A DNA stretch of 32,266 bases, taken from the IMG/VR virus record IMGVR_UViG_3300007344_000127, positions 1 through 32,266 of that record. One strand, 5' to 3'. Of the stretch, positions 1-32,266 are shown piece by piece. Position numbers and translations under genes: made by a program. Each line of letters begins with the position of its first letter. The stretch's first letter is position 1. The DNA comes from a virus. The notes beneath the pieces were generated by a model. That model worked only from the letters and a program-made list of their open reading frames with translations. It ran no database searches and was not told the DNA's origin.

Positions 1-39
1 GTCTCTCTCCCCCCGAACCAGAAAAAACCGAAGCCAAGG

Positions 40-51
40 GGAGATATCTCC
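40..51. promoter_or_regulatory. 12-bp perfect palindrome upstream of terS
   Basis: GGAGATATCTCC is a perfect palindrome 35 nt before the small terminase start. A -10-like TAGAAT lies at 69-74 with no good -35. The site could be an operator or a terminase-binding element. The first 86 bases hold nothing else I can support. Confidence 0.3.
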
Positions 52-86
52 GTGACCTTCCCTTGCGCTAGAATAGCCTCCGAGGT

Positions 87-374
87 ATGAAAGTGACCCA
101 CGACAAAAAAACGCAACACGGAGCCAACCGGACAGCAGCCGAGGCAACAATCGCCGCCATGCACGCCGCCGGGCTGCTCGAAGACATCGACGCCGCCCGG
201 ATCGCCACACTGCGCACTCTGGCCACCGTACTCGACCAGCAACCCGACAATGCGTCACTCTGGCGAGAATACCGAGCCGCTGAACAAGCAATCAGGAGCA
301 CTACCCACCATGAACCTGACGACTTCGCCAACCTCCTCGCAGATCTGTCTGCCGAGGTGGGCAACCAAACGTAA
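87..374 (+). CDS. terS: Putative terminase small subunit
   Basis: This 95-aa, mostly helical, charged protein lies directly before the large terminase. By position it should recognise the packaging site and regulate the large subunit. The sequence has no family motif I can name with certainty. The middle part (about residues 15-80) is Ala-rich helix, and the C-terminus (HHEPDDFANLLADLSAEV) is acidic and could contact the large subunit. The ATG follows CCGAGGT, a weak ribosome binding site. Its end overlaps the probable terL start by 65 bp, so the two are translated together. The assignment rests mainly on synteny; a small head-associated protein is the alternative. Confidence 0.6.
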   Translation: MKVTHDKKTQHGANRTAAEATIAAMHAAGLLEDIDAARIATLRTLATVLDQQPDNASLWREYRAAEQAIRSTTHHEPDDFANLLADLSAEVGNQT

Positions 375-1722
375 CCCCGACAGGCCGAACCGGGCAGACA
401 GCGTCGGCGCATTGTCGGCGAGGCTCGGCCAACCGTTGATGCCATGGCAGCAACAGGTCATCGAGGTCGCCACCGAGATCGACCCGGACACCGGCTGGCC
501 GGCATACCGTGAGATCGTGGTAACTGTGCCTCGCCAATCAGGCAAGACCACGCTGGTGTTAGCATGGGAAGTCGATAGGGCGTTGATGTGGGGCAAACCA
601 CAACGGATCGCCTACACTGCACAAACCGGGTTCGATGCTCGACGGAAACTGCTGGATGATCAAGCGCCGATTTTGATGGGGTCGAGCCTTGCCGCTGCTG
701 TCGATCGGGTGCAACGAGCGCAAGGCAACGAAGCGCTGGTGTTCCGCAACGGCTCGAGAATCGATGTGTTGGCATCAACCGAATCAGCCGGCCACGGTAA
801 AAGCCTCGACGCTGCCTGTATCGATGAGGCGTTTGCCGACACCGACGACCGGCGGGAAACTGCGATCTTGCCGACGATGGCAACCCGCCGGGATGCACAG
901 GTGATGGTGGTGTCGACGATGGGCACCGATGCTTCGACGCTTCTGAACCGGAAGGTGGCTGCGGGTCGTGCCGCTGTCGAGGCTGGCCAATCCGACGGTA
1001 TCGCATATTTCGAGTGGTCGGCCGACCCGGACATGGCGATCGATGATCCGGCGACGTGGTGGTCATGTATGCCGGCGTTAGGCCATACAATCACCGAGGA
1101 CGTGGTGCGGCATGCTTTGCAGACGATGTCTGAGGGTGAGTTCCGCAGGTCGTGGTTGAACCAGCAGACACGGTCGTCGGAGCGGGTGATCCCGCTCGAT
1201 GCGTGGGAGCGTGTGGTGAGCGATTCGGTTGCGCCGGATGGCGGGCTGCAGTTCGCTTTCGATGTGTCGGCCGACAGGTCACATGCGTCTATCGCTGTCT
1301 CTGATGAGAACAACCAGATCGAGGTGATCGACAGCCGGCCGGGTGTCGCTTGGCTAGTGGAGCGGATCATTGACCTGTCGAAAAAATGGGATGCGACTGT
1401 GTTGCTCGATGGGCTGTCACCGGCCGGCGGTTTCGCTGACCAGTTGGAAGCGGCAGGTGTTCGGGCGGTCAGACTTTCAACTCGTGAGGTGGCGTTCGCC
1501 TGCGGAGCGTTCTATGATTCAGTGATGAGTAGCAACATTTCTATCAGGTCACACCCTGATCTGGAGGTTGCTATAGCAGCGGCGAAGCGGCGACAGGTCG
1601 GCGATTCGTGGATCTGGTCAAGATCTGGCGATGTTGATGTGTCATCGTTGGTCGCTGCAACATTGGCCGGATTTAGACGTTCGGCCACACAGCCGACGGA
1701 ACTATGGGTGGCATACGATTGA
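310..1722 (+). CDS. terL: Terminase large subunit (packaging ATPase/nuclease)
   Basis: This is the motor that pumps DNA into the prohead and cuts the concatemer. The ATPase domain has a Walker A loop at residues 73-81 (VPRQSGKTT) and Walker B at 168-174 (AACIDEA, D172/E173). The RNase H-like nuclease domain starts near residue 313, with acidic residues D318 (FAFDVSADRS) and D367 (VLLDGLSPAGG). I chose ATG 310 (470 aa) because AGGAG precedes it and the N-terminal PRWATKR resembles related actinophage TerL starts; an ATG at 250 is in frame but runs through terS. The stop overlaps the next small gene if that uses a TTG start. Confidence 0.93.
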   Translation: MNLTTSPTSSQICLPRWATKRNPDRPNRADSVGALSARLGQPLMPWQQQVIEVATEIDPDTGWPAYREIVVTVPRQSGKTTLVLAWEVDRALMWGKPQRIAYTAQTGFDARRKLLDDQAPILMGSSLAAAVDRVQRAQGNEALVFRNGSRIDVLASTESAGHGKSLDAACIDEAFADTDDRRETAILPTMATRRDAQVMVVSTMGTDASTLLNRKVAAGRAAVEAGQSDGIAYFEWSADPDMAIDDPATWWSCMPALGHTITEDVVRHALQTMSEGEFRRSWLNQQTRSSERVIPLDAWERVVSDSVAPDGGLQFAFDVSADRSHASIAVSDENNQIEVIDSRPGVAWLVERIIDLSKKWDATVLLDGLSPAGGFADQLEAAGVRAVRLSTREVAFACGAFYDSVMSSNISIRSHPDLEVAIAAAKRRQVGDSWIWSRSGDVDVSSLVAATLAGFRRSATQPTELWVAYD

Positions 1723-1727
1723 GTAAG

Positions 1728-1877
1728 ATGCGCAAGATCAGCACAGCGGTCGCACTGGAGATCACCGGTGTGCTGGCTATATCTGTCGGCGCAGCGTTGA
1801 TCTATCTGGCTGCCGGTTTCATCGTTGCAGGTGTTGGGATGGTGGCGTTTGGCGTCGCCGGTGAAAGGAACGACTGA
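1728..1877 (+). CDS. Small membrane protein between terminase and portal
   Basis: This 49-aa protein has a short basic start (MRKIST) and a long hydrophobic stretch (about residues 8-43, rich in Gly, Ala, Val, Ile) that can form one or two membrane helices, then a charged tail (GERND). The stop overlaps the portal ATG by one base (TGATG), so it belongs to the head operon. An in-frame TTG at 1719 would overlap the terL stop and give three more residues. It resembles small membrane proteins often found in actinophage head operons; the role is unknown. A holin-like role is possible but the position is unusual for one. Confidence 0.65.
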   Translation: MRKISTAVALEITGVLAISVGAALIYLAAGFIVAGVGMVAFGVAGERND

Positions 1878-3163
1878 TGCTTGGCCGACTGCTACGACCG
1901 ACAGAAACCCGCTCGGCGGGTATGTCGTGGTCTGACTACCTGCGACTGTTCGAGCAGTTCTCCTATGGCGGCCACCGCTATATAGCGCCGGTGTCGTCTG
2001 TCCCGGAGATGACAGCGCTCCAAGGCCAGTCAAATCCGATCGTGGCCGCCGCTATCCATGCACGGATGATGGTGTTCGCAGAGGTCAGGTTCCAATGGCA
2101 GCCATATTCCGGTGGCCGCCCCGGCAACCTGTTCGGCACAGAAGCACTGACACTGTTAGAACGTCCATGGCCTAACGCCACCACCGGCGATCTGCTCGCC
2201 CGAATGGAAGTCGATGCCTCGCTCTATGGCAACTCATATTGGGTGAAGATGGAAGGCCGAGGTGTGGAGCCACATCTGATGAGGCTCGACCCTCGCCATG
2301 TCAAAGTGATGACAGCATCAGTCAACGACCCCATAACCGGCGGCAAATGGGGAGAACATCTGGTCGGCTACGCCGTGGTCGACGACCACGACCAAGATGT
2401 GAAGATCTTCCTACCGGAAGAGGTGTGCCACTACAAACCGCTACCTGACCCGTCGCACCCGTTCCGAGGCAGGACTTGGCTGTCCACCGTGATCACCGAT
2501 GTGCAAGCCGACCAAGAGTTGAGCGGATATAAACATTCGTTCATGCGTAACGCAGCAACACCGAACATGGTGGTGTCATTCGACCCGTCGATCACCAAAG
2601 AGGCATTTGACACTTTCGTGTCGAGGCTCGAATCGAACCACCGAGGCTCTGCACAGGCATATCGCACCATGTACCTCGGCGGCGGCGCAGATGTCAAAGT
2701 TGTCGGTGCCGACTTCCAACGGCTCGACATGAAATCGGTGCAAGGAGCCGGAGAAACCCGGATCGCCGCTGCAGCCGGCGTCCCCGCCTCATACCTCGGA
2801 ATCTCGGAAGGTCTCGCCGGTTCGGCACTCAACGCCGGCAACTACGGCGCAGCACGTCGCCGTTTCGCCGACGGCACGATCCGCCCGCTGTGGCGTGCCG
2901 CCGCCGACGCCCTGCAAACACTGGTGCCAGCACCAGACCCGGCCACACGCCTCTGGTACGACGACCGAGATGTGTCATTCCTACAGGAAGACGTGCTCGA
3001 TAGCGCCGAGATCAAACAGAAAGACGCCATGACGATGCGCACCTTGGTCGACGGCGGATTCGACCCGCAATCGGTCATCGACGCCGTCACCGCCGGCGAT
3101 CTGACTTTGCTACGCCACACCGGCAGCGTGTCAGTACAGTTGCAGCCACCGGGGAGCGCTTGA
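1877..3163 (+). CDS. Portal protein, HK97 family
   Basis: The portal forms the dodecameric DNA entry and exit ring at one capsid vertex, docking terminase and then the head-tail connectors. The 428-aa length is normal for the HK97/SPP1-like portal superfamily. Characteristic stretches are the N-terminal NPIVAAAIHARMMVFAEVRF, the wing region around LLARMEVDASLYGNSYWVKM, and IAAAAGVPASYLGISEGLAGS followed by NYGAARRRFADGTIRPLWRA, the conserved C-terminal helical part. It begins one base into the stop of the upstream membrane protein and its own stop overlaps the protease start (TGATG), which supports a tightly coupled portal-protease-capsid operon. Confidence 0.93.
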   Translation: MLGRLLRPTETRSAGMSWSDYLRLFEQFSYGGHRYIAPVSSVPEMTALQGQSNPIVAAAIHARMMVFAEVRFQWQPYSGGRPGNLFGTEALTLLERPWPNATTGDLLARMEVDASLYGNSYWVKMEGRGVEPHLMRLDPRHVKVMTASVNDPITGGKWGEHLVGYAVVDDHDQDVKIFLPEEVCHYKPLPDPSHPFRGRTWLSTVITDVQADQELSGYKHSFMRNAATPNMVVSFDPSITKEAFDTFVSRLESNHRGSAQAYRTMYLGGGADVKVVGADFQRLDMKSVQGAGETRIAAAAGVPASYLGISEGLAGSALNAGNYGAARRRFADGTIRPLWRAAADALQTLVPAPDPATRLWYDDRDVSFLQEDVLDSAEIKQKDAMTMRTLVDGGFDPQSVIDAVTAGDLTLLRHTGSVSVQLQPPGSA

Positions 3164-4407
3164 TGCCTTACTTCATCGAGTCAGACAACCCGGACTGCGA
3201 CGGTTGGGCAACAGTCAAAGAAGACGGTGAGGTGATGGGGTGCCACCAGACGAAACAGGAAGCGATCGATCAGATGGTGGCACTGTCGATCGACGAGGGT
3301 ATCAACCCCGGTGGCGAAAGAGCCACAGATGTAGACACCACACCGCCTCAATATATGCGAGACGCAGCATCCCGAGGTCTAGAGTTGCGAGCCGAAGGCC
3401 ATGGTGGTGACGGCCTCACCGACAAAACAGTCAGAGAAGCACGACAGATGGCTGCCGGCCAGATGTCTGAAGACAAAGTGATCAGAGCCAACGCATGGGG
3501 GTCTCGACATGAGATAGATCTTGAAGCATCGAAAAACAGCGACAGTGATGATGAAGATTGGCCGGGAGCCGGCGCTGTGGCACACTTTCTGTGGGGAATC
3601 AACCCACTAGACCCACAGCCGGCCAGAGATTGGCTGGCACGCAAAGCAGAACAGATCAAAGCAGAACGGACAGAACAGATGGAAGACGTGCAGACAGTGC
3701 GACCGGTCGACGGGCTGGTGCGGCATGTCGATTTCCGTGTCGCCAAAAGCGACGACGGTCTGACGCTCGACGGGTACGGCGCAGTGTTCAACCAATGGAC
3801 AGAGATCGAAGACCACATGGGCGCATACCGTGAGCGGATCGCCGCCGGAGCATTCAAACGGACACTTGGCCAACGGATGCCGATATTGCAGTTCGACCAC
3901 GGGTCACACCCGCTGATCGGGTCGATCCCGTTAGGCAAGATATCATCGATCTCAGAGGACGATCACGGGCTGCGAGTCAAAGCACGCCTCTCTGACAACT
4001 GGCTGGTGCAACCGGTGCGAGACGCCATCCGAGATGGCGGCATCTCCGGCATGTCATTCCGGTTCCGCATCCTCGACGAAGAGTGGAGCAAGAGCCGCAC
4101 CGACGGTGTCGATGAGCGGACAATCAAAGAAGTCGAACTGTACGAAGTCGGACCAGTAGTGTTCCCAGCGTACGAACAGACCAGCGTCGGTGTGCGAAGC
4201 CGCCAAGCGCTCGGCCTGTTAGAAGATCCCGAGGTGCGGTCAGAAGTTGCCCGTATCCTCGCCACAGGCACCGACATCGAGTCGCTCGCCTCAACTGATG
4301 ACCCGGCAGACAGCCACTCGTCAGATCCTGAGACCCCGGAAGCAGTCCACGTCTCGGCACGTACACGAAACCAACGCAGAGCGAAAGCCGCCCTGCGCCT
4401 GATATGA
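3163..4407 (+). CDS. Prohead protease (S78/HK97 type) with long N-terminal extension
   Basis: This is the capsid maturation protease that cleaves scaffold or delta domains inside the prohead. The S78-like domain covers about residues 180-350 of 414. Catalytic candidates are H246 (LQFDHGSH) and S298 (GMSFRFR), spaced about as in HK97 gp4. Residues 1-170 are an extra region, including VREARQMAAGQMSEDKV and GAGAVAHFLWGINPLDPQPA, which is not needed for proteolysis and may act as scaffold or an internal head protein. ATG 3163 is preferred over TTG 3160 because GGGGAG lies 6 nt upstream and ATG overlaps the portal stop. The C-terminal 60 residues are acidic then basic, as for scaffold-type tails. 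Confidence 0.88.
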   Translation: MPYFIESDNPDCDGWATVKEDGEVMGCHQTKQEAIDQMVALSIDEGINPGGERATDVDTTPPQYMRDAASRGLELRAEGHGGDGLTDKTVREARQMAAGQMSEDKVIRANAWGSRHEIDLEASKNSDSDDEDWPGAGAVAHFLWGINPLDPQPARDWLARKAEQIKAERTEQMEDVQTVRPVDGLVRHVDFRVAKSDDGLTLDGYGAVFNQWTEIEDHMGAYRERIAAGAFKRTLGQRMPILQFDHGSHPLIGSIPLGKISSISEDDHGLRVKARLSDNWLVQPVRDAIRDGGISGMSFRFRILDEEWSKSRTDGVDERTIKEVELYEVGPVVFPAYEQTSVGVRSRQALGLLEDPEVRSEVARILATGTDIESLASTDDPADSHSSDPETPEAVHVSARTRNQRRAKAALRLI

Positions 4408-4423
4408 TCCTGAAAGGGGAATC

Positions 4424-5821
4424 ATGAACATCGAAAAGATGAATCAGGAGATCGAAGAAATCCGCAGCCGGGTCATCGAACTCTCCGAACAGCAAGAAAT
4501 CACACCAGAAGAAGACGCCGAACTCGACCAGCGTCTCGCCGACGTCGAGGCTCTCGTCGCCAAGCGTGACGCAGCAGTCGAGCGTGAGGCACGAGTCGCC
4601 GCAGCCCGTGAAATCGCCACCGAGCGTGCCGCAGGTTTCGACGCACCACAGGTCATGCAGCGTACCGCTACCGACATCGACCCTGCCCGTGCAACACGGT
4701 CAGAGTTGCGTGACGCAGCGCTCGCCATCCTCGACCGTGACGGCTCACACCTCGCAGCCCGCAACGGCGACCACGTCGATGCGCTTCTTCGCACGAAGAA
4801 CGCACTCACCGACGGCGGCGTCATCGCCAAGCGCATGGTGCTCACGGAGACCGACGCATACCGCTCGGCCTTCATGAAGGGCGTCACGCAGTCCGCTCCA
4901 GCGTTCAACGCTGAAGAGGCACGTGCACTTGACGAGTTCCGTGCGATGAGCGAAGGCTCAGACGCCGACGGTGGATTCGGCATCCCGGTGTTGATCGACC
5001 CATCGATCATCCTGACATCCGGCGCATCAGCCGCCCCAGTTCTCGATCTTGCTCGTGTTGTCACGATCACGACCGACGAATGGAAAGGCGTCAGCAGCGC
5101 AGGCGTGTCATGGTCATACGACGCCGAAGCAGCAGAAGTCAGCGATGATTCACCGACGCTCGCACAGCCGACCGTCCCGGTGTACACCGCACGTGGCTTC
5201 ATCCCATACTCGATCGAAGTAGGCTCAGATTATCCGGCATTCGCTGCCGAGATGCGCCGCCTCCTCGATCAGGGATATATCGACCTCGTCGCACAGCAGA
5301 CCATCACCGGTTCAGGCTCATCGCAGCCAACCGGCATCTTCACCGCACTCGACGCCAACACCAACGTCGAGGTCGTCGTCACAACCGACGGCGCATTCGG
5401 TGCAGTTGACCTGCTCAAGACATGGAAGAGCCTGCCAGAGCGTTACCGTGCAAACGCCACATGGATCATGAACACCGACGTGGAGAACGAAATCCGTTCG
5501 TTCGCCGCAGGAGCAGACAGCGCCTACTACACCGTCGATCTCGCCGCAGGCGGCATCGGCACGTTGTTCGGCCGTCCAATCCGCACCACGGACTATGCAC
5601 CGGAGTTCACCGGCACCACTGGCGCAGCGAACATCCTCACCGTGGGTGACTTCTCGAACTTCTTGGTGGCACAGCGTGCCGGCATGAGCGTCGAGTTGAT
5701 CCCACACTTGTTCGCCACCGGCAACAACCGCCCATCAGGTCAGCGTGGCTGGTTCGCCTACGCTCGCCACGGGTTTGACAGCATCAACGATCTCGGGTTC
5801 CGCCTCCTGCAGAACCAGTGA
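4424..5821 (+). CDS. Major capsid protein, HK97 fold
   Basis: This is the shell-forming protein. Residues 1-75 are a charged coiled coil (EEIRSRVIELSEQQEITPEE onward) typical of the delta domain that serves as built-in scaffold and is removed by the protease. The mature domain follows, with GGFGIPVLIDPSIILTSG, the long-loop region around WSYDAEAAEVSDDSPTL, and a C-terminal part with LFGRPIRTTDYAPEF and VGDFSNFLVAQRAGMSVEL, all typical of the phage_capsid family. The length (465 aa) fits capsid plus delta domain. AAAGGGG precedes the ATG by a short gap, a strong ribosome binding site fitting high expression. A strong hairpin follows the stop. Confidence 0.93.
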   Translation: MNIEKMNQEIEEIRSRVIELSEQQEITPEEDAELDQRLADVEALVAKRDAAVEREARVAAAREIATERAAGFDAPQVMQRTATDIDPARATRSELRDAALAILDRDGSHLAARNGDHVDALLRTKNALTDGGVIAKRMVLTETDAYRSAFMKGVTQSAPAFNAEEARALDEFRAMSEGSDADGGFGIPVLIDPSIILTSGASAAPVLDLARVVTITTDEWKGVSSAGVSWSYDAEAAEVSDDSPTLAQPTVPVYTARGFIPYSIEVGSDYPAFAAEMRRLLDQGYIDLVAQQTITGSGSSQPTGIFTALDANTNVEVVVTTDGAFGAVDLLKTWKSLPERYRANATWIMNTDVENEIRSFAAGADSAYYTVDLAAGGIGTLFGRPIRTTDYAPEFTGTTGAANILTVGDFSNFLVAQRAGMSVELIPHLFATGNNRPSGQRGWFAYARHGFDSINDLGFRLLQNQ

Positions 5822-5829
5822 TCTGAAGA

Positions 5830-5866
5830 GTCCCACCCCATCGCCGGGTAGTCGATGGGGTGGGAC
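5830..5866 (+). terminator. Strong hairpin after the capsid gene
   Basis: A perfect 14-bp stem (5830-5843 GTCCCACCCCATCG with 5853-5866) and a 9-nt loop lie 9 nt after the capsid stop. There is no clean T-run on the plus strand, so it may be an attenuator or an RNA-end stabiliser that sets the high capsid to low downstream ratio rather than a full stop. Confidence 0.8.
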
Positions 5867-5901
5867 ACTACCCTTTCACTGCCCAACTGGAGAAACTACC
5901 T

Positions 5902-6111
5902 ATGGCACACCACGTCCAATGCACCAGCAACTGCTCGGTGCGCAACGCCGACGGAATCGTCATCAGACTCCGAGCAGGCACCATCTACCGTCAAGACGAC
6001 ACCATCGTCAGACTACACCCCAACCTGTTCATCGGGATCGACACCGGCGAAGTCGAACAGGCCACTCGAAACCCCGGCCAGAAACGCAACACCAAACGAC
6101 CAGCCCAATGA
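5902..6111 (+). CDS. Small conserved-type head-region protein, unknown function
   Basis: This 69-aa protein begins at ATG 5902 behind TGGAGAAACTACCT (GGAG about 9 nt upstream). An in-frame upstream ATG at 5860 lies inside the capsid terminator hairpin and is unlikely. Two Cys near the start (QCTSNCSVRNADG) precede a short beta-rich part (IVIRLRAGTIYRQDDTIVRL) and a basic tail. Its stop overlaps the ATG of the glycosyltransferase gene (ATGA, 6108-6111). I do not recognise the family; its size and position suggest a head decoration or completion protein, but nothing in the sequence proves it. Confidence 0.65.
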   Translation: MAHHVQCTSNCSVRNADGIVIRLRAGTIYRQDDTIVRLHPNLFIGIDTGEVEQATRNPGQKRNTKRPAQ

Positions 6112-6833
6112 GCGGCAACATCTGTCTGGCCTACGTCCACGGGCTAGAGGTGTCACATTCTTGGCACCAGTCAGTGATGTCAATGGTCGGCTACGACATC
6201 GCCCACCACCAGCGGTTAATCGGCGGCGGCTGGCTCGCCACAAAATACGGCACCGGTGGGATCGTCAAAGCACGCAACGACACCGCTCGACAGTTCACCC
6301 ATGAAACCACACAGTCCGACTGGCTGCTGTGGATAGACACCGACATGGGATTCCAACCAGACGCAGTCGACCGGCTGTTCGAGGTGGCCGACCCTGAAGA
6401 GGCACCGATCGTTGGCGGTCTCTGTTTCATGAACCGTGAGATAAAACAGGACGACTACGGCGGGTTTTTGATCCAGCCAGCACCCACCATCTTCGACTGG
6501 CACCAGACAGGAGAACAGACCGGGTTTAATGTCAGATATGACTACGAAAAGAACTCGGTGGTCAGATGTGCCGCGACCGGCAGCGCTTTTGTCCTGATCC
6601 ATCGGTCAGCATTTGAAAAGGTCGAGGCACAATATGGAGCCAGTTGGTACAGCCCGATCCAAAACCCGACCACCAACTCATGGATCTCCGAAGATCTCTC
6701 ATTTTGTGTCAGAGCGTCAGCGCTCGACATCCCGATCCACGTACACACCGGGGTGAAAACCACCCACCTGAAACATATGTGGCTCGACGAACGGATCTAC
6801 AACAGGCTCGACAGGATAGAGCCAGATGGCTGA
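6108..6833 (+). CDS. Glycosyltransferase-like protein (GT-A fold)
   Basis: This 241-aa protein resembles phage GT2-like sugar transferases. A DxD-type nucleotide-sugar/metal motif is visible at residues 76-80 (IDTDM, D77/D79) in the usual context DWLLWIDTDMGFQPDAVDRL. The C-terminal ISEDLSFCVRASALDIPIHV followed by a His (TTHLKHMW) matches the acceptor-side ED and His region of the fold. It likely moves a sugar from an NDP-sugar onto a virion protein or another phage target in the cytoplasm. ATGA overlaps at both ends join it to 5902-6111 and to the second transferase at 6826. The donor and acceptor cannot be read from the sequence. Confidence 0.8.
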   Translation: MSGNICLAYVHGLEVSHSWHQSVMSMVGYDIAHHQRLIGGGWLATKYGTGGIVKARNDTARQFTHETTQSDWLLWIDTDMGFQPDAVDRLFEVADPEEAPIVGGLCFMNREIKQDDYGGFLIQPAPTIFDWHQTGEQTGFNVRYDYEKNSVVRCAATGSAFVLIHRSAFEKVEAQYGASWYSPIQNPTTNSWISEDLSFCVRASALDIPIHVHTGVKTTHLKHMWLDERIYNRLDRIEPDG

Positions 6834-7485
6834 AATATCTATCATCGTCCCTGTTAGAGAACGAGCACACAACGTGGCGCCGTTGATCGAATCGTTGCAA
6901 GCCAGCACCGACCGAGCCGAGTTGGTGTTCGTGGCCGATGCAGATGACACCGCCCAACTGTGGGCGCTCGAACGACACAACGCCGACGTGATACTCAATT
7001 GGGATAGAGACAGGAAAACATTCCCGGTGAAAGCCAACCTCGGCTATCGGTTGACGGACTCACCATGGATCATGCTGTGCGGCGACGACGTCCATTTCCA
7101 CCCCGGATGGGTCGAGGCCAGCATCGACCTCTACCCCGACGCCGGTCTGATCTCAACCAACGACCTCGGCAACAGCCGGGTGCGACGTGGCGAACACGCC
7201 GTGCACCCGATATTTAGACGCACATGGGTCGAAACCAACGGAGCCTCATGGGACGGAGCAGACACCTTGTGCCACGAAGGATACGGGCATTGTTTCGTCG
7301 ACGACGAATGGTCAACAGTGGCCAAACAGGCGGGTGCGTTTGTCTACGCACCAGATGCGATCGTTGAACATCTGCACCCGGTATGGGGCAAAGCCAAACA
7401 AGACCGGATCTATCGGATAGCGCAACAACAGATGGACATAGACCGGATACGATTCCAAAGGAGACGCAGAGCATATGCATCCTGA
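6826..7485 (+). CDS. Glycosyltransferase family 2-like protein
   Basis: This 219-aa protein has the standard GT2 start (ISIIVPVRERAHNVAPLIES), the first acidic patch at residues 38-41 (DADD), and the metal-binding GDD at 86-88 (MLCGDDVHFHPGW). A later HCFVDDEWSTVAKQAG and a conserved-looking His (VEHLHPVW) fit the acceptor and base regions. It overlaps the upstream transferase by 8 bp and the downstream methyltransferase by 11 bp, so the three form one cassette. It is short for a GT2 enzyme and soluble, with no membrane helix, so a protein acceptor in the cytoplasm (capsid or tail subunit) is more likely than a lipid carrier. Confidence 0.83.
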   Translation: MAEISIIVPVRERAHNVAPLIESLQASTDRAELVFVADADDTAQLWALERHNADVILNWDRDRKTFPVKANLGYRLTDSPWIMLCGDDVHFHPGWVEASIDLYPDAGLISTNDLGNSRVRRGEHAVHPIFRRTWVETNGASWDGADTLCHEGYGHCFVDDEWSTVAKQAGAFVYAPDAIVEHLHPVWGKAKQDRIYRIAQQQMDIDRIRFQRRRRAYAS

Positions 7486-7984
7486 AGCCATGCAATGGGT
7501 GGCCTACCAGACCCGAAATAAAACATATGGCACAGTCATCGACCTCGGAGGGCGCAACGTCAACGGCACCACCCGAGACACCATCGGCTGTGACCTCTAC
7601 ATCGCTGTCGATATCGCACCCGGCGATGGGGTCGATGTCGTGTGCGATGCGGCCGAATACCGACCGGAAGAGCCGGTCGAATGTGTCGTCACCACCGAGA
7701 TGTTGGAGCACACACCGAGAGCCGCCGACATTGTGGCGGCAGCGTTCGAGATGTTGACACCCGGCGGCGAGTTCATCGGTACCGCTGCCGGGGTGGGCAG
7801 ACCCCCGCATTCGGCTGTCGATGGCAACCGGCTGAGAGAGGGCGAGCACTACGCCAACATCGACAAATCCGACCTGTTCGATTGGTTGCACGACACCGGG
7901 TTCGTCGACATCCAGATCGATGTCCAGCGGAGGCCTGCCGATATCCGCTGGACGGCTCGCCGACCCGATCAAACCTCGGTGTGA
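7475..7984 (+). CDS. SAM-dependent methyltransferase, class I
   Basis: This 169-aa protein has the class I Rossmann signature: motif I at residues 21-27 (VIDLGGR), an acidic residue after strand 2 (AVDIA, D46), the MLEHT motif at 76-80 and LTPGGEFIGTAAG at 94-106, as in Methyltransf_11-type small-molecule or sugar methyltransferases. It does not show DNA-methylase motifs (DPPY or NPPY). Its overlap with the glycosyltransferase suggests it methylates the same glycan. Its stop overlaps the tail-to-tail neighbour on the minus strand by 16 bp. Confidence 0.85.
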   Translation: MHPEAMQWVAYQTRNKTYGTVIDLGGRNVNGTTRDTIGCDLYIAVDIAPGDGVDVVCDAAEYRPEEPVECVVTTEMLEHTPRAADIVAAAFEMLTPGGEFIGTAAGVGRPPHSAVDGNRLREGEHYANIDKSDLFDWLHDTGFVDIQIDVQRRPADIRWTARRPDQTSV

Positions 7985-8526
7985 TCCTTTCGTGAGAGGT
8001 TGGCCTCGTTGATGTAGATGCGCTCGCCGTTGTCGAGTTTCACGCAGACCTTGACGACACCGTAGCCATCGGCCTCTGGTGCGATCCAGATGGCGACACC
8101 TTCGGTGCCGATTGGGAACTTGCGACCTTTGACGACCACAACCTCGCAGCCGACGGTCACTTCATTGATCTGACGTGCGAATGCTTCATGAATGGCCTTG
8201 AACTGGTGGTATGTCTCGATGTCTCGGTCGTCGCACTGGTGGAAATCCGACTTGACATAGTAGCGGTTGCCACGCTCTGAGGTGCGAACATCGACCCGGT
8301 ATTTCTTGCCTGTGCGGTTCGAGGTTGCCCACACGATGTGGCCACCGCAGCGGTTGCAAAACACGACTTCGAGTGCGCCGTCTTGGTTGTTGAGTCCGCC
8401 GCCGACCCAGAGGCCGGTGGTGCGCTGAGTGCGGCCTGATGTGAGGGTGTATTCCCGGCCTGCGTGGATGTAGCCGGTCTCGGTTACTTGGTAGTGGCTG
8501 GTGTTTTGGTTCTGTGTTTCGCTCAT
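7969..8526 (-). CDS. Zinc-knuckle / KOW-like accessory protein, antisense in the late operon
   Basis: This 185-aa protein is encoded against the direction of the surrounding late genes, with its own leaderless promoter. Residues 55-100 hold a CxxC (C57, C60) and a HxC (H96, C98) that could bind zinc. The C-terminal part (VTVGCEVVVVKGRKFPIGTE, then a strand-rich stretch ending INEANLSR) resembles a KOW/SH3-like beta barrel. It may bind nucleic acid or RNA polymerase. Its first codons (ATGAGCGAAACACAGAAC) resemble those of the minus-strand early genes at 29583, 31245 and 21277. It looks like a moron: an early-type gene carried within the structural region. Exact function unknown. Confidence 0.82.
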   Translation of the reverse strand: MSETQNQNTSHYQVTETGYIHAGREYTLTSGRTQRTTGLWVGGGLNNQDGALEVVFCNRCGGHIVWATSNRTGKKYRVDVRTSERGNRYYVKSDFHQCDDRDIETYHQFKAIHEAFARQINEVTVGCEVVVVKGRKFPIGTEGVAIWIAPEADGYGVVKVCVKLDNGERIYINEANLSRKDHTEV

Positions 8527-8532
8527 ATTTTT

Positions 8533-8561
8533 ATTTTACCAGATCTGACAAGTCTAGACAA
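8533..8561 (-). promoter_or_regulatory. Leaderless early promoter (copy 1)
   Basis: On the minus strand: -35 TTGTCT (8556-8561), 17-bp spacer containing TTGTCAG, -10 TAAAAT (8533-8538), then 6 nt to the ATG at 8526. That spacing puts the transcript start at or next to the ATG. It is nearly identical to the copy at 29590-29618. Confidence 0.8.
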
Positions 8562-8566
8562 CATCA

Positions 8567-8594
8567 GAAGATTGTTGCAATTACAATAATCTTC
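8567..8594. repeat. 28-bp near-palindrome, copy 1
   Basis: Arms GAAGATTGTTGC and ACAATAATCTTC around an AATT centre, 12 of 14 pairs matching. It sits 5 bp upstream of the -35 of the antisense gene. The copy at 29624-29651 is its exact reverse complement. Likely a dimeric regulator site. Confidence 0.75.
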
Positions 8595-8625
8595 AAACCA
8601 GATAGCGACCCGCCGGCCGCCACAG

Positions 8626-8631
8626 TACACT
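8626..8631 (+). promoter_or_regulatory. Leaderless -10 for the connector/tail genes
   Basis: TACACT lies exactly 6 nt before the ATG at 8638, and no Shine-Dalgarno sequence is seen. A -35 is not obvious. It suggests a second late promoter restarting plus-strand transcription after the antisense gene. Confidence 0.5.
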
Positions 8632-8637
8632 ATACCC

Positions 8638-9276
8638 ATGGCGCATCTAACCGACCGACTCGTAACCGAGGACGACCTCAAAGAGATCCTCGGCATCAGC
8701 GACGCAGTTGACGACAACCGGCTAACCATGGCCGCAGACGCCGCCACCCAAATGATCCAAAACTACTGCGACCGGCACTTCGTCCAACAAGCCACAGCCA
8801 CCGCACGAGTATTCACCGCCGACACACCATGGCTGCTCCAAGTCGACGACATCTCCACCGCCACCGGCCTCATCGTCAAAACCGACGAAGACAGCGACGG
8901 CGTATTCGAAACCACATGGGCGGCAAGCGACTACCAACTCGAACCGCTCAACGGCAAAACCGGCGGCCAAAACTGGCCATATACCCGAATCCGAGCAATC
9001 GACGCCAGAGAATGGCCAAGCGACTACGGCCAAGCCGTCATCCAAATCACCGCTCGATGGGGATGGGCAAACCCCGACGCCATCGATCACTACCTGCCAC
9101 TCCCCGTCGAACAAGCAGCACAAATCCAAGCCGTGTCGATCTTCAAATCCGCCGACGCACCACTCGGCATCGCCGGCTTCGGCGACATCGGCATCATGCG
9201 GCTACGCCAAGCCATGCACCCCGTAGCCATCGCCCTGCTCGCCCCATACCGCCGTGAACAAGTGCTCGTCCACTGA
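8638..9276 (+). CDS. Head-tail connector protein (gp6-like adaptor)
   Basis: This 212-aa protein fits the phage head-tail adaptor family that binds below the portal. Typical parts are the N-terminal LTDRLVTEDDLKEILGISDA, the helix LTMAADAATQMIQNYCDRHF, the middle beta region ending in ITARWGWANPDAI, and the C-terminal helix LPLPVEQAAQIQAVSIFKSAD followed by RLRQAMHPVAIALLAPYRRE. The start lacks a ribosome binding site but has a -10 box 6 nt upstream, so it is probably leaderless. Its stop overlaps the next ATG by one base. Confidence 0.85.
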   Translation: MAHLTDRLVTEDDLKEILGISDAVDDNRLTMAADAATQMIQNYCDRHFVQQATATARVFTADTPWLLQVDDISTATGLIVKTDEDSDGVFETTWAASDYQLEPLNGKTGGQNWPYTRIRAIDAREWPSDYGQAVIQITARWGWANPDAIDHYLPLPVEQAAQIQAVSIFKSADAPLGIAGFGDIGIMRLRQAMHPVAIALLAPYRREQVLVH

Positions 9277-9683
9277 TGCCAGCCACACCACAACAAATCG
9301 CCACAGGGCTAGAAACCAGACTGGCCACCATCACCGGGCTGCGAGTCTACGACCACGTCCCCGACTCCTACGGAATCCCCTGTGCATTTGTCATGCCCGA
9401 CACCATCGAATATTGGGGCGGTTTCGCCGGTGGCAACGTCCAGCAGACATTCACCGTCACAGTGATCGTCGGACGGACATCAGACAGAGCAGCCCAAAAA
9501 ACCCTGTACACATATAGCGCCTATGACGGAGCGTCATCAGTCAGAGCAGCAATCGAAGCCGACCGGACGCTAGGTGGCGTCGCACAAACGAGTATCGTAA
9601 ACTCTGCAGGGAACATACGGATGCTTCAACAGGCAGACGCCACCTATCTAGCGATAGATTTCAACATCACGGTGCACGCATGA
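9276..9683 (+). CDS. Tail terminator / tail completion protein
   Basis: This 135-aa protein has the compact alpha/beta layout of tail terminators (lambda gpU-like), which cap the growing tail tube and join it to the head. The helix TPQQIATGLETRLATITGLR, then VYDHVPDSYGIPCAFVMP and a strand TFTVTVIVGRTSDRAAQKTL are typical of the actinophage version. It sits between connector and tail tube, the standard place. It overlaps the connector by one base and the next small gene by 4 bp (ATGA). Confidence 0.75.
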   Translation: MPATPQQIATGLETRLATITGLRVYDHVPDSYGIPCAFVMPDTIEYWGGFAGGNVQQTFTVTVIVGRTSDRAAQKTLYTYSAYDGASSVRAAIEADRTLGGVAQTSIVNSAGNIRMLQQADATYLAIDFNITVHA

Positions 9684-9871
9684 GCAACATAAAATACGAG
9701 ATCACCGGCACACACAAAGTGTGCGGGCACAACCCCGGCGACAAAGTCACCGCTGACCAACTCGCCGGCGCAGACATCCAACATCTGATCGATGGCGGCC
9801 ATCTGCAACCAATAGCAAACAAAACCCCACCAGCCGTCAAAGGCGAGGTGGCTGACCAAGAGGAGGACTGA
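9680..9871 (+). CDS. Small tail-region protein, unknown function
   Basis: This 63-aa protein (HKVCGHNPGDKVTADQLAG) has a pattern seen in small phage proteins encoded next to the tail tube: a 'gh.pGd.vt...l.g.di..Li..Ghl.p' repeat-like fold that looks like a short recognition domain. The acidic tail (KGEVADQEED) also contains the ribosome binding site AGGAGG for the tail tube gene. ATGA overlap with the tail terminator. Role unknown; possibly a head-tail joining or fibre-type accessory protein. Confidence 0.6.
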   Translation: MSNIKYEITGTHKVCGHNPGDKVTADQLAGADIQHLIDGGHLQPIANKTPPAVKGEVADQEED

Positions 9872-9876
9872 GGCTC

Positions 9877-10284
9877 GTGGCCAAGTTCGTCATCACCAAC
9901 CCGGAAATCACGATCGGTGGGGTCGATCTATCTGACCACATCGCATCAGTAACCCTGACCGAAAACTACGCCGAGGTAGCAACCACGGCATTCGGCGACA
10001 CCGCAGTGACCCGCATCGCAGGTCTCGGCGACCACAGCCTCTCGCTCGATTTCCATGAGGATTTCGCAGCATCAGAGGTTCACGCCACCATCTCACCACT
10101 GATCGGTAGCACCACCGCTGTCACGATCAAACCAGTGAACGAGACCACCTCAGCGACCAATCCGCAATTCAGCGCCACGGTGCTTGTCACCGAATGGCCG
10201 TTGCTTAGCGGCGCAGTCGGCGACCTCGCATCGGCATCGGTCACGTGGCCAGTGTCCGGCGCAATCACCACAGCAACATCCTGA
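9877..10284 (+). CDS. Major tail tube protein
   Basis: This 135-aa, strand-rich protein builds the tail tube. The start VITNPEITIGGVDLSDHIAS followed by VTLTENYAEVATTAFGDT is typical of short actinophage tail tube proteins, as is LSLDFHEDFAASEVHATISP. It has no Cys and few long helices. The start is GTG at 9877, preceded by AGGAGG 10 nt upstream, a good site for a highly expressed gene. It lies immediately before the tail assembly chaperone pair and tape measure, the usual order. Confidence 0.85.
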   Translation: MAKFVITNPEITIGGVDLSDHIASVTLTENYAEVATTAFGDTAVTRIAGLGDHSLSLDFHEDFAASEVHATISPLIGSTTAVTIKPVNETTSATNPQFSATVLVTEWPLLSGAVGDLASASVTWPVSGAITTATS

Positions 10285-10307
10285 TCAACTCCAAGGAGTA
10301 ACTACCC

Positions 10308-10583
10308 ATGATCGATCTGAAGATCACCGTAACCACCGACGACGGCGAAACCGGGACATACCCGGTCACGCCAAAGGTACAGGTCGAGTTCGAACGTCAA
10401 CACAAAACCGGTATCGGCAAGGCGTTCTCACAAGACCTCAAAATGGAGCATGTCTACTGGCTCGGCTGGTGCGCCTCAAAATACGCAGGCAAACAGCCGA
10501 AACCATTCGACACATGGCTCGACACGGTCGCTGCCGTTGAGATCGTCGACGAGTCCGCCGCCCCTTTAGACGAGACAGCGTGA
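10308..10583 (+). CDS. Tail assembly chaperone, short form (gpG-like)
   Basis: This 91-aa protein is the unshifted product of the tail assembly chaperone locus, which coats the tape measure during tail assembly. AAGGAG precedes the ATG. Near its end the codons GCC CCT TTA contain the slippery heptamer CCCTTTA (10562-10568) in the correct X XXY YYZ phase. A -1 slip continues without a stop into the next reading frame, giving a fusion of about 137 aa. The residues TPKVQVEFERQHKTGIGKAF and EHVYWLGWCASKYAG are typical of this family in actinophages. Confidence 0.85.
   Translation: MIDLKITVTTDDGETGTYPVTPKVQVEFERQHKTGIGKAFSQDLKMEHVYWLGWCASKYAGKQPKPFDTWLDTVAAVEIVDESAAPLDETA
10562..10568 (+). promoter_or_regulatory. 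Programmed -1 frameshift site CCCTTTA
   Basis: C CCT TTA fits X XXY YYZ exactly in the chaperone frame. After the slip, reading continues from AGA (10568) into 10580-10720 with no stop between. The position, 5 codons before the zero-frame stop, is standard for G/GT loci. Confidence 0.85.
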
Positions 10584-10720
10584 CATATCTGGTGGCCGCA
10601 GCAGCAGTGGCCACCGGTATAGCGCCCCAATACCTCGCAGCCGACACCCGGATGCTACGTGCGATCTTGCTAGTGTTAGAAGACCAAGCGAAAGCACAAC
10701 AAAGGGCAGCCCGCAGATGA
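10580..10720 (+). CDS. Tail assembly chaperone, T extension (frameshift product)
   Basis: This 46-codon frame follows the chaperone in the -1 frame and ends in a basic helix (VLEDQAKAQQRAARR). It is best read as the C-terminal extension made by the CCCTTTA slip. It also starts with GTG at 10580, overlapping the zero-frame stop (GTGA), so independent translation is possible, but no ribosome binding site is clear. Its stop overlaps the next ATG (ATGA). The T part is expected to link the tape measure with tail tube subunits. Confidence 0.78.
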   Translation: MTYLVAAAAVATGIAPQYLAADTRMLRAILLVLEDQAKAQQRAARR

Positions 10721-11118
10721 GCGAAACAAAACCGGTCAGGATCGACGGGATCAAAGACATCAGACGGTCTGTGAACCGGCTCGGCAAAGACCTTGACAAA
10801 GACGCCGCTAAGGGTGCGCTCAAAGAGATGAACGCCGAAGCGGCCGAAAAGGTCAAACAGACAGCGGCCGGGCTGGTACCGGTACGCACCGGGCAGTTGG
10901 CTTCAACACTGCGAGCATCGGGCACCCAAAAGTCGGCACGGGTCAGGGCAGGCCGGAAACGGGTGCCATATGCAGGGGTGATCCATTTCGGCTGGCCTTC
11001 TCACAACATCAGCCCGCAGCCGTTCCTATATGACGCCCTCGACAAACGGCGCAGCGAGGTGGTGGACATCTACGAGAAAAGGCTGTCAGCGCTGATCAGA
11101 GAGTATAGGCTTTACTGA
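10717..11118 (+). CDS. HK97 gp10-like tail completion/neck protein
   Basis: This 133-aa protein matches the HK97 gp10-like family: a helical N-terminus, the motif GLVPVRTGQLASTLRAS (residues about 52-68), then basic strands (SARVRAGRKRVPYAGVIHFG) and a C-terminal PQPFLYDALDKRR helix. These proteins sit at the head-tail joint. The gene is placed between the chaperones and the tape measure, not between connector and tail terminator where it is more often found. ATGA overlap upstream and a 1-base overlap with the tape measure keep it in the same operon. Confidence 0.8.
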   Translation: MSETKPVRIDGIKDIRRSVNRLGKDLDKDAAKGALKEMNAEAAEKVKQTAAGLVPVRTGQLASTLRASGTQKSARVRAGRKRVPYAGVIHFGWPSHNISPQPFLYDALDKRRSEVVDIYEKRLSALIREYRLY

Positions 11119-13196
11119 TGGCCAAGTCATCTGTGATCAATGTCCTGATCAACGCAGACTCCAGAGGATTCTCTCGTGGCATCGACAAAATGGTGTCCGA
11201 GTTCTCCCGGTTGGAGACCAAAGGCCAGAAGTTCACTTATGCGATGCAGAAGTCGTTCGTGCCCGCTGTCGCCGGTCTCGCTGCGCTCGGTGCCGCCGGC
11301 GCCAAGTTCGTCGCCGCAGGCGAACAGGCCGCCACCTCTAACGCACGGATCAGACAGATCGCTGACTCGATGGGGCTGTTCGGCGATGCCAGCGACGCAG
11401 TGGCAGACAAACTGGTCAAACAGGCAGAGGCAACAGCACGTCTGACCGGTGTAGACCAGAACCAGATCAAAGAATCGCAAGCGTTGCTGCTGACATTCGG
11501 CGATATCGCCAAATCCGCCGATGAGGTTGGCGGTGCTTTCGACCGTGCGACACAGTTGACAGTTGACATGGCGGCCGCCGGGTTCGGCTCTGCAACCGAC
11601 AACGCCAAACAACTCGGTAAAGCACTGAACGACCCGATCAAGGGCATCTCTGCGCTCGCCCGATCCGGTGTCACTTTCACTGACCAAGAGAAAGAAAAAA
11701 TCAAAACTCTGGTGGAGTCCGGCAAACTGCTCGAGGCTCAAGATATGATCCTAGGTGCCATCGAGACACAGGTTGGTGGCACCGCAGAGGCAACAGCGAA
11801 TTCGACCGACAAGATGAAAGTCGGATTCTCTCAAATGTCAGAGCAGATCGGCATGGCATTGTTGCCGTTGGTCGAGACGGTGATCCCGGTGATCATCGGC
11901 CTGTTCCAGTTTATGGCCGATCACACCAATGTGGTCATCGGGCTAGGGATCGCTTTGGGTGGCGTCGCTGCGGCGATCGTTGCGGTTAACATAGCGATGA
12001 AGGTTTACACAGCAGCGACCACTATAGCGAAAGCGGTCACGTGGCTATTCAACGCCGCCCTCAGCGCCAACCCGATCGGGCTTATCATCGTCGCAGTCGC
12101 TGCACTGATAGCGATATTTGTCGTCCTGCAAAAGAAGTTCGACATCATCGGTCTCGCAATCGACGGACTCAGGCTGGCATTTGAACTGGCATGGGACGGC
12201 ATCAAATGGGTGATCAACAAGATCATCGACGGAATCAACAGCATCATCGGGCTGTTGAACAAAATACCGGGTGTTGACATCCCGGAGATCGGCCATCTAG
12301 GGGACGAAGCCGAAGAGGCAGCCGAGAAAGTCAAAAAATCGAAAGATGAGTTCACGATCTTCGCCGATGCGGTGGAAGAGGCACGTGAACCGCTAGGCCG
12401 TTTCGAGACATCGACTAGAAACGTCAAAAAAGAACTCGATATTTTTGACAACGAAGTTGAGGGTATCCGGGAGCCTCTCGGGCGTTTTGAGAAATCGATG
12501 AGCAAAGCCAGAGATGAGGGTGACAAACTGGAAACCACCCTCGGCCGGGTAGATGTGGCATTCGACCCGTTGAACGAGGGGATCGAAACTGCAACCACCC
12601 GGCTAGACAAGTTCTTCGAGTCGCTAGACCAACAACAAGCCAGCGACGAGTTTGTAGAAGATCTAGAAGAGATCGCCAAAAAACTGGCCTCTGTGACCGA
12701 GGGCAGCGACGCATGGCAAGAGGCACAGATCGAGGCGTATGAGGCGTTGCGCACATTCCGTGACGCCCGAGAAGATCTGCCAGATGCGTTCTTCGAGGTC
12801 ATCAAACTGGAGATCGACACCGGCGATCTTGACCGAGCCATCGAACTGATCAACAGCGTTGTCGATCTCGGTGGTTATTCGATCCCGGTCGATTTCACCA
12901 CCAACTATTCGTCATTTGGTGTGCCTGATTTCAAAATGCCCTCTACCTTTGATTTCGTGCCATTCGCCACCGGCGGTATCGTCACCCAACCCACCATCGG
13001 GCTGGTCGGCGAGGCCGGAGCCGAAGCGATCATCCCACTCGACAGGATGGACAGCGTAGGTAGCGGCACCACCAACATCACAGTCAACATGCCGGTCGGC
13101 TCGAACGGCGACGACGTTGTCCGAGCATTGAACTCGTACTCGAAACGTCACGGCGGGCTGACTGTCCCAACGTTGTCCGGGGTGCGTGGCCGGTGA
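11118..13196 (+). CDS. Tape measure protein
   Basis: This 692-aa protein sets tail length; by the usual rule of about 0.15 nm per residue the tail would be near 100 nm (inference). The N-terminus holds the conserved MQKSFVPAVAGLAALGAAG segment. Residues about 240-350 are hydrophobic (VIPVIIGLFQFMADH; NPIGLIIVAVAALIAIFVVL) and may insert into the host membrane. Residues about 415-510 hold an internal repeat with REPLGRFE twice, about 30 residues apart, and a weaker third copy. The C-terminus has the family signature GGIVTQPTIGLVGEAGAEA with IIPLDRM. No lysozyme or peptidase domain is evident. Confidence 0.92.
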   Translation: MAKSSVINVLINADSRGFSRGIDKMVSEFSRLETKGQKFTYAMQKSFVPAVAGLAALGAAGAKFVAAGEQAATSNARIRQIADSMGLFGDASDAVADKLVKQAEATARLTGVDQNQIKESQALLLTFGDIAKSADEVGGAFDRATQLTVDMAAAGFGSATDNAKQLGKALNDPIKGISALARSGVTFTDQEKEKIKTLVESGKLLEAQDMILGAIETQVGGTAEATANSTDKMKVGFSQMSEQIGMALLPLVETVIPVIIGLFQFMADHTNVVIGLGIALGGVAAAIVAVNIAMKVYTAATTIAKAVTWLFNAALSANPIGLIIVAVAALIAIFVVLQKKFDIIGLAIDGLRLAFELAWDGIKWVINKIIDGINSIIGLLNKIPGVDIPEIGHLGDEAEEAAEKVKKSKDEFTIFADAVEEAREPLGRFETSTRNVKKELDIFDNEVEGIREPLGRFEKSMSKARDEGDKLETTLGRVDVAFDPLNEGIETATTRLDKFFESLDQQQASDEFVEDLEEIAKKLASVTEGSDAWQEAQIEAYEALRTFRDAREDLPDAFFEVIKLEIDTGDLDRAIELINSVVDLGGYSIPVDFTTNYSSFGVPDFKMPSTFDFVPFATGGIVTQPTIGLVGEAGAEAIIPLDRMDSVGSGTTNITVNMPVGSNGDDVVRALNSYSKRHGGLTVPTLSGVRGR

Positions 13197-14620
13197 GCAT
13201 CACAACCGACTGGCAGGTTCGGCTCCGACAGTTTGATTACAACGTTGATCTGACTGATCGGACGATGGGCGCAACCATCAAACAGACAGTCCCGGTCGGC
13301 CAGATGGGGGGCGGCTCTGCAACGATCCAACTGGATAACAACGACGGAGCGTTCACCCCATTGAATGGCGGCACTTATTCCGATCTCAATGTGTATTCGT
13401 ATGCGTTGGAGATTCGTGCTCTGGTCAACGACTCATATTATGAGGATGTGTTTTTTGGTTTCGTGTCCGATTTCACTTTGACGGACGACGGACGGAACTC
13501 GACAGTGCAGATTTCTGCTGTCGATCCGTTGACGTTGGCTGCCCGATCTAAAGTCGAATTCCTGAACCTCGACCCGTTGCAATATGTTTTTAGGCAGAAT
13601 CTTGGTATCAGGTATCTGTTGGATGGTTACGTGGAGCCGGTGACCGGATCGACCATTTTTGAACAGGTGAAGGCTCCCTTTTTGGGTGTTGATACCATTG
13701 TCTGGCAGGTGCAAGGCATCGATGTGCAAACAATTGAGCCGATCATCGAGTTCGTTGGGTATGACGGCTATACGGTGGCTGATTTGTTGAACAGTTCGAT
13801 CTTGCCGATCAACCCGGCTGTCTGTTTCTCGTCTTGGTCGGATTTCTTTCCTGCTGTCGGAGCGTTTCCGGATCGGATCGTTTACAACGTGAGCGTATAT
13901 GACGGGTCGAAAGTCCCAGAGTTTTACCGTCAAGACTTCGTGTTCTCCGAGAACCCGACCGGCACCGAGTTGCCGTTCACAACACTTGACCGTGGCTACA
14001 ACATGGACGATGTCGTGAACTCGGCACAAATAACTCGCAACGACCCGCTGCAATACGGTGGCGCTGCAACTGAAACTAAAACCTATGAGAGTGCCGAGTC
14101 GGTTCAGCGGTACGGTGGACGTAATGTCCAGTATTCGACGGTGGCGATCCGTTGGGACGATACGACGGAGAACTTCGGGGTGTTGGAGCCGGGTGCGCAG
14201 CAAACAGCGGAGCGTTGGGCGAATATGTATGACACGCCGAGGTTCCAAGCGAAATCGATTGTGTTGTCTGCGAAACAGGTGGAGGCGTTAGCGGATGACG
14301 CTGCCAGTCTCGTATGGCGCAGATATCTGGACAGTTTCTATGGTTTGTGGAATCCGGCGCAGGTGAAATACACGCCGACTGGCGGTTCGCAACGTACCGA
14401 CAATGTGGTGGTGTCGTCCCGGACAATCAATATCACGCCGCAGGATGCGACCATCAAGATCGAACTGTTGCCGATGGTCGACAACATGAACTTCATCTTA
14501 GATGATTCACAGTTGGGCAAGTTGGGTGGTACACTGGATGTGTATGATGACACCGATTACACCTATGACGAATTGTTCGGGTATGACGGTCATCCGGTTG
14601 AAGGTAACCGGCTGTATTAG
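13193..14620 (+). CDS. Minor tail protein (tail tip/hub)
   Basis: This 475-aa, strand-rich protein starts with GTG overlapping the tape measure stop (GTGA). Its N-terminus (RQFDYNVDLTDRTMGATIKQ, then SATIQLDNNDGAFTP) is typical of actinophage tail tip proteins, with a beta-sandwich region and later ARSKVEFLNLDPLQYVFRQ. It probably forms part of the hub or distal tail complex under the tube. No enzymatic motif is visible. Its base composition shifts here to more T and G at third positions than the connector and tail tube genes, suggesting a different history for the tail-tip genes. Confidence 0.75.
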   Translation: MSITTDWQVRLRQFDYNVDLTDRTMGATIKQTVPVGQMGGGSATIQLDNNDGAFTPLNGGTYSDLNVYSYALEIRALVNDSYYEDVFFGFVSDFTLTDDGRNSTVQISAVDPLTLAARSKVEFLNLDPLQYVFRQNLGIRYLLDGYVEPVTGSTIFEQVKAPFLGVDTIVWQVQGIDVQTIEPIIEFVGYDGYTVADLLNSSILPINPAVCFSSWSDFFPAVGAFPDRIVYNVSVYDGSKVPEFYRQDFVFSENPTGTELPFTTLDRGYNMDDVVNSAQITRNDPLQYGGAATETKTYESAESVQRYGGRNVQYSTVAIRWDDTTENFGVLEPGAQQTAERWANMYDTPRFQAKSIVLSAKQVEALADDAASLVWRRYLDSFYGLWNPAQVKYTPTGGSQRTDNVVVSSRTINITPQDATIKIELLPMVDNMNFILDDSQLGKLGGTLDVYDDTDYTYDELFGYDGHPVEGNRLY

Positions 14621-14631
14621 AGTGAGGATTT

Positions 14632-15252
14632 ATGGCAACTAACTGGCCTAATAGTGTGCAGACGTTCACGAACCCTACTGCGGGTTCGGCGTTGAACAGT
14701 CCTAGCCACGCCGACCAACATGCAACGGTTAATGACACGGTAGAAGCGTTACAACAATATGCCGGGCTGGTGTTTATCAAATCGCAAACGATTGGTAGCG
14801 GTGTCTCATCGGTGACCGTGACCGGTGCGTTTTCAGCGACGTTTGACCACTACCGCGTAATAGTGCAAATCAATACTTCTAGTTCGTCGCCTTACATTGG
14901 AATGACGATCGGCTCATCAACAAGTGGCTATTATGGTAGTCGAACAGCAACAACTTATGCAGGCGCATTTTCCGGCTCAGGTGACAACAACGCAAGCAAA
15001 TTTAGTTATTTGGCGGCCGGTTATGTGGGTTCACCGATGCAGTTCTCGGCCGACATACGAGCACCCTTTATCGCAACCGAAACACAAATTTTCTCTTCAT
15101 ATGTTGACAGCAACGCAACGAGTGGTGCGAGTGCTGGCACATACAGCGGATTTTTAAACAATTCAACAAGTCACTCATATTTCACGATTGCCCCAAGCAC
15201 AGGAACTATTACGGGTGGCACTATTCGGGTTTACGGATACAACAACGGGTGA
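14632..15252 (+). CDS. Tail fibre-type / minor tail protein
   Basis: This 206-aa protein is rich in Ser, Thr, Gly and Tyr and has few charges, as in receptor-binding or fibre domains. The N-terminal motif NWPNSVQTFTNPTAGSALNS, then HADQHATVNDTVEALQ, is common at the start of phage fibre-type proteins and probably attaches it to the tail. The rest (from about residue 50) is predicted to be mainly beta strand, and may contact the cell surface. GTGAGGA precedes the ATG. Lower GC than its neighbours, as is usual for quickly changing receptor-binding genes. Confidence 0.7.
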   Translation: MATNWPNSVQTFTNPTAGSALNSPSHADQHATVNDTVEALQQYAGLVFIKSQTIGSGVSSVTVTGAFSATFDHYRVIVQINTSSSSPYIGMTIGSSTSGYYGSRTATTYAGAFSGSGDNNASKFSYLAAGYVGSPMQFSADIRAPFIATETQIFSSYVDSNATSGASAGTYSGFLNNSTSHSYFTIAPSTGTITGGTIRVYGYNNG

Positions 15253-15258
15253 TAACAG

Positions 15259-15420
15259 ATGGCTACATGGACACGACAAGAACTAGAAGAACTACACCCC
15301 GACGGCTCGGTGTCGGTACAGGTTGACGACACCGCAACCGTGATGACCAGCGAAGAGTGGTCAGCGTGGATTGACAGACAGGTAGGCACCGAAAAACCAG
15401 AAGAGGAGCCGACACCATGA
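15259..15420 (+). CDS. Small tail-region protein, 53 aa
   Basis: The frame starts at ATG 15259, six bases after the upstream stop, and ends in ATGA overlap with the next fibre gene. The sequence is acidic with a helix at each end (TWTRQELEELHPDG; SEEWSAWIDRQVG). The acidic tail EKPEEEPTP carries GAGGAG, which serves as ribosome binding site for the downstream ATG. I do not recognise a family. Its place between two fibre genes suggests a fibre accessory or connector protein. Confidence 0.6.
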   Translation: MATWTRQELEELHPDGSVSVQVDDTATVMTSEEWSAWIDRQVGTEKPEEEPTP

Positions 15421-15878
15421 CAGCGTTTGGCAACTTCACAGCGGGCGACGTTTTACAAGCGTCAGACCTTAACGCAGGTTTTCCCGCTTGCATCGTGAAC
15501 TCTACAAGTCAATCGTTTGCGCACAACACAATCGCAGCCATAAATTACGATCAAGAAGTGCATGATCCGTACGGGTGGCATAGCACTACAACAAATAACG
15601 AACGGATAACTCCGAACATAGAAGGTTATTATCTTGTAACTCTTGAATGTCGAAATTGGGAAATCATAAACGGTCGCTCTTTGTTTCTCATCTTTAAGAA
15701 CCTTGTGAACTGGTCGCGGTTTGACGTTACAAGTACAGCGTCAGAGGGTGGGACAGTTTCGGGCGTAATGTATCTGAACGGCACTACCGACGATGTTGAG
15801 ACACGGTTTTATCAAAATTCGGGTTCTTCAAAAATTGTGTATGTGCCTCAACTGTCGCTAATCCGGATCGGTGGCTGA
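15417..15878 (+). CDS. Putative receptor-binding tail fibre protein (C1q/TNF-like jelly roll)
   Basis: This 153-aa protein has an N-terminal attachment motif (FGNFTAGDVLQASDLNA) followed by a domain with the rhythm of C1q/TNF-like trimeric jelly rolls: HNTIAAINYDQEVHDPYG, then ITPNIEGYYLVTLECRN, GRSLFLIFKN and a C-terminal strand VYVPQLSLIRIGG. Such domains form trimeric heads on phage fibres and bind carbohydrate or protein receptors. It starts inside the previous stop (ATGA) and overlaps the next gene. Third-position A/T is raised relative to head genes, as in 14632-15252. Confidence 0.65.
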   Translation: MTAFGNFTAGDVLQASDLNAGFPACIVNSTSQSFAHNTIAAINYDQEVHDPYGWHSTTTNNERITPNIEGYYLVTLECRNWEIINGRSLFLIFKNLVNWSRFDVTSTASEGGTVSGVMYLNGTTDDVETRFYQNSGSSKIVYVPQLSLIRIGG

Positions 15879-15879
15879 A

Positions 15880-16071
15880 ATGGAAATAACAGAACAAGAC
15901 ATACGCAACATGCGGGACTGGCGTTTATTTACAAGCGACTGGTCACAACTTGCCGACAATCAACTGACCGACCAGCAAAAACAACAATGGGCGGTTTATC
16001 GTCAACAGTTGCGAGACTTACCGAACAACCCAAACTGGCCTGACGTAGACTTTCCTGACCCGCCAGCATGA
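15880..16071 (+). CDS. Fibre-associated tail assembly chaperone-like protein
   Basis: The protein (63 aa from ATG 15880; a GTG at 15871 would add three residues) matches a phage tail-assembly chaperone pattern: RDWRLFTSDWSQLADNQLTD, then QQWAVYRQQLRDLP and a closing NPNWPDVDFPDPP. This family usually follows tail fibre genes and helps fold or attach the fibre. The Trp, Tyr-Arg and Leu-Arg-x-Leu-Pro positions are well kept. It precedes the endolysin by 14 bp. Confidence 0.75.
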   Translation: MEITEQDIRNMRDWRLFTSDWSQLADNQLTDQQKQQWAVYRQQLRDLPNNPNWPDVDFPDPPA

Positions 16072-16085
16072 TTGGAGATTGAGTG

Positions 16086-16826
16086 ATGGCTAAGCGTAAG
16101 TACACCGGTTGGGATCGGGACGCTGCTGGTAAGCGTGCCGGCACCGAACGACTCATCCAACTGATTATCGAATGGTCAGATGGTGCTGTCTGGAACAACG
16201 GCTCGTGGGGTGTCCGCTCGAAGCGTGGTAAGTCGTCACCGTCTGTTCATGGCACCGGTCGGGCATGGGACAACTCTTGGCGTGCCGGCAGATATCCGGG
16301 TTCTGGTAAATATGAGGACGCTGTCCGGATCATGGACTTCCTCGTCGAGCATGCCGACGTGCTCTGCATCGAAGCGGTGTTCGACTACTACCCGGCTCCA
16401 CACGGTCGTGGCTGGAAATGCGATCGGAATGCATGGACTGTCTACCGCAGGAAAGCATTTTCGGGTGCTCCGGGCGGTGATTGGTTCCACGTGGAGATTT
16501 CGAATGATCATGCTGATGATGCTGCGTATTATGAGCGGGTGTGGGCTGAGATCACCGGTGGCAAGCCACAGCCACAGGCCGAGTCCAAGGCCGAGTCCAA
16601 GGCCGAACCAAAAAACAGGCCATATCCCGGCAAATCGCTACGGAAAGGCTCACAGGGCGACGACGTCAAATGGGTGCAGGCGATTGTCGGCACCACCGTC
16701 GATGGCGATTTCGGCAACTACACGGATCGTGCCGTGCGCCGGTTCCAGTCACGAAACCGTGACGCCCGCCCGGTTGATGGGATTGTTGGCAAGATCACGT
16801 GGGCAGCGCTGCAAAAACACGCCTGA
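16086..16826 (+). CDS. Endolysin: M15-type peptidase plus peptidoglycan-binding domain
   Basis: This 246-aa enzyme degrades the cell wall at lysis. The N-terminal domain has M15/VanY-type zinc ligands in SVHGTGRAWD (H55, D62) and GDWFHVEIS (H135, with E137), spaced as in D-Ala-D-Ala or L-Ala-D-Glu peptidases. A hydrophilic Glu/Lys linker with a repeated AESK unit (about 161-178) leads to a PG_binding_1 domain (about 183-245; LRKGSQGDDVKWVQ to DGIVGKITWAALQ). There is no signal peptide, so it needs a holin. ATG 16086 with GGAG 8 nt upstream is preferred to GTG 16083. It overlaps the next gene by 28 bp if that uses GTG 16799. Confidence 0.88.
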   Translation: MAKRKYTGWDRDAAGKRAGTERLIQLIIEWSDGAVWNNGSWGVRSKRGKSSPSVHGTGRAWDNSWRAGRYPGSGKYEDAVRIMDFLVEHADVLCIEAVFDYYPAPHGRGWKCDRNAWTVYRRKAFSGAPGGDWFHVEISNDHADDAAYYERVWAEITGGKPQPQAESKAESKAEPKNRPYPGKSLRKGSQGDDVKWVQAIVGTTVDGDFGNYTDRAVRRFQSRNRDARPVDGIVGKITWAALQKHA

Positions 16827-17878
16827 ACAGACGCCGGCTACTCACAGCCTGTCAAGCGTTACTCGGGTCGCTCTGTCTGTTAGTGGTTGCCAGTCCGGCT
16901 GCGGCCGGGTCGGTCGAGGTAACAGCCGAGTCCGATTGGTGGTTCACGGTAGAGGCCGACCAGACACTGGTGGTGATCTATGGGAACAGCAACCGTGACT
17001 GTGAAGAGCCGGGTGCCGACCCGTATCTGTGGTTGTACGACGACAGCGACCTGCTGGTCGCCTATGACGACGACTCGAATCATGGAGTTGGCCAGTGTGT
17101 GTCGGCAAAGATCTACATGGTGTTGGACGCTGGTGGCTACCGGCTCCGTGCCGGGTATTTCCCACAGCAGCAAGGGCTAGGGTACGAGGGTGGGGTGTAT
17201 GAGTTGGTGAGCGATGTGGCTATCGCCACGACCACCACCACGACATCGACTTCGACGATTACCACCACCTCGACGGCCACGACCACCACGGTGCCACCCA
17301 CCACAACCTCAACAACCCCGACAACCACCACGGTGCCACCCACCACAACCTCGACAACCTCGACAACATCTACCACGGTGCCACCCACCACAACCACGGA
17401 GGCGACAACATCGACATCAACAACGACAACCACCTCGGCACCTGCACCGGTGACGACAACTGCCCCATCTACGACGACCACCACCGTACCTACCACCACA
17501 ATCCCCACCACTACCCTACCGCCGACTACCACGTCATCACCGACGACAACGTCGTCATCGACAACAACGGCACCGCCAACCACTACAACCCAGCCATCCA
17601 CCACAACTGTGGCATCCACTGCCGCACCTACGGCTGCCACCACGACCGCCCCAACAACACCGACCACGACAACAAACCCACCACCACCACCTAACGACGC
17701 ACCCGACGAGGAAAAACAACAGTTCGAACAGCAGGTCGATATCTACTCAACACCCGGATATGACAACTACATACCGGTCGGCTCCACTGTACCAGTTAGC
17801 ACTCGACGCACGGTTACTGTAGGCTTTGTCTTGATAAGCGGCACACCGACCATCGCCGCCAAACGACGGACACGATGA
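16799..17878 (+). CDS. Secreted protein with PPC-like domain and Thr/Pro-rich stalk
   Basis: The 359-aa protein begins with a signal peptide (LNRRRLLTACQALLG, then a hydrophobic run ending ASPAAA) that resembles a Tat or Sec signal. Residues 37-140 read as a bacterial pre-peptidase C-terminal-like beta domain (DPYLWLYDDSDLLVAYDDDS; LDAGGYRLRAGYF). Residues about 144-297 are almost pure Thr with Pro, Ser and Val, encoded by copies of a 21-bp unit at 17288, 17330 and 17375. The C-terminus has a short hydrophobic stretch and a basic end (AAKRRTR), possibly an anchor. It lies between endolysin and holin-like genes, so a lysis or cell-surface role is plausible. The start codon (GTG) is uncertain. 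Confidence 0.72.
   Translation: MGSAAKTRLNRRRLLTACQALLGSLCLLVVASPAAAGSVEVTAESDWWFTVEADQTLVVIYGNSNRDCEEPGADPYLWLYDDSDLLVAYDDDSNHGVGQCVSAKIYMVLDAGGYRLRAGYFPQQQGLGYEGGVYELVSDVAIATTTTTTSTSTITTTSTATTTTVPPTTTSTTPTTTTVPPTTTSTTSTTSTTVPPTTTTEATTSTSTTTTTSAPAPVTTTAPSTTTTTVPTTTIPTTTLPPTTTSSPTTTSSSTTTAPPTTTTQPSTTTVASTAAPTAATTTAPTTPTTTTNPPPPPNDAPDEEKQQFEQQVDIYSTPGYDNYIPVGSTVPVSTRRTVTVGFVLISGTPTIAAKRRTR
17288..17395 (+). repeat. Imperfect direct repeats encoding VPPTTT units
   Basis: ACGGTGCCACCCACCACAAC recurs at 17288, 17330 and 17375 (spacing 42 and 45 bp). They code for TVPPTTT in the Thr-rich stalk, and copy-number change by slippage would alter stalk length in frame. Confidence 0.85.
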
Positions 17879-18036
17879 AATACCTGCGCATACTCCTCGA
17901 AACAGCCATCATGGCCGGAGGTCTGCTGTTGGTCATCATCACCCTGTCCGGCAGCACAAAAAACATCGCCACGGCCATCTCGGTCGTGTCAGTGGCCATA
18001 TTCGCCATATCCCAACTAATATCGGAGGACAAATGA
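17875..18036 (+). CDS. Holin-like small membrane protein (two TM)
   Basis: This 53-aa protein has two hydrophobic segments (about residues 8-25, AIMAGGLLLVIITLSG, and 31-48, TAISVVSVAIFAISQLI) separated by a short turn with Ser/Thr/Lys, with a basic N-terminus and acidic end (SEDK). This is the layout of small class II holins. It overlaps the secreted protein and the next membrane gene (ATGA both sides). Together with 18033-18245 it could form a holin pair or holin/antiholin. Confidence 0.65.
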   Translation: MKYLRILLETAIMAGGLLLVIITLSGSTKNIATAISVVSVAIFAISQLISEDK

Positions 18037-18245
18037 CCCTCACAATCATCAAACGGCTAGTGGCATCATTCGTTGCCGCAGCGATCCCCAACGTGCTCGT
18101 CGGCACCCTCGTCGATGTAGCCCTATGGCAATCAGCGGTCATGTCCGGTGCGATCGCCGTGCTCACCATCGTCCAAGCGCTGGCCGTCGGATATAAAGAC
18201 GGCAAACTGACAGCGGAAGAAATCGAGCAGGCGTTCAAACGGTAA
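18033..18245 (+). CDS. Holin-like membrane protein
   Basis: The 70-aa protein has two predicted membrane helices (about 9-27, LVASFVAAAIPNVLVGTLV, and 34-53) and a charged C-terminus (YKDGKLTAEEIEQAFKR) of a type frequent in actinophage holins. It lies 1.2 kb after the endolysin in the same operon. Overlaps on both sides (ATGA with 17875-18036, TAATG with the next gene) fit coordinated expression. It is the best single holin candidate here. Confidence 0.7.
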   Translation: MTLTIIKRLVASFVAAAIPNVLVGTLVDVALWQSAVMSGAIAVLTIVQALAVGYKDGKLTAEEIEQAFKR

Positions 18246-18442
18246 TGCCTATCTGGTCTGCCATCCTGCTAGCGGTTGTCGCTCCCGGCGGTGTCCTCGT
18301 CGCTCTGATCGAAAAGATGCGCCGGGAGAACAACCGTGACCACGGCAGAAACGCCCATATGCTGAGGCAGATCGACAGCAAAGTGGACAAGATCGACGGC
18401 CGATTGGACAGCCATATCGACTGGCACGCACACAAAGACTGA
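18245..18442 (+). CDS. DUF2746-like membrane protein
   Basis: The 65-aa protein has one N-terminal membrane helix (WSAILLAVVAPGGVLVALI) followed by a charged, helical cytoplasmic part with the pattern HGRNAHMLRQIDSKVDKIDG and RLDSHIDWH, which matches the DUF2746 family common beside actinophage lysis genes. It may regulate the holin or act as a spanin-like coiled coil. The heptad spacing in DSKVDKIDGRLDSHI supports a coiled coil. Confidence 0.7.
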   Translation: MPIWSAILLAVVAPGGVLVALIEKMRRENNRDHGRNAHMLRQIDSKVDKIDGRLDSHIDWHAHKD

Positions 18443-18465
18443 CCAACTACCTATAGGAGGCTCCC

Positions 18466-18699
18466 ATGCCCGATATGTCAGCATTCGACAATGCCAACAC
18501 CAAAAAGAAACGCAAGTCGAACATCGAGATCATGTTTGAAGATCTTGACGTCAACAACCCAGAGCGGGCTGCAGCAGCCCGCCAAGCATTAGCAGACCGG
18601 ACATACACAGCGCCTGCGGTCAGCAAAGTGCTCACCGGGTGGGGCTACCCGATCAGTGTCCATCTGGTCAACAACTGGAGAAGAGCGGCAGATCTATGA
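18466..18699 (+). CDS. Small protein with possible HTH segment
   Basis: The 77-aa basic N-terminal protein has a strong ribosome binding site (AGGAGG 6 nt before ATG). The C-terminal half (AADRTYTAPAVSKVLTGWGY-type region, then ISVHLVNNWRRA) looks like a helix-turn-helix, with the second helix ending VNNWRR. It overlaps the metallophosphoesterase start by 4 bp, so the two probably act together. I do not recognise a named family. Confidence 0.6.
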   Translation: MPDMSAFDNANTKKKRKSNIEIMFEDLDVNNPERAAAARQALADRTYTAPAVSKVLTGWGYPISVHLVNNWRRAADL

Positions 18700-19700
18700 T
18701 CGAAGAGTTCGACCAAGCGGAAGAGATCGCCCAACTGCGGGCAGCGTTACAACGTCAGCAACGGGCGACAGCCACCGCCAAACGGAAAACGGCGGCGTTC
18801 ATCGATGCTGTCTACGATGCGGCACGTGACGCCGGGCTGGCGGTGGGCGCTGCGCCACCGGTCAAACGGCAGCCTAAAACCCGGAAACGTGCCGGTGCTG
18901 AGGTGGCGTTGATCCACGCCACCGACTGGCAGATGGGGAAGATGACCAGCGGCTACGACATCGCCACGTGCGAAGAGCGGATCATGGAGTTCGCCGAGGA
19001 GATCTGTCGGATTGTGGCGGTACAGCGTGCCGACCATCCGGTGTCGACCGCCACGGTGATGTTCGGTGGTGACATGGTCGAGGGTATTTCGATCTTTCCC
19101 GGTCAGGCGTGGGAGGTTGAAGCCCACCTGTTCGAGCAGTTGTTCGCTTGTGCCGGGTTGATGGAGCAGTTCGTTCGCCGGCTGTTGGCCGACTTCGATG
19201 CGGTCGATGTGATCTGCGAGTACGGCAACCATGGGCGAATCGGTAGGAAGGGCGAGAACCCGGCCGGGGACAATATTGATCGGATGGCGTATCGGATCGC
19301 TGGCGACAGGTTCGCCGATGTTGCCGATGTGACGTGGAGAACCTCGGCCGATTGGTACCAGATCGTTGAGGTTGGCGAATATCGGGCGTTGCTTGTTCAT
19401 GGCGACGAGATCAAATCGTTCGGTGGCAACACTCCGGCATTCGGTATCTTGCGGAAGGCCAACTCGTGGGCTACCGGGGTGGTGGAGCCGTTCCACGATG
19501 TCTATATGGGTCATTTCCATACTCCGATGACTTTGACGATGGCCAATGGTGGCCAGATATATGTGACGGGGTCGCCGGAATCAGAGAATGCCTATGCGGC
19601 GGAGTTCGTAGCGGCTCGAGGGCAGCCGTCGCAGCGTCTGCATTTTGTCGATCCGGCGGCTGGTCGGGTGACGGGGTCGCATCTGGTGTGGCTCGATTGA
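18696..19700 (+). CDS. Calcineurin-like metallophosphoesterase
   Basis: This 334-aa protein has the metal-binding series of the superfamily: D77 in HATDWQMGK, GGD at 124-126 (MFGGDMVEG), GNH at 177-179 (EYGNHGRIG), a His in VHGDEI and the final GHFH (MGHFHTP). The first motif is D-x-Q instead of the usual D-x-H. Residues 1-65 are a charged coiled coil with a basic patch. Actinophages often carry such enzymes beside lysis or early genes; the substrate could be DNA ends or a phosphodiester, as in SbcD/Mre11, but no partner SbcC is seen. ATG 18696 overlaps the upstream stop (ATGA). It ends the plus-strand block. Confidence 0.85.
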   Translation: MIEEFDQAEEIAQLRAALQRQQRATATAKRKTAAFIDAVYDAARDAGLAVGAAPPVKRQPKTRKRAGAEVALIHATDWQMGKMTSGYDIATCEERIMEFAEEICRIVAVQRADHPVSTATVMFGGDMVEGISIFPGQAWEVEAHLFEQLFACAGLMEQFVRRLLADFDAVDVICEYGNHGRIGRKGENPAGDNIDRMAYRIAGDRFADVADVTWRTSADWYQIVEVGEYRALLVHGDEIKSFGGNTPAFGILRKANSWATGVVEPFHDVYMGHFHTPMTLTMANGGQIYVTGSPESENAYAAEFVAARGQPSQRLHFVDPAAGRVTGSHLVWLD

Positions 19701-19724
19701 GCAGCCCGTTCCAATTGTGTCGAG

Positions 19725-19814
19725 CGTGGCCTTCCTTTGGTCGGGAAGCCCCGAACCCTGCCGACATGCCCCGGATGGGGTTCTGACGCAAGGGAAGCCA
19801 AAGGAGAGGCCACG
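19725..19814. terminator. Long imperfect hairpin between convergent genes
   Basis: CGTGGCCTTCCTTTGG (19725-19740) pairs with 19798-19814 with one bulged base, and CCCCGGATGGGG inside adds a small hairpin. It lies between the ends of the plus-strand and minus-strand operons, so it probably works as a bidirectional terminator. The right arm is also part of the 32-bp repeat shared with 25191-25222. Confidence 0.6.
19782..19813. repeat. 32-bp inverted repeat, copy A (intergenic)
   Basis: These 32 bases are the exact reverse complement of 25191-25222 inside the RecB-like nuclease gene. A further block of about 14 bases (CTGCCGACATGCC region, near 19758-19770) also matches, so the similarity spans about 55 bp with a short divergent stretch. 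Confidence 0.9.
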
Positions 19815-19835
19815 GAAAGCAGACGGGGGAGATGT

Positions 19836-20042
19836 CTACCTGCTCGACGATGGGTGGGCTAGTACCTCGTCCGGGTTCAGCCCCAACAGCCGGCATTGGG
19901 TGACCACGTCACCGAGCCGGTCGAGGTTGCCCGCTGCGACAGCGGCCAGCGCCTCGCCGAGGAATGCCATCTGGCGTTGCCGGGTGCGTTCTTTCGCTGC
20001 CCGGATCTGATGTGCGACCCCGATGGGGATTGTGTTGGTCAT
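19836..20042 (-). CDS. Small early protein, unknown function
   Basis: The 68-aa protein from ATG 20042 (overlapping the upstream stop by 4 bp) is helical: IGVAHQIRAAKERTRQRQMA, then LGEALAAVAAGNLDRLGDVV and LLGLNPDEVLAHPS. It has no Cys and no membrane segment. It is the last gene of the minus-strand operon starting at 20885. No family recognised. A longer in-frame start exists upstream but would run into the neighbouring gene. Confidence 0.6.
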   Translation of the reverse strand: MTNTIPIGVAHQIRAAKERTRQRQMAFLGEALAAVAAGNLDRLGDVVTQCRLLGLNPDEVLAHPSSSR

Positions 20043-20269
20043 CGCTGCGCCCAATCGAGCATCCGGCTGAGCACCACCTGTTCGGCTTTGCACAGTTGGA
20101 ACCAGCGCCGGCCGCCCTGCTTGCGGGCGCTGACTGTCAGGCCGTCGTTGGACAGCCTAACCCAACCCTTGAAGATCTCACAATCATCGAGCGTCGAATA
20201 GTGCACGACCAGATATTGCTCCCGGTCGACGAGGATCGGGCGTCGCAGTTCTTCGTAGTAGTCGCTCAT
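20039..20269 (-). CDS. Small early protein, unknown function
   Basis: The 76-aa protein from ATG 20269 (AGGTGA upstream, ATGA overlap with the previous stop) is strand-rich at first (RRPILVDREQYLVVHYSTLD; FKGWVRLSNDGLTVSARKQG) and then helical (WFQLCKAEQVVLSRMLDWAQR). The strand part may be a small OB- or SH3-like fold. Function not recognised. Confidence 0.62.
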   Translation of the reverse strand: MSDYYEELRRPILVDREQYLVVHYSTLDDCEIFKGWVRLSNDGLTVSARKQGGRRWFQLCKAEQVVLSRMLDWAQR

Positions 20270-20454
20270 TCGGTCACCTGCTCGTGGTAGAGGTGAGAGG
20301 CGTCGAGCCGGAGCAGCCATGTGGCGGTCTTCAGTTGGCGCAGGCAGTTGGACAGTTCTTGCAGATCGCCAGCGTTGGCGGCGGCACCGACCTGAGTGGC
20401 CAGTGTGGCCACCCGGTCGATGTCTGCCTGCACCGTGCGGGTGAGGGTGCTCAT
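20266..20454 (-). CDS. Small helical early protein, unknown function
   Basis: The 62-aa protein from ATG 20454 is almost all helix (TRTVQADIDRVATLATQVGA; LQELSNCLRQLKTATWLLRL) and could be a two- or three-helix bundle. It overlaps its neighbours by ATGA on both sides, as part of the four-gene minus-strand operon 20885 to 19836. No family recognised. Confidence 0.62.
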   Translation of the reverse strand: MSTLTRTVQADIDRVATLATQVGAAANAGDLQELSNCLRQLKTATWLLRLDASHLYHEQVTE

Positions 20455-20885
20455 CGTGTGATCTCCTCGACCTCGATCGCTGTGACGCCGGGCAGGTCGT
20501 CGTAGCCGTTGCGGCGGGCTTGCGACCGCATCGATTCGATCTTCTTCTGTGCGAGATCTGGACGGCCGCACCATGCGAGCACCCACGACTTGCCGAGGCC
20601 GGTGGCCTCTAGGCGGGCGATCTCGGCTTGGATCTCGCCGAGACGGTTTTGTGAACGGGCGATGATGACACGGGCGTTGTTGGCGTCTTGGTCGGTCTCC
20701 GCAGCGGCGAGACAGTCCATGTAGCGGGCGAGGTTGGCTTCGCAGTTGTCGAGGCTGTTTTTGGCGTCGGCGATGGCCTTCTCGGTGTCGTAGTGCGAGA
20801 CGATCACGTGGCTGTAGGTGCGCTCGGTGCGGCGGGTGACGACGCTTCCGTCTGGCAGGGTGACTGTGTACTTTGGCTTGCTCAT
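20451..20885 (-). CDS. Coiled-coil early protein, unknown function
   Basis: The 144-aa protein begins with a beta-hairpin-like part (YTVTLPDGSVVTRRTERTYS) and continues as a long helix with heptad spacing (KAIADAKNSLDNCEANLARY; NNARVIIARSQNRLGEIQAE). The C-terminal part (LGKSWVLAWCGRPDLAQKKI) may be a second helical hairpin. It has a promoter of the shared cassette type, but unlike the leaderless copies it carries a 5' leader of about 33 nt with AAAGGAACC before the ATG. It is the first gene of a four-gene operon. Function unknown. Confidence 0.72.
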   Translation of the reverse strand: MSKPKYTVTLPDGSVVTRRTERTYSHVIVSHYDTEKAIADAKNSLDNCEANLARYMDCLAAAETDQDANNARVIIARSQNRLGEIQAEIARLEATGLGKSWVLAWCGRPDLAQKKIESMRSQARRNGYDDLPGVTAIEVEEITR

Positions 20886-20924
20886 TTTATTGGTTCCTTT
20901 TGGTTTGGTTGATTTGGTACTTAT

Positions 20925-20954
20925 ATTTTACACTATGCGGACAATATCAGTCAA
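20925..20954 (-). promoter_or_regulatory. Early promoter with leader (shared cassette)
   Basis: On the minus strand: -35 TTGACT (20949-20954), 18-bp spacer containing ATTGTCCG and CATAGTG, -10 TAAAAT (20925-20930). The leader then holds AAAAGGAACCAAT before ATGAGC, the same ribosome-binding module found before 28957 and 29225. Confidence 0.78.
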
Positions 20955-20962
20955 GTCGGAGA

Positions 20963-21277
20963 TCAGGCTGGCATCCAGTCCTCGTCGCCGAGGAATGCAC
21001 GCACCATGTCATCGGCGCTGCCGGTGCCGTCGGCGATGTGGACACCCTCGTGGTAGATGGTGAAAAACTCGCCATCGGCGTTGGTCTCCCAGACGAGGCG
21101 GTAGCGGTCGCCGTCGGCTGCCCATGCGTACTTCTCGCCCGAGTCGCCCTTTTGTGCGAAGCGTGGCTCGATGCCGAGATCCTCCATGATCTCGTAGAGG
21201 TCGCCACTGATCGGGTTGGGGATGACGGCGTTGTTGAAGAATGGGACGGTGTTTTTGGTGTTGTGTGTCTTGCTCAT
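20963..21277 (-). CDS. Leaderless early protein, unknown function
   Basis: The 104-aa acidic protein starts at ATG 21277 with a -10 box 6 nt upstream and no ribosome binding site. Its first residues (MSKTHNTKN) resemble those of the other cassette-driven genes. The rest (GDLYEIMEDLGIEPRFAQKG; YRLVWETNADGEFFTIYHEG; DDMVRAFLGDEDWMPA) looks like a compact alpha/beta domain of high negative charge, which could mimic DNA or bind a host protein. No family recognised. Confidence 0.72.
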   Translation of the reverse strand: MSKTHNTKNTVPFFNNAVIPNPISGDLYEIMEDLGIEPRFAQKGDSGEKYAWAADGDRYRLVWETNADGEFFTIYHEGVHIADGTGSADDMVRAFLGDEDWMPA

Positions 21278-21283
21278 ATTTAT

Positions 21284-21313
21284 ATTTTACACTATGTGGA
21301 CAATATTTGTCAA
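21284..21313 (-). promoter_or_regulatory. Leaderless early promoter (copy 2)
   Basis: -35 TTGACA (21308-21313), 18-bp spacer with ATTGTCCA and CATAGTG, -10 TAAAAT (21284-21289), 6 nt to ATG 21277. This is a near-consensus sigma-A promoter. Confidence 0.85.
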
Positions 21314-21314
21314 G

Positions 21315-23171
21315 TCAGAGCAGGTATGAGTCCAAACCATCACCCGCCATCTGCTGCCGGTAACTACGCAACGCCACCCGCAAAGCATCCGACCCGATCT
21401 TCAACCCATGATCCCTGACCAGCGCCGCCACCTTCCGCTCAGACAACTCCGGGTCGATATCGAGATCCTGCAACGCATCGAGACACTCGGCCACCTTCGA
21501 ATCCGACACACCATCGGTCACCAACCGGTAGACGATCGGCTCATCCGACATCGCCAACGTGATCTGCTGCGGCACCCACCCCATGCGAGCCTTCCGGGTC
21601 TTCAACACGAACCGGTCGCCACGCTTGGTCATCTCCCACACAATGTCCACGTCGTCATTCTTCGCCGACGACCCACGCTGCCCCTTCTCCAGATTCTTAC
21701 CAGCATGATCGATCCTGACCGACGCAACACCGTCCTGCTTCAACAGATAGCCAGTATGCCGATAGAACGACCGCACCGTGTCGGCGTCATTCTCATCGCC
21801 AGACACCGCCCGGCCGAAAGTGTCGATCACCACCAACTCAGCGCCAACCAGCCGAGCCAAACGTTGCACCTGCCGGCCACCCTCCTCACCGTCGAGCGAC
21901 GACAGCGACGGCAACAACGCATAGCGGAGATTTGACAGATCGTGCTCCGCACCATAGCCCATGCCGACCAGCCGTTCCGACAGGTCATCACCAGTCATCT
22001 CATAGTCGAGATACAGCACACATCGAGGCCGACCAGCATGGCCAAAGATCGGCGTGCCAGTGGCCACCGCTGCGGCCAGCCACAACGCCAACAGGCTCTT
22101 ACCAGTACCACCCGGAGCGAAAATGGCGTGCGCCCTGTGCTCGGCGATCAACGGCTCAGCCAACCACTCGGCCACGCTGTGATCCTGCGACCAGAAAGTC
22201 GGCCAGTCAATCAACATCGACAGCAGATCACGGTCAGTGTCCGACTCGGTGTCAGGTGTCTCCGCCGCTGTGGTCGGGTGTTCCTCCCGGAGAAGCGTCC
22301 GAGCCGCTTCGCTGCGGTCACCGTTGTGATGGCGACATGCGTAGTAGCCAAACCGGCTATAGGCACCCGGTGGCAGCCAAGGCACGCTCGAAGTGAACAC
22401 CACCAGCACGTCCTGCCCACGGTAGCCGACCGTGGCTGATGTCCCGTCACGACCCTGTTTGCCCGGCCGTGTCCAGTGTTGCTCGCCGTCGCTGTCTGTC
22501 CTGACCAACGTCCAGCCGTCGGCGGACAGCAGCCCGTCCCACGTCGTCCGCTGGTTGTACCGGGCGGCCGGCGAGTCGTTGCCGTCGTTGCTCAACGTGG
22601 TGGTGGGTGGTGCCACGTCTTTTTTGGCGATGGCGTCGAGCAACCAACGTGGCGCTGGTTTGGGTGTACACTCATCTGGCGATCTGCCTTCTGCCCACCG
22701 GTACGGGGTGCCGTTCGGGTGGACGGTTGGTGGTGCCAACACTTGGCCGCCGTCGCCACGGATGTCGATACCGGCACCGAGCGCCCGCCCGGCATCGTTG
22801 CGTACCTCCAACTCGGGCGGTGCCAACAGATAGATGTGGCGGCCGTTGTTCCCGGTCTCAACCTCTAAGGTTTCAGGCAGTGCGCCGTGTTTCTCAACCA
22901 GCGCAGCCATAGTGGCTGTCCCGGATTCGCCATGTTCGTCGATGTCGATAACGATGAGATTTTGGCCGTTGGGCTGCGCACCGGTGGCGACACCTAAACC
23001 GTGCGACCGGTAGATCCCTTTCCACCAGTTGTCGATCGTTTTTTGACTGTTGGTAGCGGCATGTTGCCAGCCTTTCATCGATGGCCGTTTCTCGCCCGGC
23101 ACGATCGGGACGACACGCCAGCCATAGCGTGCCAACCTTGACGCCTCTTTGTAGGCGGCGGTTTCGCTCAT
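21315..23171 (-). CDS. PrimPol-helicase (AEP primase/polymerase + RecA-like ATPase)
   Basis: This 618-aa protein joins two replication activities. Residues 1-180 are an archaeo-eukaryotic primase/polymerase domain: the metal-binding D76-I-D78 (LIVIDIDEHG), GRHIYLL with H112, and GIDIRGDGGQVLAPPTVHPN (134-153). Residues about 340-560 are a RepA/RecA-like ATPase, with Walker A at 352-360 (APGGTGKSL), LDYEMTGDDLSERL and Walker B at 446-451 (LVVIDT), then a conserved DHAGKN. The C-terminal 60 residues look like a winged helix. It is the only replicative polymerase seen in the window, as in the Z-DNA phage S-2L. It starts 9 bp after the resolvase stop, behind AGAGGAAC. Confidence 0.88.
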   Translation of the reverse strand: MSETAAYKEASRLARYGWRVVPIVPGEKRPSMKGWQHAATNSQKTIDNWWKGIYRSHGLGVATGAQPNGQNLIVIDIDEHGESGTATMAALVEKHGALPETLEVETGNNGRHIYLLAPPELEVRNDAGRALGAGIDIRGDGGQVLAPPTVHPNGTPYRWAEGRSPDECTPKPAPRWLLDAIAKKDVAPPTTTLSNDGNDSPAARYNQRTTWDGLLSADGWTLVRTDSDGEQHWTRPGKQGRDGTSATVGYRGQDVLVVFTSSVPWLPPGAYSRFGYYACRHHNGDRSEAARTLLREEHPTTAAETPDTESDTDRDLLSMLIDWPTFWSQDHSVAEWLAEPLIAEHRAHAIFAPGGTGKSLLALWLAAAVATGTPIFGHAGRPRCVLYLDYEMTGDDLSERLVGMGYGAEHDLSNLRYALLPSLSSLDGEEGGRQVQRLARLVGAELVVIDTFGRAVSGDENDADTVRSFYRHTGYLLKQDGVASVRIDHAGKNLEKGQRGSSAKNDDVDIVWEMTKRGDRFVLKTRKARMGWVPQQITLAMSDEPIVYRLVTDGVSDSKVAECLDALQDLDIDPELSERKVAALVRDHGLKIGSDALRVALRSYRQQMAGDGLDSYLL

Positions 23172-23180
23172 TTTGTTCCT

Positions 23181-23516
23181 CTAGTCTTCAGGTAGTATGC
23201 GGATCAAAACCTCCATCGGCAGCACAGCGTACCACTGGCCGACATCGGTTGTTCCCCTCTTCTTCACTACGACAGCGCCGATATCGGTGCCGTCGTTCTC
23301 CATCTCTGCCGCCAACTCTCGCAGCCAGCCAGCCAGATCGAGCCGCTGGTGGTTCTTAACCTCTAACGTCACACCGGGTATCCCACGGATGTCGCCTCGG
23401 TCGTCGTGCCGGCCAGCATCATAGCGACGCTCGGCATCTGGCCAGCCGTTGGCGGCAAGCCACCGGGCGACCGCCAACTCGGCGGCGCTTCCTTTACGTT
23501 TGTTGCTGTTCGCCAT
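23181..23516 (-). CDS. Holliday junction resolvase-like nuclease (PD-(D/E)XK)
   Basis: The 111-aa protein fits the small Hjc/VRR-type nucleases: a basic start (MANSNKRKGSAAELAVARWL) with E13, then the catalytic core D42 (DRGDIRGIPG) and E52-V-K54 (VTLEVKNHQ), followed by a helix and a strand that closes with GAVVVKKRG. It probably cuts branched replication intermediates before packaging. It overlaps the WhiB gene by 23 bp and lies just upstream of PrimPol. Confidence 0.85.
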   Translation of the reverse strand: MANSNKRKGSAAELAVARWLAANGWPDAERRYDAGRHDDRGDIRGIPGVTLEVKNHQRLDLAGWLRELAAEMENDGTDIGAVVVKKRGTTDVGQWYAVLPMEVLIRILPED

Positions 23517-23886
23517 CTACCGCTTCACCTGCAGCCCTCTTGCAATCGTCACATCGACATTCTACCGCTATATAGCGGGAGATCGTGCCGCAGGCCGGTG
23601 GCAACTCGACCGGTCTCCCATGATCCTCACAATAGTGCCGCCATCTGCGCCGCTGCCGGTACGTCAACCCGGCAGCAAACATATGTGCAGACGGATCTGG
23701 CCGGGTGAAAAACACCCACCGGTGACAGTCGAGGTAGACAGGGCATGACTCGCAGATGTTCCTGCAGTAGTCTTGTCGAGCCAGCCCCATCTCAACCCCG
23801 ATGGCCTCCAAGAATTTCGGATTCCACGGTTTGCCCGGCGACTTGCAGGCGGCGTCCGCCATCCAATCACCGCTGTATAGCACCAT
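23494..23886 (-). CDS. WhiB-family regulator with extra Cys-rich C-terminus
   Basis: The 130-aa protein has the four-Cys iron-sulfur pattern of WhiB proteins: C14 (DAACKSPG), C45, C48 and C54 (ICESCPVYLDC), then GLTYRQRRRWRH at 73-84 in place of the G[VI]WGG turn and basic tail. WhiB proteins are restricted to actinobacteria and their phages and bind the primary sigma factor. After residue 85 a second Cys/His group (C86, H89, C99, C110, C112, C115) suggests a small zinc domain, not usual for short phage WhiBs. The gap between C14 and C45 is longer than the common range. The ATG overlaps the upstream gene by 20 bp. Confidence 0.85.
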   Translation of the reverse strand: MVLYSGDWMADAACKSPGKPWNPKFLEAIGVEMGLARQDYCRNICESCPVYLDCHRWVFFTRPDPSAHMFAAGLTYRQRRRWRHYCEDHGRPVELPPACGTISRYIAVECRCDDCKRAAGEAVDGEQQQT

Positions 23887-24019
23887 TGGCTATACGTTCC
23901 AGTTCGTCGATGATAGACGACAGTTGGGCGGCCTCCTCAGCCCCACGTGGCACCACACGCCTCAAATAGTAGCACATCAGACGTGCAGTGTGTGCGGATA
24001 CCGTTATCTTCAAAGACAT
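23867..24019 (-). CDS. Small helical protein upstream of whiB
   Basis: The 50-aa protein from ATG 24019 has a strong ribosome binding site (GAGAGGGGG, about 6 nt before ATG). Its sequence (SLKITVSAHTARLMCYYLRR, then a helix EEAAQLSSIIDELERIANGA) suggests a short strand and two helices. It follows a terminator-like hairpin, so it may be the first gene of a separate transcript (24019 to 21315) or depend on read-through. Function unknown. Confidence 0.65.
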   Translation of the reverse strand: MSLKITVSAHTARLMCYYLRRVVPRGAEEAAQLSSIIDELERIANGAIQR

Positions 24020-24042
24020 ATCTGCCCCCTCTCGAAGTAGGT

Positions 24043-24106
24043 GATGCCGGTCTGGAGATTCCCTACAACCCACCAACAAGTGAATATTAAACCCCAGACC
24101 GGCATC
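24043..24106 (-). terminator. Inverted repeat between SSB-like gene and the PrimPol block
   Basis: A perfect 13-bp inverted repeat (GATGCCGGTCTGG at 24043-24055 and its complement at 24094-24106) encloses 38 nt, right after the stop of the SSB-like gene. No T-run follows, so it may be a rho-dependent or partial terminator, or a processing site. The loop holds an AT-rich TTTAATATT that could be a -10. Confidence 0.6.
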
Positions 24107-24111
24107 GACTG

Positions 24112-24513
24112 TCAGAGCCAGTCGCCGTCGCCGTCGCTGGCGGCCTGCCCTGCTTCCATCTTTGCCCGGTACAGTTTCGGGGCGTTGTAGCCCTTCTTCG
24201 CTGGCTCACCGAGAGCGTGATGTTCGATGGTGAGTTTCGAGCCGATCATCGTTGAGACCTTGGCCTTGGCCGCTGCCTCTTTGATGGCGGTGACCATATT
24301 GCCACGAACCCAAACCGCAACAGCGCCGTCGGCAGTATCAAGATCGAACACCCAGACGTGCTTGGGGTCTCCGTTTGGCCATGTCCGCAGTTCGCCGTCC
24401 ATGTCTCGATCTTCGAGTTTCCGGGTGTTGGTGATCACACCCTCTGCACGGTCACCCACGTCACGGAATGACACCGCTGGCAGGCTGTTACTGGTTGATA
24501 GGAAATCGTCCAT
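24112..24513 (-). CDS. Putative single-stranded DNA-binding protein
   Basis: This 133-aa protein resembles an actinophage family with an OB-type layout: MDDFLSTSNSLPAVSFRDVG, then EGVITNTRKLEDRDMDGELR, WPNGDPKHVWVFDLDT, AVWVRGNMVTAIKEAAAKAK, and GSKLTIEHHALGEPAKKGYN. It ends in an acidic tip (SDGDGDWL) like the partner-binding tail of SSB proteins. It lies directly after the RecB-like nuclease, with its ATG right behind TAAGGAGAAC, which fits a shared role in recombination or replication. Function inferred from family resemblance and tail. Confidence 0.7.
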   Translation of the reverse strand: MDDFLSTSNSLPAVSFRDVGDRAEGVITNTRKLEDRDMDGELRTWPNGDPKHVWVFDLDTADGAVAVWVRGNMVTAIKEAAAKAKVSTMIGSKLTIEHHALGEPAKKGYNAPKLYRAKMEAGQAASDGDGDWL

Positions 24514-24514
24514 T

Positions 24515-26026
24515 TTAGTTCTCCTTAGTTGTATTGATGGACATTTGGCCGTCAGGCCTTATGATGATCTCGCCCGTGCGGGCAAGTTCGGGCAGAGCCT
24601 CCAACAATGTGGCGGTCTGCTCGACTGTGAGCCAGCCGACGATCTCGCCGGCCGTTTCCGATTGTAACCCGGTCAGATGGCGCAACACCCCGAGAGCGAT
24701 GTCAGCATCTGGCCAGTCGCTGGTCAGTTGCACCAGCAGTCGTGCGATCTCAAACCGGCGGACAGATGGCCGCTGCCTAAGCGATATCGACGCACCGGCG
24801 CTGTTTGCCTCTTTGGCGATCTGCATGATGATCTCCTGCTGCGCCTCCGGCAGCGACTCGATCTTGGTTTGTAACGCTGCCACGTCCGATTCTTTGACCC
24901 GCCGGCCTTCTTTCGGTTTGTCCCTGACCAACGGCACCTGTGTTTTTGGCGGTTCCGGTTTCTGTTTCGTCGGGTCGTCCCCGGCAAACGGCGCCTCCAA
25001 CACTGTCTCGATCCAGTTGAGACAGGCCACGATCTCGTCGACCTCCAGTTGGCTGTAGACATGGTCGGCTGACAGTTTCGGGATACCGGCCGGCCAGTAC
25101 CCGCCCAACAGGTCACGGCCGGTGTCATACCCGAGGATGGTGGCCACCCGGCTCTTCAACCAGACACGCTGTGCATCCGGTTTGCTTCCGGTGGCCTCTC
25201 CTTTGGCTTCCCTTGCGTCAGAGACCGGTCGAGGCATGTCGGCAGGGGTCAGACGCACGAGAGGCTCCCCGGAGCGCTCCGCCTGTCTCACTTGGAAAGC
25301 CAGATCGGCCAACCGCAGCCCTTCCTCAACATCGACCTCGTACATCGCCGGCTCACCACCATCGGCCGGGATATGGGCGATATAGGCCGAGCGGGTGTCA
25401 ACCCCGAGCGGCCGCCGTTCCCCGGTGGCGATATCATAGATGTCGCTGGTGGCGTAGATCGCCAACTGCACCATATAGGCCAACGGCCGCTTACCGATCG
25501 ACTTCCCTGTCTTCTTGTCGACCACCACACAACGGCCATCGGTCGTCACACAGATGTTATCTAAAGAGCCGGCCGCCTCGAACCGGTCATTCACCACTGT
25601 CACCTCGATCAAATCGGGAGCCGGCTGCCAACCGAGGCCATCCAACAACGTCTGCCACGCCTGTACAGGTGCGAGAAACTCACCGGCGACCGACCCGACA
25701 TCGAGCGTCCCGGCATCAACCTGAGCCAACACATCGTGGATGGCGGTGCCAGTGTTCGCAGCACGAGACGCACCACCAGCATCCATCATCTGCTGCACCA
25801 ACCCGTCGAGTTTCCGGTCGTCGTCTTTCGCAGCGGTCGCCAACGACATCAGATCCGTCCGGTTGATCGCACCCAACAGCACCATCCGCTGCTTCCACTT
25901 GTTCAACCCGAACTGGTTCTCCAACGTCTGACCGTACGACGACACCCGGCTGTAGGCGACAGGTTTCCCACCGCCCGCCGGGACAATCAACGGCCGACCC
26001 CAACGGTCTCTATTGAAATCGGTCAT
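24515..26026 (-). CDS. RecB/Cas4-like exonuclease (PD-(D/E)XK)
   Basis: This 503-aa protein has a RecB-type nuclease core between residues 90 and 195: NTGTAIHDVL with H97, E141 (LIEVTVVN), D156 (AAGSLDNICV), D170-K-K172 (VVVDKKTGKS), and the Q187/Y191 motif (YMVQLAIYA). Phages use such enzymes as recombination exonucleases with SSB or annealing partners. Residues about 320-503 are an extra helical region without a clear family. Residues near 264-285 (TPADMPRPVSDAREAKGEAT) are encoded by the 32-bp sequence repeated at 19782-19813. The start overlaps the upstream dUTPase stop (ATGA). Confidence 0.85.
   Translation of the reverse strand: MTDFNRDRWGRPLIVPAGGGKPVAYSRVSSYGQTLENQFGLNKWKQRMVLLGAINRTDLMSLATAAKDDDRKLDGLVQQMMDAGGASRAANTGTAIHDVLAQVDAGTLDVGSVAGEFLAPVQAWQTLLDGLGWQPAPDLIEVTVVNDRFEAAGSLDNICVTTDGRCVVVDKKTGKSIGKRPLAYMVQLAIYATSDIYDIATGERRPLGVDTRSAYIAHIPADGGEPAMYEVDVEEGLRLADLAFQVRQAERSGEPLVRLTPADMPRPVSDAREAKGEATGSKPDAQRVWLKSRVATILGYDTGRDLLGGYWPAGIPKLSADHVYSQLEVDEIVACLNWIETVLEAPFAGDDPTKQKPEPPKTQVPLVRDKPKEGRRVKESDVAALQTKIESLPEAQQEIIMQIAKEANSAGASISLRQRPSVRRFEIARLLVQLTSDWPDADIALGVLRHLTGLQSETAGEIVGWLTVEQTATLLEALPELARTGEIIIRPDGQMSINTTKEN
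25191..25222. repeat. 32-bp inverted repeat, copy B (inside the nuclease gene)
   Basis: Exact reverse complement of 19782-19813; the flanking GCATGTCGGCAGG (about 25233-25246) is also shared. The coding copy is in frame, so it is probably the source of the intergenic copy. Confidence 0.9.
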
Positions 26027-26859
26027 CGTCCCGTACTCCCAAACCCTGTCGCACCACGCTCCGAATCGGACAACGTCCCCTCAACCCAACGGTACCGGTT
26101 AGCCACCAGATCGAACGGAACAATCTGTGCGACCCGCTCACCCGGCTCGATCGTCTGCGCATATTCACCGATATTCTGTACACAGGCAAACAGTTCGCCA
26201 CGGTAGCCGGCATCGATCACCGACGGAGCGACAAACATCCGACGCTGAAACGTCGAAGACCGGCCAAGGATCAAACACCACACGCCCGGCGGGAACTCGA
26301 CACCGATACCGGCCTCAACGTTCACCATCTCACCCGGTTGTATCGTCAACGGCTCACTGCCCGAATAGTGCAGATCGAACCCGGCATCGCCCTCTTTCCC
26401 TGCCCGAGGTGCGACACCACCCGACAACGGCTGCCACTTAGCAACCTGCTGGTCACGCTTACCGAGTGCCACCTGATAAGCCTTATCGACAGCAAACTGC
26501 CTGTAACGAGGATCGAAGATATAGGCGCCCGAATAGCGCAGGATCACCGAGTTCTCCGGTTTGATATCGGTAACCACCACCATCGGGATATTCCACTCAC
26601 GAGCCAACGCCATCTCAAACGGCACACCAAGCGAATGGTCAGCCTCCATCATCACCACGACCAACACCGAAGCGTCACGCAACGCCGACTCGTTGACCCG
26701 CTGCACCCTCGAGGGCGGCGGTTTCTTCGAACCCCAAGCCAGATACGGCGAGAACACGGTCAGCCCCGCCTCGATCAGCATACTGCGGAAAGTGGCCGCA
26801 TGTCTAGCAGTCACACCGTCAGTGGAGCGGTCAATCGGCTGTGCAAGATAAGCAATCAC
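26023..26859 (-). CDS. Deoxyribosyltransferase-like / dUTPase fusion
   Basis: The 278-aa protein joins two nucleotide-pool domains. Residues 1-130 resemble nucleoside 2-deoxyribosyltransferases or DNPH1-like N-glycosidases: IAYLAQPIDRS at the start, AGLTVFSPYLAW, then a loop with N56, and ADHSLGVPFEMALA with the presumed catalytic E82. Residues 147-278 are a trimeric dUTPase with all five motifs: DAGFD at 158, GRSSTF at 199, VIDAGYRGE at 214, GERVAQIV at 240 and RGATGFGSTGR at 268. dUTPase turns dUTP to dUMP and keeps uracil out of DNA. The first domain may break down an unwanted deoxynucleotide. The gene overlaps both neighbours by 4 bp. Confidence 0.85.
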   Translation of the reverse strand: MIAYLAQPIDRSTDGVTARHAATFRSMLIEAGLTVFSPYLAWGSKKPPPSRVQRVNESALRDASVLVVVMMEADHSLGVPFEMALAREWNIPMVVVTDIKPENSVILRYSGAYIFDPRYRQFAVDKAYQVALGKRDQQVAKWQPLSGGVAPRAGKEGDAGFDLHYSGSEPLTIQPGEMVNVEAGIGVEFPPGVWCLILGRSSTFQRRMFVAPSVIDAGYRGELFACVQNIGEYAQTIEPGERVAQIVPFDLVANRYRWVEGTLSDSERGATGFGSTGR

Positions 26860-27101
26860 CCCAACCTCCCACGGTACAGACCACGAAGAGCCGGATCAGG
26901 CTCGATCGTCTCGATATGTGACACCCCGTCGGCGTCGACCCACGCCACATGGCGGGTCAGCCCGGTGACGTTAGCCAACACCTGATCGTCGGCGATAGCC
27001 CGGGCGATCGGGAACCCCGGCGGCGGAATCCACAACGGCCGCTGCGGATATTCGGCCAACAGCCGATCACGATGCGGGTTGTCCTTGTTTACATTGCTCA
27101 C
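26856..27101 (-). CDS. Small early protein, unknown function
   Basis: The 81-aa protein probably starts at GTG 27101, overlapping the upstream stop (GTGA), with AAGGAG about 10 nt before it; a GTG at 27110 is too close to that site. The middle part (LLAEYPQRPLWIPPPGFPIA) is Pro-rich and precedes a beta-rich end (TRHVAWVDADGVSHIETIEP). No family recognised. It lies between the MazG-like and the fusion dUTPase genes, inside the nucleotide operon, so a role in pool metabolism or regulation is possible. Confidence 0.62.
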   Translation of the reverse strand: MSNVNKDNPHRDRLLAEYPQRPLWIPPPGFPIARAIADDQVLANVTGLTRHVAWVDADGVSHIETIEPDPALRGLYRGRLG

Positions 27102-27409
27102 AGTTTCCACGCTCCTTCTCTAGCGGAAAGCACCATTTTGGAATAGACAGATATATCGAACCACGTGTCGTCCGAGGCGACCTCGCCCCGTTCAACAGCG
27201 GAAGTCACACGGGCAACCTTGCCCAAAAGGTAGAACATACAGCCGATCTCCATAGCCTCGACATCGCTGACCGGATCGACCCTGTGTTGCAGTTCGCACA
27301 TCTTCCGGCCGATCTCGACCAGATCACGAGAGCCATACTCCTCCATCTTAGCGACGGTGGCATCGGCCTCTTTCATCGCTTGAGCGATCCACCACTGTTT
27401 CAGGCTCAT
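27098..27409 (-). CDS. MazG-like nucleotide pyrophosphohydrolase candidate (possible MazZ)
   Basis: This 103-aa all-helical protein resembles MazG-like or Nmad1-like phage families: KEADATVAKMEEYGSRDLVE in the first helix pair, then EAMEIGCMFYLLGKVARVTS and GEVASDDTWFDISVYSKMV, where E, K-x-x-R and the DDTxxDIxxY pattern are the usual signature residues. Such enzymes cut NTP or dNTP to NMP plus pyrophosphate. It is translationally coupled to the PurZ-like gene (ATGA overlap, 27406-27409). In Z-DNA phages the enzyme MazZ supplies dGMP for PurZ; this protein is a good candidate for that step. The family assignment is by pattern, and the substrate is inference. Confidence 0.6.
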   Translation of the reverse strand: MSLKQWWIAQAMKEADATVAKMEEYGSRDLVEIGRKMCELQHRVDPVSDVEAMEIGCMFYLLGKVARVTSAVERGEVASDDTWFDISVYSKMVLSAREGAWKL

Positions 27410-28446
27410 CGGAACACCATCGTCGATGCGCTAGTGCCGAAAGCAGAGAAACACATGCCGAGTTCATCCTCGACCTGTTCAATCCACGCCATCGCACGCT
27501 CCTCAATATCGGACATCAACATCGTGCCTTCCAGATCGGGGTCGAGATAATCGACCATGGTCAACGCAAGGTGCAGTTTCTCGTTCGCTGCGCCACCGTT
27601 GCCGGTGATCGCCATACGGGCTGCTTGGTGATCCCACTCAGCAACACGCCGGATCTTTTGAGTGACCGTGGTACGCTCCGGCTGGATATAGCCACCGCTG
27701 CGACCCTCGAGCACATCCCACGAGATCTCTTTGCCCATCTCGCCGCTGTTGCCAGCCACCCGGATCGGATAGGTGCGGAACACCAGCCAGATCTCCGGCC
27801 TGTTCAACGGGGTGACACCAGCCTGAGCGACAACATCGATCGCTCGACAGTCGTTGGTGGTCGACTGCGGGTAGTGGCCAGCATGCAACCCTAGGTGGTA
27901 GCCCTGCGTGCCCTCGATGAGGATGTTAACGCCAGACTGGTGTCGATCGTTGAGCATCGCCGACGTATCGGTCAGATACGGCAGTAGGTCGTCCACGTCA
28001 CGGGCTGTGCGTGCCTTGCGCAACATCCGAGCCGCACGTGACGCACCGATCCCCTTGCCCGTCGAACCAACCTCGCCGACCAGATCGGTCTCCTGCTGTT
28101 TGTGCTCGTCGTCTATGATCGTCGCCTCGCTGTCGATGAACAACCGGTCGGCCACCGGATGACCAGCGTCCTCCAACATCTTGATCTCAGCGAACAAAAC
28201 CGCCAGATCGATCTCCGACCCGGCAGCGATCACCAACTCGGCCTCATGGTCAACCGCCGCAGCGACCGGGATAGTGCGCAGCGGGAACCGGACACCGTTC
28301 TCGTCGACCACCGTGTGACCAGCGTTTGCGCCGCCCACCCGGACAGCAACCGGGACATCTCTAGTCTGGTGCAGTTGCGCAGCCACATGGCCTTTTGCCT
28401 CGCTGCCATACTGGCCACCAACCACGCAATAAATCGTGCCTGCCAT
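27406..28446 (-). CDS. purZ: PurZ-like adenylosuccinate synthetase (2-aminoadenine pathway)
   Basis: This 346-aa protein is a PurA-family enzyme, but short (PurA is about 430 aa) and close to the length of phage PurZ. The P-loop-like segment reads GGQYGSEAKGH (residues 10-20): the catalytic Asp of PurA (GDEGKGK) is replaced by S15. Other PurA landmarks are kept: RVGGANAGHT with H44, GSTGKGIG, IEGTQGYHLGLHAGHYP, FRTYPIRVAGNSGE and a C-terminal MVDYLDP. PurZ joins Asp to dGMP to give N6-succino-2-amino-dAMP, which host PurB then converts to dZMP. It is coupled to the MazG-like gene and follows 28957 by 1 bp, behind AGGAAAG. Confidence 0.88.
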   Translation of the reverse strand: MAGTIYCVVGGQYGSEAKGHVAAQLHQTRDVPVAVRVGGANAGHTVVDENGVRFPLRTIPVAAAVDHEAELVIAAGSEIDLAVLFAEIKMLEDAGHPVADRLFIDSEATIIDDEHKQQETDLVGEVGSTGKGIGASRAARMLRKARTARDVDDLLPYLTDTSAMLNDRHQSGVNILIEGTQGYHLGLHAGHYPQSTTNDCRAIDVVAQAGVTPLNRPEIWLVFRTYPIRVAGNSGEMGKEISWDVLEGRSGGYIQPERTTVTQKIRRVAEWDHQAARMAITGNGGAANEKLHLALTMVDYLDPDLEGTMLMSDIEERAMAWIEQVEDELGMCFSAFGTSASTMVFR

Positions 28447-28447
28447 T

Positions 28448-28957
28448 TTACTTTCCTGCTTTCTGTATCATTAGTTTGCCGCCACCAGTGTGGCGAGAAC
28501 AAGTCGGTGCCGACAGCACCGGGAGAAGGGTCGTCACCGTGGTGCCACATATCCGACATTTCCACGTGATCGGCTCCGGAGTCAGTTCGCTCGGTTCGTC
28601 CTCTTCGAGGTCGGCGATCGACTTGTCGATCCGGTTGATCAACGCCGACAGAGAGAACACCGCCGATGCCGTACGCCGGCCATAGTTGCCCCGGTGGATC
28701 TCCAACTGGCAGATCACCGGGTGGGCGCCGGCTGTGTAACGGATCGCCAGCGTAGCCTTGGCCTCACTGGCCAACATCCGCAACGTCTCCAACTCCGGCC
28801 GGGTCAACTCGTATCGGGGATGGTCTCCTCGGATGTCGAATGCAACACCGAGGTCGTTGACCGATTGGTCGTTGTGGAACTGGTTGCTGCTGGCGATCGA
28901 GTCGAGGAACGGCCAGCAGGCGTCCGAGATCGTGATGGCTGTTGTTTGGTTGCTCAT
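28448..28957 (-). CDS. Early protein with C-terminal zinc motif, upstream of purZ
   Basis: The protein is 169 aa from ATG 28957, which sits behind AAAAGGAACCAAT; the frame is open further upstream but that part copies the leader module. The N-terminal 120 residues are mixed alpha/beta with ELTRPELETLRMLASEAKAT and ISDACWPFLDS as long helices. Near the end, KCRICGTTVTTLLPVLSAPT followed by CSRH gives a CxxC-CxxH zinc site. It shares the start MSNQTT with the upstream gene at 29225. It ends 1 bp before purZ and its last codons hold the purZ ribosome binding site. No family recognised; a DNA- or protein-binding regulator is possible. Confidence 0.7.
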   Translation of the reverse strand: MSNQTTAITISDACWPFLDSIASSNQFHNDQSVNDLGVAFDIRGDHPRYELTRPELETLRMLASEAKATLAIRYTAGAHPVICQLEIHRGNYGRRTASAVFSLSALINRIDKSIADLEEDEPSELTPEPITWKCRICGTTVTTLLPVLSAPTCSRHTGGGKLMIQKAGK

Positions 28958-28991
28958 TTCATTGGTTCCTTTTGGTTTGGTTCGGTTCGGT

Positions 28992-29261
28992 TCAGGATTC
29001 TGCGGTGATGAAGTCACGGAGGGCATCGATGATGTCGCCCTTGCCCTCGACCAGCACGTCGCCGTCCATCTTGATCTGATAGGTGCGGGTCATGCTGCGG
29101 GTCACGATCTCGTAGCCTTGGATCGACCAGTACCAGCGGCCGCCGATGATCCCTTCATCCTTGATGCCCATTTCGTTTGCGATCTCGCAAACCTGATCGT
29201 ATGTGAGGGTTGTTTGGTTGCTCATTTCATTGGTTCCTTTTTGGTTCGTTGTTTTGCTCAT
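28992..29261 (-). CDS. Leaderless early protein with a second internal start
   Basis: The frame opens with a leaderless ATG at 29261 (89 aa, MSKTTNQKGTNEMSNQTT). An internal in-frame ATG at 29225 has its own AAAAAGGAACC site and would give a 77-aa form (MSNQTTLTYDQVCEIANEMG). The body contains EIANEMGIKDEGIIGGRWYW and YQIKMDGDVLVEGKGDIIDA, an alpha/beta domain of unknown family. Either or both starts may be used. It is the first gene of the nucleotide/replication operon that includes purZ. The 12 N-terminal residues appear to be translated leader, not part of the fold. Confidence 0.7.
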   Translation of the reverse strand: MSKTTNQKGTNEMSNQTTLTYDQVCEIANEMGIKDEGIIGGRWYWSIQGYEIVTRSMTRTYQIKMDGDVLVEGKGDIIDALRDFITAES

Positions 29262-29267
29262 ATTTAT

Positions 29268-29297
29268 ATTTTAGACTATGGAGACAATCCGTGTCAA
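29268..29297 (-). promoter_or_regulatory. Leaderless early promoter (copy 3), drives the purZ operon
   Basis: -35 TTGACA (29292-29297), 18-bp spacer containing ATTGTCTC and CATAGTC, -10 TAAAAT (29268-29273), 6 nt to ATG 29261. Nearly identical to the promoters at 20925 and 21284. Confidence 0.85.
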
Positions 29298-29307
29298 GTC
29301 AGAAGTG

Positions 29308-29583
29308 TCACTCCCAACTGTGCCACCAATCGACAGCCACTTCGAGGCTGTTGCGCTCGTCGTCAAGATCGGTCTCCCAAGCGTCAAGAGCCGTCTGGAT
29401 CTCCGGGTGACGGTCAACCATGACCTCAACAATGGCCATCTGTACGACGACCAGATCACGGGTTTTGCCAGCCCGGACGGCTCCATCTTTGAGTGATGCC
29501 TTGGCGAGTTGGATGAGGGTCTCGTCCGGGTTGCCGCCGATGACCTGCTTGATTGCTTGGATTGGTGTCTGTGTTTTGCTCAT
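29308..29583 (-). CDS. Leaderless early protein, unknown function
   Basis: The 91-aa acidic, helical protein starts at ATG 29583 with a -10 box 6 nt upstream. The first residues (MSKTQTPIQ) again match the cassette start. Further parts are IGGNPDETLIQLAKASLKDG, TRDLVVVQMAIVEVMVDRHP and ALDAWETDLDDERNSLEVAV, ending in VDWWHSWE. It has its own promoter, just downstream of the second near-palindrome, and ends 11 bp before the -35 of the next promoter. No family recognised. Confidence 0.72.
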   Translation of the reverse strand: MSKTQTPIQAIKQVIGGNPDETLIQLAKASLKDGAVRAGKTRDLVVVQMAIVEVMVDRHPEIQTALDAWETDLDDERNSLEVAVDWWHSWE

Positions 29584-29589
29584 ATTTTT

Positions 29590-29618
29590 ATTTTACCAGA
29601 TCGGACAAGTCGAGACAA
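29590..29618 (-). promoter_or_regulatory. Leaderless early promoter (copy 4)
   Basis: -35 TTGTCT (29613-29618), 17-bp spacer containing CTTGTCCG, -10 TAAAAT (29590-29595), 6 nt to ATG 29583. It matches the promoter at 8533-8561 in all but a few bases. Confidence 0.8.
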
Positions 29619-29623
29619 CATCA

Positions 29624-29651
29624 GAAGATTATTGTAATTGCAACAATCTTC
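29624..29651. repeat. 28-bp near-palindrome, copy 2 (inverted)
   Basis: Arms GAAGATTATTGT and GCAACAATCTTC around AATT. It is the exact reverse complement of copy 1 (8567-8594), although the promoter beside it lies in the same orientation in both places. It sits 5 bp upstream of the -35. Confidence 0.78.
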
Positions 29652-29665
29652 GACAAACATGAAAA

Positions 29666-29706
29666 GACCCCGGCACGGAAAATGAGCAAAACACCGTGCC
29701 GGGGTC
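29666..29706 (-). terminator. Intrinsic terminator of the 31245-29715 operon
   Basis: A perfect 13-bp GC-rich stem (29666-29678 with 29694-29706; GACCCCGGCACGG) and a 15-nt loop are followed by TTTTC on the minus strand. The loop holds ATGAGCAAAACA on the plus strand, the same bases as the common early-gene start. Confidence 0.88.
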
Positions 29707-29714
29707 GTCCCTCA

Positions 29715-29852
29715 TCAGGAACCACCAAGCCTACCAGACTCGAACCCCAACAACAAAATGGCACAAAACCACACCGCAGCCAAACGCCACGACACCCACA
29801 CCATATACATCACCGGGAACAAACCGACAAACCACCACAACCACCTAGACAC
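29715..29852 (-). CDS. Small hydrophobic membrane protein (45 aa)
   Basis: The frame starts at GTG 29852, overlapping the upstream stop (GTGTCTAG), and ends 8 bp before the terminator stem. The sequence is very hydrophobic and Trp-rich (SRWLWWFVGLFPVMYMVWVS, then RLAAVWFCAILLLGF) with a short polar end (ESGRLGGS). Two membrane helices fit. As the last gene after a lytic transglycosylase it could help that enzyme cross or act at the membrane, as a holin or pinholin would. No family recognised. Confidence 0.5.
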   Translation of the reverse strand: MSRWLWWFVGLFPVMYMVWVSWRLAAVWFCAILLLGFESGRLGGS

Positions 29853-29967
29853 CGCCACACCTCTCACACCAATGGGCAGAACACCGCAAACCAGACGACC
29901 GAGCCGGCCGCCAACGCAACCAACACAACATCACCACACCAGCAACGAAAATCGACCAATGGATCAT
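29845..29967 (-). CDS. Small membrane protein with Cys-rich end (40 aa)
   Basis: The frame starts at ATG 29967 in ATGA overlap with the lytic transglycosylase stop. An N-terminal hydrophobic part (MIHWSIFVAGVVMLCWL) could span the membrane; a basic linker (RWRPARSSG) leads to LRCSAHWCERCGG, with three Cys and a His that could bind zinc. This pattern of tight overlap argues for a real gene although it is short. Function unknown. Confidence 0.5.
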   Translation of the reverse strand: MIHWSIFVAGVVMLCWLRWRPARSSGLRCSAHWCERCGGV

Positions 29968-30536
29968 GGGATCTGCACCACACACCAATGGCGACCCGGC
30001 TGCGACATATACCACGGCGACCAACCACAATCGAACGCAGGGTCATCCTCAGCCAACTGCCACAACACACGGCCAACCGCAAGATTCGCCGACGGCCGCA
30101 ACATATCATCACGATCGAACCCCATCTCCTCAATCCACCCACCATGGACAGACCACTGGATCTGCAAAAGACCATAGCCACCAGTGCCAATCACCTCAGG
30201 CAAACACCGAGACTCACGCCACATCACCAAATCCAACACCGGCAACAACTCAGGCTCCCAACCGACCACCTGCGCAGACAACCACCACTCAGGACACCTC
30301 GCCCAATCAGGCGTAGCCTGCCACTGCGGCACAACAGCATCAGGAATCCGACGCACATTGGCCGTGGTGGTCACCGGCACCGGCACAGTCGAACTGGTCG
30401 ACACCACAGCCCTCGACCGCTCAATCTGCACATCCAACGGCACCACCGGAATCACACCCGGCTCCGGATCAGGCGCAAACCACAAACTGACAATACTGGC
30501 CAAAACCAACGCCAAATAACTAACAAACCTAAACAT
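29964..30536 (-). CDS. Membrane-anchored lytic transglycosylase (SLT-like)
   Basis: This 190-aa protein begins with a signal anchor (MFRFVSYLALVLASIVSLWF), then a Val/Thr/Pro-rich linker (about 25-65), and an SLT lysozyme-like domain from about residue 78. The catalytic Glu candidate is E108 (DLVMWRESRC), followed by GGYGLLQIQWS (119-129), the GLMQI motif of the family, and ANLAVGRVLW (150-159) and GWSPWYM. C81, C111, C170 and C185 could form disulfides outside the cell. I chose ATG 30536 since AGGAGG is 6 nt upstream; an ATG at 30551 would put that site inside the gene. Far from the main lysis genes and on the opposite strand. Confidence 0.8.
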   Translation of the reverse strand: MFRFVSYLALVLASIVSLWFAPDPEPGVIPVVPLDVQIERSRAVVSTSSTVPVPVTTTANVRRIPDAVVPQWQATPDWARCPEWWLSAQVVGWEPELLPVLDLVMWRESRCLPEVIGTGGYGLLQIQWSVHGGWIEEMGFDRDDMLRPSANLAVGRVLWQLAEDDPAFDCGWSPWYMSQPGRHWCVVQIP

Positions 30537-30750
30537 CATCGGCCTCCTCATCGATCTGCGCCAACGCTAGCACAGGCACACCAAGCGTCACAGCCAGACG
30601 GCGAATCGTCGGCACCTGCGCAGGACGTTCACCCGACTCGATCCTCGACATCATCGCCAAAGACAAATCGCACGCCTCACCTAACTCAGTCAACGTGATA
30701 CCGTGAGCCTCACGGATAGCACGCAAAGCATGTGGGTTCAGTTTCATCAT
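30529..30750 (-). CDS. XRE-family (Cro/C1-type) transcription regulator
   Basis: The 73-aa protein is a single HTH_3 domain: LRAIREAHGITLTELGEACD, then LSLAMMSRIESGERPAQVPT and a closing RRLAVTLGVPVLALA. Recognition helix is about residues 29-38. An acidic tail follows (IDEEADDV). The start is ATG 30750 with AGGAG 7 nt upstream, and the stop overlaps the transglycosylase start. It may control the early promoters that share the cassette or its own operon. No repressor-specific C-terminal domain is present. Confidence 0.88.
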   Translation of the reverse strand: MMKLNPHALRAIREAHGITLTELGEACDLSLAMMSRIESGERPAQVPTIRRLAVTLGVPVLALAQIDEEADDV

Positions 30751-30778
30751 TTCATATCTCCTTTGTTGTATATCGGAT

Positions 30779-31066
30779 TCAGCCGTTGCCGGCCATAAGA
30801 CTAGCCTTGGCATCGCCAAGAGTGCGGTACCACTCACCGAGCGAATCAGTGAAATGGCCATGCCTACAAACATGGCGGATGTCCCAACCACGACCCGTCG
30901 ACGTCTTCGCATCGATCTGGAGTTCAACCGTCACCGGCACACCATCCTCGAACTCGGCATCCCAACATTCAGGACACCACAAATACTCGTAACTGCCGAT
31001 CGGCTGCCAGATACCCGTAGCGTAGAGACCGGGCTGGCGCTTCTCGAACTTCGGTGTGGCGCTCAT
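30779..31066 (-). CDS. Zinc-binding early protein, unknown function
   Basis: The 95-aa protein from ATG 31066 (ATGA overlap with the upstream stop) contains C31-P-E-C34 and a C67-R-H69-G-H71 group that could form a zinc ribbon. The strands VPVTVELQIDAKTSTGRGWD and the final helix SLGEWYRTLGDAKASLMAG frame it. Second gene of the operon that starts at 31245. No family recognised. Confidence 0.7.
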   Translation of the reverse strand: MSATPKFEKRQPGLYATGIWQPIGSYEYLWCPECWDAEFEDGVPVTVELQIDAKTSTGRGWDIRHVCRHGHFTDSLGEWYRTLGDAKASLMAGNG

Positions 31067-31245
31067 CGGACGACCCCACCACGGAATCCCGACATCATCG
31101 AATCCCACTGCTGCCGCTGCTGGCGGTCGTCCATCTGATCCCACTTGGCAGCATGGCAGCCAAGACAGATCTGGCCGGGGAACACCTCCAGCGGGTCGAT
31201 TTCGGCGTTGCACTTGGTGCATTTGATGTTCTGTGTTTTGCTCAT
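31063..31245 (-). CDS. Small leaderless zinc-ribbon protein
   Basis: The 60-aa protein starts at ATG 31245 with a -10 box 6 nt upstream. It has two CxxC pairs (C9/C12 and C28/C31: KCTKCNAEIDP and ICLGCHAAKW), a four-Cys zinc ribbon, then a helix (MDDRQQRQQWDSMMSGF). The first residues MSKTQN repeat the cassette start. A DNA- or RNA polymerase-binding role is common for such proteins, but is not shown here. Confidence 0.75.
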   Translation of the reverse strand: MSKTQNIKCTKCNAEIDPLEVFPGQICLGCHAAKWDQMDDRQQRQQWDSMMSGFRGGVVR

Positions 31246-31251
31246 ACCCAC

Positions 31252-31280
31252 AGTTTACCACACCGGACAAACAAAGACAA
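31252..31280 (-). promoter_or_regulatory. Leaderless early promoter (copy 5)
   Basis: -35 TTGTCT (31275-31280), 17-bp spacer containing TTTGTCCG, -10 TAAACT (31252-31257), 6 nt to ATG 31245. The upstream TGATG matches that of the copies at 8526 and 29583, but the 28-bp palindrome is absent. Confidence 0.75.
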
Positions 31281-31290
31281 CATCAGACAA

Positions 31291-31460
31291 GCCGGCGCAC
31301 CCAAAACACCACCAAACCACCCACCAACCCCGGCACAAACACGGCACACTCAGGCGCACCCCGTCCCGCTTCACGGCACACCTCAGGCGCACTCCGGCGC
31401 ACCACAACGGAAAACGCGCCGGACGCACACCTCCCCCTAGGGAGGTGCGTCAGGCGCAGC
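31291..31460. repeat. Intergenic GGCGCA repeat cluster with hairpin
   Basis: GGCGCA occurs at 31294, 31353, 31386, 31396 and 31453. A 20-bp unit (CACGGCACACTCAGGCGCAC, 31340-31359) recurs at 31372-31392 with one extra base. A hairpin follows (31422-31434 with 31441-31451). No gene fits here. It lies between divergent operons near the terminase end, so a replication origin, packaging site or operator array is possible. Confidence 0.6.
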
Positions 31461-31479
31461 ACATCCCGACTTGACAAAC

Positions 31480-31485
31480 TAAAAT
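31480..31485 (+). promoter_or_regulatory. Leaderless -10 for the HNH-kinase gene
   Basis: TAAAAT lies exactly 6 nt before ATG 31492 and no Shine-Dalgarno sequence is present. The nearby TTGACA at 31471 is only 3 bp away, too close to serve as -35. Confidence 0.6.
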
Positions 31486-31491
31486 AACCCC

Positions 31492-32160
31492 ATGGCCAGA
31501 AAACCCGAATACGCAGGCGCATGGCGCCGAATCCGCAAACAAATCCTCGAAAGAGACAACCACACCTGCCAAATCCAAAACACCGGCTGCACCACCCACG
31601 CCACCGAAGTTGACCACATAATCCCCACCAGCCAAGGCGGCGCATGGTGGGACACCAACAACCTCAGAGCCTCATGCCGCAAATGCAACAACACACGCAT
31701 CGACCGAACCGGCAACAACAAATGGCAACACAACACCAACACCCACATCACACTCATCACCGGCGCACCCGCCTCCGGCAAAACCCACCACATACAACAA
31801 CACGCCCGAGAAGGAGACCTCATAATCGACTACGCCGCCCTACTCGACGCCATAGGCGGCAACAGCAAAACACGAACCGAAAACCACCCACTCCACCCCG
31901 CAGTAACCGCAGCCCGCACCGCCCTCATCCGCTCCATCCGCCGAGCCGAAATCAACACCCCACGCATCTGGCTCACCAGCACCAACCCCAACGCACCCGA
32001 CTTCATGCCACACCACCGCCACATCGAACTCGACCCCGGAGAGGAAGAATGTCTTCGCCGCTCAAAGGAAAGAGGAGACCCACCCTACATGGAGAGGATA
32101 ATCAGAGCATGGTATACTCCAAGGGCTGCGTCAAAGCAGCAGGGGTCTCGCCAGTGGTAA
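31492..32160 (+). CDS. HNH endonuclease fused to a P-loop kinase-like domain
   Basis: The 222-aa protein has an HNH domain at residues 1-75: structural Cys C26, C33, C62 and C65, catalytic EVDHIIP (D41/H42) and N57 in TNNLRASCRKCNN. Residues 85-208 form a second domain with Walker A G91-APASGKT (91-98), a Walker B-like DLIIDYAALLDAIGG, an IWLTSTNP strand and an Arg-rich lid (ECLRRSKERGDPPYMERII), like polynucleotide kinase or zeta-toxin folds. HNH proteins beside the terminase help cut packaging sites in cos phages; a kinase could mend or mark the ends. Leaderless start. Confidence 0.82.
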   Translation: MARKPEYAGAWRRIRKQILERDNHTCQIQNTGCTTHATEVDHIIPTSQGGAWWDTNNLRASCRKCNNTRIDRTGNNKWQHNTNTHITLITGAPASGKTHHIQQHAREGDLIIDYAALLDAIGGNSKTRTENHPLHPAVTAARTALIRSIRRAEINTPRIWLTSTNPNAPDFMPHHRHIELDPGEEECLRRSKERGDPPYMERIIRAWYTPRAASKQQGSRQW

Positions 32161-32240
32161 CCAATCCACCCCGGACGGCGACGACAGCACACTGGCGAGA
32201 CCCCAACTCCACACACTACGGAGGAGAAGGGCATACCTAG
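32049..32240 (+). CDS. Possible small basic protein overlapping the HNH-kinase end
   Basis: A 63-aa frame starts at ATG 32049 directly behind GGAGAGGAAGA, a strong ribosome binding site inside the HNH-kinase gene, and runs past its end to a TAG at 32238. It begins MSSPLKGKRRPTLHGEDNQS and ends HWRDPNSTHYGGEGHT. It overlaps the hairpin at 32142-32204. Composition is not clearly coding, and I recognise no family, so it may be chance. Confidence 0.3.
   Translation: MSSPLKGKRRPTLHGEDNQSMVYSKGCVKAAGVSPVVTNPPRTATTAHWRDPNSTHYGGEGHT
32142..32204. repeat. 15-bp perfect inverted repeat after the HNH-kinase gene
   Basis: GGGGTCTCGCCAGTG (32142-32156) pairs with 32190-32204 around a 33-nt loop. It may be a terminator for the HNH-kinase transcript or a structured site near the packaging end. 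The remaining bases to 32266 hold ATGACAGACAC at the very end and no other feature I can support. Confidence 0.7.
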
Positions 32241-32266
32241 AACGGTCTCCGAGATATGACAGACAC

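Follow-up and report, generated by a model that had tools for sequence, protein, structure and literature searches.

A PurZ0 gene block in a metagenomic phage whose only candidate DNA polymerase is a PrimPol-helicase

Gene content and completeness of the window

The window, by which we mean the whole stretch of DNA analyzed here, comprises 32,266 nt of the IMG/VR virus record IMGVR_UViG_3300007344_000127; its features are listed in Table 1. The purZ gene is a single open reading frame that runs from ATG to stop, and from purZ through the exonuclease gene, adjacent genes overlap by 4 to 13 nt. The order of genes in this block is the same as in the relatives, of which the record G001 is the nearest, followed by G002 and G003, and a 95%-identical copy of purZ was found in one independent contig. 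A megablast search with the right part of the window returned no close isolate. The WhiB-like regulator suggests an actinobacterial host, and the phage therefore probably infects an actinobacterium.

Table 1. Features of the window discussed in the text
Feature	Position	Strand	Evidence and context
Small terminase-like protein (TerS), left contig end	87..374	+	PF23931 7.8e-4; syntenic in G003
Large terminase subunit (TerL)	250..1722	+	PHROG 9 2e-59
PrimPol-helicase, 618 aa: AEP polymerase-primase domain and RepA-like ATPase	21315..23171	-	PF09250 4.7e-42, PF13481 3.6e-28
RusA-like/VRR-type resolvase nuclease	23181..23516	-	PHROG 244 2.9e-25
WhiB-like regulator	23494..23886	-	PF02467 slightly under cut-off
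Conserved replication-module protein, 133 aa	24112..24513	-	PHROG 1911; syntenic in G001 to G003
Cas4/RecB-like exonuclease, 503 aa	24515..26026	-	PHROG 466
DmtZ-DutZ fusion, 278 aa: nucleoside deoxyribosyltransferase-like and dUTPase-fold domains	26023..26859	-	PF00692 9e-19, weak PF05014
84-aa protein, same overlapping operon	26856..27110	-	Open reading frame only; no family match
103-aa four-helix protein	27098..27409	-	4-nt overlap with purZ; homologues beside purZ
PurZ0-type 2-aminoadenylosuccinate synthetase, 346 aa	27406..28446	-	NCBIfam PurZ, tree, residue columns, PDB 7vf6
HNH and P-loop protein, right contig end, packaging side	31492..32160	+	PF01844, PHROG 4581; adjoins TerS in G003

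Terminal overlaps were found in the relatives G002 (126 nt, 100%), G003 (159 nt, 99.4%), G015 (123 nt) and G016 (99 nt, 100%), which are thus closed, complete assemblies. These four genomes of 32 to 35 kb are spread over two separate PurZ0 clades and carry the PurZ0 block and a PrimPol without PolA, and the layout common to G002 and G003 is also that of the window. In the complete G003, the genes for HNH, TerS and TerL are contiguous. Both ends of the window lie in the HNH-TerS spacer, of which about 190 nt are present in the window, which is cut there, compared with roughly 150 to 220 nt in G003, a range set by the choice of TerS start. In light of this similar spacing, the window looks like a near-complete tailed phage genome of about 32.3 kb. 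It has no terminal repeat, so a short stretch between HNH and TerS may be missing. This finding, together with the labeling of the record as linear in IMG/VR, would also fit an incomplete contig with a PolA/DpoZ gene in the missing part, but we consider this very unlikely: the junction at which the contig ends is contiguous in G003, and PolA is absent from the complete G002 and G003 and from 9/9 members of the clade of the window.

The synthetase is of the PurZ0 type

The original prediction of a PurA-family protein in which the GDEGKGK loop is altered and the other loops are kept was borne out: residues 14 to 20 read GSEAKGH, residues 38 to 45 read GGANAGHT, and the protein matched PF00709 (5.5e-41), PHROG 1211 (5e-80) and the NCBIfam PurZ model NF038379 (5.8e-90), the last with 301.5 bits against a cut-off of 300 bits and thus by a margin of 1.5 bits. 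The score was far under the cut-off of every NCBIfam PurA equivalog model. The nearest PDB entry was 7vf6, which is the PurZ0 of Gordonia phage Archimedes (PMC12884076).

The protein was placed in a tree of 165 sequences comprising phage PurZ and PurZ0, PurA of Escherichia coli and other bacteria, 15 archaeal PurA, 79 IMG/VR homologues and 40 bacterial Ser-type proteins. It joined the phage PurZ0 and not the bacterial or archaeal PurA: it fell within a clade that holds 7/7 PurZ0 isolates (node support, 0.912), the eight classical PurZ formed a separate clade (0.988), and PurZ and PurZ0 jointly had a support of 1.0. Models, tree and neighboring genes thus uphold the earlier call of a PurZ-like enzyme at the level of the PurZ family, but by its sequence relationships the enzyme is PurZ0 and not the classical PurZ, that is, a new addition to an established family. 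A true PurA is ruled out by the tree and the HMM scores. Remote similarity to PurA does exist and would be in line with a phage-acquired PurA that yields ordinary AMP; the exchange of the catalytic-loop Asp for Ser, the low PurA scores and the position inside the PurZ0 clade make this extremely improbable. One sequence from an uncultured bacterial metagenome-assembled genome (MAG) also lies inside the PurZ0 clade and is probably locus L101, judged by the 45% identity of the latter. The PurZ0-like gene of L101 has GSEGKG, and its contig was binned as a Verrucomicrobia MAG; it is probably phage DNA in the MAG bin.

In a column-by-column alignment, Ser15 aligned with the Asp of the GDEGKG loop of E. 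coli PurA, which we take to be Asp13 in the numbering of the literature. Asp is found in this column in 29/29 bacterial and archaeal PurA, and Ser in 15/15 phage PurZ and PurZ0 references and 79/79 viral homologues. The predicted Ser at the catalytic Asp position is therefore present, but it does not suffice as a mark of PurZ. A scan of GTDB genomes gave 80 chromosomal loci (L101 to L180), mostly coding for proteins that join a P-loop kinase-like domain to a GSEGKG-bearing PurA domain, as in L139:7416-9035. Since this bacterial family has the same Ser, the exchange is rejected as proof of PurZ, and the assignment to the phage Z pathway is based on phylogeny and neighbors. The fusion genomes tested all matched the PurA model (14/14), 12/14 with an above-cut-off match elsewhere in the genome. 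These fusion proteins are widespread, and their genes lie in a conserved cluster: the fusion or its PurA part was found in 80/80 loci, DUF7002 in 74/80 and an IrrE peptidase that weakly matches DarG in 41/80; YfbR-like HD or PRA-PH/MazG-like genes were present at times. No PADLOC model matched the kinase-PurA fusion.

Two further columns were compared. The window protein has Arg224 where every PurA has Lys, and it has kept Asp299 of the guanine-reading TKLD-type motif. The latter column is Asp in 7/7 PurZ0, 14/14 PurA and 15/15 archaeal PurA but Asn or Gln in 8/8 classical PurZ; accordingly, we read the enzyme as GTP using, and GTP is the predicted donor. Tong and colleagues reportedly described in 2023 nucleotide preferences (ATP or GTP) for PurZ0 and PurZ that conflict with one sentence of PMC12884076, in which the two stand in reversed order; the introduction of the same paper assigns ATP to PurZ.

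Operon partners of purZ

The dutZ gene present in PurZ0 phages and the usual dmtZ are represented in the window by a single fused gene. In DmtZ of Gordonia phage Ghobes, five residues have been mutated: E103 and Y6 proved essential, and changes at N77, D12 and P57 influenced activity (PMC12884076). Y6, D12, P57, N77 and E103 align with Tyr4, Asp10, Pro38, Asn56 and Glu82 of the fusion, so that 5/5 are kept. The dUTPase half scored under the NCBIfam dut cut-offs, as expected of a diverged DutZ, although by sequence it could be an ordinary dUTPase instead. The DatZ HMM matched S-2L and phiVC8 and the MazZ-1 HMM matched S-2L, but neither matched the window in the same searches. A search for PurB in the window also gave no match. 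PurB (adenylosuccinate lyase) is encoded in several other PurZ0 phages (G015, G016, G027, G035, G036, Galactica, Frizzle and Ghobes), and these phages thus cover two successive steps on the way to dZMP. No family was found for the 84-aa protein in Pfam, PHROG or NCBIfam.

Homologues of the 103-aa protein adjoin purZ in 79/81 loci; it is missing from two, a 4.4-kb fragment and vB_BpsS-140, a Bacillus phage that is not of the PurZ0 type. In Goodman, Galactica, Frizzle, Theresita and Spocter, the gene that follows purZ encodes a protein whose C-terminal region is homologous to the 103-aa protein, with 41 to 51% identity. The Arthrobacter phages encode another protein at this position, which in phage Wayne has been described as a DUF5664 dNTP hydrolase. 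The AlphaFold2 model has four helices (pLDDT, 96.8), and Lys21, Lys64, Arg67, Asp81 and Asp85 are invariant in the family. No Pfam family matched, and a PDB search with the model found no solved fold; a profile search of PDB, in which the alignment included long N-terminal tails, gave only spurious zinc-finger matches. Comparison with MazZ-1, MazZ-2 and DUF5664 by hhalign, with target sets of one to three sequences, gave probabilities of <1% each, and there was no support for MazZ-1, MazZ-2, DUF550 or DUF5664. There were weak matches to DUF6378/nucleotide-modification proteins (DUF6378-like, E of 0.5 to 0.7). Since neither these families nor a PDB fold found support, a MazG-like reading is a weak lead only; MazG-like proteins are not mentioned in the main text of PMC12884076. 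From the position of its gene, our guess is that the protein might be a nucleotide pyrophosphohydrolase-like partner of PurZ0.

Polymerase content

The window offered a single candidate DNA polymerase, the PrimPol-helicase: PolA (PF00476) was absent at E values up to 10, and neither PolB nor Pol III alpha was found. The AEP positions Asp76, Asp78, His112 and Asp136 are invariant among the relatives. The best fold matches of the structure model were the pRN1 primase and the RepA helicase; the model is mediocre (pTM, 0.35), and therefore only domain-level matches were used. PF00476 was detected in 4/4 PurZ0 isolates searched, which also have a longer prim-pol, and in 12/41 viral records searched. 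The PolA-less records form two supported clades, that of the window (0.992, nine tips) and one other (1.0, 12 tips), with PolA-bearing phages between them; several of these tips are fragments, and single absences are thus no proof. In the PurZ0-bearing record G031 (48,445 nt), the ends of which partly overlap, neither PolA nor Prim-Pol was found.

The combination of PurZ0 with DmtZ-DutZ in the absence of DpoZ represents a new form of the Z-DNA system and is unreported in the literature searched, which took in few subscription papers and not the main ones of 2021 to 2023. Earlier-described Z phages other than cyanophage S-2L have a Z-selective PolA (DpoZ). In S-2L, the PrimPol is not selective, and DatZ eliminates dATP (PMC8065100, PMC8599892).

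Proposed route to Z-DNA

The original prediction ended with the replacement of A by Z (2-aminoadenine) in the phage DNA. We consider it likely that this replacement takes place by the PurZ0 pathway, with A excluded by control of the nucleotide pool and with the PrimPol as the sole candidate replicase. PurZ0 would join aspartate to dGMP using GTP, and PurB and kinases of the host would complete dZTP. By analogy with the relatives from which their chemistry is known, the DutZ domain, with its dUTPase fold, would convert dGTP to dGMP, the substrate of PurZ0, and dATP to dAMP, and the DmtZ domain would strip dAMP to adenine or swap its sugar-phosphate onto free Z. This destruction of dATP, rather than polymerase choice, would exclude A. 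If dATP is destroyed, an unselective polymerase becomes usable for replication, and the AEP PrimPol-helicase would copy the genome as such, as in S-2L.

The AEP protein may, however, be only a primase, with a host polymerase replicating the genome. In that case, the Z-DNA pathway would be the same, but host DnaE would copy the DNA, and the PrimPol-helicase would just prime and unwind. We regard this as a doubtful but real possibility: dATP depletion is compatible with any unselective polymerase and the fold matches are to a primase and a helicase, whereas the known PurZ0 isolates have their own PolA, mostly near purZ, and S-2L relies on its PrimPol (PMC8065100). Since no Z-preferring polymerase is encoded, PurZ chemistry could also serve nucleotide-pool control, with Z only partly or not at all incorporated into DNA. 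This is unlikely, because the dATP-destroying DmtZ-DutZ is conserved in the operon and because in S-2L the substitution is complete although no selective polymerase is involved (PMC8065100).

Replacement of A by Z through pool control, which we favor, would take a compact gene set for making Z-DNA: PurZ0, DmtZ-DutZ, a small helical protein and a PrimPol. Going further, we tentatively suggest, with nearly as much reason for belief as for doubt, that such phages are widespread, unreported Z-DNA phages in which PurZ0/DmtZ-DutZ with PrimPol-only replication arose at least twice within the PurZ0 phages, independently of S-2L, and in which the four-helix protein supplies PurZ0 with dGMP as a third, so far undescribed pool enzyme. 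Among the Z phages described to date, only S-2L does without a Z-selective DNA polymerase. Should two further lineages, with many metagenomic contigs, manage the same by means of another synthetase and other enzymes that destroy dATP, then pool control and not polymerase choice would be a general, repeatedly evolved route to another DNA alphabet.

Comparison with known Z phages

The PurZ0 phages compared were Arthrobacter phages Wayne and Bennie, Gordonia phages Ghobes and Archimedes, Microbacterium phage Goodman and Streptomyces phage Galactica (PMC12884076). Their PurZ0 is about 41 to 45% identical to that of the window over most of its length by tblastn and 44 to 50% identical in the alignment. 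Like the window, they have DmtZ and DutZ (fused in Wayne, too) in the same gene order and, in the non-Arthrobacter phages, the four-helix gene. They differ in their polymerases, PolA (DpoZ-1) and a prim-pol that is longer and unlike that of the window, and many have RecA and a helicase as well; the window has only the short PrimPol-helicase. S-2L resembles the window in that PolA is missing and a PrimPol is the only candidate polymerase (PMC8065100, PMC8342488), so that in both, A exclusion would depend on dATP destruction; a PD-(D/E)XK exonuclease and a small nuclease are close by as well. S-2L has classical PurZ, MazZ and DatZ, whereas the window has PurZ0 and, in place of DatZ/MazZ, DmtZ-DutZ. 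The two PrimPols had no similarity detectable by BLAST, and the parallel with S-2L is thus functional only. Z phages of the phiVC8/SH-Ab 15497 type share with the window a PurA-derived synthetase with Ser in the loop but have an ATP-type pocket (Asn in the Asp299 column), DatZ, MazZ/DUF550 and a DpoZ-2 PolA.

Other genome features

Between the capsid and connector genes, at positions 5745 to 7984, the window carries two glycosyltransferase-like genes and one methyltransferase-like gene. Related intergenic repeats of about 35 to 90 nt were found at 8506-8594, 29562-29651, 21252-21319, 29238-29303 and 31223-31287 and also in G001; they are possibly regulatory elements.
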